DNA of 64,000 nucleotides. Source: Pseudomonadota bacterium (GTDB lineage Bacteria > Pseudomonadota > Alphaproteobacteria > Rhodospirillales > Magnetospirillaceae). A program made the position numbers and the translations under genes. Below are positions 1-64,000 of this stretch, in pieces (position 1 is the stretch's first letter; every line of letters starts with the position of its first letter). The notes under the pieces were generated by a model. That model was not told the DNA's origin and did not search any database. It saw nothing but the letters and a program-made list of their open reading frames with translations. Location: NCBI GenBank assembly GCA_021782815.1, contig JAJXUO010000002.1:1-64000 (forward strand), given 5' to 3'.

Positions 1-480
1 GTCCGCCGCCGCCGCCAGCACGGCGCGGCGCGGCGCGGTCAGGGCCAGCCCGTCGGGCAGCACCGCCGCCGCTCCATAGCCCAGCGGCACCCGGGGCGCC
101 GGTTCCAGCGCCGACGGCACGCTTAAGGCCATTTTCAGCACGGCGCCGGGCGGCGACAGGGTATAGGCCGCCACCCAGTCCACCAGGGCGCGCAAGGGCG
201 GCGGCAGCGGCGGCAGCGGCAACGCCGCATCCACCGCGCGGCACTTTTCCGCCGCCACCTCGCCCTGGCCCGGCCCCCACACCACGCCCACCGCCTGACG
301 CCGCCCCAGGGGCACCCGCACCAGATCGCCCACGGCCAGGCTCTGGCCTTCGCCCACCTTATAGTCGTAGGCGCCGGCCAGCGGCAGCGGCAACAGCACG
401 GCCACCCGGCTCCCCGGCGAAAAAAGACGGGACGGGGAAATTTGATCGGTCGGGCGGGATTTGAGGCTGGCGGAAGGCAT
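1..480 (-). CDS. priA: Primosomal protein N' (PriA), N-terminal part, cut by window edge
   Basis: An uninterrupted reading frame of 160 codons starts at ATG 480-478 and runs off the left edge. The translation begins [10 protein letters not shown] and then has [17 protein letters not shown], followed by [18 protein letters not shown]. This is the signature of the PriA 3'-DNA-binding domain, where an LPLP...FDY motif precedes V.VPLG...GVV. PriA is the superfamily 2 helicase that reloads DnaB at stalled replication forks. Only this first domain is present; the helicase motifs and zinc-binding cysteines lie outside. The gene is divergent from fsa and shares a 106-bp upstream region with it. In the other frame the same stretch looks like a Cys/Arg-rich ORF, which is a shadow. 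Certainty on the family is good from the N-terminal motif; the rest cannot be seen. Confidence 0.85.
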
Positions 481-586
481 GCCGACACTTTAGTGTTCCG
501 CCTTGGAGCAGCGCAACATCCCTGACCGCCCGCATCCGGGCGGCGGCATGGCGCCGCAGAGTTGGGCCCAAGGAAAGAGTTCCGTC
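481..586. promoter_or_regulatory. Divergent priA/fsa intergenic region with a hairpin
   Basis: This spacer must hold the promoters for both priA (leftward) and fsa (rightward). An inverted repeat CCGCCC-GCATCC-GGGCGG lies in the fsa leader near 527-544. A clear ribosome binding site AGGAAAGAG at 571-579 precedes the fsa ATG at 587. No confident -35/-10 pair was picked out. Confidence 0.4.
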
Positions 587-1249
587 ATGAAATTCTTCAT
601 CGACACCGCCGATATCGCCGAAATCCGCGATCTGGCCGCCACCGGCCTGGTGGACGGCGTCACCACCAATCCCAGCCTGATCGCCAAGAGCGGCCGCAAA
701 TTCCTGGATGTGGTGGCCGAGATCTGCGCGGTGGTGCCCGGTCCGGTCAGCGCCGAGGTGGCCGCCACCGATTTCCCCACCATGCTGAAGGAAGGCCGCC
801 GTCTGGCCGCCATCGCCGCCAATGTGGCGGTGAAGGTGCCGCTGACCGTGGACGGCCTCAAAACCTGCAAGGCGCTGTCGGACGACGGCGTGGCCGTCAA
901 CGTCACCCTGTGCTTCTCGGCGGCCCAGGCCCTGCTGGCCGCCAAGGCCGGCGCCGCCTATGTCTCGCCTTTCGTCGGCCGCCTCGACGATATCGGCCAG
1001 AACGGCATGGAACTGATCGCCGACATCGTCGGCATCTATGATCAGTATCCGGGCTTACGCACCGAAGTGCTGGTGGCCTCGGTGCGCCATCCCGGCCATG
1101 TGGTGGAAGCCGCCCGCCTGGGCGCCCATGTGGCCACCATTCCCCCCGCCGTGCTGCGTCAGCTGTACGCCCACCCGCTGACCGACAAGGGTCTGGCCGC
1201 CTTCCTCGACGACTGGGCCCGCACCGGACAGAGCATTCTGGGAGCCTGA
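587..1249 (+). CDS. fsa: Transaldolase-family protein / fructose-6-phosphate aldolase type
   Basis: The 220-residue protein starts [13 protein letters not shown] and has the compact single-domain length of the FSA/TalC-like transaldolase subfamily (about 215-220 residues). Schiff-base lysine K83 sits in [10 protein letters not shown]6 and the TTNPSL motif (residues 26-31) are also conserved. The enzyme acts in the cytosol on sugar phosphates of the non-oxidative pentose phosphate pathway, as a dihydroxyacetone-transferring transaldolase or as an aldolase; sequence alone does not decide which. The frame is open further upstream, to 503, but ATG 587 is preferred because AGGAAAGAG lies 7 bases before it and homologues start with MKFFIDTA. 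The DUF484 gene begins 4 bases after its stop, so the two are probably cotranscribed with xerC. Confidence 0.9.
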
Positions 1250-1253
1250 CGTC

Positions 1254-1955
1254 ATGGCCAAGAGCGGCGAATCCCGGGAGCGGCCGGCCGAAACCCCGGT
1301 GAGCGAGGCGCAGGTGGTGGCCTACTTGCGCGCCCACCCCGATTTCCTGACCCGCAATCCCGACCTGATCGCGAAAATGGCCCCGCCCACCCGCTTCGAC
1401 GGCGGCCCGGTGGTGGACCTGCAACAGCATATGATCGCCACCCTGCACCAGGAGCTGGACCAGATGCGCGGCTGCGCCGAACATCTAATCAGCACCTCGC
1501 GCAGCAATATGTCGACCCAGAACCGCACCCTGGAGGCCGCCCTCTCCATCCTCGACGCCGCCGGCATGGACGGCCTGGTGCAGGTGGTGGCCGAGGATCT
1601 GCCCGCCCTCCTCGACGTGGACGTGTGCGCCCTGGGCTTCGAGATCGACGAGCATCCGGTGATCCTGCCCGGCGTGCATCCCCTGCCCGCCGGCCTGCTC
1701 GATCAGGTGATCGGCTGCAGCGAGGTGATGCTGCGCGGCCACTGCAACGGCGATCCGGTGATTTTCGGCGATGCCGCCAGCTCGGTGGCCTCCTTCGCCC
1801 TGGTGCGCCTCGATCCGCCCGGCTGCCCGCCCGGCCTGCTGGCCCTGGGCGCCTTCAACGGCCGCACCTTCCATACCAGCCAGGGCACCGAACTGCTGTC
1901 GTTCCTGGCCCGCGTCATGGAAGACTGCATCGCCCGCTGGTGGCCGACGTCTTAA
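1254..1955 (+). CDS. DUF484 family protein
   Basis: This 233-residue soluble protein has the DUF484 opening: an acidic linker, then VVAYLRAHPDFLTRNPDL (about residues 20-37), a coiled-coil stretch around residues 60-90, and a GAF-like C-terminal half (residues about 100-230, VDVCALGFE...LLALGAFNGRTF). DUF484 proteins are known as neighbours of xerC in many proteobacteria (dapF-DUF484-xerC in gammaproteobacteria). Their molecular role is not established; the GAF-like half suggests a regulatory or scaffold function, which is inference. The gene sits 4 bases after fsa and 21 bases before xerC. There are no membrane segments and no signal peptide. GC3 is very high, like its neighbours. Confidence 0.85.
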   Translation: MAKSGESRERPAETPVSEAQVVAYLRAHPDFLTRNPDLIAKMAPPTRFDGGPVVDLQQHMIATLHQELDQMRGCAEHLISTSRSNMSTQNRTLEAALSILDAAGMDGLVQVVAEDLPALLDVDVCALGFEIDEHPVILPGVHPLPAGLLDQVIGCSEVMLRGHCNGDPVIFGDAASSVASFALVRLDPPGCPPGLLALGAFNGRTFHTSQGTELLSFLARVMEDCIARWWPTS

Positions 1956-1976
1956 GACCCGCACGGAGGCCTTAAG

Positions 1977-2918
1977 GTGTCGTTCCTCCTCGCCGACAGC
2001 CGTCTGCAGGCCGCCCTGGCCGGCTGGACCGCCTGGCTGGCGGCGGAACGGCGGGCCTCGCCCCATACCCTCGACGGCTACCGGCGCGACGCGGCCGCCT
2101 TTATCGCCTTCCTCGCCGACCATCTGGGCGGCCCGCCCGGCCTGGAGCACCTGGCCGCCCTCTCCCCCGCCGATTTCCGCGCCTTCATGGCCCGCCGCGC
2201 CCGCGACGGCCTGGGGCGCGGCTCCATGGCCCGGCTGATGTCGTCGCTGCGCAGCCTGTTCCGCTATCTCGACCGCGGCGGCCTGGTGCACAATCCCGCC
2301 CTCACCGCCGTGCGCGCCCCGCGCCCGCCGCGCATCCTGCCCAAGGCCCTGTCGCCCGACGACGCCCTGGCCACCCTGGCCTCGGCCGCCGAATTGCAGG
2401 ATCAACCCTGGATGGCCGCCCGCGATATCGCCCTGTTCACCCTGCTTTACGGCTGCGGCCTGCGCCTCGGCGAGGCCCTGGCCCTTGACCGCGGCCAAAC
2501 CCCACGGGGCGAGGCCATGACCATCACCGGCAAAGGCAACAAACAACGGCTGGTGCCGCTGCTGCCGGTGGTGACCGCAGCCGTCGCCGACTATCTGGCG
2601 CAATGTCCCTGGCCCGGCGGCCCCGACGCCCCCCTGTTCGTCGGCGCACGCGGCAAACGCCTGAACCCCGGCGTGGTGCAACGGCAAATGCGCCGCCTGC
2701 GCGGCCTGCTGGGCCTGCCCGACAGCGCCACCCCCCACGCCCTGCGCCACTCCTTCGCCACCCACCTTTTGGCCGGCGGCGGCGACCTGCGCACCATCCA
2801 GGACCTGCTGGGCCACGCCTCCTTAAGCACCACCCAACGCTATACCGCCGTGGACGCCGCCCGTCTGAACAGCGTTTATAACGACGCCCACCCCCGCGCC
2901 CGCCGCCGCCCGGAGTGA
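1977..2918 (+). CDS. xerC: Tyrosine recombinase XerC
   Basis: The protein has 313 residues, the normal Xer length, with an N-terminal SAM-like core-binding domain (about residues 10-100) and a C-terminal catalytic domain (120-300). Catalytic residues are R163 (CGLRLGEAL), a lysine of the GKGNKQR hairpin (186-189), H254 and R257 (HALRHSFATH), H280 (LLGHAS) and nucleophile Y289 (TQRYTAV). XerC acts with XerD at dif to resolve chromosome dimers at division. It is assigned as XerC rather than XerD because of the DUF484 neighbour. The start is GTG at 1977, chosen because GGAGG at 1965-1969 is 7 bases upstream. It is the last gene of the fsa-DUF484-xerC run. Confidence 0.9.
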   Translation: MSFLLADSRLQAALAGWTAWLAAERRASPHTLDGYRRDAAAFIAFLADHLGGPPGLEHLAALSPADFRAFMARRARDGLGRGSMARLMSSLRSLFRYLDRGGLVHNPALTAVRAPRPPRILPKALSPDDALATLASAAELQDQPWMAARDIALFTLLYGCGLRLGEALALDRGQTPRGEAMTITGKGNKQRLVPLLPVVTAAVADYLAQCPWPGGPDAPLFVGARGKRLNPGVVQRQMRRLRGLLGLPDSATPHALRHSFATHLLAGGGDLRTIQDLLGHASLSTTQRYTAVDAARLNSVYNDAHPRARRRPE

Positions 2919-2930
2919 TACCGGCGAAGC

Positions 2931-3184
2931 ATTGATCTGATCTTCCTGACGGTCTCTGGCGCCCGCGTGCTTCGCGCGCAGGGGCACGACCAAGGCTGCG
3001 GGTGACGGCACGCTTCGTCGCATCGGGACGAGGGGCCTCGCGCGACGACCTGTTTCCCGGTCTGCGGATCGTCGGTTTCGAGCGGCGCGTCTCCATCGCT
3101 TTTCACATCAAGTCCGATACCGTGACCTTTGATCGCCTCCTTTATGGAGGACGCGACGTGGAAAGCCTCGCCGACGACGTATGA
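2931..3184 (+). pseudogene. Remnant of a ParE/RelE-family toxin gene
   Basis: A stretch at 3002-3184 translates to a 60-residue peptide containing DDLFPGLRIVGFERRVSIAF and then TFDRLLYGGRDVESL. This follows the C-terminal half of ParE-type toxins (DL.PGLR...GRY.IFYR...ILRVLHG.RD...L). In a different frame just upstream, 2931-2975 reads IDLIFLTVSGARVLR, resembling the N-terminal helix of the same family. The intact family is about 95-100 residues, so the copy appears to be broken by a frameshift. No antitoxin gene is seen beside it. Codon use is less GC-biased than the neighbouring genes, which fits old horizontal transfer. The identification is by eye, on the motif pattern only. Confidence 0.4.
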
Positions 3185-3505
3185 TAGCGTCCCGAAAGTT
3201 TCTGGACTCCTCCAGCCCCGGGTGATATTGAGTCGCATATGACTATTCGTGCTTCCCATGTGTCGCTGCTACGACTTTTGGGCCTGGCCTCGCTAGAGAG
3301 CCGGGTTTTCGTCGTTGCCGCCCGCATTGGAACCGAATGTCATGTTTCTCCCGTCGCATAAGCTGTTTTTTTCCCGGCATCGTCCGCCGTTCAGTCGCTG
3401 CAAGCGGCTGATCATCGGCCGCACGCGCCATTTGGCGCGACTGTGACGCTGTCCTGATCCCGCCGTATCGCCCTTGTTTTTCGTTTTGATCAGGAAGTTT
3501 TCGTC
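3185..3505 (+). promoter_or_regulatory. leuA upstream region with possible leader ORF and SD-sequestering hairpin
   Basis: This 321-base gap has less GC bias than the genes. It holds a possible 34-codon leader ORF (ATG 3342, TGA 3444-3446), a short hairpin CGCGCCA-TT-TGGCGCG overlapping that ORF's 3' end, and an 8-base inverted repeat TCCTGATC (3452-3459) / GATCAGGA (3488-3495). The right arm covers the AGGAAG ribosome binding site of leuA. Pairing of the two arms would hide the leuA start, and a ribosome finishing the leader ORF would stand just before the left arm. The leader lacks a leucine run, so classical leucine attenuation is not supported. Confidence 0.35.
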
Positions 3506-5164
3506 ATGGACCAGATGCCCTTCGGCAAATACCGCCCCGTGTCCCCCGTGCCCTTGGCCGACCGCCAGTGGCCGAACCGCGTGATCACCCAGGCGCCGCA
3601 GTGGTGCAGCGTCGATCTGCGTGACGGCAATCAGGCCCTGGTGGAGCCCATGAGCCCGGCGAAGAAGCGCGCCATGTTCGCGCTGTTGCTGGAAATGGGC
3701 TTCAAGGAGATCGAGGTGGGCTTTCCCGCCGCCTCGCAGACCGATTTCGATTTTCTGCGCATGCTGATCGACGAAGGCATGATCCCCGACGGCGTGACCA
3801 TTCAGGTGCTGACCCAATCGCGGGACCACCTGATCCGCCGCACCTTCGAGGCCATTCGCGGCGCCAAGTCGGTGATCGTGCATCTCTATAACTCCACCTC
3901 GGAATTGCAGCGGCGCGTGGTGTTCGGCGCCGACCGCAAGGCCATCACCCGCATCGCCGTGACCGGGGCCACCCTGATCAAGCAACTGGCCGACGCCATG
4001 CCGGACACCGACGTCACCTTCCAGTACAGCCCGGAAAGCTTCACCGGCACCGAGCTGGACTATGCGGTGGAGATCACCGAGGCGGTGATGGCGGTGTTCC
4101 AGCCCAGTCCGGCGAAGAAGATGATCGTCAATCTGCCGGCCACGGTGGAAATGGCCACCCCCAACCATTACGCTGATCAGATCGAATGGTTCTGCCGCCA
4201 TGTGAAGGACCGCGAGTCCCTCCTGGTATCGATCCATCCGCACAATGATCGCGGCACCGCCGTGGCCGCCGCCGAACTGGCCTTGCTGGCCGGCGGCGAC
4301 CGCATCGAGGGCACGTTGTTCGGCAACGGCGAACGCACCGGCAATGTGGACATCATCACCCTGGCCATGAACATGATGACGCAAGGGGTGGATCCCCGCC
4401 TCTCCATGTCGGACATCAACCGCATCATGGCGGTTTCCGAGGATTGCACGCAGATCCCGGTGCATGTGCGCCACCCCTATGCCGGCGAGCTGGTGTTCAC
4501 CGCCTTTTCCGGCTCGCACCAGGATGCCATCAAGAAGGGGCTGGCCGCCCTGCGCCAGTCGGGCTCCAACCAGTGGGAGGTGCCCTATCTGCCGGTGGAT
4601 CCCGCCGATCTCGGCCGCAGCTACGAGGCGGTGATCCGTGTCAACAGCCAGTCGGGCAAGGGCGGCGTGGCCTATCTGCTGGAACAGGAATACGGCATGA
4701 AATTGCCGCGCGCTCTGCAGGTGGAACTGTCGCGTATCGTGCAGAAAACCGCCGAGGCCACCGGCAAGGAGCTGTCGGCGGCGCAGATCTGGCAGCATTT
4801 CGAGGCGGCCTATCTGGCGCCCCGCGCCCCCTTCGCCCTTGTCAGCCATCATTTCGACCATGACGGCGCCGACGGCCAGATCGCCGTGGTGCTGGACACG
4901 CCGCAAGGCCGGGTGACGGCGCGCGGCCGGGGCAACGGTCCCATCGACGCCTTCATCGACGCCCTGAAAAGCCAGGGCGAGGACGTGCAGATGGCCGATT
5001 ACCAGGAGCATGCCGTGGGCCGGGGCGCCAACGCCCGCGCCGCCGCCTATGTGGAGATCGCCGGCGCCGACGGCAGCCTGTGCGGCGCCGGATTGGACGA
5101 GGATATCTCGGTGGCCGCCTTCAAGGCGGTGCTCTCGGCCATCAACCGCCGGGCGGCACCGTAG
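3506..5164 (+). CDS. leuA: 2-isopropylmalate synthase (long LeuA form)
   Basis: This is the first committed enzyme of leucine biosynthesis: acetyl-CoA plus 2-oxoisovalerate gives 2-isopropylmalate. The 552-residue length and the start MDQMPFGKYRPVSPVP match the longer LeuA family of about 555 residues. The HMGL/DRE-TIM barrel is visible, with SVDLRDGNQAL (about residues 35-45) holding the metal-binding Asp and Arg, and SIHPHNDRGTAVA for the HxH metal site. The C-terminal region from about residue 430 is the allosteric LeuA dimer domain, so leucine feedback is expected from the family. leuA is alone here; leuCDB lie 24-28 kb away on the other strand. AGGAAG at 3492-3497 is the RBS. Confidence 0.96.
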   Translation: MDQMPFGKYRPVSPVPLADRQWPNRVITQAPQWCSVDLRDGNQALVEPMSPAKKRAMFALLLEMGFKEIEVGFPAASQTDFDFLRMLIDEGMIPDGVTIQVLTQSRDHLIRRTFEAIRGAKSVIVHLYNSTSELQRRVVFGADRKAITRIAVTGATLIKQLADAMPDTDVTFQYSPESFTGTELDYAVEITEAVMAVFQPSPAKKMIVNLPATVEMATPNHYADQIEWFCRHVKDRESLLVSIHPHNDRGTAVAAAELALLAGGDRIEGTLFGNGERTGNVDIITLAMNMMTQGVDPRLSMSDINRIMAVSEDCTQIPVHVRHPYAGELVFTAFSGSHQDAIKKGLAALRQSGSNQWEVPYLPVDPADLGRSYEAVIRVNSQSGKGGVAYLLEQEYGMKLPRALQVELSRIVQKTAEATGKELSAAQIWQHFEAAYLAPRAPFALVSHHFDHDGADGQIAVVLDTPQGRVTARGRGNGPIDAFIDALKSQGEDVQMADYQEHAVGRGANARAAAYVEIAGADGSLCGAGLDEDISVAAFKAVLSAINRRAAP

Positions 5165-5173
5165 GAGCCACAA

Positions 5174-5200
5174 GGGGGCGGAGACATTGTCTCCGCCCCC
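5174..5200 (+). terminator. Hairpin after leuA
   Basis: A perfect 12-bp stem GGGGGCGGAGAC / GTCTCCGCCCCC with an ATT loop begins 9 bases after the leuA stop. There is no U-tract, so it may act as a weak terminator or a 3'-end stabiliser. Confidence 0.6.
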
Positions 5201-5205
5201 TGGGG

Positions 5206-5408
5206 TTATACCAAGTCGCGATGAGTTTGACTCATCGCGACGCCGGTTAGGAGCAAGGCGACGCGCGCCTGATGGCGCGGTGAGGCAAAGCGCGCCATCA
5301 GGCGCGACGCCAAAGCGCGCCATCAGGCACGACGCCAAGGGTTTCGGAGAAACCCGCCCGGCTTATGAGGGGGCAGAGATCGGTTCCGATCACTGCAATT
5401 TGGTATTA
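5206..5408 (+). repeat. MITE-like dispersed repeat, copy 1 (203 bp)
   Basis: The element runs from TTATACCAAGTCGCGATGAG to the inverted right end TTGCAGTGATC/TTGGTATTA. Its ends are imperfect terminal inverted repeats (TTATACCAAGTCGC and TAATACCAAATTGC on opposite strands). Near the left end is a 12-bp perfect hairpin GTCGCGATGAGT-TTG-ACTCATCGCGAC. The middle holds repeated GGCGTCG.GCCTGATGGCGCGC modules. A second copy, in inverted orientation and lacking about 52 internal bases, lies at 61667-61817. There is no ORF of its own. The right end overlaps the stop codon of the glycosyltransferase gene (5406-5408). Confidence 0.85.
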
Positions 5409-6347
5409 CGCCTGCATCGGGCGGATCAGGGTGCGCTGGCGGGCGATGGGGCCCACCTCGAAGGCTTTCAGGGTATCGAACAGCCGGGCGGCGGGGTTGC
5501 CGAAGGGCAGGTAGCCGCGCAGGCGCAGGCCCTGGTAGGGCCAGGCCGGCGCCTCGCCGCCGCCTTCGCGCCGCACCCACTTCTCGGCGCGGCCCGCCGC
5601 CCGTTGCAGGGCCAGGCGGGCGTAGCGGGCCGGCAGTTCGGGATGATCGGCCAGGAACAGCGCCATGGCCAGATTGTAATCGTGAAACACCTGATGCTTG
5701 CGCGCCACCATGATGCGCTCGCCCTCGCCCGCCGGGCCGAAGGCGGTCACCGCGTCCAGGGTGGCGATGGGGCCTTGCAAGGCCAGGCGCAGGGCCAGGG
5801 AGAAATCCTCGGCGAACACCCGGCGGTCGCAGCCGCCCGCCGCCCGCACCGCCGGCATGGAGAACAGGGTTTGGCTGGTGCCCGAGATGGTGCGGCCGAT
5901 CACCAGGCCCAGGCCGTCCTCGGCGCGGCGGGCCTGGCGCCGGGTGTGGGCGGGATCGAACACCACCTCCTCGGGGCGGCTGTAATAGTGCTGGTGGCTG
6001 TAGATGGCCACCGCCCCGGTCTCCTCCAGGCCGCGCAGCAGCAGATCGGTGGCGAAGGGGGCCAGAATGTCGTCGCTGCCCACCAGTTTCACATAATCGC
6101 CGTCGGCCAGGGCGAAACCGGCATTGGTGGAGCCCGAGGGGCCGGTATTGTCCTGGTAGCGGTAGAGGCAGTTGTCCCAGCCCCGGGTCAGATCCTTGAC
6201 GATATCGAGGGAGCCGTCCACCGAGCCGTCGTCGATGAAAATGAACTGGCGCTCGTGGCCCTGGGCCTGCTCCGCCATGGCCGCCACCACCCCTTCCAGA
6301 TAGGGGGCCTTGTTGAACAGCGGACAGACGAAGGAAATTTTGGCCAT
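5406..6347 (-). CDS. Glycosyltransferase family 2 protein
   Basis: The 313-residue protein opens MAKISFVCPLFNKAPYLEGV and has IFIDDGSVDGS (about residues 36-46), the nucleotide-sugar-binding motif of GT2 GT-A enzymes, then GPSGSTNAGFALADGDYV and LVGSDDIL, where the SDD corresponds to the metal-binding DXD. The C-terminal 100 residues are less conserved and have no membrane segments. It probably transfers a sugar to a cell-surface polymer, but donor and acceptor cannot be read from the sequence. It stands alone between the dispersed repeat and a spacer. Its stop codon lies inside the last bases of the repeat, so the original C-terminus may have been altered by the insertion. Confidence 0.85.
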   Translation of the reverse strand: MAKISFVCPLFNKAPYLEGVVAAMAEQAQGHERQFIFIDDGSVDGSLDIVKDLTRGWDNCLYRYQDNTGPSGSTNAGFALADGDYVKLVGSDDILAPFATDLLLRGLEETGAVAIYSHQHYYSRPEEVVFDPAHTRRQARRAEDGLGLVIGRTISGTSQTLFSMPAVRAAGGCDRRVFAEDFSLALRLALQGPIATLDAVTAFGPAGEGERIMVARKHQVFHDYNLAMALFLADHPELPARYARLALQRAAGRAEKWVRREGGGEAPAWPYQGLRLRGYLPFGNPAARLFDTLKAFEVGPIARQRTLIRPMQA

Positions 6348-6436
6348 AGCGACACCATCACGGCGGACAGGTTAACGTGGTGCTGGTGTACAGGAGATGG
6401 CGGCGTTTCGCCACCCCGTCTCATACCGCCCGGCCA

Positions 6437-6463
6437 ATGATTTGACCCGTTGGGTCAAATCAT
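6437..6463. terminator. Perfect 12-bp palindrome between two minus-strand genes
   Basis: ATGATTTGACCC-GTT-GGGTCAAATCAT is a perfect 12-bp stem with a 3-base loop, clearly AT-richer than its surroundings. It lies downstream of the small membrane-protein gene (ends 6564) and upstream of the glycosyltransferase start (6347). It could be a terminator for the former or an operator for the latter. Apart from this palindrome, the 216-base spacer 6348-6563 holds no gene that could be recognised. Confidence 0.45.
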
Positions 6464-6563
6464 GCCGAGACGGTGAGCCCCTAACCTTAGGCCGCTCAAA
6501 CGCCGCCATCGGCTTCGCCGATAAATATATGGATCTGCGTGCAAAGCACGCGGGCTTCCCATC

Positions 6564-6881
6564 TCACGTTTCCGGATCGCTGCGTTCGATGAAACTGCGC
6601 ACCGGCGGCGGCATATGCCGCTTGGCGTGGTTGAGGCTGCGCGAAAACAGCGGCACGCGGCGGCGCAGCAGCTTGATATTGCGCCGCACCCGGCGCGAGC
6701 CCTTGGCGGTCATGAACAGGCCCAGTACGAACAGCACGAAGCCCACCGGCACCGGCGACGGCACCGACAGCATCCCCAGCACCATCAGGGCGGAGCCCGA
6801 GCCCACCAGCGACAACCGGCGCACCAGCACGCGGTGGCGGCGGGAAATGGCGGGCCGGCGATGTCCGAACAGGGGCGTCAT
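6564..6881 (-). CDS. Small membrane protein, PGPGW-like
   Basis: The predicted product has 105 residues, taking ATG 6881 (MTPLFGHRRP). It has a basic N-terminus (residues 1-25), two closely spaced hydrophobic segments (about 29-44 and 46-60) separated by PSPVP, and a basic C-terminal tail. The hydrophobic pair around SVPSPVPVGFVLFVLGLF resembles the PGPGW putative transmembrane family, whose function is not known. The ORF is open upstream to 6935, but that would run through the lpdA terminator hairpin (6902-6931), so 6881 is preferred. The gene lies after that terminator, as a separate unit. Confidence 0.6.
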   Translation of the reverse strand: MTPLFGHRRPAISRRHRVLVRRLSLVGSGSALMVLGMLSVPSPVPVGFVLFVLGLFMTAKGSRRVRRNIKLLRRRVPLFSRSLNHAKRHMPPPVRSFIERSDPET

Positions 6882-6901
6882 GAGACCTTTGGGAAAACGG
6901 C

Positions 6902-6931
6902 AAAGAGAGCGGCGTCGCCGCCGCTCTCTTT
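6902..6931 (-). terminator. Terminator of the mdh-suc-lpdA operon
   Basis: A perfect 13-bp stem AAAGAGAGCGGCG / CGCCGCTCTCTTT with a 4-base loop starts 23 bases after the lpdA stop (on the minus strand) and is followed by a short T-containing run. It separates lpdA from the small membrane-protein gene. Confidence 0.75.
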
Positions 6932-6953
6932 CCAAGCCGGAGGGATATCCGGT

Positions 6954-8363
6954 TTAAATATGCAAAGCCCGGCCGTCCACGGCAAGGCAAGCTTCCTTGA
7001 CGGCCTCGCCCAAGGCCGGGTGGGCATGGCAGGTGCGGGCGATATCCTCGCTGGCGGCGGCGAATTCCATGCCCAGCACCACCTCGGCGATGAGGTCGCC
7101 GGCATTGGGGCCGATGATATGGGCGCCCAGCACGCGATCGGTCTTGGCATCGGCCAGGATCTTCACGAAGCCGTCGGCATCGCCCATGGCGCGGGCGCGG
7201 CCGTTGGCGGTGAAGGGGAACTTGCCCACCTTGTAGGCCACGCCGGCAGCCTTCAGCTGTTCCTCGCTCTGGCCCACATTGGCCACTTCCGGCCAGGTAT
7301 AGACCACGCCGGGAATGGCGTCGTAGTTCACATGCCCGGCCTGGCCGGCCAGGATCTCGGCCAGGGCCACCCCCTCCTCCTCGGCCTTGTGGGCCAGCAT
7401 GGCGCCGCCGATGACGTCGCCGATGGCGTAGATGCCCTTGACCGCGGTCTGGAAATGCTTGTCCACCTGGATGAAGCCGCGCTTGTCGATCTCCACCCCG
7501 GCTTCCTTGGCGCCCAGGCCGTCGGTGTAGGGGCGGCGTCCGATGGCCACCAGCACGGCGTCGGCCTTGAGCTCGCTGGCCGCGCCGCCGGCGGCGGGTT
7601 CCAGGGTGAGGGTGGCCGAGCCCTTGGCCACCTTGGCGCCGGTGACCTTGGTGGACAGCTGGAACTTCATACCCTGGCGTTCCAGGATGCGCTGCATCTG
7701 CTTGGACACCTCGCCGTCATGCAGCGGCAGGGCGCGGTCGAGGAATTCCACCACGGTGACCTCGGCGCCCAGGCGGCGCCACACCGAGCCCAGTTCCAGG
7801 CCAATGACGCCGGCGCCGATCACCACCAGATGCTTGGGCACGGCGGGCAGCTCGAGAGCGCCGGTGGAGGAGATGATCACCTTCTCGTCGATCTCGACGC
7901 CGGGCAGCGGCGTGACGTCGGAGCCGGTGGCGATGATGATGGCCTTGGCCGCCAGCGTCGAGACGGCGCCATCCTTGGCGGTCACCTGCACCGATCCGGG
8001 GGCGGCGATGCGCCCGGCGCCGATGATGTAGGAGACCTTGTTCTTCTTGAACAGGAACTCGATGCCCTTGGTGTTGTCCGACACCACCTTGGCCTTGCGG
8101 GCCATCATGGCGGCCACGTCCAGCTCCAGCTTGCCCACCTTGATGCCGTGCTCGGCAAAATGATGGCCGGCGGCCTCGTAATGGTGCGAGGAGGTGAGCA
8201 GCGCCTTGGAAGGAATGCAGCCCACATTGAGGCAGGTGCCGCCCAGGCTGCCGCGCTTTTCCACGCACGCCACCTTAAGGCCCAACTGCGCGGCGCGGAT
8301 CGCCGCCACATAGCCGCCGGGGCCGCCGCCGATCACCACCACGTCGAAAGTCGTATCACTCAT
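6954..8363 (-). CDS. lpdA: Dihydrolipoyl dehydrogenase (E3)
   Basis: E3 reoxidises dihydrolipoyl groups of 2-oxo acid dehydrogenase complexes with NAD+. The 469-residue protein starts [18 protein letters not shown] (FAD-binding GxGxxG) and carries the redox-active disulfide in [13 protein letters not shown], the NAD-binding [13 protein letters not shown], and the C-terminal catalytic HAHPALGE. The frame is open to a TTG at 8384, but ATG 8363 matches the family start. As the last gene after sucB it most likely serves the 2-oxoglutarate dehydrogenase complex. A hairpin with a T-run lies between sucB and lpdA, so part of its expression may be uncoupled from the operon. Confidence 0.96.
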
Positions 8364-8404
8364 GGAGAACCCCACGTTCTTCAAAACCGGTCGTCAAAAA
8401 ACAT

Positions 8405-8432
8405 CGGCCTCTCCCCGGGCGGGGAGAGGCCG
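8405..8432 (-). terminator. Intra-operon hairpin between sucB and lpdA
   Basis: A perfect 12-bp stem CGGCCTCTCCCC / GGGGAGAGGCCG with a 4-base loop. On the minus strand it is followed by ATGTTTTTTG, so it has the form of an intrinsic terminator or attenuator within the operon. Confidence 0.6.
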
Positions 8433-8439
8433 CGTTCGC

Positions 8440-9633
<1,194 letters not shown>

Positions 9634-9653
9634 GGGTCTTGCCTCGCCTCGCC

Positions 9654-12590
9654 TTACTTGACGTTCTGGATTTTGGACATCTTGGACACCCGGCGGAAGG
9701 GCTGGGGCAGCGTGAACAGCGCGCCGGTCAGCGCCTGTTCGACCAAGAGGGCCTGTTCATAGACATGGGTTTTGTTCAAGCCGGTGGCCGGCGACGCCGC
9801 GGCCTTGCGGCCCACATAGGCGGGCTTGCGGCTCTTGTGTTCCAGCTCTTCCAGGATGAATTCGATACGACGGTCGACGAAGGTCCAGGGCCCCATGTTG
9901 GCGGGCTCCTCCTGGCACCACACCACCTCGGCGTTGGTGTAGCGGCCCAGTTCGCGCATGACCGTTTCCTTCGGCCAGGGATAGAGCTGCTCGACGCGCA
10001 CGATGGCCACATCGTCGATGCCGCGCTTGGCCCGCTCCTCGAACAGGTCGTAATAGACCTTGCCCGAGCACAGCACCACGCGGCGGATCTCGGCGTCGGG
10101 CTTCAGGGTTTGGGTTTCCGGCAGCACGCGGCGGAAGCGCGAACCGGGGCCGAAGTCCTCCAGGGCGCTTACCACCAGCTTGTGGCGCAGCAGCGACTTC
10201 GGCGTCATCACCACCAGCGGCTTGCGGAAGTTGCGACGCACCTGGCGGCGCAGGGCGTGGAAATAGTTGGCCGGGGTGGTGAAGTTGCACACCTGCCAGT
10301 TATCCTCGCCGCACATCTGCAGATAGCGCTCCCAACGGGCCGAACTATGTTCAGGCCCCTGCCCCTCGTAGCCGTGCGGCAACAGGATGGTCAGGCCCGA
10401 CATGCGCATCCACTTGGCTTCGCCCGAGGAGATGAACTGGTCGAAGATGGCCTGGGCGCCGTTGGCGAAATCGCCGAACTGGCCTTCCCACAGGGTGAGG
10501 CCGTTGGGTTCGGTCAGCGAGTAGCCGTATTCGAAGCCCAGCACGCCCTCTTCCGACAGCAGCGAGTCGATGACCTCGTACTGCGCCTGGCCGGGACGGA
10601 TATTGTTGAGCGGAACGTAGCGTTCCTCGGTCTCCTGATCCACCAGCACCGAATGGCGCTGGGAGAAGGTGCCGCGGCCGCAATCCTGGCCCGACAGGCG
10701 CACGCGGGTGTTTTCCACGCACAGGGTGCCGAAGGCCAGCGCCTCGGCGGTGGCCCAATCGATGCCCTGGCCGGTGCGGATCATCTGCTGCTTGGCTTCC
10801 AGCTGGCGGACGATCTTGCGGTTGACGTTGATGCCCTCGGGCACGCGGGCGATGGCCTCGCCCACTTCCTTCAAAAGCTCCAGGGCGACGTCGGTGCGCT
10901 CCTCGCGCATTTCCTCTTCGTCGTCCAGCACGCCGAGACCGGCCCACTTGCCTTCCAGCCAGTCGGCCTTGTTGACCTTGTAGGATTTGGCGGCGGTGAA
11001 ATCGGCTTCCAGATGCGCCTGGAAATCGGCCACCAGCTTGTCGCTCTCCTCCTGGCTGATCACCCCGTCCTCGATCAGCTTCTTGGCGTAAAGCTGGCGG
11101 GTGGTGGGGTGCGAGGCGATCTTGCGGTACATCAAGGGCTGGGTGAAGGCCGGCTCGTCGCTTTCGTTATGACCATGGCGGCGGTAGCACACCATGTCGA
11201 TCACCACGTCGGCCTTGAATTCCTGGCGGAACTCGGCGGCGATGCGGGCGGCATGCACCACGGCTTCCGGATCGTCGCCGTTCACATGGAAGATCGGCGC
11301 CTGCACCATCTTGGCCACGTCGGTGCAATAGGGGCCCGACCGGGAATATTGCGGGGCGGTGGTGAAGCCGATCTGGTTGTTGACCACCACATGCACGGTG
11401 CCGCCGGTGGTGTAGCCCTTGATCTGGCTCATGGCGAAGCATTCGTGCACCACGCCCTGACCGGCGAAGGCGGCGTCGCCATGGATCAGGATACCCATGG
11501 TGTGATCGCGCCCGGTGTCGTTGGTCTGGGTCTGCTTGGCGCGCACCTTGCCCAGCACCACCGGATCCACCACTTCCAGGTGGGAGGGGTTGGCGGTGAG
11601 CGACAGATGCACGGCATTGCCGTCGAAGTCGCGGTCGCCCGAGGTGCCGAGATGGTACTTGACGTCGCCCGAGCCCTGGAAATCCTCGCGCATGGCGGGA
11701 TTGCCCTGGAACTCCGAGAACAGGGCGGCGAAGGGCTTGCGCATGAAATTGGTGAGCACGTTGAGGCGGCCGCGGTGGGCCATGCCCAGCACCACGTCGG
11801 TCAGGCCGAGCTGGCTGCCGCGCTTCAGGATCTGCTCCAGGGCGGGAATGAGGGATTCGCCGCCTTCCAGGCCGAAGCGCTTGGTGCCGGTATATTTCAT
11901 CTGCAGGAAGCGTTCCAGGCCCTCGGCCTCGGTCAGGCGTTCCAGGATGGCTTTCTTGCCGCGCTCGGTGAAATCGGTGTGGTTATGGATGCTTTCGATG
12001 CGCTTCTGGATCCAGCTCTTCTGCTCGGGATCCTGGATATGCATGAACTCCACGCCGATGGTGCCGCAATAGGTCTGGCGCAGGATGCGGATGATGGTGC
12101 GCAAGGTGGCCGTTTCCAGCCCCAGCATGTTGTCGATGAAAATCTCGCGGTCGAGATCCTCGTCGGTGAAACCGTAGCTGTGATAATCCAGTTCCGGATG
12201 CGGCTCGGGCTTGTGCAGCCCCAGGGGATCGAGCGAGGCTTCCAGATGACCGCGCACGCGGTAGACGCGGATCAGCATCATGGCGCGCACGGAATCGAGG
12301 ATGGCGCGGCGCATCTCCTCGGCCGAAGGGCCGGCGGCGGCCTTGCCCTTGGCGTCCTTCTTGGCGGCGGGGGCGTCCTCGGCGGGAGCGCCGATCACCT
12401 TGTTGCCGTTCTTGTTCCAAACCGCGCCCTTCAGTTCGGCGAGGATGGCGCGGCCATCGTCGTTCAGATCCCGAAAGAAGGTGGCCCAGCCGCTGTCCAC
12501 CGTCGAAGGATCCTCGACGAAGCGGGCATAAAGCTCGGAGACATAGGTGGCGTTGGCACCCGTCAGGAAGGACATCTGCTCTTGCTGCAT
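9654..12590 (-). CDS. sucA: 2-oxoglutarate dehydrogenase E1 component
   Basis: The thiamine diphosphate-dependent E1 decarboxylates 2-oxoglutarate in the TCA cycle. The 978-residue length is usual for alphaproteobacterial SucA. It starts [16 protein letters not shown] with the short N-terminal E2-binding segment, followed by an Ala/Lys linker near residues 65-90. The ThDP-binding motif is [11 protein letters not shown]...VNNQIGF. Further markers are [12 protein letters not shown] and the C-terminal transketolase-like domain [10 protein letters not shown]. It is preceded by sucD (spacer 123 bases) and followed by sucB. A strong hairpin (12601-12623) ends 10 bases before its start codon, and its RBS is weak. 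Confidence 0.97.
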
Positions 12591-12600
12591 CCGTTGTAGT

Positions 12601-12623
12601 GGGCGCGGCTCATCGCCGCGCCC
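12601..12623 (-). promoter_or_regulatory. Hairpin just upstream of the sucA start
   Basis: A perfect 9-bp stem GGGCGCGGC / GCCGCGCCC ends 10 bases before the sucA ATG in a 123-base spacer. A second weaker hairpin (ACCGCCGACCGGCGG) lies closer to sucD. These could tune sucA translation or act as an mRNA processing point between sucCD and sucAB. Confidence 0.45.
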
Positions 12624-12713
12624 GCTCCCTAATTGCCGTGGTCGTTGCCGCGGCGGGTTGATTGCCGCCGGTCGGCGGTTCTTGGTTTAAGCAAACAGGA
12701 TGCCGAAGGGGGA

Positions 12714-13588
12714 TCAGCCCTTCAGCACCTTCAACATGGTGCTGCCCAGCGAGGCGGGCGAATCGGCGACGGTGACCCCGGCCAGCTTCATGGCCTCGAT
12801 CTTGTCGCCGGCCCCGCCCTTGCCGCCGGAAATGATGGCGCCGGCATGGCCCATGCGGCGGCCCGGAGGCGCGGTGACGCCGGCGATGAACCCGACCACC
12901 GGCTTCTTGACCTTGCTGGCCTTGATGAGGGCCGCGCCGTCTTCCTCGGCGTTGCCGCCGATCTCGCCGATCATGATGATGGATTCGGTTTCGGGATCGG
13001 CCAGGAACATTTCAAGGGCATCGACGAAGTTGGTGCCGTTGATGGGATCGCCGCCGATACCGATGCAGGTGGACTGGCCCAGGCCGGCGGCGGTGGTCTG
13101 CGCCACGGCCTCGTAGGTGAGGGTGCCGGAACGCGAGACGATGCCCACCTTGCCGCGGCTGTGGATATGGCCGGGCATGATGCCGATCTTGCATTCGCCC
13201 GGAGTGATCACGCCGGGGCAGTTGGGGCCGATGAGGCGGGTCTTGGAGCCCTGCAGGGCGCGCTTGACCGCCAGCATGTCCACCACGGGAATGCCCTCGG
13301 TGATGCAGACCACCAGCGGGATTTCGGCGTCGATGGCTTCCAGGATGGCATCGGCGGCGAACGGCGGCGGCACATAGATCACGCTGGCATTGGCGCCGGT
13401 CTTGTCCTTGGCCTCGGCCACGGTGTCGAACACCGGCAGGTCGAGGTGGGTGGAACCGCCCTTGCCGGGGGTGACGCCGCCGACCATCTTGGTGCCGTAG
13501 GCCACGGCCTGCTCGGAGTGGAACGTTCCCTGGGCGCCGGTGAAGCCCTGGCAGATAACCTTGGTGTCCTTATTGACGAGAACGGCCA

Positions 13589-13589
<1 letters not shown>
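12714..13589 (-). CDS. sucD: Succinate-CoA ligase, alpha subunit
   Basis: This subunit of succinyl-CoA synthetase carries the phosphohistidine and the CoA-binding fold. The 291-residue protein starts [20 protein letters not shown] (CoA-binding Rossmann fold) and has [18 protein letters not shown] and the C-terminal [20 protein letters not shown], whose His is the phosphorylated residue. Its ATG overlaps the sucC stop by one base (TAATG), so the two subunits are translationally coupled, consistent with equal stoichiometry. The reaction makes ATP or GTP from succinyl-CoA in the TCA cycle. Confidence 0.97.
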
Positions 13590-14785
<1,196 letters not shown>

Positions 14786-14960
14786 GTGAAGCCTCGCCTT
14801 AAGATATGTCTGTGCCGGTTTTTTCGAGCCCGCCCGAGACCTCCGCCCTGGCGGCCGGCCGACGCGACGTTCCGAACTTTCGAAGCTTACCGCTCCGCGC
14901 TCCGAAACGCGCGTCCTTCAGCGCGCCAGGACGAAATCCCGGACGACCTCTTCGCCGTTG

Positions 14961-16245
<1,285 letters not shown>

Positions 16246-17400
16246 TCACGTCAGATGCCTCTGGCCCAGGTAATCCGCCGATTGCATCTCCATCAGGCGG
16301 CTGACCGTGCGCTGAAATTCGAAGGCGCCGTCGCCGCTAGGATAAAGATCCTGCGGCGGTGCCGCCGCCGAGCAGACGAAGGTGACCTTATGCTCGTAAA
16401 GGGCGTCGATCAGGGTGACGAAACGCTTGGCGGCGTCGCGGTTGGCCGGCGACAGCAGCGGCACGTCGGAAACCATCACCGTGTCGTAATGGGTGGCCAG
16501 TTTCAGATAGTCCGAGGCGCCCAGGGCCTTCCGGCACAGATCATCGAAGGAGAACCAGGCCACGCCGTCGGCGGCCTTGGGAATGACCCAGCGCCGCCCG
16601 TTCACCTCCAGTTCCTCCTCGAGGGCCGGAATGCCGTTGGTGAGGCGGGCGAAGCAACGCACCATCTCGGCGCTGCTCCGGGCCCCCAGCGGCGCGTGAT
16701 AAACCTGCATGCCCCGTTTGCGGCCCAGGCGGTAATCGCGGTCGGAATTCAGCTCGAGAATGTCCAGCCGCTGTTTGATCTCGGCGATGAAGGGCAGAAA
16801 GCGCTCACGCTGCAGACCGTCCTTGTAGAGATCGTCCGGGTGACGGTTGGAGGTGGTGACCACCACCACGCCCAGGGCGAACAGCTGATCGAACAGGCGG
16901 CCCAGGATCATGGCGTCGCCGATATCGCTCACCTGCATCTCGTCGAAACACAAAAGCCAGGCGCGCTCGGCGATCTGGCGCGCCACCGCCGGGATGGGAT
17001 CGCCGTCCTTACGGCTTTTATCCTGGCGCAGGGCATGAATGGCGGCGTGGACGTCGCGCATGAATTCGTGAAAATGCACCCGCGCCTTGGCCGCCACCGG
17101 CGCCGTGGTGTGAAAGAGATCCATCAGCATGGATTTGCCGCGCCCCACCTCGCCATAAAGGTAGAGGCCCTGCTTGGGCACGGTACTTTCACAATCGCCG
17201 GGGTGCCACTCCAGGCGGCGCGGCGATTTCGTTCCCAGGCCGAAACGCGACAGCCAGCCCCGTTCCCCCTGCTGCGGAGCGTAGGACGACAACGCCCGCG
17301 CCAGGCTTTCGAATTTCTCCACCGCCATGGCCTGGGCCACATCCGGGCGGAGCGTGCCATCGGCAAGATGGCGTCGGTAGGAATCCAGCGGTCCAGTCAT
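16246..17400 (-). CDS. zapE: Cell division protein ZapE (AFG1-like ATPase)
   Basis: The 384-residue protein is an AFG1/ZapE-family P-loop ATPase. Walker A is GEVGRGKS (residues 83-90) and Walker B is LLCFDE (about 149-154), followed by DIGDAMILGRLF and TTSNRHPDDLYKDGLQRERF typical of the family. In E. coli ZapE associates with FtsZ rings; mitochondrial AFG1 has a protein quality-control role. It is a separate minus-strand unit between sdhB and the mdh operon, a common neighbourhood in Rhodospirillales. ATG 17400 starts MTGPLDSYRRHLADG. Confidence 0.93.
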   Translation of the reverse strand: MTGPLDSYRRHLADGTLRPDVAQAMAVEKFESLARALSSYAPQQGERGWLSRFGLGTKSPRRLEWHPGDCESTVPKQGLYLYGEVGRGKSMLMDLFHTTAPVAAKARVHFHEFMRDVHAAIHALRQDKSRKDGDPIPAVARQIAERAWLLCFDEMQVSDIGDAMILGRLFDQLFALGVVVVTTSNRHPDDLYKDGLQRERFLPFIAEIKQRLDILELNSDRDYRLGRKRGMQVYHAPLGARSSAEMVRCFARLTNGIPALEEELEVNGRRWVIPKAADGVAWFSFDDLCRKALGASDYLKLATHYDTVMVSDVPLLSPANRDAAKRFVTLIDALYEHKVTFVCSAAAPPQDLYPSGDGAFEFQRTVSRLMEMQSADYLGQRHLT

Positions 17401-17641
17401 AGGAACATTGCTTTACCGCCAAACGCGCCCAAGGCCAAGCCTCCATCGCAAGAGATCCCTCTCCGCCCGGAAACGGCGGCGGGTGTTCCATAGATAGGCG
17501 CCCCAGCCCCGAAAGCCAACGCCAGATTTCAGGGTAATCGGGTTCACCCGATTACCCTGGCCCTGAGCCAGATTTCCATGGCTGGCCCCAGCCGCTTGGG
17601 CTAAACATGGAGGACATTTTGTCCCCAACACGGGTTCCGCC

Positions 17642-18019
17642 ATGCGCCGCTCCGCCCTCAGAGCCCTTCTCGCCTGCTCCGCCCTGACCGCCCTCGGCGC
17701 CTGTGGCACCGAGGCGCCCTATGTGCAGACTTCCTACCGCCTGAATCAGTCGGGCTACGTCATGGTCTGCTCCGGCGGCGACGCCGCCGCCCGCAAACAG
17801 GCCGCCGCCCTGGCCGAGCAGACCTGCACCCGCTATCACCGCACCGCCAAGCTGTGGCGGGTGGCCCATGGGCAATGCGACTGGCTGTCCTCGACCCAGG
17901 CCACCTATCTTTGCGTGCCCAAGCCCGGCGTCACCCCCATGCCCTTCAACGGCAAGCACGCCCCCATGCGCCACGACAGCGTTCCCACCGACTACGATGC
18001 GGTGACCACGCCCTACTGA
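17642..18019 (+). CDS. Small putative lipoprotein
   Basis: This 125-residue protein has a signal peptide with a lipobox (LGAC, residues 18-21), so it is probably lipidated at Cys21 and anchored to a membrane. The mature part is hydrophilic and contains Cys at about 39, 61, 79 and 91 in contexts such as YVMVCSGGD, AEQTCTRYH and HGQCDWLSS, which could make disulfides in the periplasm. The family is not recognised. It is a single gene on the plus strand, divergent from zapE and convergent with sdhB, with which it shares a bidirectional terminator. The 241-base region 17401-17641 before it holds both promoters; no clear boxes were picked. Confidence 0.75.
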   Translation: MRRSALRALLACSALTALGACGTEAPYVQTSYRLNQSGYVMVCSGGDAAARKQAAALAEQTCTRYHRTAKLWRVAHGQCDWLSSTQATYLCVPKPGVTPMPFNGKHAPMRHDSVPTDYDAVTTPY

Positions 18020-18036
18020 ACCGTCTCCGGCACGGA

Positions 18037-18070
18037 AAAGGCCGCGGAGAGGATCCTCTCCGCGGCCTTT
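18037..18070. terminator. Bidirectional terminator between the lipoprotein gene and sdhB
   Basis: A perfect 17-bp palindrome (AAAGGCCGCGGAGAGGA and its complement) with A-run and T-run on opposite sides. It serves the convergent lipoprotein gene (stop 18019) and sdhB (stop 18096). Confidence 0.9.
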
Positions 18071-18095
18071 TTTTAAAACCGGCGTTCCGCTGCGC

Positions 18096-18878
18096 TTATT
18101 CGCTGCGTTCCGCCAGCATTTCCTTGATGCTGCCGATCGCCTTGGCCGGGTTCAGACCCTTGGGGCAGGTGTTCGTGCAGTTCATGATGGTATGGCAGCG
18201 ATAGAGCCGGAAGGCGTCTTCCACCGCGTCCAGACGTTCGCCGGTGAACTCGTCACGGGTATCATGAATCCAGCGGGCGGCCTGCAGCAGCACCGCCGGC
18301 CCCAGATAGCGTTCGCCGTTCCACCAGTAGCTGGGGCACGAGGTCTGGCAGCAGAAGCACAGAATGCATTCCCACAGGCCGTCCAGCTTGGCGCGTTCCT
18401 CGGGGCTTTGCAGCACCTCGCGGTCCGGCGGCTGCGGCGACTGGGTCTGCATCCAGGGCTTGATGGAGGCCAGCTGGGCATAGGGCACCGAAAGATCGGG
18501 CACCAGATCCTTGACCACCGGCATATGCGGCAGCGGCGAGATCACCGCCTGGCCCTTGATGTCCTCGATGGGCTTCAGGCAGGCTAGGGTATTGGCGCCG
18601 TCGATGTTCATGGCGCAGGAGCCGCAGATGCCTTCACGGCAGGAGCGGCGCAGCGTCAGGGTGCTGTCGATCTCGTTCTTGATCTTCAGCAGGGCGTCGA
18701 GGACCATCGGCCCGCAATCGTCCAGATCGATCTCGAACAGATCCCAGCGGGGATTGGCCCCGGTATCGGGGTCGTAACGGTAAATCTTGAAGGTCTTCAC
18801 CTTCTTGGCGCCAGCCGGAGCCTTGTGGCTTTTCCCCGGCTGGACCTTGGAATTGGCGGGTAACGCGAATTCAACCAT
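18096..18878 (-). CDS. sdhB: Succinate dehydrogenase iron-sulfur subunit
   Basis: The 260-residue electron-transfer subunit of complex II. Cluster ligands are all visible: [2Fe-2S] C80, C85, C88, C100 ([16 protein letters not shown]); [4Fe-4S] in [12 protein letters not shown]; [3Fe-4S] in [17 protein letters not shown]. It passes electrons from SdhA FAD to quinone at the membrane face. It is the last gene of sdhCDAB, 31 bases after sdhA. The N-terminal 30 residues are Lys/Pro-rich, as in other alphaproteobacteria. Confidence 0.97.
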
Positions 18879-18909
18879 GATCGGTCCCTTATGTCTTGCG
18901 GGGCGCGTC

Positions 18910-20697
18910 TTAGTAGACGCGCGCCTTCGGCTCGATGTACTGGACTTCGTCCGTCAGGGTGTAGGTATGCACCGGACGGTAGTCCAGGCTCACCTTGCCG
19001 CTGGCATCCACCCAGGCCAGGCTGTGCTTCAGCCAGTTGACGTCGTCGCGCTCGGCAAAGTCCTCGCGGGCGTGGGCGCCGCGGCTTTCCTTGCGGGCTT
19101 CGGCCGAGTAGATGGTGGCCTTGGCGCAATCCATCAGGTTCTCCAGCTCCAGCGCCTCCATCAGATCCGAGTTCCAGATCAGCGAGCGGTCGGTGATCTT
19201 CAGCTGGGGCAGCGTGGCGTAGACCTCGTCGATCTTCTTCACGCCTTCCTCCAGCGAGGACTGGGTGCGGAAGACGGCGGCGTCGTTCTGCATGGTCTTT
19301 TGCATGGCCAGGCGGATTTCGCTGGTGCGCAGCGAGCCGTTGGCATGGCGGACGCGATCCAGACGCGACAGGGCCAGATCGCCGCCGTCGGCGGGCAGCG
19401 GCTTGTGGGCCTGGCCGGGCTTCAAGACCTCGGCGGCGCGCAGGGCGGCGGCGCGGCCGAACACCACGATGTCCAGCAGCGAGTTGGTGCCCAGGCGGTT
19501 GGCGCCGTGCACCGAGACGCAGGCGGCTTCGCCGATGGCCATCAGGCCTTCCACGGTGGCGTCGGGATTGTCCTTGGTGGGACGGAGCACTTCGCCGTGG
19601 ATGTTGGTGGGAATGCCGCCCATGTTGTAGTGCACGGTGGGCAGCACCGGGATCGGCTCCTTGGTCACATCGACGCCGGCGAAGATCTTGGCGGTTTCCG
19701 AGATGCCCGGCAGACGCAGCTCCAGGGTTTCGGCGCCCAGATGCTCCAGGTGCAGATAGATGTGATCGTTGTTCTTGCCGACACCGCGGCCTTCGCGGAT
19801 TTCCATGGTCATGGCGCGCGAGACGACGTCACGCGAGGCCAGATCCTTGGCGGTGGGGGCGTAGCGTTCCATGAAGCGTTCGCCGGCCGAGTTGGTGACG
19901 TAGCCGCCTTCGCCGCGGGCGCCCTCGGTGATCAGGCAGCCCGAGCCGTAGATGCCGGTGGGGTGGAACTGCACGAACTCCATGTCCTGCAGCGGCAGGC
20001 CGGCGCGCGACACCAGACCATGCCCGTCGCCGGTGCAGGTATGGGCCGAGGTGCAGGAGAAGAAGGCGCGGCCGTACCCGCCGGTGGCCAGAACCACCTT
20101 GTGGGCGCGGAAGCGGTGCAGCGAGCCGTCGTCCATGTTGAGGGCGACCAGGCCGCGGCAGGCGCCGTCCTGATCCATGATCAGGTCGATGGCGAAATAT
20201 TCCACGTAGAATTCGGCGTCATGCTTCAGGCACTGCTGATAGAGCGTGTGCAGGATGGCATGGCCGGTGCGGTCGGCGGCGGCGCAGGCGCGCTGCACCG
20301 GAGCCTCGCCGAAATTGCGCATATGGCCGCCGAACGGACGCTGGTAGATCTTGCCTTCGTCGGTGCGCGAGAACGGCACGCCGAAATGCTCCAGCTCGTA
20401 AACCGCCGGAACGGCCTCGCGGCACATATATTCGATGGCGTCCTGGTCGCCCAGCCAGTCCGACCCCTTCACGGTGTCGTACATGTGCCAGCGCCAGTTA
20501 TCCTCGGCCATGTTGCCGAGCGAGGCGCCGATGCCGCCCTGGGCCGCCACGGTGTGGCTGCGGGTGGGGAAGACCTTGGTGACGCAGGCGGTCTTGAACC
20601 CTGCCGCGCCCATGCCGAGGGTGGCCCTGAGGCCGGCGCCGCCAGCGCCCACAACCACCACGTCGTAGGTGTGATCGACGAACTTGTAAGCAGCCAT
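18910..20697 (-). CDS. sdhA: Succinate dehydrogenase flavoprotein subunit
   Basis: The catalytic FAD subunit of complex II, 595 residues from ATG 20697 ([20 protein letters not shown]). The FAD-linking histidine is in [16 protein letters not shown]. Active-site segments [20 protein letters not shown] and [12 protein letters not shown] are present. The frame is open to 20880, but that extension overlaps sdhD and lacks family similarity, so it is rejected. The spacing to sdhD is 5 bases. The enzyme oxidises succinate to fumarate in the TCA cycle and feeds the quinone pool. Confidence 0.97.
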
Positions 20698-20702
20698 TGG
20701 GT

Positions 20703-21086
20703 TTACACTCCAACAAAGGCGGCGCGGAGAACCGCCACCGCGGTGAACACGCCGACCAGGACGGTGCCGAGCTTGATGGCAAGCAGCGAAACGGCATGCA
20801 TGCAGCCGCCGTGCACGTAATCGTCCACCACCATCTTCAGACCGAGCTGCACGTGCAGCACCAGGGCGAAGAGCAGGCACAGCATCAGAGCGCTGGTGTG
20901 GGCCGAGGCGAGCCAGGCATGCATGGTTTCATAGCTGGCGCCCACATGCGACACCACCGAGGCGATCAGCCACAGGCAGAGCGGCACCAGGGCCATGGCG
21001 GTCAGACGCTGCATGGCGCCTTCGCGGGTTCCGGACTTGGCCGAACCCAGGCCGCGGACGCGGCCGAGAACAGTACGCAGGGACAT
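20703..21086 (-). CDS. sdhD: Succinate dehydrogenase membrane anchor SdhD
   Basis: A 127-residue integral membrane protein with three hydrophobic segments (about 27-48, 63-83 and 99-125). The signature [18 protein letters not shown] holds the heme b ligand His and the quinone-site Asp-Tyr pair. With SdhC it anchors SdhAB and binds ubiquinone. It follows sdhC by 12 bases and precedes sdhA by 5. The start [19 protein letters not shown] is typical of alphaproteobacterial SdhD. Confidence 0.93.
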
Positions 21087-21098
21087 CCCCGTTCCTCC

Positions 21099-21482
21099 TT
21101 AGATCGAAAGGCCGATGGCCCAGGTCAGCACGGTGAGGATGGCGGTGGCCGCCAGCACGATGTAGCCGGACTTGTAAGCCTGCGGCAGCTCGAAACCCCA
21201 ACCCGAATCCCACAAGAGATGGCGGATGCCGTTGCACAGGTGGTAGTAGAGGGCGACGGTGAACCCGAACAGCACGAGATAGCCGATGGGCGAGCCGATC
21301 AAGGCGGCGGCGGTGGCATAGCTGGCCGGACCGTGGGCGGCGGCCCCCAGCCAGAAAGCCAGCAGCAGCATGCCGGCCGCCAGCGCCACGCCGGTGGCGC
21401 GGTGGGTGATCGACATCAATGCCAGAAGCGGCAGGCGATAAACCTGCAGATGCGGAGAGAGTGGCCTGGTGCGCGACGTCAT
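21099..21482 (-). CDS. sdhC: Succinate dehydrogenase cytochrome b556 subunit SdhC
   Basis: The 127-residue heme-binding anchor starts MTSRTRPLSPHLQVYRLPL, the family's RP.SPHL..Y opening. It has SITHRATGVALAAG at the quinone/heme site and YHLCNGIRHLLWD. Three membrane helices are visible. ATG 21482 is chosen over the open upstream frame (to 21584) because GAGG lies 8 bases before it and the homology begins here. It is the first gene of sdhCDAB. Confidence 0.94.
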   Translation of the reverse strand: MTSRTRPLSPHLQVYRLPLLALMSITHRATGVALAAGMLLLAFWLGAAAHGPASYATAAALIGSPIGYLVLFGFTVALYYHLCNGIRHLLWDSGWGFELPQAYKSGYIVLAATAILTVLTWAIGLSI

Positions 21483-21667
21483 GTGGAAGCCTCTCAAGGT
21501 TGAGCCCCCCAGAACCCCGTCGACATTCGTTATCGACCGTCGAGCCTCTGGGACTGAAAGTTTCGCGAAAACTGATTGTCTCAATGCGGGACCGGTTTAA
21601 CCGCTCAACCGCACGGAGTCAACGCCAAGACCGGCGGAGCCCGCGAGGCTCCGCCGTTTGACGCCGT
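21483..21667 (-). promoter_or_regulatory. sdh promoter region and mcd terminator
   Basis: On the minus strand the mcd terminator hairpin CGGCGGAGCC / GGCTCCGCCG lies at 21632-21656. Downstream of it is a perfect 10-bp palindrome TTTCGCGAAA (21561-21570), about 80 bases before the sdhC start, which could be an operator. TTGAGA (about 21583-21578) is a possible -35, but the -10 is unclear. Confidence 0.4.
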
Positions 21668-22729
21668 TCATCCCCGGCGGGGCATCAGCACGGTGTAATC
21701 GAAGTCCAGCACCACGCTGGGAACGTAATCCTTGCCGCCGTCGACCTTGTCGGGGAAAGCGGCACAAGGCTGATCCTTGGCGGCGATGGTGCGCAGGCGC
21801 AACGCCCCCACATCGGCGCGGCCCGGCAGTTCCAGACGCTCCTCGACGCGGGTCCAGGCGTAGATGGTGTCGCCGGCGAAGGTGGGGGCCACGTGGCGGC
21901 CGCCGTTGATGGCCACCAGCTTGAAGGCGTTGCCCAGGCCGTTGAAGGACAGGGACCGGGCCAAGCTGATGATATGTCCGCCATAAATCAGCCGGCGGCC
22001 GAAGCGCCCCTGCCCTTCGGTATGCTGGTTGAAATGCACTTTGGCGGTGTTCTGATAGAGGCGGGTGGCCGACATGTGCTCGGCCTCCTCGATGGTCATG
22101 CCGTCCACATGGTCGATACTTTCCCCGACGGCGTAATCGTCCCAGACATGGGGCGAGCCGGCCAGCGCGGCGTCGTAGCCGCCCAGGGTCAGGCCCTCCG
22201 GCACGATCAGATCCGCCGCCGCCACGCACCTGGCGGTGTCAGGAACGGTTTCCTGCGGTGCCGGGGCATTGACGTCGCGCTTGCGCACCATCACCCAACG
22301 CACATACTCCACCACCATTTCATCACGCTGATTGAGGCCGGTGGAGCGCACATAGACCACGCCGGTCTGGCGGTTGGAATTTTCCTTGAGACCGATGACC
22401 TTGGACACCGCCCGCAAGGTATCGCCGGGATAGACCGGCGCGCCGAAACGGCCCTCGGCATAGCCCAAATTGGCCACGGCGTTCAGCGAGATATCGGGCA
22501 CGGTCTTGCCGAACACCACATGGAAGGCGAGAAGATCGTCCACCGGCGCGCCCTTGAAGCCGATCCTGCCGGCGAAGGCGTCCGACGACTGCACGGCGAA
22601 ACGGCCGCCGTAGAGGGCGCAGTAAAGGGCGACGTCGCCCGTCGTCACCGTGCGCGGCGTGGCGTGAACGATCTCCTGCCCCAGGCGGAAATCCTCGAAA
22701 TAATTGCCGGGATTGGTCTTGGCGGCCAT
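21668..22729 (-). CDS. mcd: MaoC-family hydratase, probable mesaconyl-CoA (2-methylfumaryl-CoA) hydratase
   Basis: The 353-residue protein has a double hot-dog architecture: an N-terminal MaoC unit (about residues 8-150, NYFEDFRLGQEIVH...ALYGGRFAVQSSDAF) and a C-terminal unit (about 190-330) with YQNTAKVHFNQHTEG and LIYGGHIISLARSLSFNGL. Length and motif pattern match the mesaconyl-CoA hydratase of the ethylmalonyl-CoA pathway, which interconverts 2-methylfumaryl-CoA and beta-methylmalyl-CoA. The coupled CitE-type gene (3 bases upstream) supports this. It could instead act on another branched enoyl-CoA. The partner genes ccr, ecm and msd are not in the window. Confidence 0.82.
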   Translation of the reverse strand: MAAKTNPGNYFEDFRLGQEIVHATPRTVTTGDVALYCALYGGRFAVQSSDAFAGRIGFKGAPVDDLLAFHVVFGKTVPDISLNAVANLGYAEGRFGAPVYPGDTLRAVSKVIGLKENSNRQTGVVYVRSTGLNQRDEMVVEYVRWVMVRKRDVNAPAPQETVPDTARCVAAADLIVPEGLTLGGYDAALAGSPHVWDDYAVGESIDHVDGMTIEEAEHMSATRLYQNTAKVHFNQHTEGQGRFGRRLIYGGHIISLARSLSFNGLGNAFKLVAINGGRHVAPTFAGDTIYAWTRVEERLELPGRADVGALRLRTIAAKDQPCAAFPDKVDGGKDYVPSVVLDFDYTVLMPRRG

Positions 22730-22732
22730 GCT

Positions 22733-23599
22733 TCAGCCCTCGATCTGTTCGGCCAGCGCCACCAGGCGCCGGGCATTGACGACATGCAGATTTTCGATCA
22801 GGCGGCCGTCCACCACCACCACGCCCTTGCCGGCGGCCTCGGCCTCGGCATGGGCGGCGATGATCTTGCGCGACCAGGCCACCTCGGCCTCGGAGGGAGC
22901 GAACACCCGGTTGGCGGCGTCGATGGTCTTGGGGTGAATCAGGGTCTTGCCGTCGAAGCCCAGCTCCAGGCCCTGGCGGCAGGCATACTCGAAGCCCTCG
23001 TCGTCGTTGAGGTCGAGATGCACGCCGTCGAGAATGGCCAGACCGGACGCGCGGGCCGCCAGCAGGCACAACCCGAGCGAGGTCAGCATGGGCAGGCGTT
23101 CGCGGGTGTGGGCGCAGTGCAGATCCTTGGCCAGATCCGAGGTGCCCATGACGAATCCGCCCAGGCGCGGGCTGGCGCCGGCGATCTCCTCGGCGCGCAG
23201 GATGCCGCGCGGCGTTTCCATCATGCACCAGATGGCCAGATCGTCGGGCGCGCCCGCCGCCGCCAGAATGCTTTCGGCCTGGCGCACCATGTCGGCGCTT
23301 TCCACCTTGGGCAGCAGCACGGCATGGGCGCCCGAGGTGGCGGCCGCCGCCAGGTCGGCCTGCCCCCACGGCGTGTTGAGGCCGTTGGAGCGGATAAGGA
23401 TCTCGCGCCGGCCATAGCCGCCGCCGGTCACCGCCGCCACCACCTGGCGGCGGGCCTCCTCCTTGGCGTCGGGCGCCACGGCGTCCTCCAGATCGAAGAT
23501 CAGGCCGTCGGCCCCCAGGGTTTTGGCCTTTTCCAACGCGCGCGGGTTGGACCCCGGCATGTAAAGCACGCTGCGGCGCGGACGGGCGGTCGTGGCCAT
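22733..23599 (-). CDS. mcl2: CitE/HpcH-family enzyme, (3S)-malyl-CoA thioesterase type (Mcl2-like)
   Basis: The 288-residue TIM-barrel protein from ATG 23599 starts MATTARPRRSVLYMPGSNPR. It has LIFDLEDAVAP (metal-binding Asp/Glu), IWCMMETPRGIL (metal-binding Glu) and GFDGKTLIHPKTI. The layout is closer to the short Mcl2 (3S)-malyl-CoA thioesterase than to the longer Mcl1 lyase (about 320 residues, with a CQLFGPGSRP opening). Mcl2 hydrolyses malyl-CoA to malate in the ethylmalonyl-CoA pathway. It is cotranscribed with the MaoC hydratase (3-base gap) and lies next to sdh. The frame extends upstream to 23653, but the family start and GGGGAG before 23599 favour the shorter form. Lyase activity cannot be excluded. 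Confidence 0.8.
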   Translation of the reverse strand: MATTARPRRSVLYMPGSNPRALEKAKTLGADGLIFDLEDAVAPDAKEEARRQVVAAVTGGGYGRREILIRSNGLNTPWGQADLAAAATSGAHAVLLPKVESADMVRQAESILAAAGAPDDLAIWCMMETPRGILRAEEIAGASPRLGGFVMGTSDLAKDLHCAHTRERLPMLTSLGLCLLAARASGLAILDGVHLDLNDDEGFEYACRQGLELGFDGKTLIHPKTIDAANRVFAPSEAEVAWSRKIIAAHAEAEAAGKGVVVVDGRLIENLHVVNARRLVALAEQIEG

Positions 23600-23824
23600 G
23601 ATAACGGTCTCCCCTTCGAAAACGTCCGGAACCGGACTTTTGCAGTGCGGCACACTAGCAAGAGCGGCAGGGCGCTGGCAAGGGTTCGGCGCAATTTTCT
23701 AACACTGAACACGCCCATCCCGATGCATTCTTACCGAATAGTCCCGCCTTCCCCTCCGAATCGCTCATCCTCCTCCTGCGAAGGCAGGAAAATATGCCTT
23801 TTAGGGTTATCCCCCTATGCCCCC

Positions 23825-23854
23825 TTGCCATAAGAGGCGCCTGTTCCCACAATA
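23825..23854 (+). promoter_or_regulatory. Possible sigma-70 promoter of the response regulator gene
   Basis: TTGCCA (23825-23830), an 18-base spacer and ACAATA (23849-23854) precede the CheY-like gene. The rest of the spacer 23600-23882 is AT-richer than the surroundings and has a short hairpin TCCTGC-GAAG-GCAGGA; no ORF is supported there. Confidence 0.35.
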
Positions 23855-23894
23855 AACGGTCTATGGAAGCCCCTTTTGTTGCATGGAGCGCGCC

Positions 23895-24446
23895 ATGGTC
23901 CCTCCGCTGAGCATGATCCGTTTTCTCGTCATTGATGACAGCGCCTCGGAACGCAAGCTGGTGCGCGCCTTGCTGCAGACTCTCGGTGCCGAACAGATCG
24001 ACGAGGCCACGGACGGCGAAAGCGCCATCCGCCTGATCAAACAGGTTCCTCCCGGCCTTATTCTGTGCGACTGGGAAATGGAGCCCATCGGCGGCCTGCA
24101 TCTGGCCCGCTTCATCCGCCGCTCCCCGGCCAGCCCCGACAAGCGCATCCCCCTGATCATGATGACCGGCCATGCCGACCGGCAACGGGTGGTCTCGGCG
24201 CGCGATGCCGGGGTCAACGAGTTCATGGTCAAACCGTTGTCGCCGCACCTCCTGCAAAGCCGCATCGCCGCCGCGCTGGACAGCCGCCGCCCCTTCATCA
24301 CCGCCCACGATTATTTCGGCCCCGACCGCCGCCGCCACGTCGCCGCCTGGCCGGGACCGGAACGGCGCACCCTGCGCAAGGCCCCGGAAATCCGCACCCG
24401 TCCGGCGCCGGTGCTCGATACCCCCAGTCTGCGCTACAAGGTGTGA
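23895..24446 (+). CDS. CheY-like single-domain response regulator with C-terminal extension
   Basis: A receiver domain occupies residues 6-127 of 183: acidic pair D14-D15 (FLVIDDSASER), phospho-acceptor D59 (LILCDWEMEP), Thr in IPLIMMTGH and K113 (MVKPL). After it comes about 55 residues without a known output domain, including YFGPDRRRH and ending SLRYKV. This type of tail (FGPDRRR) is common after receivers in Rhodospirillales. It probably works in chemotaxis or stress phosphorelay through protein contacts, but its cognate kinase is not evident here. Start choice: ATG 23895 has GGAG 6 bases before it; 23883 and 23913 are alternatives. It is a single-gene unit. Confidence 0.85.
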   Translation: MVPPLSMIRFLVIDDSASERKLVRALLQTLGAEQIDEATDGESAIRLIKQVPPGLILCDWEMEPIGGLHLARFIRRSPASPDKRIPLIMMTGHADRQRVVSARDAGVNEFMVKPLSPHLLQSRIAAALDSRRPFITAHDYFGPDRRRHVAAWPGPERRTLRKAPEIRTRPAPVLDTPSLRYKV

Positions 24447-24589
24447 TCCCGCCCGCCGCGGCGCGAAAGCGCGCACTTTTCCTTTGCGCCGCCCGGCACT
24501 TGGGCCTATCACAAAAGGCCCATCCCCCGTCCCCGCGCGCGCGCACTCCCGCCCAGGGGACGACGTAAAGCCTGTCTTGAGCGGAGACC

Positions 24590-25216
24590 ATGGAGTCGTT
24601 GCTTTTCCTTCGCGGCGTGGTGATCGGATTCGCCCTGGCCGCCCCCGTCGGTCCCGTGGGCATTCTCTGCATCCGCCGCGCCCTGGCCGACGGCCGCTAT
24701 GCCGCCTTCATCGCCGGTTTGGGCGCCGCCTGCGCCGACACCTTCTACGGCGCCGTGGCCGGGCTCGGCATCACCGTGATCAGCGCCTTCCTGGTCAGCC
24801 ACGCCACCGCCCTCAGGCTGGTGGGCGGGCTGTTCCTGGTGGTGCTGGGCGGCCGCACCTGGCGCACGCCGCCCCGCTTCGACCCGCAGCCGGTGAGCGG
24901 CCCCGGCCTGGCCCGGGATTTCCTCTCCACCTTTCTCATCACCCTGTCGAACCCCGCCACCATTCTGGCCTCCATGGGGGTGTTCGCCGCCATGGGGGTC
25001 ATGGGCAACGGCCCGGCCGCGCCGTCGCGCCTGCTGATCCTGGGGGTGTTCGCCGGCTCCAGCCTGTGGTGGCTGGTGCTGTCGGGCATCGCCAGCGGCC
25101 TGCGCGCCAAATTCACGCCCGGCGCCCTGGCCCGGCTCAACCACATTTCCGGCGCCGCCCTGATGTTGTTCGGCGCCGGAATCCTGGCCAGCCTGGGCTG
25201 GAGCCTGTGGTTCTGA
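24590..25216 (+). CDS. LysE/RhtB-family exporter
   Basis: A 208-residue membrane protein with five to six hydrophobic segments. The LysE signature is clear: LRGVVIGFALAAPVGPVG near the N-terminus, the Ala/Gly-rich GLGAACADTFYGAVA, then FLSTFLITLSNPATILA, and a C-terminal WSLWF. Members export amino acids or related small molecules across the inner membrane; the substrate cannot be told from the sequence. It lies between the response regulator (143 bases downstream of it) and the convergent chemoreceptor gene (stop 25232), from which it is separated by only 15 bases. A GCGGAG RBS precedes ATG 24590. Confidence 0.88.
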   Translation: MESLLFLRGVVIGFALAAPVGPVGILCIRRALADGRYAAFIAGLGAACADTFYGAVAGLGITVISAFLVSHATALRLVGGLFLVVLGGRTWRTPPRFDPQPVSGPGLARDFLSTFLITLSNPATILASMGVFAAMGVMGNGPAAPSRLLILGVFAGSSLWWLVLSGIASGLRAKFTPGALARLNHISGAALMLFGAGILASLGWSLWF

Positions 25217-25231
25217 GGCTCCGCCGCGGGG

Positions 25232-27253
25232 TTATCCGCGGCGAATGGTGGCGATGAAACTATCCACCGAGTGGGTCAGCCGCGCCGATTGCTGGCCCAG
25301 CGCCGTGGCCGCTTCCAGCACCTCGCCCGCCGCCTGGCCGGCTTCGCCCGCCGCCTGATTGACCCCGACGATATTGCTCGACACCTCCTGGGTGCCGGCC
25401 GACGCCTGCTCCACGTTGCGGGCGATCTCGCGGGTGGCCGCGCCCTGTTCCTCCACCGCCGAGGCCACGGCGGAATTGATCTCGCTGATGCGGCCGATGA
25501 TGCTGGTGATCTGGCCGATGGCCCGCACCGCATTGTGGGTGGAGCCCTGCACCTCGCCGATCTGGCTGGAAATCTCCTCGGTGGCTTTGGCGGTCTGGTT
25601 GGCCAGGTGCTTCACCTCGTTGGCCACCACCGAGAAACCCTTGCCGGCATCGCCGGCCCGGGCCGCCTCGATGGTGGCGTTCAAGGCCAGAAGGTTGGTC
25701 TGGCTGGCGATGTCGTTGATGAGGTCCACCACCTCGCCGATGCGGTTGGTGGCCTGATCGAGCCCGGCCATGACGCGGTCGGCGTCGCCGGCCACCGTCA
25801 CCGCCTCGGCCGAAACCTGCGCCGCCAGGGTCACCTGATGGGAAATCTCGCCGATGGAGGCGCTCAGTTCCTCGGCGGCCGAGGCCACCGTTTCCACGCT
25901 GGCGGCGGCCTGTTCCGAGGCGGCGGCCACGGCGCTGGCCTCGCGGCTGGTTTCCTCGGCCACCGAGGCCATGGCCTGGGACGAGGATTGCAACTGGATG
26001 GCCGAGGCCGACACCGCATGCACCACATCCTTGACGCTGGCCTCGAAATCGTCGGCCATCTTCAGCATCAGGGCGCGGCGGTCCTCCTCGGAGCGGCGTT
26101 TCATCGCCTCCTGTTCCGCCTGCAGCCGTTCCACCCTGAGGGCGTTCTCCTTGAACACCTGCACGGCGCGGGCCATGGCGCCGATCTCGTCATGGGAGGC
26201 GAGACCGGGCACCAGCACCGTCTTGTCGCCATTGGCCAGCAGTCCCATGATGCCGGTCATGGAGCGGATGGGCAGCACGATGCTGCGCGCCACCAGCACG
26301 GCGAAGGCCAGACCGGCCAGAACCGCCGCCAGCGACAGCCACAGCACGCTGGAGCTGCTCTGGTTCAGCGCCTGTTCGGAGCTGTCGCGGGTGTCGGTCA
26401 GGATGCGCCCTTCCAGTTCACGGGCCGCCATGGTGGCCTGGCCGAAGGCGTCGGCCTGCTGCGGCAGGGTGACCGACAACAGATGGGCGCTGTCCAGAAT
26501 GGCGGCCTTCAAATCGCCCAGGGCGCCGACATAATTGGCGACGTCGGCGGCCACCGCCTTGGTGCGCTCGCGGTGCGCCACATTGGCCTGATGGCTTTCC
26601 AGCTCGGCCAGCAGGGTTTCCACCTGCTTGACCTTGCCCAGGCCGGCATCGGCCAGGGCCGGATCGGCCTTCAGGATGAACTGATAAATGGTGATGCGGC
26701 CGTTAAGCAGGGTGGTCTGCGCCTGCCCGGCCAGGACCGCGCTGTCGAACTCCTGATCGGCCACGGCATTCTTCACCACGTCCGAGAGGCCGTCCACCGC
26801 CTTGCCGCCCACCAGGACCAGCTGATTGAACACCCGGTCGCGCTGGGCCCGCATGGCCTCCAGCTGCGTCACGCCGTCGGCATAATTCTTCAGGGCCGCC
26901 TGGGCGGCGGCGATCTTTTCGCCCACGCCGGGCAGAACGGCGGTGGAACGGGCCTCGGCCAGCTGGCGATCCAGACCGGCCAGCCCCTCTTTCACCGCCG
27001 CCAGATGGGCGGGATCGCCATCCTCGCTGTAAGACAGCACCAGACGGCGCAAGGTGTCGGCATCGTGGTCGATGGAGAGAATGCGAACCGTATCCGAGGA
27101 ATTGCGGGCATAGCCGTTGAAGGTGTCCAGCGCCGTGCGCATGCCGTGCACCCCAAGGCCGCCCACCACCACCAGCAGGATCAGCACCACGATGAAACCG
27201 GCGTAAATGCGCGTGCGCACACTGACCCGGCCGGTCATTCCCGATCCAGACAT
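25232..27253 (-). CDS. Methyl-accepting chemotaxis protein with HBM-type sensor
   Basis: A 673-residue transmembrane chemoreceptor: TM1 at about residues 13-35, an all-helical periplasmic region of about 265 residues, TM2 at about 305-325, HAMP, and a cytoplasmic signalling domain with the hairpin tip NATIEAARAGDAGKGFSVVA...EVKHLANQTAKATEEI. The long helical sensor with a conserved IDHDADTLRRLVLSY segment resembles the helical bimodular (HBM) domain, which in studied cases binds TCA intermediates or polyamines; the ligand here is not known. ATG 27253 follows AAGGAGG by 6 bases; the longer open frame to 27313 is not needed. No CWRxW-type CheR tether is seen at the end. Confidence 0.9.
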   Translation of the reverse strand: MSGSGMTGRVSVRTRIYAGFIVVLILLVVVGGLGVHGMRTALDTFNGYARNSSDTVRILSIDHDADTLRRLVLSYSEDGDPAHLAAVKEGLAGLDRQLAEARSTAVLPGVGEKIAAAQAALKNYADGVTQLEAMRAQRDRVFNQLVLVGGKAVDGLSDVVKNAVADQEFDSAVLAGQAQTTLLNGRITIYQFILKADPALADAGLGKVKQVETLLAELESHQANVAHRERTKAVAADVANYVGALGDLKAAILDSAHLLSVTLPQQADAFGQATMAARELEGRILTDTRDSSEQALNQSSSSVLWLSLAAVLAGLAFAVLVARSIVLPIRSMTGIMGLLANGDKTVLVPGLASHDEIGAMARAVQVFKENALRVERLQAEQEAMKRRSEEDRRALMLKMADDFEASVKDVVHAVSASAIQLQSSSQAMASVAEETSREASAVAAASEQAAASVETVASAAEELSASIGEISHQVTLAAQVSAEAVTVAGDADRVMAGLDQATNRIGEVVDLINDIASQTNLLALNATIEAARAGDAGKGFSVVANEVKHLANQTAKATEEISSQIGEVQGSTHNAVRAIGQITSIIGRISEINSAVASAVEEQGAATREIARNVEQASAGTQEVSSNIVGVNQAAGEAGQAAGEVLEAATALGQQSARLTHSVDSFIATIRRG

Positions 27254-27401
27254 ATCCTGCCTCCTTCTCGCCCGGCCCCCCGCCGGGTTTATGCATTTAG
27301 TCCCACCCCTCAAGGGTTGGTGGGTACCTTACTCGCCTTTAAATAGCAATCTGTTTTTACATGACAGCGTGGTAACAGGCCGGGAATTCCGCCAAAAAAA
27401 A

Positions 27402-27429
27402 CCCGGCTCCCGTTAAGACGGGAGCCGGG
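27402..27429 (-). terminator. Terminator after asd
   Basis: Perfect 12-bp stem CCCGGCTCCCGT / ACGGGAGCCGGG with a TAAG loop. On the minus strand it is followed by eight T residues, a classical intrinsic terminator 24 bases after the asd stop. Confidence 0.92.
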
Positions 27430-27452
27430 CTTTATAAGACTTTTCTGAATCT

Positions 27453-28472
27453 TTACTTCTTAAGGTAGTCCTTGGCCAGAACCTCTGCAATCTGCACGGC
27501 GTTAAGCGCGGCGCCCTTGCGCAGATTGTCGGCCACGCACCAGAACGACAGGCCGTTCTTGATGGTGGGGTCGCGGCGGATACGGCTGACATAGACGGCG
27601 TCCTCGCCGGTGGCTTCCACCGGGGTGACATAGCCTTCGTTGGCGCGGTGATCCACCACCACCACGCCGGGGGCGTGGCTCAGGGCTTCGCGGGCCTGGG
27701 CCTCGTCCACCGGCTTTTCGAACTCCACGTTCACCGCCTCGGCATGGCTGACGAACACCGGCACGCGCACGCAGGTGGCATGCACCGCCACATCGGGATC
27801 GAGGATCTTGCGGGTTTCCACCGCCATCTTCCATTCCTCCTTGGTGGCGCCGTCATCCATGAAGACGTCGATATGGGGAATGCAGTTGAAGGCGATCTGC
27901 TTGGTGAAACGCTCGGGCTTGACCGGGTCGTTCACATAGATGGCGCGGGTCTGGTTGAAGAGCTCGTCCATGGCCTCCTTGCCCGCCCCCGACACCGACT
28001 GGTAGGTGGACACCACCACGCGCTTGATGCGGAACAGATCATGCAGCGGCTTCAGGGCCACCACCATCTGAATGGTGGAACAGTTGGGGTTGGCGATGAT
28101 GCCCTTCTTCTTGTAGCCGGCGATGGCGCCCGGATTGACTTCCGGCACCACCAGCGGCACGTCGGGGTCCATGCGGAAATGCGAGGTGTTGTCCACCACC
28201 ACACAGCCGGCGGCGGCGGCACGCGGGCTGTGCTGGGCCGAAACCTTGGCGCCGGGCGAGGACAGGGCGATATCCCAGCCGGTGAAATCGAAGGTTTCCA
28301 GATCCTGCACCTTCAGGACCTTGTCGTCGCCGAACGACACCTCGCGCCCGACCGAGCGCGACGACGCCAGAGCCGCCACCTGGCTCACCGGGAACTGGCG
28401 GTCGGCCAGCGTCTGAAGCATTTCGCGGCCCACATTGCCCGTGGCGCCGATCACCGCAACCTTGTAACCCAT
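27453..28472 (-). CDS. asd: Aspartate-semialdehyde dehydrogenase
   Basis: NADP-dependent reduction of aspartyl phosphate to aspartate semialdehyde, the branch point to lysine/diaminopimelate, threonine and methionine. The 339-residue protein starts MGYKVAVIGATGNVGREML (NADP motif) and has the catalytic C131 in IANPNCSTIQ, with QSVSGAGKEAMDEL and the catalytic-region PHIDVF. It follows the leuCDB unit on the same strand but is separated from it by a 560-base gap with a terminator, so it is probably its own transcription unit. dapF, a later DAP-pathway gene, lies about 10 kb away. Confidence 0.96.
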   Translation of the reverse strand: MGYKVAVIGATGNVGREMLQTLADRQFPVSQVAALASSRSVGREVSFGDDKVLKVQDLETFDFTGWDIALSSPGAKVSAQHSPRAAAAGCVVVDNTSHFRMDPDVPLVVPEVNPGAIAGYKKKGIIANPNCSTIQMVVALKPLHDLFRIKRVVVSTYQSVSGAGKEAMDELFNQTRAIYVNDPVKPERFTKQIAFNCIPHIDVFMDDGATKEEWKMAVETRKILDPDVAVHATCVRVPVFVSHAEAVNVEFEKPVDEAQAREALSHAPGVVVVDHRANEGYVTPVEATGEDAVYVSRIRRDPTIKNGLSFWCVADNLRKGAALNAVQIAEVLAKDYLKK

Positions 28473-28527
28473 TGTGCTGTCCTTTTCGCGTTTTCGGCCC
28501 CTGCCGCCCAGCCGGACCTCATCTCAA

Positions 28528-28564
28528 CGAAAAGGCCCGCCGGGCTGATCCCGCGGGCCTTTTG
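28528..28564 (-). terminator. Terminator hairpin upstream of asd
   Basis: On the minus strand AAAAGGCCCGCGGG...CCCGGCGGGCCTTTTCG forms a strong stem ended by TTTT. It closes whatever is transcribed from the leuB-asd gap and isolates asd. Confidence 0.75.
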
Positions 28565-28595
28565 GTGGTGCAAACAAAGTACCGACCAGCCCGCC

Positions 28596-28706
28596 TTACG
28601 CCAGGGTCTTTTTAGTCGTGAGGGTTTTGGTCGAAACAATAACGGCGGACCCCGCATCCCCGAGGGAGGCGGCCTGCATCATCAGGCTGGGTCCAAACTG
28701 CGACAT
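28596..28706 (-). CDS. Possible 36-residue small protein
   Basis: ATG 28706 to TAA 28596 gives 36 residues, MSQFGPSLMMQAASLGDAGS followed by a Thr/Lys-rich tail. It lies directly before the terminator hairpin 28528-28564. A GGAG is present 12 bases upstream, and a weak promoter TTGCCT-17-TAATGC precedes it. Nothing else supports coding; the family is unknown. It may equally be non-coding. Confidence 0.2.
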   Translation of the reverse strand: MSQFGPSLMMQAASLGDAGSAVIVSTKTLTTKKTLA

Positions 28707-28784
28707 TGCGGTCACATGCTCCGTTTTTCACTGCCAGCATTACCGTACCCGGATCGGGAAGGCAAGGCTTATCGGAGCCCTCCA

Positions 28785-28825
28785 CAGGGTGATCGCATTT
28801 GCGCTCACCCTGCCTTCTTTTTGTC
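28785..28825 (+). terminator. Plus-strand hairpin with T-tract in the leuB-asd gap
   Basis: CAGGGTGA / TCACCCTG (8 bp) with an inner CGC/GCG pair and an AAAT/ATTT loop spans 28785-28812 and is followed by CCTTCTTTTTG on the plus strand. It has terminator form although no plus-strand gene precedes it, so it may end a small RNA. Confidence 0.45.
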
Positions 28826-28972
28826 CGCTCAGGCGCCGGGCGCTGGCGTGCCGCCAGCTTGGCTGTCCTCACTTACCCTCCGATGCCCAAGGGCATCTCC
28901 GGCCGTTCCGGCGCGCGAGAAAGCGCTAGTCAGCCGCATGAAGCGGCTTCCATATGCGATCACCCTGGAGCC

Positions 28973-29008
28973 CTCCAGGACGGCCCGCGCACGGGCCGCC
29001 CTGGAGGC
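28973..29008 (-). terminator. Long hairpin after leuB
   Basis: A 16-bp stem with one mismatch (CCTCCAGGACGGCCCG / CGGGCCGCCCTGGAGG, 4-base loop) lies 24 bases after the leuB stop. It has no U-tract. Confidence 0.6.
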
Positions 29009-29032
29009 TCGGAAGGTCTTGCCCGACGCCGA

Positions 29033-30142
29033 TCAGCCGGCCAGCTTGTCCAGCTCGCGCACGATGGCCTCGCCCATCACCGTGGTCGAAACCTTGGCCT
29101 TGCCGGGCTGCATGATGTCGCCGGTGCGCAGGCCGCCGTCCAGCACGTTCTTCACCGCCTGCTCCAGCAGGGCGGCGTCCTCGGCCATGTCGAAGCTGTA
29201 GCGCAGCATCATGCCGAACGACAGCAGGGTGGCCAGCGGATTGGCGATGTCGCGGCCGGCGATATCGGGGGCCGAGCCGTGCACCGGCTCATAGACGGCG
29301 CGGCGGTTGCCGTTGGCGTCGGCGGCGCCCAGCGAGGCCGAGGGCAGCATGCCGAGCGAGCCGGTGAGCATGGCGGCGCAATCGGACAGCAGGTCACCGA
29401 ACAGGTTGTCGGTGACGATGACGTCGAACTGCTTGGGGTTGCGCACCAGCTGCATGGCGCAGTTGTCGGCGTACATGTGCTGCAGCTCCACCTCGGCATA
29501 CTTGGCGGCATGGAGCTTGGTCACTTCCTCGCGCCACAGCAGGCCCGATTCCATGACATTGGCCTTTTCCACCGAATGCAGCTTGTTGCCGCGCTTCTTG
29601 GCGAGGTCGAAGGCCACTTCGGCGATGCGCACGATTTCCGAGGTGGTGTAAACCTGGGTGTTCAGGCCCTGGCGCTCGCCGTTCTCCAGGGTGGTGATGC
29701 CGCGCGGCTGGCCGAAATAGACGCCGCCGGTCAGTTCGCGCACGATCATGATATCGAGGCCCTTGACCAGATCGGTCTTCAGGGACGAGGCCTCGGCCAG
29801 GGCGTCGAACACGAAGGCCGGACGCAGATTGGCGAACAGCTGCAGATCCTTGCGCAGACGCAGAAGGCCGCGTTCGGGCTTCACTTCGAAGGGCAGATCA
29901 TCCCACTTCGGACCACCCACGGCGCCCAGCAGCACCGCGTCGGCGGCGAAGGCGTCCTGCATGGTGGCATCGGTCAGAGGATGGCCGAACTTATCGTAGG
30001 AGGCGCCGCCGATCAGGCCGTCCGTCAGATCGAAGGTGATGTGGCGCTTCTTGGCCATCCAGTCGATGACCCGGCGCACCTGGGCCATCACTTCCGGCCC
30101 GATGCCGTCACCGGCAAGGATAAGCAGCTTCTTGGTGGTCAT
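29033..30142 (-). CDS. leuB: 3-isopropylmalate dehydrogenase
   Basis: NAD-dependent oxidative decarboxylation of 3-isopropylmalate in leucine synthesis. The 369-residue protein starts [19 protein letters not shown] and has the family's [38 protein letters not shown] and [12 protein letters not shown] motifs; the Asp residues of LFGDLLSD bind the metal. It follows leuD with an 87-base spacer containing a run of GC but no strong terminator, so leuC-leuD-leuB are likely one operon. Confidence 0.97.
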
Positions 30143-30229
30143 GGGAAACGTCTCCGCGAAGGGCGGCGGGCGGGCCCGCCGGCTTGGAAAGAGGGACGGG
30201 CCGCCATGCGGCGGCCCGCCGAAATCGGC

Positions 30230-30835
30230 TTAAAGCCAGGGCTGGCTCTGCTTGCGCGCCGCCTCGAAGCTTTCGATCCGCTCCTGCTTTTGCAAGGTCA
30301 GGCCGATATCGTCGAGACCGTTCAGCAGGCAGTATTTGCGGAAAGGATCGATCTCGAAGGCGATGCGCCCGCCGTCGGGACCGGTGATCTCCTGCTTTTC
30401 CAGGTCGATGGTCACGGTGGCGTTGGCGCCGCGCAGGGCGTCCTCCATCAGCTTGTCCACATCGGCCTGCGGCAGCTTGATGGGCAGGATGCCGTTCTTG
30501 AAGCAGTTGTTGTAGAAGATGTCGGCGAAGCTGGGGGCGATGACGCAGCGGATGCCGAAATCCAGCAGCGCCCAGGGGGCGTGCTCGCGCGAGCTGCCGC
30601 AGCCGAAATTGGCCCCGGCCACCAGGATGGAGGCCTTGCGGTAGGCCGGCTTGTTCAGCACGAACTCCGCCACTTCCGAACCGTCCTTGGTGTAACGCAT
30701 CTCGTCGAACAGGTTCTTGCCGAGCCCGGTGCGCTTGATGGTCTTCAGGAACAGCTTGGGGATGATCATGTCGGTATCGACATTGAGGATCGGCAGCGGC
30801 GCGGCCACGCCGGTGAGCTTGGTGAACTTATCCAT
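30230..30835 (-). CDS. leuD: 3-isopropylmalate dehydratase small subunit
   Basis: Swivel domain subunit of isopropylmalate isomerase, 201 residues as usual. It starts [20 protein letters not shown] ([10 protein letters not shown], substrate region) and has [20 protein letters not shown]. It pairs with LeuC to convert 2- to 3-isopropylmalate. leuD lies 12 bases after leuC, so the two are likely made together. Confidence 0.97.
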
Positions 30836-30847
30836 GTCGGCGTCTCC

Positions 30848-32251
30848 TTACAGCGTGCGCCAGTCGGTGAGCCGGCCGGTGACGGCGGCGGCGGCGGCCA
30901 TCGCCGGGCTGACCAGATGGGTACGCCCGCCGCGGCCCTGGCGGCCCTCGAAGTTGCGGTTCGAGGTGGAGGCCGAGCGTTCGCCCTCCTTCAGCTGGTC
31001 GCCGTTCATGGCCAGGCACATGGAGCAGCCCGGTTCGCGCCATTCGGCCCCGGCCTCCAGGAACACCTTGTCCAGCCCTTCGGCCTCGGCCTGCTCCTTG
31101 ACCAGACCCGAGCCGGGCACCGCCAGGAAGCGCACGCCGGGCGCCACCTTGCGGCCCTTGATCACGGCGGCGGCCTCGCGGAAGTCCTCGATGCGGCCGT
31201 TGGTGCAGGAGCCCAGGAACACGGTGTCCACCTTGATCTCGCAGAGGGGCTGGTCGGCGATCAGGCCCATATAGGCCAGGGCGCGTTCCACGGCGGCGCG
31301 CTTGGCCGGGTCGGCCACCTGGGCCGGATTAGGCACCCGGGCCGAGATCGGCAGCACGTCCTCGGGGCTGGTGCCCCAGGTGACCATGGGCTCCAGGCTG
31401 GCGGCGTCGATGATCACCTCGGCGTCGTAGACCGCGCCCTCATCGGTCTTCAAGGTCTTCCAGGTGCTGACGGCGGCCTCGAAGGCGGCGGCCTTGGGAG
31501 CGCGCGGCTTGCCCTTGATATACTCGAAGGTGACCTCGTCGGGGGCGATCAGACCGGCGCGGGCCCCGGCCTCGATGGTCATGTTGCAGACGGTCATGCG
31601 GCCTTCCATCGACAGCCCGCGCACGGCTTCGCCGGCATATTCGATGACATAGCCGGTGCCGCCGGCGGTGCCGAGGCGGCCGATGATGGCCAGCACCAGA
31701 TCCTTGGCGCCGACGCCGGAGGGCAGGCGGCCGTCCACCCGCACCAGCATGGTCTTGGCCGGCTTCTGCACCAGGGTCTGCGTGGCCAGCACATGCTCCA
31801 CTTCCGAGGTGCCGATGCCGAAGGCCAGGGCCCCGAAGGCGCCATGGGTGGAGGTATGGGAATCGCCGCAAACGATGGTGGCGCCGGGCAGGGTGAAGCC
31901 CTGTTCCGGACCGACGATATGCACCACGCCCTGGCGGATGTCGTCCATGGCCAGATATTCCACGCCGAAATCGCGGGCGTTGGCTTCCAGAGCCTCCACC
32001 TGGATGCGCGATTCCTCGTTCTCGATCCCCTTGGACCGGTCGGTGGTGGGCACGTTATGGTCGGCCACGGCCAGGGTGGCCTCGGGATGGCGCACGGTGC
32101 GGCCGGCGGTGCGCAGGCCTTCGAAAGCCTGCGGGCTGGTCACTTCATGGACCATGTGGCGGTCGATATAGATCAGGCAGGTGCCGTCGTTCTGGACGTC
32201 CACGAGGTGGCTGTCCCAGATCTTCTCGAACAGGGTGCGGGGTTTGGCCAT
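30848..32251 (-). CDS. leuC: 3-isopropylmalate dehydratase large subunit
   Basis: The aconitase-like [4Fe-4S] subunit, 467 residues. It starts [17 protein letters not shown] and carries the cluster cysteines in [13 protein letters not shown] and GCSMCLAMN. Further family motifs are [32 protein letters not shown]-type segments (read here in shorter parts) around residues 135-165. It is the first gene of leuCDB. A terminator for rplS lies upstream (32351-32385), so leuC should have its own promoter in the 168-base spacer. Confidence 0.97.
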
Positions 32252-32350
32252 GGCGTTCTACGCTGCTCCACGCTTTTGCAACAAAGCGAAGGGCAGGAGC
32301 CGGGAACCGGCCCCGTCCCGCCCCACGCCGGAAAACTACGGCGACCCTTC

Positions 32351-32385
32351 GGGGGCGCGGCTCCCATGGTTAAGGAGCCGCCCCC
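32351..32385 (-). terminator. Terminator after rplS
   Basis: A GC-rich stem (GGGGGCGCGGCTCC / GGAGCCGCCCCC, with a bulge) in the 168-base spacer between rplS and leuC. It marks the end of the ffh-rpsP-rimM-trmD-rplS cluster. Confidence 0.65.
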
Positions 32386-32419
32386 GTCAGGCTTTGAAAG
32401 AAACCAGCCGGGCCGGAAA

Positions 32420-32851
32420 TCAGCCCTGCTTGCTCTTCTTTTCAGCCGCGGCGGCTTCGCGCTCGGCGGCGGCCAGCTTGGCCGAGTAGCCGGTGGTCTG
32501 CTCGGCGATACGGGCCGACTTGCCGCGACGGTCGCGCAGGTAATAGAGCTTGGCGCGACGCACGTCGCCGCGACGGATCACCTCGATCTCGGCCACGTTG
32601 GGGGAATAGAGCGGGAAAATACGCTCCACGCCTTCGCCGTAGGAGATCTTGCGCACGGTGAACGAGCTGTTCAGGCCGTCGTTCTTGCGGGCGATCACCA
32701 CGCCTTCATAGGCCTGGAGACGTTCGCGGGTGCCTTCGATGACCTTGACGCTGACCTTGACGGTGTCGCCCGGGGAGAATTCGGGGATCGTCTTGGCGGA
32801 CGTCAGCTTCTCGATCTGCTCGTTTTCGAGCGTCTGAATGATGTTGACCAT
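32420..32851 (-). CDS. rplS: 50S ribosomal protein L19
   Basis: A 143-residue L19 starting [20 protein letters not shown]. It has the core [35 protein letters not shown]-type segment and [33 protein letters not shown] (read in parts), followed by an Ala/Glu/Lys-rich tail of about 25 residues typical of alphaproteobacteria. L19 sits at the 30S-50S interface. The frame extends 6 codons upstream, but MVNI is the family start. Its start lies 5 bases after the trmD stop overlap region, so it is part of the rpsP-rimM-trmD-rplS operon. Confidence 0.96.
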
Positions 32852-32855
32852 TGGC

Positions 32856-33587
32856 TCAACCCTTCTCATTTAGCCTTTTCTGGCCGCGGCGGTACCGGTC
32901 CCACAGATCGGGCCGCCGTTGCCTGGTTACCTCTTCCGCCTGACGTTGCCGCCAGGCGCGAATGTTCTCGTGGTGGCCGGACAGCAGAACCTCCGGCACC
33001 GACCGGCCGTTCCATTGCTGGGGCCGGGTGTAGTGGGGATACTCCAGGAGCCCCCACTCGAAACTTTCCTCCGTCAGCGACTCCTGGTTCCCGGTCACCC
33101 CGGGCAGCAGCCGCACGACGGCATCCATCAGCATCAGGGCCGCGGGCTCGCCGCCCGACAGCACGAAATCGCCCAGGCTGATCTCCTCGGCGCCGTGAGC
33201 GTCCAGCACCCGCTGGTCCACGCCCTCGAACCGTCCGCACAGGATGGTGACACCCGGTTCGGCGGCCAAACTCCTGACGCGCTCCTGGTCCAGAAGACGT
33301 CCGCGCGGCGTCAGGTAGATCAACGGCCCGACACGGTGCGCGGCCTTGATGGCCGTATCCACCACATCGGGGCGCATCACCATGCCCGCCCCGCCGCCGA
33401 AGGGCGTATCGTCCACCGTGCGGTGCCGATCCTGGGCGAAATCCCGGATATTCACCGCATCAATGGCCCATTTGCCCTCGGCCAGGGCCCGCCCGGCCAG
33501 GGAATGCCCCAGCGGACCCGGAAACATCTCGGGGAACAAGGTCAGGATCGTCGCCGTCCAACAGGAGCGGAGTTCGCCTTCCATCAT
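32856..33587 (-). CDS. trmD: tRNA (guanine(37)-N1)-methyltransferase
   Basis: TrmD methylates G37 next to the anticodon using S-adenosylmethionine and prevents frameshifting. The 243-residue protein has the SPOUT trefoil-knot region with [16 protein letters not shown] and [20 protein letters not shown], plus the N-terminal [20 protein letters not shown]. It overlaps rimM (ATGA at 33587-33584; ATG 33584 is an alternative start) and ends 4 bases before the rplS start, typical of the conserved operon. Confidence 0.96.
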
Positions 33588-34123
33588 TCCCCCCGGACCG
33601 GCGGCACCGCGGCGCCGCCCTCGTCCTCACCGTCAACCTCGGCGGGCGGATCGATCACCAGACGGCCGCCGGCGATATCCACCACCGGCACCACGGCGCG
33701 GGTGAAAGGCAGCATCACCGCCCCCTCGGGCCCGCAGATCTCGATGATGTCGCCACCGCCGAAATCGAACACGCCCTTGACCCGCCCCATCGGGCTGCCA
33801 TCGGTCCTCTCCGCCGCCAGGCCCACCAGATCCGAGTAATAGAACTCGTCCTCGTCGGGCTTGGGCAGAGCGGAGCGATCCACCCACAATTTCACGCCCT
33901 TCAAAGCCTCGGCGGCATCGCGGTCGGCGACACCCGCCAGCTTCGCCAGCACCACGCCCTTGGCCTCGCCAAGCAACGTGAGCCGGAAACGGCGCCCCTG
34001 ATCGTCTTCCACCGGGCCGTAGGCCGCCAGATCGGCGGGCTGGGCGGTGAAGCTTTTGATCCGGATCGCGCCGCGCACCCCGTGCGCGCCCACGATGACG
34101 CCGACGCACAAGAGGTTGGACAT
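33584..34123 (-). CDS. rimM: Ribosome maturation factor RimM
   Basis: A 179-residue protein with the RimM N-terminal beta-barrel (residues 1-85, [20 protein letters not shown]) and PRC-barrel C-terminal part (about 95-165, [14 protein letters not shown]...[13 protein letters not shown]). It assists 16S rRNA 3'-domain processing with S19. The C-terminal 20 residues are acidic. It starts 3 bases after the rpsP stop and overlaps trmD by 4 bases. Confidence 0.95.
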
Positions 34124-34126
34124 GAC

Positions 34127-34507
34127 TTACTCGCCCGCAGCGGCCTCGGCGGCAGCAGCGGCGGCGGCCTCGGCGGCCTTGGCGGCCTCCTTCAGGCGTT
34201 CCTGGGCCTTGGCCTTCGGCACCGGCTGCTTGGTCTGCTCGGCCTGCGGACGGGCGGCGAGATAGCCGGCCTGGGTGAAGAACTTCACCACGCGATCGGT
34301 GGGCTGGGCGCCGACCGACAGCCAATGCTTGATGCGCTCTTCCCGCATGATCAGGCGCTCGGCGTGATCGTGGGGCAGCATGGGGTTATAGGTGCCCAGC
34401 TTCTCCAGGAACTTGCCGTCGCGCGGGCTGCGCGAATCGGCCAGAACGATCTTGTAGAAGGGGCGCTTCTTGGAACCGCCACGGGACAGACGAATCTTCA
34501 GCGACAT
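34127..34507 (-). CDS. rpsP: 30S ribosomal protein S16
   Basis: A 126-residue S16 starting [20 protein letters not shown], with [15 protein letters not shown] and [15 protein letters not shown]. The ribosomal core ends near residue 85; a further 40 residues are Ala/Glu/Lys-rich ([19 protein letters not shown]), a low-complexity extension seen in alphaproteobacterial S16. The upstream in-frame extension to 34570 is rejected because the family begins at MSLKIRL. It follows ffh by 89 bases. Confidence 0.96.
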
Positions 34508-34596
34508 GTACTTCCTCGTCGTTGACTGTTTAATCGAACCCGGCCCAGGGGGCCGGACTGCTCCTTGCACGGGGGATCGGACCGCTTTTAAGGCCC

Positions 34597-36012
34597 CTAT
34601 CCCCCCAACTTTCCGCCGGGGCCGAAGCCGCCGGGGCCAAAACCACCAAAGCCGCCCGGGCCGCCGCCGCCGCCCAGCAGGCTGCCCAGCCCGGCGCGCA
34701 TCAGGCCCTTCTTGCCCATCTTGCTGATCTTCTTCATGACGTCGGCCATCTGCTGGTAGCTTTTCAGCAGCTTGTTGACGTCCTGCACCGAAACCCCGGC
34801 CCCCTCGGCGATGCGCCGCTTGCGGCTGGCCTTGATGAGATCGGGGTTCTTCCGCTCGGCCTTGGTCATCGACAGGATGATGGCTTCCTGCCGGTTGATC
34901 AGGCGCGGGTCGATATTGGCGTTCTCGATCTGCGACTTCATCTTGCCCATGCCGGGCAGCATGCCCAGCATGCCCTTCAAGTCGCCCATCTTCTTCATCT
35001 GGCGGAACTGCGCGGCCATGTCGTCCAGATCGAACTTGCCCTTGGCCATGCGGGCGGCCAGCTTCTCGGCCTCGTCGTGCTCGAAGCTTTCCATGGCCTT
35101 CTCGACCAGCGACACCACGTCGCCCATGTCGAGAATACGGCCCGCCACGCGGTCGGGATGGAAGACCTCGAGGGCATCGAGCTTTTCGCCGGCGCCCAGG
35201 AACTTGATGGGCCGCCCGGTGACGGCGCGCATGGACAGCGCGGCGCCGCCGCGGGCGTCGCCGTCGACGCGGGTCAGCACCATGCCGGTGACGCCCACCT
35301 TCTCGTTGAACTCGCGCGCCACGTTGACGGCGTCCTGGCCGGTCATGGCGTCCACCACCAGCAGGGTTTCCACCGGCTTGACGGCGTCGCGCACCGCGGC
35401 CACCTCGGCCATCAGCTGTTCATCGATATGCAGGCGGCCGGCGGTATCGAGGATCACCACGTCGTAGCCTTCGCGGCGCCCCACGTCCATGGCGCGGCGG
35501 GCGATGGCCACCGGCAGTTCGCCGACGACGATGGGCAGGCTGCCCACCTCGGCCTGGCCGGCCAGAATTTCCAACTGCTGCTGCGCCGCCGGACGATAGA
35601 CGTCGAGGGAGGCCAGCAGAACCTTCTTACGCTCCTTGCCGCGCAGGCGCAGGGCCAGCTTGCCCGAGGTGGTGGTCTTGCCCGAACCCTGCAGACCGAC
35701 CATCAGCACCGGCACCGGCGGCACGCCCACCAGATTGATGTCCTCGGCCGTGCCCAGGGTTTCCACCAGGGTGTCGTGAACGATCTTCACCACCATCTGG
35801 CCGGGGGTGATGCTGCGCACCACATCCTGGCCGACGGCCCGTTCCTTGACCTTGGCGATGAAGTCCTTGACCACCGGCAGAGCAACGTCGGCCTCCAACA
35901 GGGCCACGCGCACCTCGCGCAGCGCCTCCGAGACGTCGGCTTCGGTCAACGCGCCGCGCTTTTTCAGCCGCTCGAAGACATCGCCTAACTTGTTGCTCAA
36001 ACTCTCGAACAT
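34597..36012 (-). CDS. ffh: Signal recognition particle protein Ffh
   Basis: The SRP54 GTPase binds signal sequences of nascent membrane proteins together with 4.5S RNA and docks with FtsY. In 471 residues: N domain (1-85), G domain with GLQGSGKTT (106-114), [25 protein letters not shown] and [14 protein letters not shown], then the Met-rich M domain from about 325 ([20 protein letters not shown]). It ends in an unusual Gly/Phe/Pro-rich tail ([20 protein letters not shown]). FtsY is 4 kb away in the same window. It is the first gene of the ffh-rpsP-rimM-trmD-rplS run. Confidence 0.97.
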
Positions 36013-36240
36013 AAGACCTCGTGACCCAAATGACAGTGCAGGCCGGTGCGCGAACCTTCGCGGACCAGCCGGCCTCCTCGGAGGCGGAGCTTTCCCAGGT
36101 GACTGAGAGGATGGGGTTGTACGCCGCCGACCGGCCCTGAGTCAACGTTTTGTTGTTTCGGCTTATCCAGGATCAAAGCCCGGGCGCGGCGGCGGTGCCT
36201 AGATTGGCGCATAGATATAAGAGACCGATCCCCCAAGACA

Positions 36241-36675
36241 ATGACGGGCCCCATGACCACCGATATCGCCGACCTTCTCGATTTTCTCAACCTGATGCTG
36301 GAATGCGAGCGGGCCGGAGCCAAGGCTCTGCGCTTTTTCGAACAGCAGGCGGCGCCGCCGGCCCTGGCCCGCGCCCTGCCCGCCCTGGCCCGCGACGAGG
36401 CCCGCTACTGCGTGCTGCTGTCGCGCGAAATCACCCGCCTGGGCGGCACCCCCACCAGCCGCACCGGCGACTTCTTCGCCGCCATCACCGCCCTGCCCGA
36501 CTGGCCGGCCCGCCTCGACCTGCTGGTGCGCGGTCAGGCCTGGGTGGCCCGCCGTCTGGCCGAGCGATTGGACCGCGTCACCGACCCCGACCTCAAGGCC
36601 GCCTTGAGCGAGATGCACGCCACCCACCTCGTCAATGTGGACGAGGCCCGCCGTCTGGCCCTGGCCATCACTTGA
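36241..36675 (+). CDS. Small ferritin-like protein (DUF6306-like)
   Basis: A 144-residue, almost entirely helical protein. Helix 1 has FLNLMLECERAGAKALRFF and helix 2 LPALARDEARYCVLLSREI; the Glu residues in ECERAG and DEARYC sit where ferritin-like four-helix bundles place metal ligands. A later helix has AALSEMHATHLVNVDEARR with Glu and His. It resembles the DUF6306 ferritin-like group; function is not known. ATG 36253 (MTTDIADLL) is an alternative start; neither has a strong RBS. Its stop overlaps a possible -35 (TTGACA, 36672-36677) of the Rrf2 gene downstream, so the two are close and perhaps linked. The 228-base spacer 36013-36240 carries the divergent ffh promoter. Confidence 0.65.
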   Translation: MTGPMTTDIADLLDFLNLMLECERAGAKALRFFEQQAAPPALARALPALARDEARYCVLLSREITRLGGTPTSRTGDFFAAITALPDWPARLDLLVRGQAWVARRLAERLDRVTDPDLKAALSEMHATHLVNVDEARRLALAIT

Positions 36676-36687
36676 CAGCGGATTAAT

Positions 36688-36708
36688 ATGTAACCAGTAT
36701 GATTACAT
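36688..36708 (+). promoter_or_regulatory. Operator-like dyad in front of the Rrf2 gene
   Basis: TGTAACCAGTATGATTACA at 36689-36707 is an inverted repeat TGTAA-N9-TTACA (with A/T extending it one base each side). A TATGAT (36698-36703) inside it resembles a -10 box, so a bound repressor would block transcription. A related dyad lies before the flavodoxin gene at 37176. Confidence 0.6.
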
Positions 36709-36727
36709 TGTTGCCCCGGGGAGTCCC

Positions 36728-37159
36728 ATGGCCAGGAATTGCCGCTTCGCCGTTGCCGTCCATGTCTGCGCGGTGCTGACGCTGCGGCGGGAGGATCCGC
36801 CCGCCACCAGCGACTGGATCGCCAAAAGCGTCAACACCAATCCGGTGGTGGTGCGGCGGTTGCTGTCGGCTCTGGGCAAGGCCGGGCTGGTGCAAAGCCA
36901 GCGCGGCATCAGCGGCGGCTCGACGCTGGCCCGCGATCCCGCCGCCATCACCCTGCTGGAGATTTCCCGGGCGGTGGACGCGGACGAAGGCCCGCCGCTG
37001 CCGCAGCAGGAACCCAACCCGGCCTGCCCGGTGGGCGCCAATATCCGCCCCATCCTCACCGATATTCTCGGCCGGGCCGAGGCGGCGCGGGAGCGGGAAC
37101 TGCACGGGATCACCCTGGCCGATATCGCCGCCGCCATCCGGGCCCGGCAGGACCTTTAA
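36728..37159 (+). CDS. Rrf2-family transcriptional regulator
   Basis: A 143-residue winged-helix regulator from ATG 36728 (MARNCRFAVAVHVCAVLTLR). The helix-turn-helix lies at about residues 26-52 (TSDWIAKSVNTNPVVVRRLL), followed by the wing GLVQSQRGISGGSTLARDP, which is the Rrf2 signature. It lacks the three-cysteine Fe-S cluster of IscR/NsrR (only C5, C14 and C100), so it resembles the YwnA-type thiol or ligand-sensing branch. It sits 60 bases before a flavodoxin-type gene, and both promoters carry TGTAA/TTACA dyads, suggesting autoregulation plus control of the enzyme. GGGGAG is its RBS. Confidence 0.85.
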   Translation: MARNCRFAVAVHVCAVLTLRREDPPATSDWIAKSVNTNPVVVRRLLSALGKAGLVQSQRGISGGSTLARDPAAITLLEISRAVDADEGPPLPQQEPNPACPVGANIRPILTDILGRAEAARERELHGITLADIAAAIRARQDL

Positions 37160-37175
37160 ACCCTTTCGCCCAAAA

Positions 37176-37200
37176 TGTAATTGTTACACTTACCGTTACA
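37176..37200 (+). promoter_or_regulatory. Operator-like dyad in front of the flavodoxin-type gene
   Basis: TGTAATTGTTACA (37176-37188) is a perfect TGTAA-TTG-TTACA dyad, and a third TTACA follows at 37196-37200, giving TGTAA...TTACA spacings of 13 and 25 bp. The half-sites equal those before the Rrf2 gene (36689-36707). It lies about 20 bases before the RBS. Confidence 0.6.
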
Positions 37201-37219
37201 ACACAGCAAGGAGAGCATC

Positions 37220-37786
37220 ATGGTTGAGATCGCCGTCGTCTATCATTCCGGGTACGGCCATACCGCCCGCCAGGCCGCCGCCGTGGCCCAGGGGGTGGAC
37301 AGCGTCTCCGGCGCCAAGGCCGTGCTGGTGCCGGTCGAGCAGATCGAACAGCATTGGCCGACCCTGGAGCAGGCCCAGGGCATCATCTTCGGATCGCCCA
37401 CCTATATGGGCGGAGTCTCCGCCCCCTTTAAAACCTTCATGGATGCCAGCTCCAAGGCCTGGTACGCCCGCGCCTGGAAGGACAAGATCGCCGCCGGCTT
37501 CACCAATTCCGCCAGCCAGTCGGGCGACAAGCTGAACACCCTGATCCAGCTGGCGGTGTTCGCCGCCCAGCACGGCATGATCTGGACCGGCCTCGACATC
37601 CTGCCCGGCAACAACAATTCCAAGGGCAGCGTCGAGGATCTGAACCGCCTGGGCAGCTTCCTCGGCGCCATGGCCCAGAGCAACGCCGACGAGCCGGCCG
37701 AGCTGGCGCCGCCCGCCGCCGATCTCAAGACCGCCGAGGTGCTGGGCGCCCGCGTTGCCGCCACCACCCTGCGCTTCCATAAATAA
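37220..37786 (+). CDS. Flavodoxin-like / NAD(P)H:quinone oxidoreductase (WrbA-type) protein
   Basis: A 188-residue flavoprotein starting MVEIAVVYHSGYGHTARQAA, where HSGYGHT is the FMN phosphate loop. Further FMN-binding parts are FGSPTYMGGVSAPFKTFMDA and AAGFTNSASQSGDKLNTLIQ. It probably reduces quinones or other acceptors with two electrons in the cytosol, as WrbA and YwqN-type proteins do. The partner Rrf2 gene directly upstream and the shared operator indicate induction by a quinone-like or oxidative signal (inference). AAGGAGAG precedes ATG 37220. A strong hairpin follows the gene. Confidence 0.85.
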   Translation: MVEIAVVYHSGYGHTARQAAAVAQGVDSVSGAKAVLVPVEQIEQHWPTLEQAQGIIFGSPTYMGGVSAPFKTFMDASSKAWYARAWKDKIAAGFTNSASQSGDKLNTLIQLAVFAAQHGMIWTGLDILPGNNNSKGSVEDLNRLGSFLGAMAQSNADEPAELAPPAADLKTAEVLGARVAATTLRFHK

Positions 37787-37795
37787 AGGTGCGGA

Positions 37796-37832
37796 CGGCA
37801 AGCGGATCCCGCGTACCGGGATCCGCTTGCCG
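37796..37832 (+). terminator. Terminator after the flavodoxin-type gene
   Basis: A perfect 16-bp stem CGGCAAGCGGATCCCG / CGGGATCCGCTTGCCG with a 5-base loop, 9 bases after the stop and 37 bases before dapF. No U-tract. Confidence 0.7.
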
Positions 37833-37869
37833 CTGGACTTTCGCCAGGCGCCCACCATATAACCCGGCT

Positions 37870-38718
37870 ATGCAGACCCTGATGCCGCAAGGCCGACCTT
37901 TCCTGAAAATGCACGGGCTGGGCAACGATTTCGTCGTGCTCGACGCCCGCACCCGGCCGCTCGCCTTGAGCCCCGACGCCGTGCGCCGCATCGGCGACCG
38001 TCATCGCGGCGTCGGCTTCGATCAGTTGGTGCTCTTGCAGCCGCCGCGCCAGCACAGCGCCGACGTCTTCATGGCTCTTTACAACAATGACGGCTCGGAG
38101 GCCGGCGCCTGCGGCAACGCCACCCGCTGCGTGGCCCGGCTGCTGCTGGCCGAAAGCGGGCAAGACCGCGCGGTGATCGAAACCATCTCCGGCCTGTTGC
38201 GGGCCGAGGCGGCGGGCGACGGGCTTTATAGCGTCGATATGGGCCCGGCCCGGCTGGAAGCCGCCGACATCCCCCTGGCCGCCGGCACCGACAGCCTGCG
38301 CCTGCCCCTGGAGATCGGCGGACTGGAGGCCCCCTGCGGCGTCGGCATGGGCAATCCCCACGCCGTGTTCTTCGTCCCCGACGCCGAGGCCGCCGACGTG
38401 GCCGGACTGGGTCCGCAGGTGGAGCATCATCCGCTGTTCCCGCAAAAGACCAACGTGGAGTTTGCCCAGATCCTCGGGCCCGGCCGCATCCGCATGCGGG
38501 TGTGGGAGCGCGGCACCGGCATCACCCAGGCCTGCGGCACCGGCGCCTGCGCCACCCTGGTGGCCGCCGCCCGGCGCGGCCTGACCGGCCGCAGCGCCGA
38601 GGTGATCCTCGACGGCGGCAGCCTGACCATCACCTGGCGCGACGACAATCACGTGCTGATGACCGGCCCGGCCAGCCTGGCGTTTTCCGGCACCCTCGAT
38701 CCCCTGCTGCTGTCATGA
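37870..38718 (+). CDS. dapF: Diaminopimelate epimerase
   Basis: Converts LL- to meso-diaminopimelate for lysine and peptidoglycan. The 282-residue protein from ATG 37870 (MQTLMPQGRPFLKMHGLGND) carries the two catalytic cysteines: C81 in GACGNATRC and C222 in QACGTGACATL. The upstream in-frame extension runs through the terminator hairpin and is rejected. Its stop overlaps the mtaB start (ATGA, 38715-38718), so dapF-mtaB-ftsY form a tightly coupled operon. Confidence 0.96.
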   Translation: MQTLMPQGRPFLKMHGLGNDFVVLDARTRPLALSPDAVRRIGDRHRGVGFDQLVLLQPPRQHSADVFMALYNNDGSEAGACGNATRCVARLLLAESGQDRAVIETISGLLRAEAAGDGLYSVDMGPARLEAADIPLAAGTDSLRLPLEIGGLEAPCGVGMGNPHAVFFVPDAEAADVAGLGPQVEHHPLFPQKTNVEFAQILGPGRIRMRVWERGTGITQACGTGACATLVAAARRGLTGRSAEVILDGGSLTITWRDDNHVLMTGPASLAFSGTLDPLLLS

Positions 38719-39965
38719 GCAAGGAGCCCGACGTCGTCACCTTCGGCTGCCGCCTCAACAGCTACGAATCCGAGGTGATCCGCAGCCATGCCAAGGCGGC
38801 GGGCTGGGACGACACCATCATCGTCAATACCTGCGCCGTTACCGGCGAGGCCGAACGCCAGGCCCGCCAGGCCATCCGCAAGCTGCGGCGCGAACGGCCC
38901 GAGGCCCGCATCGTCGTTACCGGCTGCGCCGCCCAGATCGACCCCGCCAAGTTCGGCGCCATGCCGGAAGTGGATCAGGTGCTGGGCAATGCCGAAAAGA
39001 TGAAGGCCGAGAGCTATTTCACCCCGGCCGACGACCGCATCCATGTGACCGACATCATGACCCTGCGGGAATCGGCCGAACATCTGATTTCCGGCTTCGA
39101 GGGCCGGGCCCGCGCCTTCGTCGAGATCCAGCAGGGCTGCGACCATCGCTGCACCTTCTGCATCATCCCCTTCGGACGCGGCCCCAACCGCAGCACCCCC
39201 ATGGGCCGTATCGTCGAACAGGTGCGCGCCCTGGCCCAGGCCGGCTACGGCGAGGTGGTGCTGACCGGGGTGGACATCACCTCCTATGGCGGCGACCTGC
39301 CCGGCCGCCCCGGCTTGGGGCAGATGGTGCGCCGCCTGCTGGCCCAGGTGCCGGAACTGCCGCGCCTGCGCCTGTCCTCCCTCGACCCCATGGGCGTCGA
39401 CGACGATCTGCTGCGGCTGATCGCCGAGGAGCCGCGCCTGATGCCGCATATCCATCTCTCGGTGCAGGCCGGCGACGACATGATCCTGAAGCGCATGAAG
39501 CGCCGCCATCTGCGCGCCGACGTGCTGGCCCTGGCCGGACGCTTGCGGGCCTTGCGCCCCGATCTGGCCCTGGGTGCCGACATCATCGCCGGCTTCCCCA
39601 CCGAAACCGGGGCCATGTTCGACAACAGCCTGCGTCTGGTGGCCGAGGCCGGCCTCAGCCATCTGCATGTCTTCCCCTATTCGCCGCGCCCCGGCACCCC
39701 GGCGGCCCGCATGCCGCAGGTGGAGAAAGCCGCCATCAAGGAGCGTGCCGCCCGCCTGCGCGCCGAAGGCGAGGCGGCCATGGCCGCCTTCCTGGCCGCG
39801 CGCTTGGGCGAAACCGCGCAGGTGCTGGTGGAAAAACCCGGTTTCGGCCATTGCCAACATTATCTTCCGGTGCGACTCTCCCAGCCCGCCGCCGAAGGCG
39901 CCATCGTTTCGGCGCGCATCATCGCGGTGACCGACGGCCAATTGCAGGGGGAGTGCCAGGAATGA
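38715..39965 (+). CDS. mtaB: tRNA t6A37 methylthiotransferase MtaB
   Basis: A radical-SAM methylthiotransferase that converts t6A37 to ms2t6A37 in tRNAs reading ANN codons. In 416 residues: an N-terminal UPF0004 domain with cluster cysteines C12 (GCRLNSYE), C40 (NTCAVT) and C71 (TGCAAQ); a radical-SAM domain with C142, C146, C149 (CDHRCTFC); and a C-terminal TRAM-like part from about residue 355. IIPFGRGPNRS follows the SAM motif as in MtaB rather than MiaB or RimO. It overlaps dapF and ftsY by ATGA on both sides. Confidence 0.93.
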   Translation: MSKEPDVVTFGCRLNSYESEVIRSHAKAAGWDDTIIVNTCAVTGEAERQARQAIRKLRRERPEARIVVTGCAAQIDPAKFGAMPEVDQVLGNAEKMKAESYFTPADDRIHVTDIMTLRESAEHLISGFEGRARAFVEIQQGCDHRCTFCIIPFGRGPNRSTPMGRIVEQVRALAQAGYGEVVLTGVDITSYGGDLPGRPGLGQMVRRLLAQVPELPRLRLSSLDPMGVDDDLLRLIAEEPRLMPHIHLSVQAGDDMILKRMKRRHLRADVLALAGRLRALRPDLALGADIIAGFPTETGAMFDNSLRLVAEAGLSHLHVFPYSPRPGTPAARMPQVEKAAIKERAARLRAEGEAAMAAFLAARLGETAQVLVEKPGFGHCQHYLPVRLSQPAAEGAIVSARIIAVTDGQLQGECQE

Positions 39966-41008
39966 GCGAGAGCGGCGAAAAGAAAAGCGGCTGGCTGGGC
40001 CGCCTGATGGGCGGCAAGAGCGCCGCCCCCGCGCCCGCCGCCGCCGAAACCGCAACGGCCGCCGCCGAACCGGCACCGGCCAAGCCGAGCTGGGCCGCCC
40101 GTCTGCGCGCCGGTCTGAGCCGCTCCTCCTCGCGCCTGACCCAGGGCCTCAGCGATCTTTTCACCAAGCGCAAGCTGGACGACGAGGCCCTGCAGGATCT
40201 GGAAGACCTGCTGATCACCGCCGATCTCGGCACCGCCACCGCCCGCCGCGTGACCCAGACCCTGGCCAAGACCCGCTTCGATCAGGAGGTGAGCGCCGAC
40301 GAGGTGCGCGAGGCCCTGGCCGAGGAGATCACCGCCATTCTGGCGCCGGTGGCGCGGCCGTTGAGCCTCGATCCCGCCCGCAAGCCCCATGTGGTGCTGA
40401 TGGTGGGGGTGAACGGCTCGGGCAAGACCACCACCATCGGCAAGCTGGCCAAAAGCTTCCGCGACCAGGGCCTGTCGGTCAGCCTGGCCGCCGGCGACAC
40501 CTTCCGCGCCGCCGCCGTCGAACAGCTGAAGGTCTGGGGCGAACGCACCGGCTGCCCGGTGATCTCGCGCGGCCAGGGCGCCGACGCCGCCAGCCTGGCC
40601 TTCGAGGCCCTGGAGGAGGCGCAAAAGCGCCAGGACGACCTGCTGCTGATCGATACCGCCGGGCGGCTGCAGAACAAGACCGACCTCATGGCCGAATTGC
40701 AGAAGGTGGTGCGGGTGATCCGCAAGCAGGATCCCAGCGCCCCGCACGATATCCTGCTGGTGCTGGACGCCACCGTGGGCCAGAACGCCCACAGCCAGGT
40801 GGAAATCTTCAAAAGCATGACCGAGGTGACCGGCCTGGTGCTGACCAAGCTGGACGGCACGGCGCGCGGTGGCGTGCTGGTGGCCCTGGCGGAAAAGTTC
40901 GGCCTGCCGGTGCATGCCATCGGCATTGGCGAGGCCGCCGACGACCTGCGCCCCTTCGAGGCCCGCGCCTTCGCGCGCTCGCTGCTCGATCTGGACGATT
41001 TCGCGTAA
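39962..41008 (+). CDS. ftsY: Signal recognition particle receptor FtsY
   Basis: The SRP receptor GTPase, 348 residues. An Ala/Pro-rich basic N-terminal region of about 45 residues (a short A domain) precedes the N domain (about 50-135) and the G domain: GVNGSGKTT (149-157), DTFRAAAVEQL, IDTAGRLQNKTDLM and LTKLDGTARGG. The C-terminal DDLRPFEARAFARSLLD matches the membrane/SRP-interacting helix. Start ATG 39962 overlaps the mtaB stop; the frame upstream is a shadow. Ffh is encoded 4 kb away on the other strand. Confidence 0.97.
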   Translation: MSESGEKKSGWLGRLMGGKSAAPAPAAAETATAAAEPAPAKPSWAARLRAGLSRSSSRLTQGLSDLFTKRKLDDEALQDLEDLLITADLGTATARRVTQTLAKTRFDQEVSADEVREALAEEITAILAPVARPLSLDPARKPHVVLMVGVNGSGKTTTIGKLAKSFRDQGLSVSLAAGDTFRAAAVEQLKVWGERTGCPVISRGQGADAASLAFEALEEAQKRQDDLLLIDTAGRLQNKTDLMAELQKVVRVIRKQDPSAPHDILLVLDATVGQNAHSQVEIFKSMTEVTGLVLTKLDGTARGGVLVALAEKFGLPVHAIGIGEAADDLRPFEARAFARSLLDLDDFA

Positions 41009-41100
41009 AGATTGGAGCGCCGCGCGTTAACTGTGCCGCACGGCGAGGGGCATATCAAAGCTGAAAGCCTGATGCAGATTTAATGCATCACGTTAAGGGA

Positions 41101-41346
41101 TCAGACCTCGATATTGAGGTAGGTGCCGCGCCGGGCGTTGGGATTCAGCGCCTGGCCGTCCACATTGATCATCGTCTTGCCGCTGGCCGCCACCTGACTG
41201 CCGCTTTTGCCCGACGAGGCCGCCGCCCGGGCCGAGGACGAGGTCGCCGAGGCCTTGACCGGCGTCATCTCCGCACCCGCGCCCCGCACCTGGGAAAGGC
41301 TGCTGCTCGTGGTGCGCGACAGACTGGAGAGGGCGGTGCTGGCCAT
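41101..41346 (-). CDS. 81-residue protein of unknown family
   Basis: Begins MASTALSSLSRTTSSSLSQV and is Ser/Ala-rich and low-complexity for 55 residues, then ends in an ordered-looking segment INVDGQALNPNARRGTYLNI (followed by EV and the stop). The end looks like the conserved part. No signal peptide or membrane segment is present. GGGGAACG lies before the ATG. It lies alone between ftsY (convergent) and the pgk terminator. Composition matches the chromosome, so it is probably a real gene; no function is assigned. Confidence 0.55.
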   Translation of the reverse strand: MASTALSSLSRTTSSSLSQVRGAGAEMTPVKASATSSSARAAASSGKSGSQVAASGKTMINVDGQALNPNARRGTYLNIEV

Positions 41347-41414
41347 GGTCGTTCCCCGATGATGGTCCGGTGTTCTGATGCCCTCACCCTACTAGGCAAT
41401 AATTACCCGGTGGT

Positions 41415-41465
41415 AAACGCCGAAGCGTTTTTATGAAAAAACGCCGCCCCGAATCGGGGCGGCGT
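41415..41465 (-). terminator. Double terminator after pgk
   Basis: On the minus strand the stem ACGCCGCCCCGA / TCGGGGCGGCGT (41465-41441) is followed by TTTTTTC, and then by a second hairpin AAACGC-TTCG-GCGTTT (41430-41415) with a UUCG loop. It ends the gap-pgk unit and precedes the 81-residue gene. Confidence 0.88.
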
Positions 41466-41495
41466 CCGTATCATTGGATCGGGGTGTTTTGGCGA

Positions 41496-42710
41496 TCAGT
41501 GCCCGCAGCTGCACCCGCAGCCGGTCTTGACCTCGAGCGCGGCCACGCCCGGCAGGGTTTTGCCTTCCAGCCATTCCAGGAAGGCGCCGCCGGCGGTGGA
41601 GATGTAGGAGAAATCCTCCTCCACCCCGGCCTTGGCCAGGGCCGCCACGGTATCGCCGCCGCCGGCCACGGTGAGCAGGGTTCCGGCCTTGGTCAGCGTG
41701 GCCGCGGCCTGGGCCACGGCATTGGTGGCGGCATCGAAGGGAGCGATTTCGAAGGCGCCCAGCGGACCGTTCCACACCAGGGTTTTGCAGGATGCCAGCA
41801 GCGCGGCGATGGCCTTGGCGCTGGCCGGACCGGCATCGAGGATCATCTTGTCGTCGGGAACGGCGTTCAGGTCCACCACCTGATTGGCGGCGTTTTCGGC
41901 GAACTCCCCGGCCACCACCACGTCGGTGGGCAGCACGATCTTGCAGTTGGCCGCCTCGGCCTTGGCGATGATGGCCCGCGCCGTTTCGGCCAGATCCTTC
42001 TCGCACAGCGACTTGCCGACGCTGCCGCCCTGGGCGTAGAGGAAGGTGTTGGCCATGCCGCCGCCGATGATCAGATAATCCACCTTGGCCACCAGATTGC
42101 CCAGAAGATCGAGCTTGGTGGACACCTTGGCGCCGCCCACAACGGCGGCCACCGGCTTTTGCGGATGCTCCAGGGCCTTGCCCAGGGCTTCCAGCTCGGC
42201 CTGCATCAGGCGGCCGGCATAGGCCGGGATCAGACGGGCGATGGCCTCGGTGGAGGCATGGGCGCGGTGCGCGGTGGAAAAGGCGTCGTTGACATAGGCC
42301 TCGCCCAGATCGGCCAGGGCGCGGGCGAACACCGGATCGTTCTTCTCTTCCTCGGGGTGGAAGCGCACGTTCTCCATCAGCAGCACATCACCGTCGCGCA
42401 GCGCCTTCACCGCCTCGACGGCATCGGGGCCGATCACGTCGTCGGCCCAGGCCACGGGGCGGCCCACCGCCTTGGCCAGCGGCTCCACCAGCAGCTTCTG
42501 GCTGTATTTGTCCTCGCGCCCCTTGGGACGGCCGAAATGGGTCAGGATGATGACCTTGGCCCCTTTTTCCGCCAATTCGCGGATGGTGGCGGCGGAGCGG
42601 TCGATGCGGGTGGTGTCGGTGACCTTGCCGTCCTTGGCCGGCACGTTGAGGTCGGCACGCAGCACCACGCGCTTGCCGCGGGCGTCCAGTTGATCGAGGG
42701 TGCGGAACAT
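41496..42710 (-). CDS. pgk: Phosphoglycerate kinase
   Basis: Transfers phosphate from 1,3-bisphosphoglycerate to ADP. The 404-residue protein starts [20 protein letters not shown] with LRADLNVP (substrate site), then [25 protein letters not shown] and [11 protein letters not shown] for nucleotide binding. It ends in an unusual Cys-rich tail, TGCGCSCGH (three Cys and a His in the last nine residues), past the usual family end. ATG 42710 is chosen; a longer frame to 43235 runs across gap in the wrong frame. It follows gap after a 101-base spacer with a strong hairpin. Confidence 0.96.
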
Positions 42711-42749
42711 GGCTGTCAATCCTTGCTGATCGCTCTTGCGAAAACGGGA

Positions 42750-42779
42750 TCTCCCTCCCGCCGGGCGGCGGGAGGGAGA
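42750..42779 (-). terminator. Hairpin between gap and pgk
   Basis: A perfect 13-bp stem TCTCCCTCCCGCC / GGCGGGAGGGAGA with a 4-base loop, followed on the minus strand by ATCCCGTTTTCGC. It may attenuate pgk or protect the gap mRNA 3' end. Confidence 0.5.
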
Positions 42780-42811
42780 CACTGGAACCGCTGTTTCTGA
42801 AAAAGCGGTGC

Positions 42812-43912
<1,101 letters not shown>

Positions 43913-44051
43913 CTATGGGATCGGGAAAGATTTGTCATAGTCGGCGGCAACAATCCAGCCCCTTATCCATCGACGATCCGGAATGGTGATCCCGCCGCGA
44001 TCATGCCCTTGACAGCGCCCCCGTCTTGCTCTCATTATCCGGCCCTCGTGT

Positions 44052-44127
44052 GGGGCCGTAGCTCAGCTGGGAGAGCGACGCGTTCGCAATGCGTAGGTCG
44101 GGAGTTCGATCCTCCTCGGCTCCACCA
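44052..44127 (+). tRNA. tRNA-Ala (anticodon CGC)
   Basis: A complete 76-base cloverleaf with encoded CCA end: acceptor GGGGCCG / CGGCTCC, D-arm GCTC..GAGC, anticodon stem ACGCG/TGCGT with loop TTCGCAA (anticodon CGC, reading GCG), T-arm GGGAG-TTCGATC-CTCCT. The G3:U70 wobble pair, the alanine identity element, is present. It is a lone tRNA gene between gap (divergent) and the DUF4405 gene. Confidence 0.97.
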
Positions 44128-44297
44128 ATTCCCCTTTATCATCCGTATCCGCCCGGCGGCAGGGCCGTGTTTCCAGCCGGCGGCAGGGCCGCGACGCCCG
44201 CCGTTACACTTTGATACGGTTTCCCCGATCCCCCGACAAACTTTGTGACATGTTCGGCCTTATGCTGTCTTTCGACATCACGAAGGACCGATCCATC

Positions 44298-44816
44298 ATG
44301 AAATTCACGTTGCGAGACATCGTTACTCCGCTGGCCGCCGTTCTGTTCCTGGTCATGGCCGTCAGCGGCGTCGCCTTGTTCTTCCATATCACCCCCGGCC
44401 TGTTCCGCACCGCCCATGAATGGCTGGGCCTTCTGTTCGCCGCCCTGGCGGTGTGGCACGCCTCGCGCTACTGGCGCGGCCTGCTGGGCTATCTGAAACG
44501 CCCCGCCGCCCTCATCGCCATCACCCTGGCGGTGGGCCTGTCGCTGTCCACCATCGGCCTGACCGGATCGCTGGGCGAGAGACACGGCAATCCGCAGCGG
44601 GTGATCCAGGCCCTGGCCCAGGCGCCCATCGACCGGGCCGCCGCCGCCTTCGGCCTGACCGCGCCCGAGGCCCTGGCCCGTCTGCAGGCCAAGGGCATCA
44701 GCGCCGAGGCCGGGCAGCCGGTGAAGGACGTGGCCCGCAACGCCCATATGCGCCCGGTGGAAATGCTGTCGCTGCTGTCGGGTCAGCCCGCCGGCGAGGA
44801 CGAGGACGAGGACTGA
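44298..44816 (+). CDS. DUF4405-type (flavinylation-associated cytochrome) membrane protein
   Basis: A 172-residue inner-membrane protein from ATG 44298 (MKFTLRDIVTPLAAVLFLVM). Three hydrophobic helices lie at about 10-30, 38-58 and 69-90. H30, H40 (AHEWLGLLF) and H54 (VWHASRYW) are placed as in DUF4405 cytochrome b-like proteins, where they could bind heme. The C-terminal 80 residues are soluble, with two short repeats of a helix-forming type, and end in EDEDED. Electron-transfer role at the membrane is inferred. AAGGA lies upstream; a terminator hairpin follows at 44842. Confidence 0.7.
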   Translation: MKFTLRDIVTPLAAVLFLVMAVSGVALFFHITPGLFRTAHEWLGLLFAALAVWHASRYWRGLLGYLKRPAALIAITLAVGLSLSTIGLTGSLGERHGNPQRVIQALAQAPIDRAAAAFGLTAPEALARLQAKGISAEAGQPVKDVARNAHMRPVEMLSLLSGQPAGEDEDED

Positions 44817-44841
44817 TACCGCGACGAGGACTGACACCGCC

Positions 44842-44874
44842 CGCGCTCCGGCGGACGCCCGCCGCCGGAGCGCG
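44842..44874 (+). terminator. Terminator after the DUF4405 gene
   Basis: A perfect 13-bp stem CGCGCTCCGGCGG / CCGCCGGAGCGCG with a 7-base loop, 25 bases after the stop. Confidence 0.7.
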
Positions 44875-44989
44875 CGGTTTCCGTCCGGGCCGGGCCGGAA
44901 AATGATCAGGAGCTCTTTTTCCCCTGGTCAGGAACGGGAACAATGTGAAACCTTGCCGGGATAGGCTCACCAGAAGGACAAGGTCCACG

Positions 44990-47881
44990 ATGCGGCGATG
45001 GTCCGCTTTGCATGTTCCCGGTCATGCCGCCCAAACCGCCCTGCGGTTGCTGGCGGTGCTTCTGCTTATGCTGCTGATGCCGCTTCCGGCGCGCGCCGAC
45101 GCCAATCCGCCCCTCCGTCTCGCGGCCGGCGACAGTCTGCGCTCCCTCTCGGGCCATCTCGATATGCTGCGCGATCCCGCCGGAACGCTGAGCGTGGATC
45201 AGGTGGCCGGCCCGGCCTGGGCCGCACGCTTCCGGCCGCTCTCCTCGCAACTGGCCCTGGGCTTCACCCGCGATACCGTCTGGCTGCGCTTCACGGTGAG
45301 CGCCGCCGCCGGCGCCGCCACCGACTGGTGGCTGAGCATGCTGCCGCCCTTCGTCAACAGCATCACCGCCTATTTCCCCGATCCGGCGCGTCCCGGCCGT
45401 TTCCAGGCCCGCGCCACCGGCAATTTCCTGCCCCTGTCCAGCCGCGACTGGGCCAGCCGCGCCTTCGTGCTGCGCCTGCCCGTGGCCGCCGCCCCGCGCA
45501 CCGTTTATCTGCGGATCCAGACCGGCAGTTCCATGATCCTCGGGCTGCGGGTGTTGACCACGCCGCGCCTGATCGCCACCGACAATGCCGATCTTCTGAA
45601 ACTGGGGCTGATCTTCGGCGCCCTGGGACTGATGGTGGTGATGTCGGCGGTGCTGGGGCTGTGGCTGCGCCAGCGCCTGTTCCTGCTCTACAGCCTCTAT
45701 GTCTCCTCGGCCATCGCCGTGCTGTTCATGCTGAGCGGCCTGGCCGTCACCCTGCTGTGGCCCGACAGCCCGGCTCTCACCAGCCGGCTGGTGGGCGTGG
45801 CCGGCGCCACCTGCGCCCTGATCGGCGCCCTGGCCTTCCTCGTTCTCCTCGACCTGCCCCGCTATCTGCCGCGTCTGGCCTGGCTGTTCCGCCTGCTGGC
45901 CGTTGCCGCCGCCCTGTGCGGCGTGCTGGCCGCCGACGGACATTGGGCCCTGGTCGCCCCCTGGCTCAACAGCCTGGTACTGGCCGGGCTCTTGCTGGCG
46001 GAAGGGGCCGCCGCCTATCTGTGGTGGCGCAAGGTGCCCTCGGCCAGCCTGTTCCTGCTGGCTTTTTCGGCCAATGTGGTGGGGTTCTCCATCGCCATCT
46101 CCCGCTTCCTGGGCTTTCTGCCCGCCCTGGATCACGAGGACTGGCGGGCGCATGTGACGGCGCTGGTGCATGTGGTGGGGCTGGGCATCGCCCTGGCCTA
46201 CCGCCTGCGCCGGGAACAGGCCCAATCCCGCCTGGCCCTGGCCCGCTCGCTGGAGGCCGAACATCAGGCCCGCGCCCTGCTGGAGGACCGGGTGGCCGAA
46301 CGCACCGCCGCCCTGCAGGTGGAAATCGATCAGCGCCGCCGCGCCCTGGACCGCATCGCCGCCAGTGAACGGCGTTCGCGCACCTTTTTGGCCAGCGTGC
46401 CGCTGCCGCTGCTGATCGTCGATATCGCCGATGGCCGCCTGCTGTTCTGGAACGAGGCCTTCGCCACCCTGCTGGGCCTGCGCGACACCGGCCCGCTTCC
46501 CACCATCGGCGACTTCTACGCCGATCCGGCGGACCGTTCCAAGGTGCGGGCCCTGGTGAAGGAAGCCACCGGCCCCCGCCTTCTGGAACTGCGCCTGCGC
46601 ACGGTGGAGGGCCGCGTTTTCTGGGCCAACGTCACCCTGGTGCGCGACGATCAGGACGGCCGCCCCTGTATCTTCGCCGCCGTCATGGATATTTCCGCCT
46701 TGAAGGAGCACGAAGCCACCTTGCGCCGCGCCAAGGAGGCGGCCGAGGCCGCCGACCGCGCCAAGAGCGATTTCCTGGCGATGATGAGCCACGAGATCCG
46801 CACCCCCATGACCGGCATCATCAGCGTGGCCGCCCTCCTCATGGACACCCATCTCACGCCGGAGCAGCGCGACTGGGTGCGCATCATCACCGGCTCGGGC
46901 GAAAGCCTGCTCACCATCCTGAACGATATTCTGGATTTTTCCAAACTGGAGCAGGACCGTCTGGATCTGGACACGGCCCCCTTCGCCCTGCCCAAGCTGC
47001 TCGCCGATGTGGTGGACCTGATGCGCGGCCACGCCGAGGCCAAAGGCATCGCGCTTGCCTTGAACTGCGGCCGGCTGCCCGAATGGCTTCTGGGCGATGC
47101 CGCCCGCCTGCGCCAGATCCTGCTCAATCTCATCGGCAACGCCATCAAATTCACCGATCACGGCCGCGTCGACGTGGGCGTCACCAGCCGCCGCCTGCCG
47201 GATGGCCGCCACCAGATCCTTTGCACCATCGCCGATACCGGCATCGGCATCGCGCCCGAGGCGCAAACCCGCCTGTTCCAACCCTTCCATCAGGCCGATG
47301 CCAGCATCAGCCGCCGTTTCGGCGGCACCGGTCTGGGCCTGGCCATCAGCCGCCGCCTGGCCGTGGCCATGGGCGGCTCCATCACCGTGGAAAGCCAACC
47401 CACCCGGGGCAGCACCTTTACCGTGAGCCTGACCCTGCCCGATGCCAGCCCGCCGCCTCTTCAGGATTTCGTCGTCATGCCCCCCGCCCCCCTCCCGCCC
47501 CTGTCCATCCTGCTGGCCGAGGACAATCCCGTGAACGCCATGGTGGTGCAGGCCCTGCTGGCCCGCGACGGCCATCGCTTCGACCTGGCCCATACCGGGC
47601 GCGAGGCCCTGCAGCGCATCGCGGCGGCGGCGCCGGGCCATTACGATCTGGTTCTCATGGATATGCAGATGCCCGACATGGACGGACTGGACGCCACCCG
47701 GGCCATTCGCGCCCTGGACGCCGACCGCCGCGCCATCCCCATCATCGCCATGACCGCCAACGCTTTCCAAAGCGATCAGGATCTGTGCCGTGAGGCGGGA
47801 ATGAACGGCTATCTCAGCAAACCGGTGGATCCGGTGGGGCTGCAGGAGGAAATCCGCCGGGTGCTGACCAGCGCCGCTTGA
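44990..47881 (+). CDS. 7TMR-DISM hybrid sensor histidine kinase
   Basis: 963 residues. A signal peptide (1-36, ending ARADA) precedes a periplasmic 7TMR-DISMED2-type domain (about 40-180, FTRDTVWLRFTV), seven membrane helices (about 195-395), a coiled coil (400-450), a PAS domain (455-570), HisKA with phospho-acceptor H601 (MMSHEIRTPM), an HATPase (LLNLIGNAIKF, GGTGLGLAIS) and a C-terminal receiver with D891 (LVLMDMQMPDMDG). The periplasmic domain type often binds carbohydrates, so an extracellular ligand is sensed and the signal relayed through the internal receiver, probably to an Hpt protein not in this window. ATG 44990 follows AGAAGG; the GTG at 44945 is less likely. No cognate regulator is adjacent. 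Confidence 0.92.
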   Translation: MRRWSALHVPGHAAQTALRLLAVLLLMLLMPLPARADANPPLRLAAGDSLRSLSGHLDMLRDPAGTLSVDQVAGPAWAARFRPLSSQLALGFTRDTVWLRFTVSAAAGAATDWWLSMLPPFVNSITAYFPDPARPGRFQARATGNFLPLSSRDWASRAFVLRLPVAAAPRTVYLRIQTGSSMILGLRVLTTPRLIATDNADLLKLGLIFGALGLMVVMSAVLGLWLRQRLFLLYSLYVSSAIAVLFMLSGLAVTLLWPDSPALTSRLVGVAGATCALIGALAFLVLLDLPRYLPRLAWLFRLLAVAAALCGVLAADGHWALVAPWLNSLVLAGLLLAEGAAAYLWWRKVPSASLFLLAFSANVVGFSIAISRFLGFLPALDHEDWRAHVTALVHVVGLGIALAYRLRREQAQSRLALARSLEAEHQARALLEDRVAERTAALQVEIDQRRRALDRIAASERRSRTFLASVPLPLLIVDIADGRLLFWNEAFATLLGLRDTGPLPTIGDFYADPADRSKVRALVKEATGPRLLELRLRTVEGRVFWANVTLVRDDQDGRPCIFAAVMDISALKEHEATLRRAKEAAEAADRAKSDFLAMMSHEIRTPMTGIISVAALLMDTHLTPEQRDWVRIITGSGESLLTILNDILDFSKLEQDRLDLDTAPFALPKLLADVVDLMRGHAEAKGIALALNCGRLPEWLLGDAARLRQILLNLIGNAIKFTDHGRVDVGVTSRRLPDGRHQILCTIADTGIGIAPEAQTRLFQPFHQADASISRRFGGTGLGLAISRRLAVAMGGSITVESQPTRGSTFTVSLTLPDASPPPLQDFVVMPPAPLPPLSILLAEDNPVNAMVVQALLARDGHRFDLAHTGREALQRIAAAAPGHYDLVLMDMQMPDMDGLDATRAIRALDADRRAIPIIAMTANAFQSDQDLCREAGMNGYLSKPVDPVGLQEEIRRVLTSAA

Positions 47882-47887
47882 GGGGCT

Positions 47888-47911
47888 CCGTTGATCGGGT
47901 CCGATCAACGG
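47888..47911. terminator. Bidirectional terminator between the hybrid kinase and bacteriohemerythrin genes
   Basis: A perfect 11-bp stem CCGTTGATCGG / CCGATCAACGG with a GT loop in the 39-base gap between two convergent genes. Confidence 0.7.
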
Positions 47912-47920
47912 GATTGGCTA

Positions 47921-48358
47921 TCACGCCTGGCGCAGATGCTCGACGTACTGGCGGTCGTGGCGCTGGATATGATCGAACAGCCAGGCGCGCAGAAAGCTCA
48001 AAACCTCGCGGCTGAGCCCTTGCGGCGCTTCGCCGCGGGCCTGCCGGGCGATGGCCTGCAAACGGGCGTACAACTGATCGTGTTCCCGCTTGTGCCGCTC
48101 CCAGTCGGGATAGCCCGACACCGTCAGCAGGGCGATCTCGCGGTCGAAATGAATTTCGGTGTAGCGGAACAGTTCGTCGAGGATCAGGCTCACATGCTCG
48201 TCGCCGAAGCCGGCGTAGCAGGCCACCAGGGTGCTGTTCAAAAGATCCACCAGGATCTTATGATCCTCGTCCAGCGAGGGAATGCCGACGCTGAGATCGT
48301 TGCTCCAGCGGATGATGATCTCGTCGGGCGGCGGGGCGTTGAGCGACATGTTCAACAT
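47921..48358 (-). CDS. Bacteriohemerythrin
   Basis: A 145-residue single-domain hemerythrin that binds O2 at a diiron site. All canonical ligands are present: H33 (DEDHKIL), H70 and E74 (EIHFDREIA), H89 and H93 (ERHKREH), H130 and D135 (DHIQRHD). It opens IIRWSNDLSVGIPSLDEDHK. Stand-alone bacteriohemerythrins deliver or sense oxygen and are common in microaerobic spirilla. Its ATG overlaps the stop of the small gene upstream (TGATG), so the two are translationally coupled. An alternative start is ATG 48349. Confidence 0.95.
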   Translation of the reverse strand: MLNMSLNAPPPDEIIIRWSNDLSVGIPSLDEDHKILVDLLNSTLVACYAGFGDEHVSLILDELFRYTEIHFDREIALLTVSGYPDWERHKREHDQLYARLQAIARQARGEAPQGLSREVLSFLRAWLFDHIQRHDRQYVEHLRQA

Positions 48359-48555
48359 CAGGCGGCGTCCAGGCGCAGGCTTTCCACCGAACTGCGGGCG
48401 GCGGCATCCTCGACACCGGTCATGGAGGACAGAAACATGGCGGCGGCGGTCACCCCCTCGCGGTGGGCCACCGCCTGCGGCTGCCCCTGGGCCAGGGCTT
48501 CGGCCACGGTTTCGTCATAGGCTTCGGCGATCATCTTGCGCATGGTGCTGTCCAC
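48358..48555 (-). CDS. 65-residue protein coupled to bacteriohemerythrin
   Basis: From GTG 48555, which has GGGAGG 8 bases upstream (ATG 48543 would give 61 residues), the product begins MDSTMRKMIAEAYDETVAEA and continues through ALAQGQPQAVAHREGVTAAA to a helical C-terminus with SSMTGVEDAAARSSVESL. It is helical, soluble and without Cys. Its TGA overlaps the hemerythrin ATG (TGATG). The family is not recognised; the coupling suggests a role in the same oxygen-related function, perhaps as a partner protein. Codon use is strongly GC3-biased, supporting a real gene. Confidence 0.6.
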   Translation of the reverse strand: MDSTMRKMIAEAYDETVAEALAQGQPQAVAHREGVTAAAMFLSSMTGVEDAAARSSVESLRLDAA

Positions 48556-48696
48556 GGTGTTGTCCTCCCGGTTCGGGTCCCGAGCCGGGAAAAGCAACCG
48601 TCGTGCCAAAGACGCCGCCTCAAAAAACACCGAAAGCCGGTGGTGGCGGAGCGGAAAGCCCGCCGGATATCGCAAACTGCGACTGCAGAATGCGAA

Positions 48697-49671
48697 TTAT
48701 ACCGTCAACACCACCTTCCCGGTGGCGGCGCGGCCCTTCAGCAGGGCGATGGCCCGGCCCGCCTCGGCCAGGGGCAGCTGCTGCGACACATGCGGGGTGA
48801 TCACGCCCTTGTCGTACCAGTCGAGCAGGCTGTCGTAGCTGCGGCGCAGCCCGGCCGGATCGAGGCTGCGATAGGCGCCCCACCAGTAGCCGATCACCGT
48901 GAGATTCTTCACCAGCAGCAGATTGGCCGGGATTTGCGGCACCGTGCCGCTGGCGAAGCCGATGACCATCAGCCGGCCATCGGGGGCGGTGCTGCGCAGC
49001 GAGGCGGTGAACACGTCGCCGCCCACCGGATCATAAACCACGTCGGCGCCGCGGCCGCCGGTCAGGGCCCGGACCCGCTCGCGCACATCCTCGCTTTTGT
49101 AATCGATACCGTGATCGGCCCCCATGGCGGCGGCCACCGCCAGTTTTTCGGCACCGCCCGCCGTGGCGATGACCGTCGCCCCCAGGGCCCGGCCCACCGC
49201 CACCGCCGTCAGCCCCACGCCGCCGGCGGCGCCGTGCACCAGCAGGGTTTCTCCCGCTTTCAGCCGGGCCTTTTCCACCAGACCGTGGTGCGAGGTGCCC
49301 CACACCACCGGAAACCCGGCGGCATCGGCCCAGCCCATGCGCGCGGGTATGACGTAAACGTCGCTTTCCCGCGCCACCACCTGCTCGGCGAAACCGCCGC
49401 AATCCACATTGGCCATGACCCGGTCGCCGGGTTTGCACAGGCTCACCCCTTCGGCCACCTCCAGCACCTCGCCCGCCACCTCGAACCCGGGGATGAAGGG
49501 CGGCTCCTGCTTCTGCTGGTATTTTCCGGCGATCAGCAGGCCATCGGCGAAATTCACCCCCGCCGCCTTCACGGCGATGCGCACGCCGCCCGCCGTCAGC
49601 GCCGGTTCGGGCACCGAACACACCGTCAGGCCGCTTTCGTCTCCCAGTTCGGAACAGATGACCGCCCGCAT
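48697..49671 (-). CDS. NADPH:quinone oxidoreductase family (zinc-free MDR) protein
   Basis: A 324-residue medium-chain dehydrogenase/reductase. It begins MRAVICSELGDESGL, has the GroES-like domain (residues 1-120) with FIPGFEVAGEVLEVAEG, and the Rossmann domain with LVHGAAGGVGLTAVAVGRAL (AAxxGVG motif of quinone oxidoreductases) and GADHGIDYKSEDV. The catalytic zinc ligands of alcohol dehydrogenases are absent. It may reduce quinones or enoyl-type substrates with NADPH; substrate unknown. It is a single gene divergent from the RNA methyltransferase gene. The 141-base gap toward the hemerythrin pair has no gene. Confidence 0.88.
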   Translation of the reverse strand: MRAVICSELGDESGLTVCSVPEPALTAGGVRIAVKAAGVNFADGLLIAGKYQQKQEPPFIPGFEVAGEVLEVAEGVSLCKPGDRVMANVDCGGFAEQVVARESDVYVIPARMGWADAAGFPVVWGTSHHGLVEKARLKAGETLLVHGAAGGVGLTAVAVGRALGATVIATAGGAEKLAVAAAMGADHGIDYKSEDVRERVRALTGGRGADVVYDPVGGDVFTASLRSTAPDGRLMVIGFASGTVPQIPANLLLVKNLTVIGYWWGAYRSLDPAGLRRSYDSLLDWYDKGVITPHVSQQLPLAEAGRAIALLKGRAATGKVVLTV

Positions 49672-49754
49672 GCACTTTCCTCCTTGATCCCGCCGCCCGG
49701 ACCGCCATGATGCGGGCGGAAGCGTTTTTATCCTTGATGAGGCAACGTTATCGC

Positions 49755-50336
49755 ATGCGCGGCTATTTCGGCATAGGGGTGGAAGGGGTGAGCAAACAGG
49801 CCAATGTGGGCAGCCTGTTCCGTTCGGCCCATGCCTTCGGGGCCAGTTTCGTCTTCACCATCGCCGCCGACTACACCAAGAGCGGCGGCAAAACCGCCGA
49901 TACCTCGGACGCCGTGGATCAGGTGCCGTTCTACGCCTTCCCCGATCTCGAGGCTTTGGCGCTGCCGGCCGGCTGCAAGCTGGTGGGGGTGGAACTGGTG
50001 GAGGACGCCGTCGATCTGCCCAGTTTCCATCACCCGGCCCAGGCCGCCTATGTGCTGGGGCGGGAACGGGGCTCGCTGACCCCCGCCCTGCTGGCCCGCT
50101 GCGACCATGTCATCAAGATCCCTACGCAGTTCTGCGTCAATCTGGGCATTGCCGGGGCCATCGTCATGTACGACCGCGTGGCCAGCCTGGGCCGCTTCGC
50201 CCCGCGCCCCATGCGCGCCGGCGGCCCCGTCGAGGCCCGGCCCGATCATGTGCACGGCCGCCCGCTGTTCCGCAGCGCCGAGCGCATGGCCCTGCATCAG
50301 GCCCAGCCCCCGGCACGCGGCCCGGCGACGGATTAA
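49755..50336 (+). CDS. SpoU/TrmH-family RNA methyltransferase
   Basis: A 193-residue SPOUT methyltransferase starting MRGYFGIGVEGVSKQANVGS (ATG 49755; the frame is open to ATG 49707). The SAM-binding knot is visible as LGRERGSLTPALLARCDHVI and IPTQFCVNLGIAGAIVMYDR. It probably 2'-O-methylates a tRNA or rRNA; the target is unknown. The C-terminal 30 residues are basic and Pro-rich. Its stop overlaps the stop of the convergent pap gene by 3 bases (ATTAAG), so the two mRNAs would be complementary at their ends. Confidence 0.87.
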   Translation: MRGYFGIGVEGVSKQANVGSLFRSAHAFGASFVFTIAADYTKSGGKTADTSDAVDQVPFYAFPDLEALALPAGCKLVGVELVEDAVDLPSFHHPAQAAYVLGRERGSLTPALLARCDHVIKIPTQFCVNLGIAGAIVMYDRVASLGRFAPRPMRAGGPVEARPDHVHGRPLFRSAERMALHQAQPPARGPATD

Positions 50337-51955
50337 GCCTGCCCGGCGTCCAGCCGCGCCTTCAGATGGGTACACACCGTGCGCAGCACCTTGATGCGGG
50401 CGTGGTTCTTGTCGTTGCCCTCCACCAGGATCCATGGCGCCGTCTTGGTGCTGCTGCGCTCCACCATCTCGTGCACCGCCAGTTCGTATTGATCCCACTT
50501 GGCGCGGTTGCGCCAATCCTCGTCGGTCAGCTTCCACGCCTTGAAGGCCACGCTTTCCCGTTCCTTGAAGCGGCGGTACTGCTCATCCTTGGTGATCTGA
50601 ATCCAGAATTTCAGCAAAACCGCATCGGCCTGGACCAATTGCTCCTCGAAATCGTTGATCTCGGCATAGGCCCGCATCCACTCATCGGCGGTGGCGAAGC
50701 CTTCGATGCGCTCCACCAGCACGCGGCCATACCAGCTGCGGTCGAACACCGTGACCCGGCCGGCGCGCGGCAGATGCCGCCAGAAGCGCCACAGGTAATG
50801 CTGGGCCCGCTCCTCGTCGCTGGGGGCGGCCGTGGGGATCACCCGGTAATCGCGGGCATCGAGCCCGGCGGTAAGGCGGCGGATGGCGCCGCCCTTGCCC
50901 GCGGCGTCGGGGCCCTCGAACACCAGCAGGGTGGAAATGCCGCGCTGCTTGGCCTGGCGGCAGAGCTGCGACAATTCGGCCCGCAGCTGCCGCAAGGCCT
51001 GATTGTACTCTTCCTTGGGAAGGGCCAGGCCCATGTCCAGGGCGTCCAGCACCGTCAGCGGCCTGAGCGAGCCGTCCTCGGCCAGTTTGACGGTGGCCAC
51101 CTTGCGGCCCGCCGCCCCGGCCTTGGCCTCGGCCGCCGCCTGCGCCTCGATGGCGGCCCGTTCGGCCTGCACCCGCTGCAGTTCGGCCGAACGCAGCGCC
51201 TCGCTGGCGGCGCGGGCCTCGCGGATCACCTTGAGACGGGCTTCCCGCTGGGTCAGCTGGCGGCGGATGGCGTCGCGCAGAGTGGTCAGCACCGTCAGGC
51301 TGCGGTAGCGGGAATCCTCGCCCTCCACGATGATCCAGCGGGTCTGGCCGCTGTCGGTGCGGCGCACCGCCCGTTCGGCGGTGGCGACGAAACGATCGTA
51401 CAGTTTCCAGTTGCGCCAATCGGCCTTGCCGACCCGCCAGCTTTGCAGCGGATCCTTCTCCAGCTGCTTCAGGCGCCGCTTCTGGGCGTCGCGGCCCAGA
51501 TGCATCCAGAATTTGACGATCAGCGCGCCATCGGCGGCCAGGGTTTTCTCGAAATCGGCGATGCGGTCGAGATGGCGGTCGAAATCGGCGGTGCCCATAT
51601 GGCCGTGCACATGGTCGAGAATGGGGCGGGAATACCAGCAGCTGAGGAACAGCCCGATCTGGCCCTTGGGCGGCAGATCGCGCCAGAACCGCCAATAGGC
51701 CGGACGCTCGCGCTCCTCGTCCGAGGCTTCGCCGTAGGCGCGGGTCTGGATCCAGTGCGGATCCATCCACTCGTTGATGAGATTGACCGATTCCCCCTTG
51801 CCGGCGCCGTCCACCCCGGCGAACACCACGATCACCGGAAAATCGGCGCCGCGCAGCTCCTGCTGCACCGCCAAAAGCTCCAGCCTGAGATCGTCGGCAA
51901 CGAGATCGAAATCCGCTTTCGAGATGGTCTGCCCCAGTTCCGCCGTCTGAAACAT
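50333..51955 (-). CDS. pap: Polyphosphate:AMP phosphotransferase (two-domain PPK2)
   Basis: A 540-residue protein with two PPK2 domains. Each has a Walker A loop: GVDGAGKG (47-54) in the first and GPDAAGKGG in the second (about 349-357). Each also has a DRSWYGR / CWYSRP lid-region motif. The class II two-domain form phosphorylates AMP to ADP with polyphosphate, and only the second domain is usually active; the second has the full FDRSWYGRVLVER. An Ala/Glu-rich linker (about 250-285) separates the halves. It acts in cytosolic phosphate and energy storage. The gene has no operon partner. Confidence 0.93.
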   Translation of the reverse strand: MFQTAELGQTISKADFDLVADDLRLELLAVQQELRGADFPVIVVFAGVDGAGKGESVNLINEWMDPHWIQTRAYGEASDEERERPAYWRFWRDLPPKGQIGLFLSCWYSRPILDHVHGHMGTADFDRHLDRIADFEKTLAADGALIVKFWMHLGRDAQKRRLKQLEKDPLQSWRVGKADWRNWKLYDRFVATAERAVRRTDSGQTRWIIVEGEDSRYRSLTVLTTLRDAIRRQLTQREARLKVIREARAASEALRSAELQRVQAERAAIEAQAAAEAKAGAAGRKVATVKLAEDGSLRPLTVLDALDMGLALPKEEYNQALRQLRAELSQLCRQAKQRGISTLLVFEGPDAAGKGGAIRRLTAGLDARDYRVIPTAAPSDEERAQHYLWRFWRHLPRAGRVTVFDRSWYGRVLVERIEGFATADEWMRAYAEINDFEEQLVQADAVLLKFWIQITKDEQYRRFKERESVAFKAWKLTDEDWRNRAKWDQYELAVHEMVERSSTKTAPWILVEGNDKNHARIKVLRTVCTHLKARLDAGQA

Positions 51956-52035
51956 CGCGCCCGTCCTTTATCCCTTTGACGTATCAGGACATCAGCATCC
52001 CCCCGCCGGAGCGGAAAGGCAAGGCGGGAGGCTGG

Positions 52036-52788
52036 TCACCTCAGGTCCGCATGAGGTTTGAGCAGCCGGGTGCGGGCCAGAAGGGCGTGATCGGCCAGAA
52101 TGTCGGCCACCGGCCCCTGGGCCGCGACGCGGCCGTCCTGCAGCACCACGGCCAGGTCGGCGATCGCGGCCAGGCTGTCGAGATCATGGGTGGCGGTGAT
52201 CACGGTGCGGCCGCTGTCTTGCAGCGCCGCCAGCAGGGCGATGATCTCGCCGGCGCTGCGCGGGTCGAGCGCCGCCGTCGGCTCGTCCATCAGCAGCACG
52301 TCCGGCTCCAGAATCAGTACCGAAGCCAGGGCCACCCGCTTTTTTTCGCCGCCCGATAGCCGGTGCGGAGCGCGGTCGCGCAAGGCTGCCAGATCGAAGC
52401 GGACCAGGGCCTCTTCCACCTTGTGGCGGATTTCGGCGCGCGGCAGCCCCAATTGCAGCGGACCGAAGGCCAGTTCGTCGAACACCGTGGGATTGAAAAG
52501 CTGGATATCGGCGTTCTGAAACACGTAGCCGACGCGGCGGCGGAAGGCGAAGGCGGTCGCCTCGTCGGCCAGGGCTTGCCGGGTCAGGGGCGCGCCGAAG
52601 GCCGTCACCGTGCCGCTGTCGGGAAAATAAAGTCCGTCCAGAACCCGCAACAGCGTGGATTTTCCCGAGCCGTTGGCCCCCAGCAAGGCCACCCGCCGCC
52701 CCGCCTCGACGGCGAGGCTGAGGCCGGTCAGGGCCGGGGTGTCGCGGTAGGCGTAGTGCACGTCGTTCAGGTCGAACAGCGCCGTCAT
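52036..52788 (-). CDS. nikO: Nickel ECF transporter ATPase
   Basis: A 250-residue ABC ATPase of the cobalt/nickel (CbiO/NikO) type: Walker A LLGANGSGKST (35-45), signature LSGGEKKRVA, Walker B VLLMDEPTAALD, H-loop ATHDL. It starts MTALFDLNDVHYAYRD and powers the ECF importer with NikQ and NikMN. Its ATG overlaps the nikQ stop (ATGA). Nickel rather than cobalt is inferred from the NikR box upstream and the nikR gene. Confidence 0.93.
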   Translation of the reverse strand: MTALFDLNDVHYAYRDTPALTGLSLAVEAGRRVALLGANGSGKSTLLRVLDGLYFPDSGTVTAFGAPLTRQALADEATAFAFRRRVGYVFQNADIQLFNPTVFDELAFGPLQLGLPRAEIRHKVEEALVRFDLAALRDRAPHRLSGGEKKRVALASVLILEPDVLLMDEPTAALDPRSAGEIIALLAALQDSGRTVITATHDLDSLAAIADLAVVLQDGRVAAQGPVADILADHALLARTRLLKPHADLR

Positions 52789-53636
52789 CGTCCCCCCCAC
52801 CACCAGGCCGCGACCAGCGTCAGCGCCAGCCCGGCCAGGGCGGCACCGTCGCGCGTCCGCAGGCGGAAATCATCGAGAAGATGGATCTCGCCGCCAAAAC
52901 CGCGCGCGATCATGGCCAGATGCGCCTCGCCGCCCAGATCCAGGGCCCGGCCCAGCAGTTCCCCCGCCGCCCCGGTAACCAGGCGGCGGCGTTCGCGCGG
53001 CGGCAGCGGCCCCACCGCCCGGCTGCGCCGCGCCTCCACCAGATCCACGGCGCTGTGCAGCAGCAGAAAAATATAGCGGTGCGTCATGCCCAGAATAACC
53101 ACCAGCACCAGCGGCACCCGCAACAGCCGCAGACTTTTCAAAAGGTGCGGCCAGGGGGTGCACAGGATCAGCAACAGCCCGTAGCTGGCCGAGGTTTCCG
53201 CCCGCCCCACCAGAAAAGCGGCGCTGCGCAGCCCCTGCAGCGTCACCGGCCAGGACAGCAGCGGCAGATGAAACAGCACCCGGCCCGGCACCAGCACCAG
53301 GGCGGGCAGGGCCAAAAGGCCGGTAAAGGCCAGAACGCCCAGCCACACCTGCCGCATGAGCCGGGCCAGCGGCACCTGCGAAACCAGAGCCAGCCCCGCC
53401 GCCAGCCCCAGCAGCGCCGCCAGCACCGGCAAGGTCCGCACCCAGACCGCCATCAGCATCAGGGCCAGCGCGCCCGCCAGTTTGACGCGGGGGTCCAGCC
53501 CTTGCAGCAGGCCGGGACGGCGGGCCAGATCGTCAGCCTCCAGCCCATGACGCAGGGCCGCCAGCAGGCCCTCGCCCAGGCGGTCGAGAACACCGCCGCC
53601 ATGCCGGTGACCCGGCAGAAAGGAGTGCTCGCCCAT
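52785..53636 (-). CDS. nikQ: Nickel ECF transporter transmembrane subunit (CbiQ/NikQ)
   Basis: A 283-residue T component with five to six membrane helices and the two cytoplasmic coupling motifs (Ala-Arg-Gly-type) near LVEARRSRAVG and MIARGFGGEIHLLDDF. It begins with a His-rich stretch (HSFLPGHRHGGG) before GLLQGLDPRVKLAGALALML, the usual CbiQ opening. It connects the ATPase with the substrate-binding NikMN. The gene lies 4 bases after nikMN and overlaps nikO. Confidence 0.92.
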   Translation of the reverse strand: MGEHSFLPGHRHGGGVLDRLGEGLLAALRHGLEADDLARRPGLLQGLDPRVKLAGALALMLMAVWVRTLPVLAALLGLAAGLALVSQVPLARLMRQVWLGVLAFTGLLALPALVLVPGRVLFHLPLLSWPVTLQGLRSAAFLVGRAETSASYGLLLILCTPWPHLLKSLRLLRVPLVLVVILGMTHRYIFLLLHSAVDLVEARRSRAVGPLPPRERRRLVTGAAGELLGRALDLGGEAHLAMIARGFGGEIHLLDDFRLRTRDGAALAGLALTLVAAWWWGGR

Positions 53637-53640
53637 ACCC

Positions 53641-54690
53641 TCAGGCGCTCCTGCCGCCGCGCCACAGGGCCGAGAGCGCCGCCAGCAACAGAAGGATCAG
53701 GCCGCAGCCCACCATCGCGCTCACCGCGTATCCCACCGTGGCGTTGTGCAGAAAGGCGGGGGCGTAATCGGGCAGAGGGGCGTGCCAGAGCCCGGCCAGA
53801 CGTTCCAACCCGGCGGGGACATGGACGGGCGGAGCGACATCGGAGGAGGCCCGGGCGATCTGTTGGCGGATCCCGGCGTTTTGTAAATCGCCGGGAGCCC
53901 ATTCCCCCCAGGCCGTGCCCGCCGCCAGCAGGCCCAGCGGCGAACAAACCATCAGCGCGCCCAACCCGATCCATAAGGACCGCAAGCTCCCCCACCGGAG
54001 ACCGGAGCCCCCCAGCAGCGGCGCCTCCAGCAACGATGGATTGGAGCGTTGCAGATAGGCCACCACCCCGGCGGCGATCACCGCCTCGGCGGCGCCGGCC
54101 AGGGTCAGATGCGCCAGCATCATGGCCGGAAGGGCCACGCCGAGCGGATAGGGCGCGTAAAGCGGCGTGCCGGCGGCGTCATGGAACAAAAGCGGCTGCA
54201 GACCGAATTCGCAGGCCGCCAGAAAGGCCGCCATATTGATGCCCGCATAGCCGGCCACGGCGGCGGCCACCACCCGGCGGCGGGCCTGCAGCGGCGCCCG
54301 TCCGGCCAGCAGACGGTAAACGGCATAGGAGGCGAAGGAGCCGACGATGGCCATGTTGAGGCAATTGGCGCCGAAGGTGGTAAGGCCGCCATCGCCGAAA
54401 AACAGCGCCTGGATCAGCAGGGCGATGGAAATGGCCAGCGACGCCGCCCACGGCCCCAGCAGCACGGCGGCCAGCCCCATGCCCACCGCATGGGCGGTGG
54501 TGCCGCCGGGAATGGGCAGATTGAACATCATCACCACAAAGCAGAAGGCCGAGACCACCGCCAGCAGCGGCACCAGCCGGCTTTGCAGCAGCCGCTTCAC
54601 CCGCCGCAGCGCCACCGCCCAGACCGGCAGCGCCGCCGCATAGGCCGCGGCGCAGGTGGCGGGACTGAGATACCCGTCGGGAATATGCAT
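53641..54690 (-). CDS. nikM: Nickel ECF transporter substrate-binding subunit, NikMN fusion
   Basis: A 349-residue protein starting MHIPDGYLSPATCAAAYAAA, where Met1 and His2 coordinate the metal after N-terminal processing in CbiM/NikM. The M domain (1-220, six helices, with FNLPIPGGTTAHAVGMGLA) is followed by a NikN/PDGLE-like part (about 255-349) with a loop rich in PVHVPAGLERLAG and a final membrane helix. The M-N fusion is the Ni/Co arrangement of many proteobacteria. ATG 54690 is fixed by the invariant HIPDGY; the frame to 54738 is not used. A NikR-type box lies 22-52 bases upstream. Confidence 0.92.
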   Translation of the reverse strand: MHIPDGYLSPATCAAAYAAALPVWAVALRRVKRLLQSRLVPLLAVVSAFCFVVMMFNLPIPGGTTAHAVGMGLAAVLLGPWAASLAISIALLIQALFFGDGGLTTFGANCLNMAIVGSFASYAVYRLLAGRAPLQARRRVVAAAVAGYAGINMAAFLAACEFGLQPLLFHDAAGTPLYAPYPLGVALPAMMLAHLTLAGAAEAVIAAGVVAYLQRSNPSLLEAPLLGGSGLRWGSLRSLWIGLGALMVCSPLGLLAAGTAWGEWAPGDLQNAGIRQQIARASSDVAPPVHVPAGLERLAGLWHAPLPDYAPAFLHNATVGYAVSAMVGCGLILLLLAALSALWRGGRSA

Positions 54691-54711
54691 GGGGCCCCCT
54701 GCCGGCGTGAT

Positions 54712-54742
54712 GCGTATGAACTTTTTCGGATTATTCATACGC
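54712..54742 (-). promoter_or_regulatory. NikR-type operator upstream of nikMN
   Basis: GCGTATGAA (54712-54720) and TTCATACGC (54734-54742) form a perfect 9-bp inverted repeat separated by 13 bases. The core GTATGA-N15-TCATAC is one base shorter than the E. coli consensus spacing (N16). It lies between nikR and nikMN. Confidence 0.85.
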
Positions 54743-54767
54743 GCAGACGCCTGTCAAGGCGGCGGGG

Positions 54768-55274
54768 TCAGGTTTTGGGCCGGGCGTGCGTGTGGCGGCT
54801 GGCGCCCGCCGTCTCGCCGGACGGAGAGGACGGAGATGGATGCGGATGGTGGTGATGATGATGCCCGCCGCCCATATCCACCGGCACGGCGTTGAGCTGG
54901 CCGTGGCGCACCCCGGTTTCGGCGGCGAGGGTGTCGGCGAAACGGCGCACCGCCCCGGTCGGCCCCTGCAGCAGCACCACCTCCATGCAGGTTTCGTGAT
55001 CGAGATGCAGATGCAGGGTCGAGAGGGTGAGATCGTGATGATCGTGGCTGGCCTGGGTCAGGCGGCGGGACAGCTCCCGTTCATGGTGGTTATAGATGTA
55101 GGAGAGGCAGGCCACGCAATGCCCCGTTTCGTCCTCGGCCAGGCGCTCGGCCTCCAAGGTCCGGCGCAGGATGTCGCGCACCGCCTCCGAACGGTTGGCG
55201 TAGCCGTGCCGGGCCATATGGCCGTCGAACTGGCGCAGCAGATCCTCGTCCAGCGATACCGTGACCCGCTCCAT
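54768..55274 (-). CDS. nikR: Nickel-responsive regulator NikR with His-rich tail
   Basis: A ribbon-helix-helix repressor of 168 residues from ATG 55274 (MERVTVSLDEDLLRQFDGHM, RHH domain 1-48). The high-affinity nickel ligands are aligned with E. coli NikR: H77, H88, H90 and C96. A C-terminal extension after residue 135 carries six consecutive histidines (138-143), then HPH and further His, not usual in NikR. It is likely to sense nickel and repress nikMNQO through the dyad at 54712-54742. It lies upstream of that operator, so it may escape its own control. Start has AAGGA before it. Confidence 0.94.
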   Translation of the reverse strand: MERVTVSLDEDLLRQFDGHMARHGYANRSEAVRDILRRTLEAERLAEDETGHCVACLSYIYNHHERELSRRLTQASHDHHDLTLSTLHLHLDHETCMEVVLLQGPTGAVRRFADTLAAETGVRHGQLNAVPVDMGGGHHHHHHPHPSPSSPSGETAGASRHTHARPKT

Positions 55275-55285
55275 GAGGCCGGTCC

Positions 55286-56557
55286 TTAGCGCCGCCGTGC
55301 CGCCAGACCGCGCAGGCGAACCTGCTCGGCGGCCAGCAGGGCCTCCACATGGCGGCCCTGGAACAGGGTGATGCCTACCGACTGCCCCCAATCGATGCCG
55401 TCCTGCTCGTCGCAGCGGCAGAGGATGGAGCGCGACGGGCCGCAACGGCGGAAATAGCTTTCCAGGCTGTCGCCGCCGGGCATCGCCCCCTCCAGCATGG
55501 CCGGATCCCAGATCACCTTGACCAGATCCACCCCCAGCCGCTCGCGGTCGACGAAGGGCAGGTTCTCCATGGTGACGCCGTCGATGCAGATGCGGTAACC
55601 GCGATCATGGGCGAAATCGCGGGCGAAGAGGAAGGCCCCCAGATCGGCGAACACATCCACCTTTTGCAATTCCAGCACGATGGTGCCGCGCATGCTGGCC
55701 TTCAGATTGTCGTCGAACACCAGAAATTCCGGAGACAGCAGGGTCTGCACATTGAGATTGATGCTGATGTCGCCGGCGATGGTGCGGTCGTCATGCTTGT
55801 TGAGCAGGGCCAGCACCCGCTTGTCGAGGGTTTCGGTCAATTGCTGGAACAGCCAGGGGCTGGAGGCCAGATTGACGTTGGGCAGAATGGTGGAGCGCAG
55901 ATCGGCGATGGAGATGAACAACTCGTAATAGACCGGCTGCGGCGCCACCTTGCCGACGATGGCGCAAATGGCCTGGCGGCGCATCATGTTGCCGAGATCG
56001 GCCCGCACCAGGGCGTCCTCGACCTTGGCCAGCATGTCGGGCGTCAAGGGATCGCCGCGCCCTTGCAGGCGCACCGCCGGGGTTTGCGCCATCATGCTCT
56101 TGGTGCGTTCCAGGGCGCGGCGCTGCTCCTCGTCGGCGGCGGCCTGCTTGACCACCTGCAGCAGGGCGTCGTAATCGCGCTCCAGCAGATACCAGTTGAT
56201 GAAGCTGGCCTTGCCGGCATAGCCCTCGTCGGCCAGCAGCGGATCATCGCCGAACAGGAAGCGCAGCTTGACGATGGCCGCCTCCACCTCCTCGCGCGCC
56301 GAGTCCCGGAAAATGAAGACGATGTCGCTGTTGGTCAGCGAAAACACCTGCCCCTTCAACTGGCGGATCAGCGGCTCGAAGCCGCTCAAGGCGATGCGCA
56401 CATGGTGTTCGCGGCGATTGACCGCCTGCAGCCCCGACAGCTTGATCACCACCGCCTGGCGGCCGCGGCGGTGCTTGTCGAGCTTCTGCACATAATCCAC
56501 CAGCAGGGTTTCCTGGCCGACCAGGCGCTGGGCGATGGCGCGCTGCTGCGCGCTCAT
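55286..56557 (-). CDS. Degenerate GGDEF-EAL-like protein, paralogue A
   Basis: 423 residues from ATG 56557 (MSAQQRAIAQRLVGQE; GAGGA 7 bases upstream). The N-terminal part (about 25-130, VVIKLSGLQAVNRREHHVRI, VFSLTNSDIVFIF) has the outline of a GGDEF domain, with SNSD in place of GGDEF. A middle helical part follows (130-230). The C-terminal part (about 230-400) resembles an EAL fold: INLNVQTLLSPEF, LELQKVDVF, GYRICIDGV, LVKVIW and GITLFQGRHVEAL replace the EAL, DDFGTG, KID and QGY motifs. Catalytic acids are missing, so it is probably enzymatically inactive and a regulatory or c-di-GMP-binding protein (inference). It lies 30 bases after its paralogue B. Confidence 0.6.
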   Translation of the reverse strand: MSAQQRAIAQRLVGQETLLVDYVQKLDKHRRGRQAVVIKLSGLQAVNRREHHVRIALSGFEPLIRQLKGQVFSLTNSDIVFIFRDSAREEVEAAIVKLRFLFGDDPLLADEGYAGKASFINWYLLERDYDALLQVVKQAAADEEQRRALERTKSMMAQTPAVRLQGRGDPLTPDMLAKVEDALVRADLGNMMRRQAICAIVGKVAPQPVYYELFISIADLRSTILPNVNLASSPWLFQQLTETLDKRVLALLNKHDDRTIAGDISINLNVQTLLSPEFLVFDDNLKASMRGTIVLELQKVDVFADLGAFLFARDFAHDRGYRICIDGVTMENLPFVDRERLGVDLVKVIWDPAMLEGAMPGGDSLESYFRRCGPSRSILCRCDEQDGIDWGQSVGITLFQGRHVEALLAAEQVRLRGLAARRR

Positions 56558-56587
56558 GGGGCGTTCCTCACGGGGGGGCAGCATGGC

Positions 56588-57928
56588 TTACGTCTCCCTG
56601 GGGCGGATCTTGGGGGCGCGCATCACCGGCAGGCTGTCCAGCATGTCGAGATTGCCGCAGGCGCCGCGCAGGGCCCCGGTGATGACGCCATGGCGGGCCA
56701 CGCACTGCTGCAGGGTGCAGGCGGCGGCATGATCGCAATGGGCCATGGTGAAGGCGGCCAGCATGGCATCCACATAGCGGCCCTGAAAGCGCTTCAGGCC
56801 GCGTTCCACGCCCCAGGCGATGGCGGCCTCGGAATCGCAGCGGGCCAGCAGCAGCGTTTCGGGATCCAGGCTGGCCAGCGGCAGGGCGCCGTGATCGCCG
56901 TCCTTCAGTTCGGGACTCCACGACAGCTTGTAGAGGTCGGCGCCGAAATGCTCCACCTCCATGAACTGCAAGGTGAGATCGTTAAGGCCGTCCACCACCA
57001 CCTGGGCGCCATGCTGGCGCAGCAAGGCGCGGGCCGCGAAATAGCCGCGGCTGTCGGCCAGCATGTCCAGCACCTGGAATTCCACCGCCACCGTCATGCC
57101 TTCGGCGCCGCTTTTCAGGAAACGCTGAAAATCCGGACTGAGCACCGTGGCGATATTGAGATTGAGATTGATCTGACCGGGCTTCTTCCGCAGGGCCAGG
57201 CGCGACAGCGCCGTCAGCACCTGGCGGTCCAGGGTCAGGCTGAGATGCTGGAACAGCCAGCGGTTGGCCAGCAGGTTGACATCGGGGGCCAGGGCCTTCT
57301 GCAACTCGGCCATGGAGACGTAATATTCCTGGAACAGCACTTCCGCCGTCTGCGTGTCGGTCAGCACCATGGCGGCCTGGCGCGACACCAGCCCCGACAC
57401 GTCCATGGCCTTCAGGCGGACGAGAATACCGTCCAGCGCCTTGGCGTCCATGGGCTGGGCCTCGACGCGGGCCATCGCGCGGCTTTTCTGGCGCGCCTCC
57501 TGCGCGGCATCCTGGGCCAGGGCCAGGAAGGCCTGATAATCATTGCCGCCCAGATCGAACCAGCTGCAAAAGCGGTCCTGCCCGTCGCCGCTGTCGGCAA
57601 AGGTCAGCGGGTCTTTCGAGAACAGGGCGCGCAGCTTATAGACCATGTTCTCGACATCGAGCTCGTTGGGATCCTTCAGCAGCAGGACGATGTCGGAATT
57701 GGCGAAAAGGAACATCTGGCCGCGATAGGCGTTGACCATGGGCTCCAGCATGCGCAGGGCGATGCGGATATGCCCCTCCTGACGATTCTGCGGCTTCAGA
57801 CGCGACAGAAAGATCACCACCCCCAGGCGCCCGTCGCGGATCCTGCCCACGCGCTCCACCGCCCCCAGGAGCAAACTCTCCTGCGTGACGATTTCAGGAC
57901 CGTCGGCGTCGGGCACCGGACTGCTCAT
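56588..57928 (-). CDS. Degenerate GGDEF-EAL-like protein, paralogue B
   Basis: 446 residues from ATG 57928 (GAGGAGGGGG just upstream). It aligns with paralogue A along its length: GVVIFLSRLKPQNRQEGHIR / MFLFANSDIVLLL in the N-terminal part; ELQKALAPDVNLLANRWLFQ, INLNLNIATVLSPDFQRFL, VVVDGLNDLTLQF, LYKLSW and GLKRFQGRYVDAM in the EAL-like part. The catalytic motifs are lost as in A. A unique C-terminal tail of about 60 residues follows, with clustered Cys and His (MAHCDHAAACTLQQC), which may bind a metal or form disulfides. A and B are co-transcribed and may form a heterodimer. Confidence 0.6.
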   Translation of the reverse strand: MSSPVPDADGPEIVTQESLLLGAVERVGRIRDGRLGVVIFLSRLKPQNRQEGHIRIALRMLEPMVNAYRGQMFLFANSDIVLLLKDPNELDVENMVYKLRALFSKDPLTFADSGDGQDRFCSWFDLGGNDYQAFLALAQDAAQEARQKSRAMARVEAQPMDAKALDGILVRLKAMDVSGLVSRQAAMVLTDTQTAEVLFQEYYVSMAELQKALAPDVNLLANRWLFQHLSLTLDRQVLTALSRLALRKKPGQINLNLNIATVLSPDFQRFLKSGAEGMTVAVEFQVLDMLADSRGYFAARALLRQHGAQVVVDGLNDLTLQFMEVEHFGADLYKLSWSPELKDGDHGALPLASLDPETLLLARCDSEAAIAWGVERGLKRFQGRYVDAMLAAFTMAHCDHAAACTLQQCVARHGVITGALRGACGNLDMLDSLPVMRAPKIRPRET

Positions 57929-58111
57929 ACCCCCTCCTCAACATCCAGATCCCAGCGGGGGGACCGCCATACCCTTCAAGACATAACATTCCCCGCCGCC
58001 CGCAACCAGAGGCCTTGTCGCCCGAATCTCATTTGGTTAGGACTTGCAACCCGCCCGGACATGCGTTAGCCAACCTTGCAGTTTCCTCGATCTCTTCAGA
58101 GTCCGTTGCCC

Positions 58112-59575
58112 ATGTCCGATCATTCCGCTCTCGCCGCCCGTGTTCCCAGCCTGCAAGGGGGCCGGGTTCTGTGCATCGGCGACGTCATGCTCGATTTCTT
58201 CACCTACGGCGAGGTGGAGCGCATCTCGCCGGAAGGGCCGATCCCGGTGCTGCGCGTCACCCGCGACGCGGTGATGCTGGGCGGCGCCGGCAACGTGGTG
58301 CGCAATCTGGTGGCCCTGGGGGCGCATCCGCATTTCCTCTCGGTGGTGGGCGACGATCACGCCGGCAACGACGTGACCCGGCTGTTGGGCGAGCATCCCG
58401 AGGTGGATCCCTTCCTGGTGGTGGAGGGCGGACGCCCCACCACCATCAAGACCCGCTTCGTGGCCGGGGGCCAGCAGCTGCTGCGCGCCGACCGTGAAAG
58501 CGCCGCCCCGCTCACCGACGAAAGCCTGACCCGCCTGCTCCAGGCCGCCGAACAGCTGTTCGCCGGCGTCGGCGTGGTGGTGCTGTCGGACTACGGCAAG
58601 GGCGTGCTGTCGTCCGGGATGACCCGCCGCCTGATCGAAGGGGCGCGCGCCGCCGGCAAGCCGGTGATCATCGATCCCAAGGGCAACGATTACAGCCTGT
58701 ATCGCGGCGCCACCATGGTCACCCCCAACCGCAAGGAACTGCACGATGCCACCCAGATGGCCGTGGGCAGCGACGCCGAGGTGATCGCCGCCGCCCGCCA
58801 TCTGATCGAAACCTGCGGCATCGAAAATGTGCTGGTGACGCGCAGCCAGGACGGCATGAGTCTGGTGTCGGCCGATGGCGCCGTGCTGCATCTGCCCGCC
58901 GAGGCCCGCGAGGTGTTCGACGTCTCCGGCGCCGGCGATACCGTGGTGGCCAGCATGGCGGCCTGCCTGGCCGCCGGCCTCGGCTTCGAGGATTCGGCCC
59001 GGCTGGCCAACATCGCCGCCGGGATCGTGGTGGGCAAGGTGGGCACCGCCGTGGCTTATGCCTCGGATCTGGTGGCCGCCCTGCACCATTCCGACATCGT
59101 GGCCGGCGAGGCCAAGGTGTTGGACCGCACCGCCGCCATGGATCTGGTGGCGCGCTGGCAGCACAAGGGCCAGACGGTGGGCTTCACCAACGGCTGCTTC
59201 GATCTGTTGCATCCGGGCCATGTGTCGCTGCTGGCCCAGGCCCGCGCCGCCTGCGACCGCCTGGTGGTGGGGCTGAACAGCGACGCCTCGGTGCAGCGGC
59301 TGAAGGGCCCCACCCGTCCGGTGCAATCGGAAGCGGCCCGGGCCACCGTGCTGGCCTCGCTGGCCAACGTGGATCTGGTGGTGATCTTCGGCGAGGACAC
59401 CCCCTATGAGCTGATCGCCGCCTTGAAGCCCGACCTGCTGGTCAAGGGCGCCGACTACAGCATCGACAAGGTGGTGGGCGCCGATCTGGTGCAAAGCTGG
59501 GGCGGCAAGGTGGTGCTGGCCGATCTGGTGGCCGGCCAGAGCACCACCGGCACCATCGCCCGCATGAAGACCTGA
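58112..59575 (+). CDS. hldE: Bifunctional HldE (heptose 7-P kinase / heptose 1-P adenylyltransferase)
   Basis: 487 residues from ATG 58112 ([15 protein letters not shown]). The N-terminal ribokinase-type kinase (1-330) has [25 protein letters not shown] and the catalytic [14 protein letters not shown]. The C-terminal nucleotidyltransferase (345-487) has [20 protein letters not shown] and [13 protein letters not shown]. Together they make ADP-glycero-manno-heptose for the LPS core. The frame extends to 58076, but that start is less likely. The 183-base region upstream carries its promoter and that of paralogue B, divergent. Confidence 0.96.
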
Positions 59576-59576
59576 C

Positions 59577-59740
59577 GGCAATCACCAAAGAAAGCCGCCG
59601 ATGGCGCCCGCCGCTTCGCGGCGATCACCATAAAAAGCCGCCAATGGCGGCGCCGCTCTTAGCGGCAATTACCAAAGAAAGCCGCCAATGGCGCCCGCCG
59701 CTTCGCGGCGATCACCATAAAAAGCCGCCAACGGCGGCGC
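59577..59740 (-). repeat. Tandem 87-bp repeat containing terminator hairpins
   Basis: Two imperfect units of 87 bp (59577-59663 and 59664-59740, the second shortened) each contain two sub-units of the form ACCA.A.AAAGCCGCC.A.GGCG. On the minus strand three to four GCCGCC-ATT/GTT-GGCGGC hairpins are followed by T-runs (TTTTTATGG, TTTCTTTGG), so they serve as a tandem set of terminators for the pyrD-HAD unit. The HAD stop codon (59712-59714) and its last codons lie in the repeat. No gene is present in it. Confidence 0.75.
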
Positions 59741-60587
59741 TCGGACGCAGGCCATCGTGGGCGGCGATCACCGCCTCGATGCGGGCGGGATCGGGTTTTT
59801 CGCCATAGCGCGTACCGATCTCGGCGGCATGAATGCCGCCGGTGCAGAACAGCACGTCGATGCCGGCGGCGCGGGCCCCGGCGATATCGGTGTGGAAGGA
59901 ATCCCCCACCGCCATCACCCGCGCCCGGTCCGTCAGCCCCAGAATATCGAGGCAGGTGCCGTAGATGGCCGGATCGGGCTTGCCGCGATAGCGGACATCG
60001 CCGCCGCGTTCGGCGTAATAGCGGGCCAGCATGCCGGCACAGATGATTTCCTGGCCCTTGCGGATGACGATGAGATCGGGGTTGGCGCAGACCATGGGCA
60101 GGCGGCGGGCCAGGGCCTGATCCAGCAGCGGCGCGTAATCGGCCACCGTTTCCTCGAACTTGTCGGGGCCGGTATTCATCAGGAAATCGGCCTCGGCCAC
60201 CTCGGTCACCAGATCGAGATCGAGGCCCTCGAAGATATTGCGGTCCCGTTCCGGCCCCACATGCAGGCAGCGCCGTCCCAGGGCGGCGAACCAGGGGTCG
60301 GCCCGCCGCATCATCTCCAGATGCACCGCCTCGCCCGAGCTCATCACCTCGCCATAGAGATCGCGGGCGATGCCCATGCCGTCCATCAGCGTCACCAGGG
60401 CCGAGGCGCGGCGCGGCGCGTTGGACAGCATCACCGTCTTCTTGCCCGCCGCCTTCAGCCGGGCCAGGGTTTCGGCCACGCCGTCATAGGGCGCGGTGCC
60501 GTCGTGGATCACGCCCCAGAGATCGAGGATGAAGGCGTCGTAACGGTCGGCGGCCTGCCGCAAACCGTCGAAAACGGGCAAACTCAT
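59712..60587 (-). CDS. HAD-superfamily IIA hydrolase (TIGR01459 type)
   Basis: 291 residues from ATG 60587. The class IIA HAD layout is visible: nucleophile motif FILDLWGVIHDG (Asp22), MLSNAPRRASAL, then the cap, and FRGKPDPAIYGTCLDILGL-type segment (read as YRGKPDPAIY) with AVGDSFHTDIAGARAAGIDV for the acidic loop. It is a phosphatase of unknown substrate, of the family seen near pyrD in alphaproteobacteria. Its start overlaps the pyrD stop (ATGA). Its last residues, SAAVGGFLW, are encoded by the tandem repeat. Confidence 0.88.
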   Translation of the reverse strand: MSLPVFDGLRQAADRYDAFILDLWGVIHDGTAPYDGVAETLARLKAAGKKTVMLSNAPRRASALVTLMDGMGIARDLYGEVMSSGEAVHLEMMRRADPWFAALGRRCLHVGPERDRNIFEGLDLDLVTEVAEADFLMNTGPDKFEETVADYAPLLDQALARRLPMVCANPDLIVIRKGQEIICAGMLARYYAERGGDVRYRGKPDPAIYGTCLDILGLTDRARVMAVGDSFHTDIAGARAAGIDVLFCTGGIHAAEIGTRYGEKPDPARIEAVIAAHDGLRPSAAVGGFLW

Positions 60588-61645
60588 GCTTTTCTCCCGG
60601 CATCGATTCCCACGGCGTCGCGCAGGTGGGCGAAGCCGTCGCGGCGCAAGGCCGCGGCCAGTCCGCGCTTGATGCGCGTGACCAGGGGGGGGCCCTGATA
60701 GACCAGGGCGGAATAAAGTTGCAGCAGCGAGGCGCCGGCGCGGATCTTCTCGTAGGCCTCCTCGGCCGAGGCGATGCCGCCGACGCCGATCAACGGCAGC
60801 CGCCCCTCGGTCAGACGGTAGACCTGGCGCAGCATTTCGGTGGAGGGACGGAACAGCGGCGCCCCCGACAGGCCGCCGGTTTCGCTCAACTGCGGCGATA
60901 CCAGGCTGGCCGGGCGGGCGATGGTGGTATTGCTGACGATCAGGCCGTCGAGGGCCCCCTCCTCCAGCGCCACCTCGGCGATATCGCGGACGTCCTCCAG
61001 CGTGAGATCGGGGGCGATCTTCAGCAGCAGCGGCACCGGAACCGGCAGGGCCTGCACGGCGCGGCGGGTGCGCCCCACCAGTTCGGCCAGCGGTTCGCGC
61101 CCCTGCAGAGCCCGCAGACCCGGCGTGTTGGGCGAACTGACATTGATCACCAGATAGTCGGCCAGCGGCCCCAGGGCGGCCACGCCCTTCTCGTAATCGG
61201 CGGCGGCGTCCACGGTGTCCTTGTTCTTGCCGAGATTGGCCCCCACCACGCCCCGGCGCGGCCGCGCCGCCAGGCGGGCGGCCACCGCCTCCAGCCCTTC
61301 GTTGTTGAAGCCCATGCGGTTGATCACGGCGCGATCGGCGGTCAGGCGGAACAGGCGCGGGCGCGGATTCCCCGGCTGCGGACGCGGCGTCACCGAGCCG
61401 ATCTCGACGAAACCGAAGCCCTGCGCCAGCATGGCGTCGGGCACCTCGGCGTTCTTGTCGAAGCCGGCAGCCAAACCCAGCGGATTGGGGAAATCGATGC
61501 CCCACAGGCGCATGGCCAGACAGGGATCGTTGCACGCGGGCTGGCGCGGCACCAGGCCATGCCGCAAGGCCGCCACGGTCAGGCCGTGCGCCCGCTCGGC
61601 CGGAAACAGCCGGACCAGGGGGCCGGCAAGGCGAAAATAATCCAT
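60584..61645 (-). CDS. pyrD: Dihydroorotate dehydrogenase (quinone), class 2
   Basis: Membrane-associated flavoprotein that oxidises dihydroorotate with ubiquinone in pyrimidine synthesis. 353 residues from ATG 61645 (GTG 61648 is possible), with the N-terminal amphipathic helix MDYFRLAGPLVRLFPAERA, the FMN site GLAAGFDKNAEVP, INVSSPNTPGLRALQ (active-site Ser) and GVGGIASAEEAYEKIRAGA. Class 2 is shown by the N-terminal extension. It starts 22 bases downstream of copy 2 of the dispersed repeat, so its promoter lies in or beyond the repeat. Confidence 0.96.
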   Translation of the reverse strand: MDYFRLAGPLVRLFPAERAHGLTVAALRHGLVPRQPACNDPCLAMRLWGIDFPNPLGLAAGFDKNAEVPDAMLAQGFGFVEIGSVTPRPQPGNPRPRLFRLTADRAVINRMGFNNEGLEAVAARLAARPRRGVVGANLGKNKDTVDAAADYEKGVAALGPLADYLVINVSSPNTPGLRALQGREPLAELVGRTRRAVQALPVPVPLLLKIAPDLTLEDVRDIAEVALEEGALDGLIVSNTTIARPASLVSPQLSETGGLSGAPLFRPSTEMLRQVYRLTEGRLPLIGVGGIASAEEAYEKIRAGASLLQLYSALVYQGPPLVTRIKRGLAAALRRDGFAHLRDAVGIDAGRKA

Positions 61646-61666
61646 CACCCTCGCACTCTTCGCAAA

Positions 61667-61817
61667 TAATACCTAGTTGCGGTGATCGGAACCGATCACC
61701 GCACCCTCATGCGCCGGGCGGGTTTCTCCGAAACCCTTGGCGTCGTGCCTGATGGCGCGCGTCGCCTTGCTCCTAACCGGCGTCGCGATGAGTCAAACTC
61801 ATCGCGACTTGGTATAA
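61667..61817 (-). repeat. MITE-like dispersed repeat, copy 2 (151 bp)
   Basis: The inverted counterpart of 5206-5408: read on the minus strand it begins TTATACCAAGTCGCGATGAG and ends CCTAGTTGCGG...TAATACC-type inverted end. It lacks about 52 bases of the internal GCCTGATGGCGC modules of copy 1. Two hairpins are conserved: GTCGCGATGAGT / ACTCATCGCGAC and GGTGATCGG / CCGATCACC. It lies between pyrD (22 bases away) and the sigma-54 unit. Confidence 0.85.
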
Positions 61818-61892
61818 CGCGGCTGGGAGAACCCGGGGCGGACCCTACCTGAAAGCACGGAGAAAGAACAGGACGGGATCGACACAGCCGCG

Positions 61893-61935
61893 TCGCGGAA
61901 TGCGATGGCGGCGGCGGCGCCTCTCGCATTCCGCG
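61893..61935 (+). promoter_or_regulatory. Dyad upstream of the sigma-54 promoter (possible enhancer site)
   Basis: TCGCGGAATGCGA (61893-61905) and its exact reverse complement TCGCATTCCGCGA (61923-61935) are perfect 13-bp inverted repeats. Each half is itself a TCGC-N5-GCGA dyad, and their centres are 30 bp apart, about three helical turns. This is the arrangement of paired sites for a bacterial enhancer-binding protein, about 45 bp before the -24 element. Confidence 0.6.
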
Positions 61936-61975
61936 AGAAAATCGGCCGAATCCACCCTGAAACCATACCCGGGGA

Positions 61976-61991
61976 TTGGCACATCCCTTGC
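61976..61991 (+). promoter_or_regulatory. Sigma-54 promoter
   Basis: TTGGCAC (61976-61982), five bases, TTGC (61988-61991): the -24 GG (61978-61979) and -12 GC (61990-61991) are exactly 12 bases apart, matching the RpoN consensus TGGCAC-N5-TTGC. Transcription would begin near 62003, 30 bases before the 49-residue gene. Confidence 0.75.
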
Positions 61992-62032
61992 GAGAGGGAC
62001 CACAGAATCACCTTCACATCCGGGAGGCCGCC

Positions 62033-62182
62033 ATGCTGCCCTTGATCTTCCGTTTCAGCCCCGCCTTCCTCAAAGCCCTGGCCCTGGTGGAGGCCCTGCC
62101 CGCCGCGCCGTCCGAAAAACCGGCCCGCAAGCAAAAGCCCGCCGCCGGTCGGCCGCGCAAGACGGCCCGGACCACGGGATAG
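62033..62182 (+). CDS. 49-residue protein under a sigma-54 promoter
   Basis: ATG 62033 has GGGAGG 5 bases upstream. The product begins MLPLIFRFSPAFLKALALVE, a hydrophobic, amphipathic-looking helix, continues through ALPAAPSEKPARKQKP and ends in a Lys/Arg/Pro-rich basic tail with AAGRPRKTARTTG. No known family is recognised; the short hydrophobic helix plus basic tail could contact membrane, nucleic acid or a partner protein. Codon third positions are strongly GC-biased, like real genes. The gene stops 3 bases before the convergent ABC ATPase stop, with no terminator between them. Confidence 0.6.
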   Translation: MLPLIFRFSPAFLKALALVEALPAAPSEKPARKQKPAAGRPRKTARTTG

Positions 62183-62185
62183 GGC

Positions 62186-63529
62186 TTATTCCGCCGCCGG
62201 GGCGCCGCTGTCGGAGGATGCGGGATCCTCCGCGTCCTCCTCGGGCAGCGACAGCACGCCGGAATTGTAGTCGTACTCGAAGACCTCGGCGAAACGGCCC
62301 CAGTTGATCACCAGATCCAGCACCCGTTCCGCCTCGTCGTCGGTCAGGTAATCCTCCAGCTCCTGCAGGAAGCGGTTTTCCGGGGCGCGATGATCGCGCC
62401 GTTCGTCCAGCACGCGGCGGATATGGGTGGCCAGCGAAATGTGGTGCAGCAGGTGCTCGGCGAAGATTTCCTTGCGGCGGGCGGTGTTGCTGTCCACATA
62501 GGCGCGGCCGGCGGGCAGCAGCGACACGTCGCCGTGATCCACCTTGATGAAGCCCAGAAGACGCCCGGCCTCCAGCAACTGGAACAGGGTATCGTCGGGC
62601 AGTTCCAGCTGTTCGGCCAGAATGGGAATGTCGGCCGTGCCGCTTTCCTCTTCCGCCAGGGCCTCCAGCATGCCCTCGATCTTGTGCGGCGTGGCCTCGG
62701 GCAGGCGGTAGCCCAGCGACAACGGTTCGGCCGGGCTGCCGGCGGCGCGCTGCGGCTGCTGGGTCATCACCGCGTAGATCTCGTCGACGATGGCCTTGAA
62801 GGCCGGGGCCTCGGTATCGCGCGGATGCGGCAGATTGACCGGAATCTCGGCCTTCACCCGGCCGGGATCGGACGAGAAGATGAGGACGCGGTCGGCCATG
62901 GTCACCGCCTCCTCGATATTGTGCGAGACGAACAGAATGCCCTTGGTGGGAATCTGCCGCTCCTGCCACAGTTCCAGAAGATCGCTGCGCAGGGTTTCGG
63001 CGGTGAGCACGTCGAGAGCCGAGAAGGGTTCATCCATCAGCAGCACGTCGGGTTCCATCACCAGGGCGCGGGCGAAGCCGACGCGCTGGCGCATGCCGCC
63101 CGACAGCTCGCGCGGATAGGCGCTTTCGAAGCCGCCCAGCCCGATGACGTCGATCACCTTGAGGGCGCGGCTCTCCCGCTCGGCCGAGGGCACAGCCATG
63201 GCCTCGAGCCCCAGTTCCACGTTCTGCTGCACCGTCAGCCAGGGAAACAGCGCGAAGGACTGGAACACCATGGCGATGCCCTTGGCCGGGCCGTTGATGG
63301 TGCGGCCGCGATAAAGCACATCGCCGCCATTGGCCTTGATCAGCCCGGCGATGATGCGCAGCAGGGTGGATTTGCCCGAGCCCGATTTGCCCAGCAGGGC
63401 CACGATCTCGCCTTCCTCCAGGCGGAAATTCACCCCCTCCAGCACCGTGCGCTCCGAGCGGTCGGGGGCGCGGAAGGCCTTGCGGACACCGGCCAGATGG
63501 ATCAGGTCTTCTCCGGGATTGATGGTCAT
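62186..63529 (-). CDS. NitT/TauT-type ABC transporter ATPase with AAA-associated C-terminal domain
   Basis: 447 residues. The ATPase half (1-250) has Walker A LLGKSGSGKST (46-56), signature ELSGGMRQR (141-149), Walker B LLMDEPFSALD and the H-loop FVSHNIEEAV. The C-terminal half (about 285-430) corresponds to the AAA-associated domain of this ABC group (IEGMLEALAEEESGTADIPI, EIFAEHLLHHISLATHIRRV). The group imports nitrate, sulfonate, bicarbonate or similar anions; the substrate is undetermined. Its ATG follows AAGGAAG and is 12 bases after the permease gene. Confidence 0.9.
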   Translation of the reverse strand: MTINPGEDLIHLAGVRKAFRAPDRSERTVLEGVNFRLEEGEIVALLGKSGSGKSTLLRIIAGLIKANGGDVLYRGRTINGPAKGIAMVFQSFALFPWLTVQQNVELGLEAMAVPSAERESRALKVIDVIGLGGFESAYPRELSGGMRQRVGFARALVMEPDVLLMDEPFSALDVLTAETLRSDLLELWQERQIPTKGILFVSHNIEEAVTMADRVLIFSSDPGRVKAEIPVNLPHPRDTEAPAFKAIVDEIYAVMTQQPQRAAGSPAEPLSLGYRLPEATPHKIEGMLEALAEEESGTADIPILAEQLELPDDTLFQLLEAGRLLGFIKVDHGDVSLLPAGRAYVDSNTARRKEIFAEHLLHHISLATHIRRVLDERRDHRAPENRFLQELEDYLTDDEAERVLDLVINWGRFAEVFEYDYNSGVLSLPEEDAEDPASSDSGAPAAE

Positions 63530-63541
63530 GGTCGGTCTTCC

Positions 63542-64000
63542 TTAATCGATACGCCAGCGTTCTTCGGCCAGACGATAGAGGCGGCGCCACAAAAGGCGGT
63601 TGAACAGGATCACGAAGCCGCTCAGCACACAGCAGCCCAGCCAGATGCGCGGGAAGTCGCCCTTCTGGGTGGCCTCGGCGATATAGGCGCCGATGCCGGT
63701 GGCCATCAGGGTGGTATTGCCCCAACTGACCATCTCGGAAACGATGGAGGCGTTCCACGAGCCGCCCGAGGCGGTGATGGCCCCGGTGACATAGGAGGAA
63801 AAGATCGAGGGCAGGATCAGCCGCTTCCAGCGCAGCCAGCCCTTGAGGCCGAAATTGCCGCCGGCATCCTTGAGATCGGTGGGGATGGACATGGCCCCGG
63901 CGATGACGTTGAAGAGGATGTACCACTGCGTGCCCAGGATCATCAGCGGACTGGTCCAGATTTCCACCGAGGCGTCGTATTTCTGGATCAGGATCACCGC
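63542..64000 (-). CDS. ABC transporter permease (NitT/TauT type), C-terminal part, cut by window edge
   Basis: The visible 152 residues are the C-terminal half of a binding-protein-dependent permease: three to four membrane helices, with an EAA-like loop near LPSIFSSYVTGAITASGGSW and WNASIVSEMVSWG, and a last helix WLGCCVLSGFVILFNRLLWR. The 5' part continues beyond the right edge. It is the operon partner of the ATPase gene downstream (12-base gap). Confidence 0.88.
   Translation of the reverse strand, partial: AVILIQKYDASVEIWTSPLMILGTQWYILFNVIAGAMSIPTDLKDAGGNFGLKGWLRWKRLILPSIFSSYVTGAITASGGSWNASIVSEMVSWGNTTLMATGIGAYIAEATQKGDFPRIWLGCCVLSGFVILFNRLLWRRLYRLAEERWRID

Follow-up and report, generated by a model that had tools for sequence, protein, structure and literature searches.

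The question raised by positions 61893 to 62182 of the 64,000-nucleotide stretch analysed here (the window) is what controls a 49-codon open reading frame, orf49, which lies between two minus-strand genes, pyrD and one for a NitT/TauT-type ABC ATPase with an AAA_assoc_C domain. The frame is preceded by a sigma-54 promoter (TTGGCACATCCCTTGC, 61976..61991, plus strand, predicted start near 62003) reading TTGGCAC-N5-TTGC, with GG at -24, GC at -12, 10 bp between them and the correct GG-to-GC spacing of 12 bp. Its counterpart in a sister species (G001), the only other genome of the genus compared, so that conservation as reported here spans two species, is TGGGCACGCCCCTTGC, and the perfectly spaced -24/-12 promoter claimed in an earlier, sequence-only reading is in this way confirmed. 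The exact RpoN consensus TGGCAC-N5-TTGC, which was used as the test for such promoters, occurs at two sites in the window, 61977 on the plus strand and 48594 on the minus strand, and at 14 sites genome-wide as compared to 3 for a reversed control pattern. Exact promoters precede nifH, fixA-type, alr and dctA-type transporter genes and others (names assigned by reading translations), NifA-type TGT-N10-ACA sites are found at the nifH and fixA-type promoters as expected, and RpoN is presumably active in this genome. Downstream of the orf49 promoter the ribosome-binding site that had been claimed, GGGAGG (62022..62027, plus strand, read from the sequence), is present, and it is also found in G001 as AGGAGG.

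Upstream of the promoter stand two putative 13-bp enhancer boxes of LuxO type, box 1 (TCGCGGAATGCGA, 61893..61905, plus strand) centred at about -104 and box 2 (TCGCATTCCGCGA on the plus strand; 61924..61936, minus strand) centred at about -73 from the predicted start. Separated by 18 nt, the arms are 100% complementary, box 1 being an exact inverse of box 2, and each single arm is near-palindromic. Of the inverted half-sites described from the letters alone the perfect complementarity stood, whereas the distance, given as 30 bp, measures 31 bp from centre to centre. A comparison with relatives had been suggested, and in G001 the reading frame, the -24/-12 elements, the dyad and the ribosome-binding site have all been kept against a background of divergence in the dyad spacer and in the bulk of the intergenic DNA; 25 of the 26 arm bases are identical (12/13 in box 1, 13/13 in box 2) at an unchanged spacing of 31 bp, and the neighbouring genes are 92% (pyrD) and 96% (ABC) identical. 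The dyad pair is the sole exact copy of its 13-mer in the genome. Measured against the palindrome TTGCA-N3-TGCAA the orf49 boxes (TCGCATTCCGCGA) are degenerate, the second half-site being CGCGA and not TGCGA or TGCAA, and they are the weakest among the regulon set. A motif trained without orf49 placed box 2 at rank 4 and box 1 at rank 5 of about 64,000 window positions, ranks 1 and 2 both lying at a second promoter at 48.6 kb.

Another claim had been that the locus is a regulon of a single gene. While the exact 13-mer is unique, the motif recurs at no fewer than four other sigma-54 promoters, one of them inside the window, so that the single-gene regulon was rejected and orf49 is placed in a probable small LuxO-type regulon instead of being a one-gene switch. 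The proposal that enhancer-protein sites lie upstream of the RpoN promoter is supported. The promoter inside the window (TGGCACGACGGTTGC, 48594..48608, minus strand; TGGCATGGCGGTTGC in G001) is assigned to the same inferred regulon. Upstream of it lies a block TTCGCATTCTGCAGTCGCAGTTTGCGA which is conserved in G001 despite differing surroundings, with two adjoining boxes, TCGCAAACTGCGA / TCGCAGTTTGCGA (48670..48682, the first-ranked site, with one base different in G001) and CTGCAGAATGCGA / TCGCATTCTGCAG (48683..48695, the second-ranked, identical in G001). Behind it follow, on the minus strand, a gene for a 65-aa small protein (MDSTMRKM..., 48358..48555) with a paralogue on contig C24 and, next, a gene for a hemerythrin-domain protein (47921..48358; PF01814, E 1.5e-14). 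The paralogous small-protein operon on C24 has, in both species, the box TTGCATTTTGCAA, an exact match to the published LuxO consensus TTGCAWWWTGCAA, i.e. TTGCAW3TGCAA (PMC10162802, PMC11443567), a second box TCGCAGGGTGCGA which reads TTGCAGGGTGCAA in G001, a symmetric two-sided change, and a sigma-54 promoter TGGCATGGC[AG]TTTGC. In this operon (L184, 1296-1695) canonical LuxO boxes precede the genes for two small proteins, of 62 and 65 aa. Members of the 65-aa family are also found in other genera across the order, with no recognisable sigma-54 promoter there. On contig C22 a gene for a HAMP-domain, CxxCH-containing, chemoreceptor-like protein carries the box TTGCAGAACGCAA (TTGCAGAATGCAA in G001), and a scan of both genomes with YYGCRGAAYGCR yielded orf49, the 48.6-kb operon and this C22 gene as the strong-promoter matches common to both.

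A genome scan for TYGCA-N3-TGCRA returned only five sites, and none for the reversed control. Four of the five are upstream of a TGGCAY-N5-TTGC promoter, including a new unit on contig C9 before a 55-aa ORF, and the boxes of the C24 and C9 units fit the published consensus exactly or almost exactly. The fifth site (C13:117512, L260) is a canonical box without a recognisable sigma-54 promoter, located between glutamate-dehydrogenase-like and Hsp70-like genes and partly conserved in G001 (C232:2160, L265). The spacing of the boxes varies among the units, being 31, 13 or 19 bp, or the box is single. The chance of finding box and promoter together at three of four independent loci was calculated as about 1e-9 to 1e-7, depending on the promoter number assumed, and as about 1e-6 to 3e-5 when the 48.6-kb locus is left out, which is the fairer figure because the motif was partly defined on these loci. 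A paired TCGC-N5-GCGA pattern was also tried on 99 genomes and discarded, the matches being mostly coding noise.

Of the 13 full-length sigma-54 activators encoded in the genome, exactly one is LuxO-like. Its gene is truncated at the end of contig C112 and complete in G001, where the protein scores 633.4 bits with the NCBIfam LuxO model (NF041946), the next family reaching 404. As this is the best family by far and the score is yet below the curated cut-off of 800 bits for the equivalog, the protein is named LuxO-like and not LuxO. Its domains are a receiver, a sigma-54 AAA+ module and an HTH_8 carrying the LuxO recognition helix, and its best solved relative in the PDB is LuxO 5ep0. The helix-turn-helix (GNIPKAAALLGISPSTIYRKKI, from G001) is identical to that of V. 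cholerae LuxO at 15 of 22 positions and keeps nine of the eleven residues at which a change to alanine abolishes DNA binding of LuxO (PMC11407668); the twelve other activators share at most 10/22 positions and at most 7/11 of the critical residues. With a probability of roughly 0.7, a LuxO-like response regulator would, together with RpoN, control orf49 as one of its targets, and this candidate activator would be encoded elsewhere in the genome and not be private to orf49. The boxes might instead be RpoN enhancer sites of one of the other activators encoded in the genome, for example an NtrX-, HupR- or unassigned NtrC-family protein, with a merely coincidental resemblance to LuxO sites. While the NtrX and DctD helix-turn-helix regions keep 7/11 of the critical residues and the orf49 boxes depart from the Vibrio consensus, this is unlikely in view of the fit of the C24 and C9 boxes to that consensus, the LuxO-like helix-turn-helix being the closest by far, and the other, recognisable upstream sites carried by the dctA-, nifH- and alr-type promoters. 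In addition, in another family of the order (G064) the boxes TTGCAAAATGCGA and GTGCATTTTGCAA and the promoter TGGCACGGCGGTTGC adjoin the luxO-like gene. Among 61 genomes the combined -24/-12 and box pattern was not enriched in those with luxO-like genes.

The locus in G064 (L221, 1062-1395) has its paired boxes and a perfect sigma-54 promoter on the 3' side of the luxO-like gene. This promoter drives about 190 nt with a strong fold (z -3.3), without a convincing ORF and without an Rfam match, and the transcript is a candidate Qrr-like small RNA in an alphaproteobacterium.

The target of the orf49 promoter itself (62033..62182, plus strand) reads as a 49-residue protein MLPLIFRFSPAFLKALALVEALPAAPSEKPARKQKPAAGRPRKTARTTG with a short hydrophobic helix and a basic tail, and its orthologue in G001 is 80% identical. 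GC by codon position is 0.67/0.59/0.86, in agreement with the GC3 bias reported for the 49 codons beforehand. The changes relative to G001 are distributed 5/4/13 over the codon positions, 13 of 22 falling on third positions, and yield a dN of 0.115, a dS of 0.404 and a dN/dS of about 0.29 (NG86), with lower values over the first 25 codons (dN 0.037, dN/dS 0.16). The purifying selection and the retained start and frame, as seen with this one relative, mark orf49 as protein-coding; the terminal few codons and the stop differ between the two species. As the targets of LuxO in Vibrio are Qrr small RNAs (PMC11443567), the sigma-54 transcript could also be such an RNA, or an antisense transcript to the convergent ABC-ATPase gene, the stop of which is only 3 bases away from that of orf49 so that read-through would be antisense, and the reading frame could be incidental. 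The selection on the frame and the ribosome-binding site in both species make this quite improbable, as do the ordinary fold of the orf49 transcript (z -0.56) and the lack of an Rfam match; no Qrr match was found in the window. That the 13-bp arms form an RNA hairpin, a terminator or attenuator stopping for instance read-through of the minus-strand ABC transporter operon, was rejected as highly improbable, for although a good fold is predicted for the 61-nt stretch (-33.9 kcal/mol, z -2.8) and the G001 change leaves a G-U pair on the plus strand, no T-run follows either arm, no terminator was called there, the same words recur without a hairpin at other sigma-54 promoters, the arm sequence itself is conserved beyond pairing, and the arms at 61893-61936, lying upstream of both divergent starts, are transcribed from neither promoter.

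The orf49 protein has no family match in Pfam or NCBIfam. Structure prediction suggested a helix from residue 10 to 21 at low confidence (pLDDT 64), and the C-terminal part is a basic Pro/Lys/Arg tail; as a guess of low confidence, the product may be a membrane-associating cationic peptide acting via hydrophobic helix and tail. Beyond the genus no convincing homologue was found in 97 relatives, the best other match having an E of 0.0125 and none of the matches retrieved outside G001 adjoining pyrD or the orthologous ABC gene, nor did a search of 84,980 species, or of plasmids and viral contigs, reveal one. The protein is known from two species of one genus only. In genus g12 the pyrD and ABC neighbours persist, but another ORF, presumably DUF952-like (L089-L092), intervenes in place of orf49. 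A conserved word CTTTCAGGTAGGGTCC (61840..61855, read on the minus strand), upstream of pyrD and divergent from orf49, is also found upstream of the intervening gene in g12, and comparison of window positions 61650-62185 with the g12 loci suggests that it is likely what remains of the promoter of a DUF952-like gene since lost.

Two further repeats were observed in the window. A perfect hairpin GTCGCGATGAGT-N3-ACTCATCGCGAC occurs twice, at 61782-61808 and 5215-5241, and, with a similar element near the luxO-like gene (L219), represents a dispersed repeat. A perfect 12-bp inverted repeat TGCGGTGATCGG-N2-CCGATCACCGCA is located at 61678-61703, just upstream of pyrD.

With a LuxO-like regulator as the activator, the following sequence of events may be proposed. 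In response to a signal the phosphorylated LuxO-like protein would bind both boxes (TYGCR-N3-YGCRA, at about -104 and -73), its dimers lying on one face of the DNA since the boxes are 31 bp, or three turns, apart. The bound protein would then oligomerise and loop to the RNA polymerase-sigma-54 complex at 61976-61991. Looping is established for this family of sigma-54 activators. Hydrolysis of ATP would open the orf49 promoter, transcription would begin near 62003 and the 49-residue protein would be made, and the same regulator would activate at least four more sigma-54 units, namely those at 48.6 kb and on C24, C9 and C22. It is conceivable, if rather doubtful, that the LuxO-type phosphorelay of this genus acts via small proteins, namely orf49 and three or more others, instead of Qrr small RNAs and is tied to oxygen/redox sensing through the hemerythrin and the CxxCH chemoreceptor-like protein. 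LuxO-sigma-54 control is known as a quorum circuit of the Vibrionaceae which produces small RNAs; if the reading is true, an alphaproteobacterial LuxO-like regulon of small-protein genes would show this wiring to be older and more flexible. Co-regulation and a named regulator would also give a first functional handle on several unannotated small proteins.

Compared with known systems, the proposed regulon shares the sigma factor and promoter architecture with the NifA-, DctD- and NtrC-type RpoN regulons of Alphaproteobacteria, all of which are present in this genome, and differs from them in the upstream sites, which for NifA, for example, are TGT-N10-ACA at nifH and fixA-type promoters. SypG of Vibrio fischeri is a LuxO relative with overlapping boxes which activates protein-coding syp promoters, although its reported motif TTCTCANNNTGMDWN differs from the boxes found here, as do its targets (PMC10162802). 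In contrast to the LuxO-sigma-54/qrr system of the Vibrionaceae, which operates at low cell density, the host is an alphaproteobacterium, the targets found are protein-coding (small proteins, hemerythrin, chemoreceptor-like protein) and not Qrr small RNAs, the boxes drift to TCGCA/TGCGA, and the regulator scores under the cut-off of curated LuxO. The proposed regulon has in common with that system an RpoN promoter, 13-bp palindromic boxes of the TTGCA-N3-TGCAA kind, degenerate at orf49, often paired and about 70-140 bp upstream, and an activator that combines a receiver, an AAA+ domain and a Fis-type HTH, the recognition helix being nearly identical. The paired LuxO boxes of V. fluvialis qrr1 at -119 and -89 (PMC10162802, PMC11443567) are near the positions of the orf49 box centres at -104 and -73.
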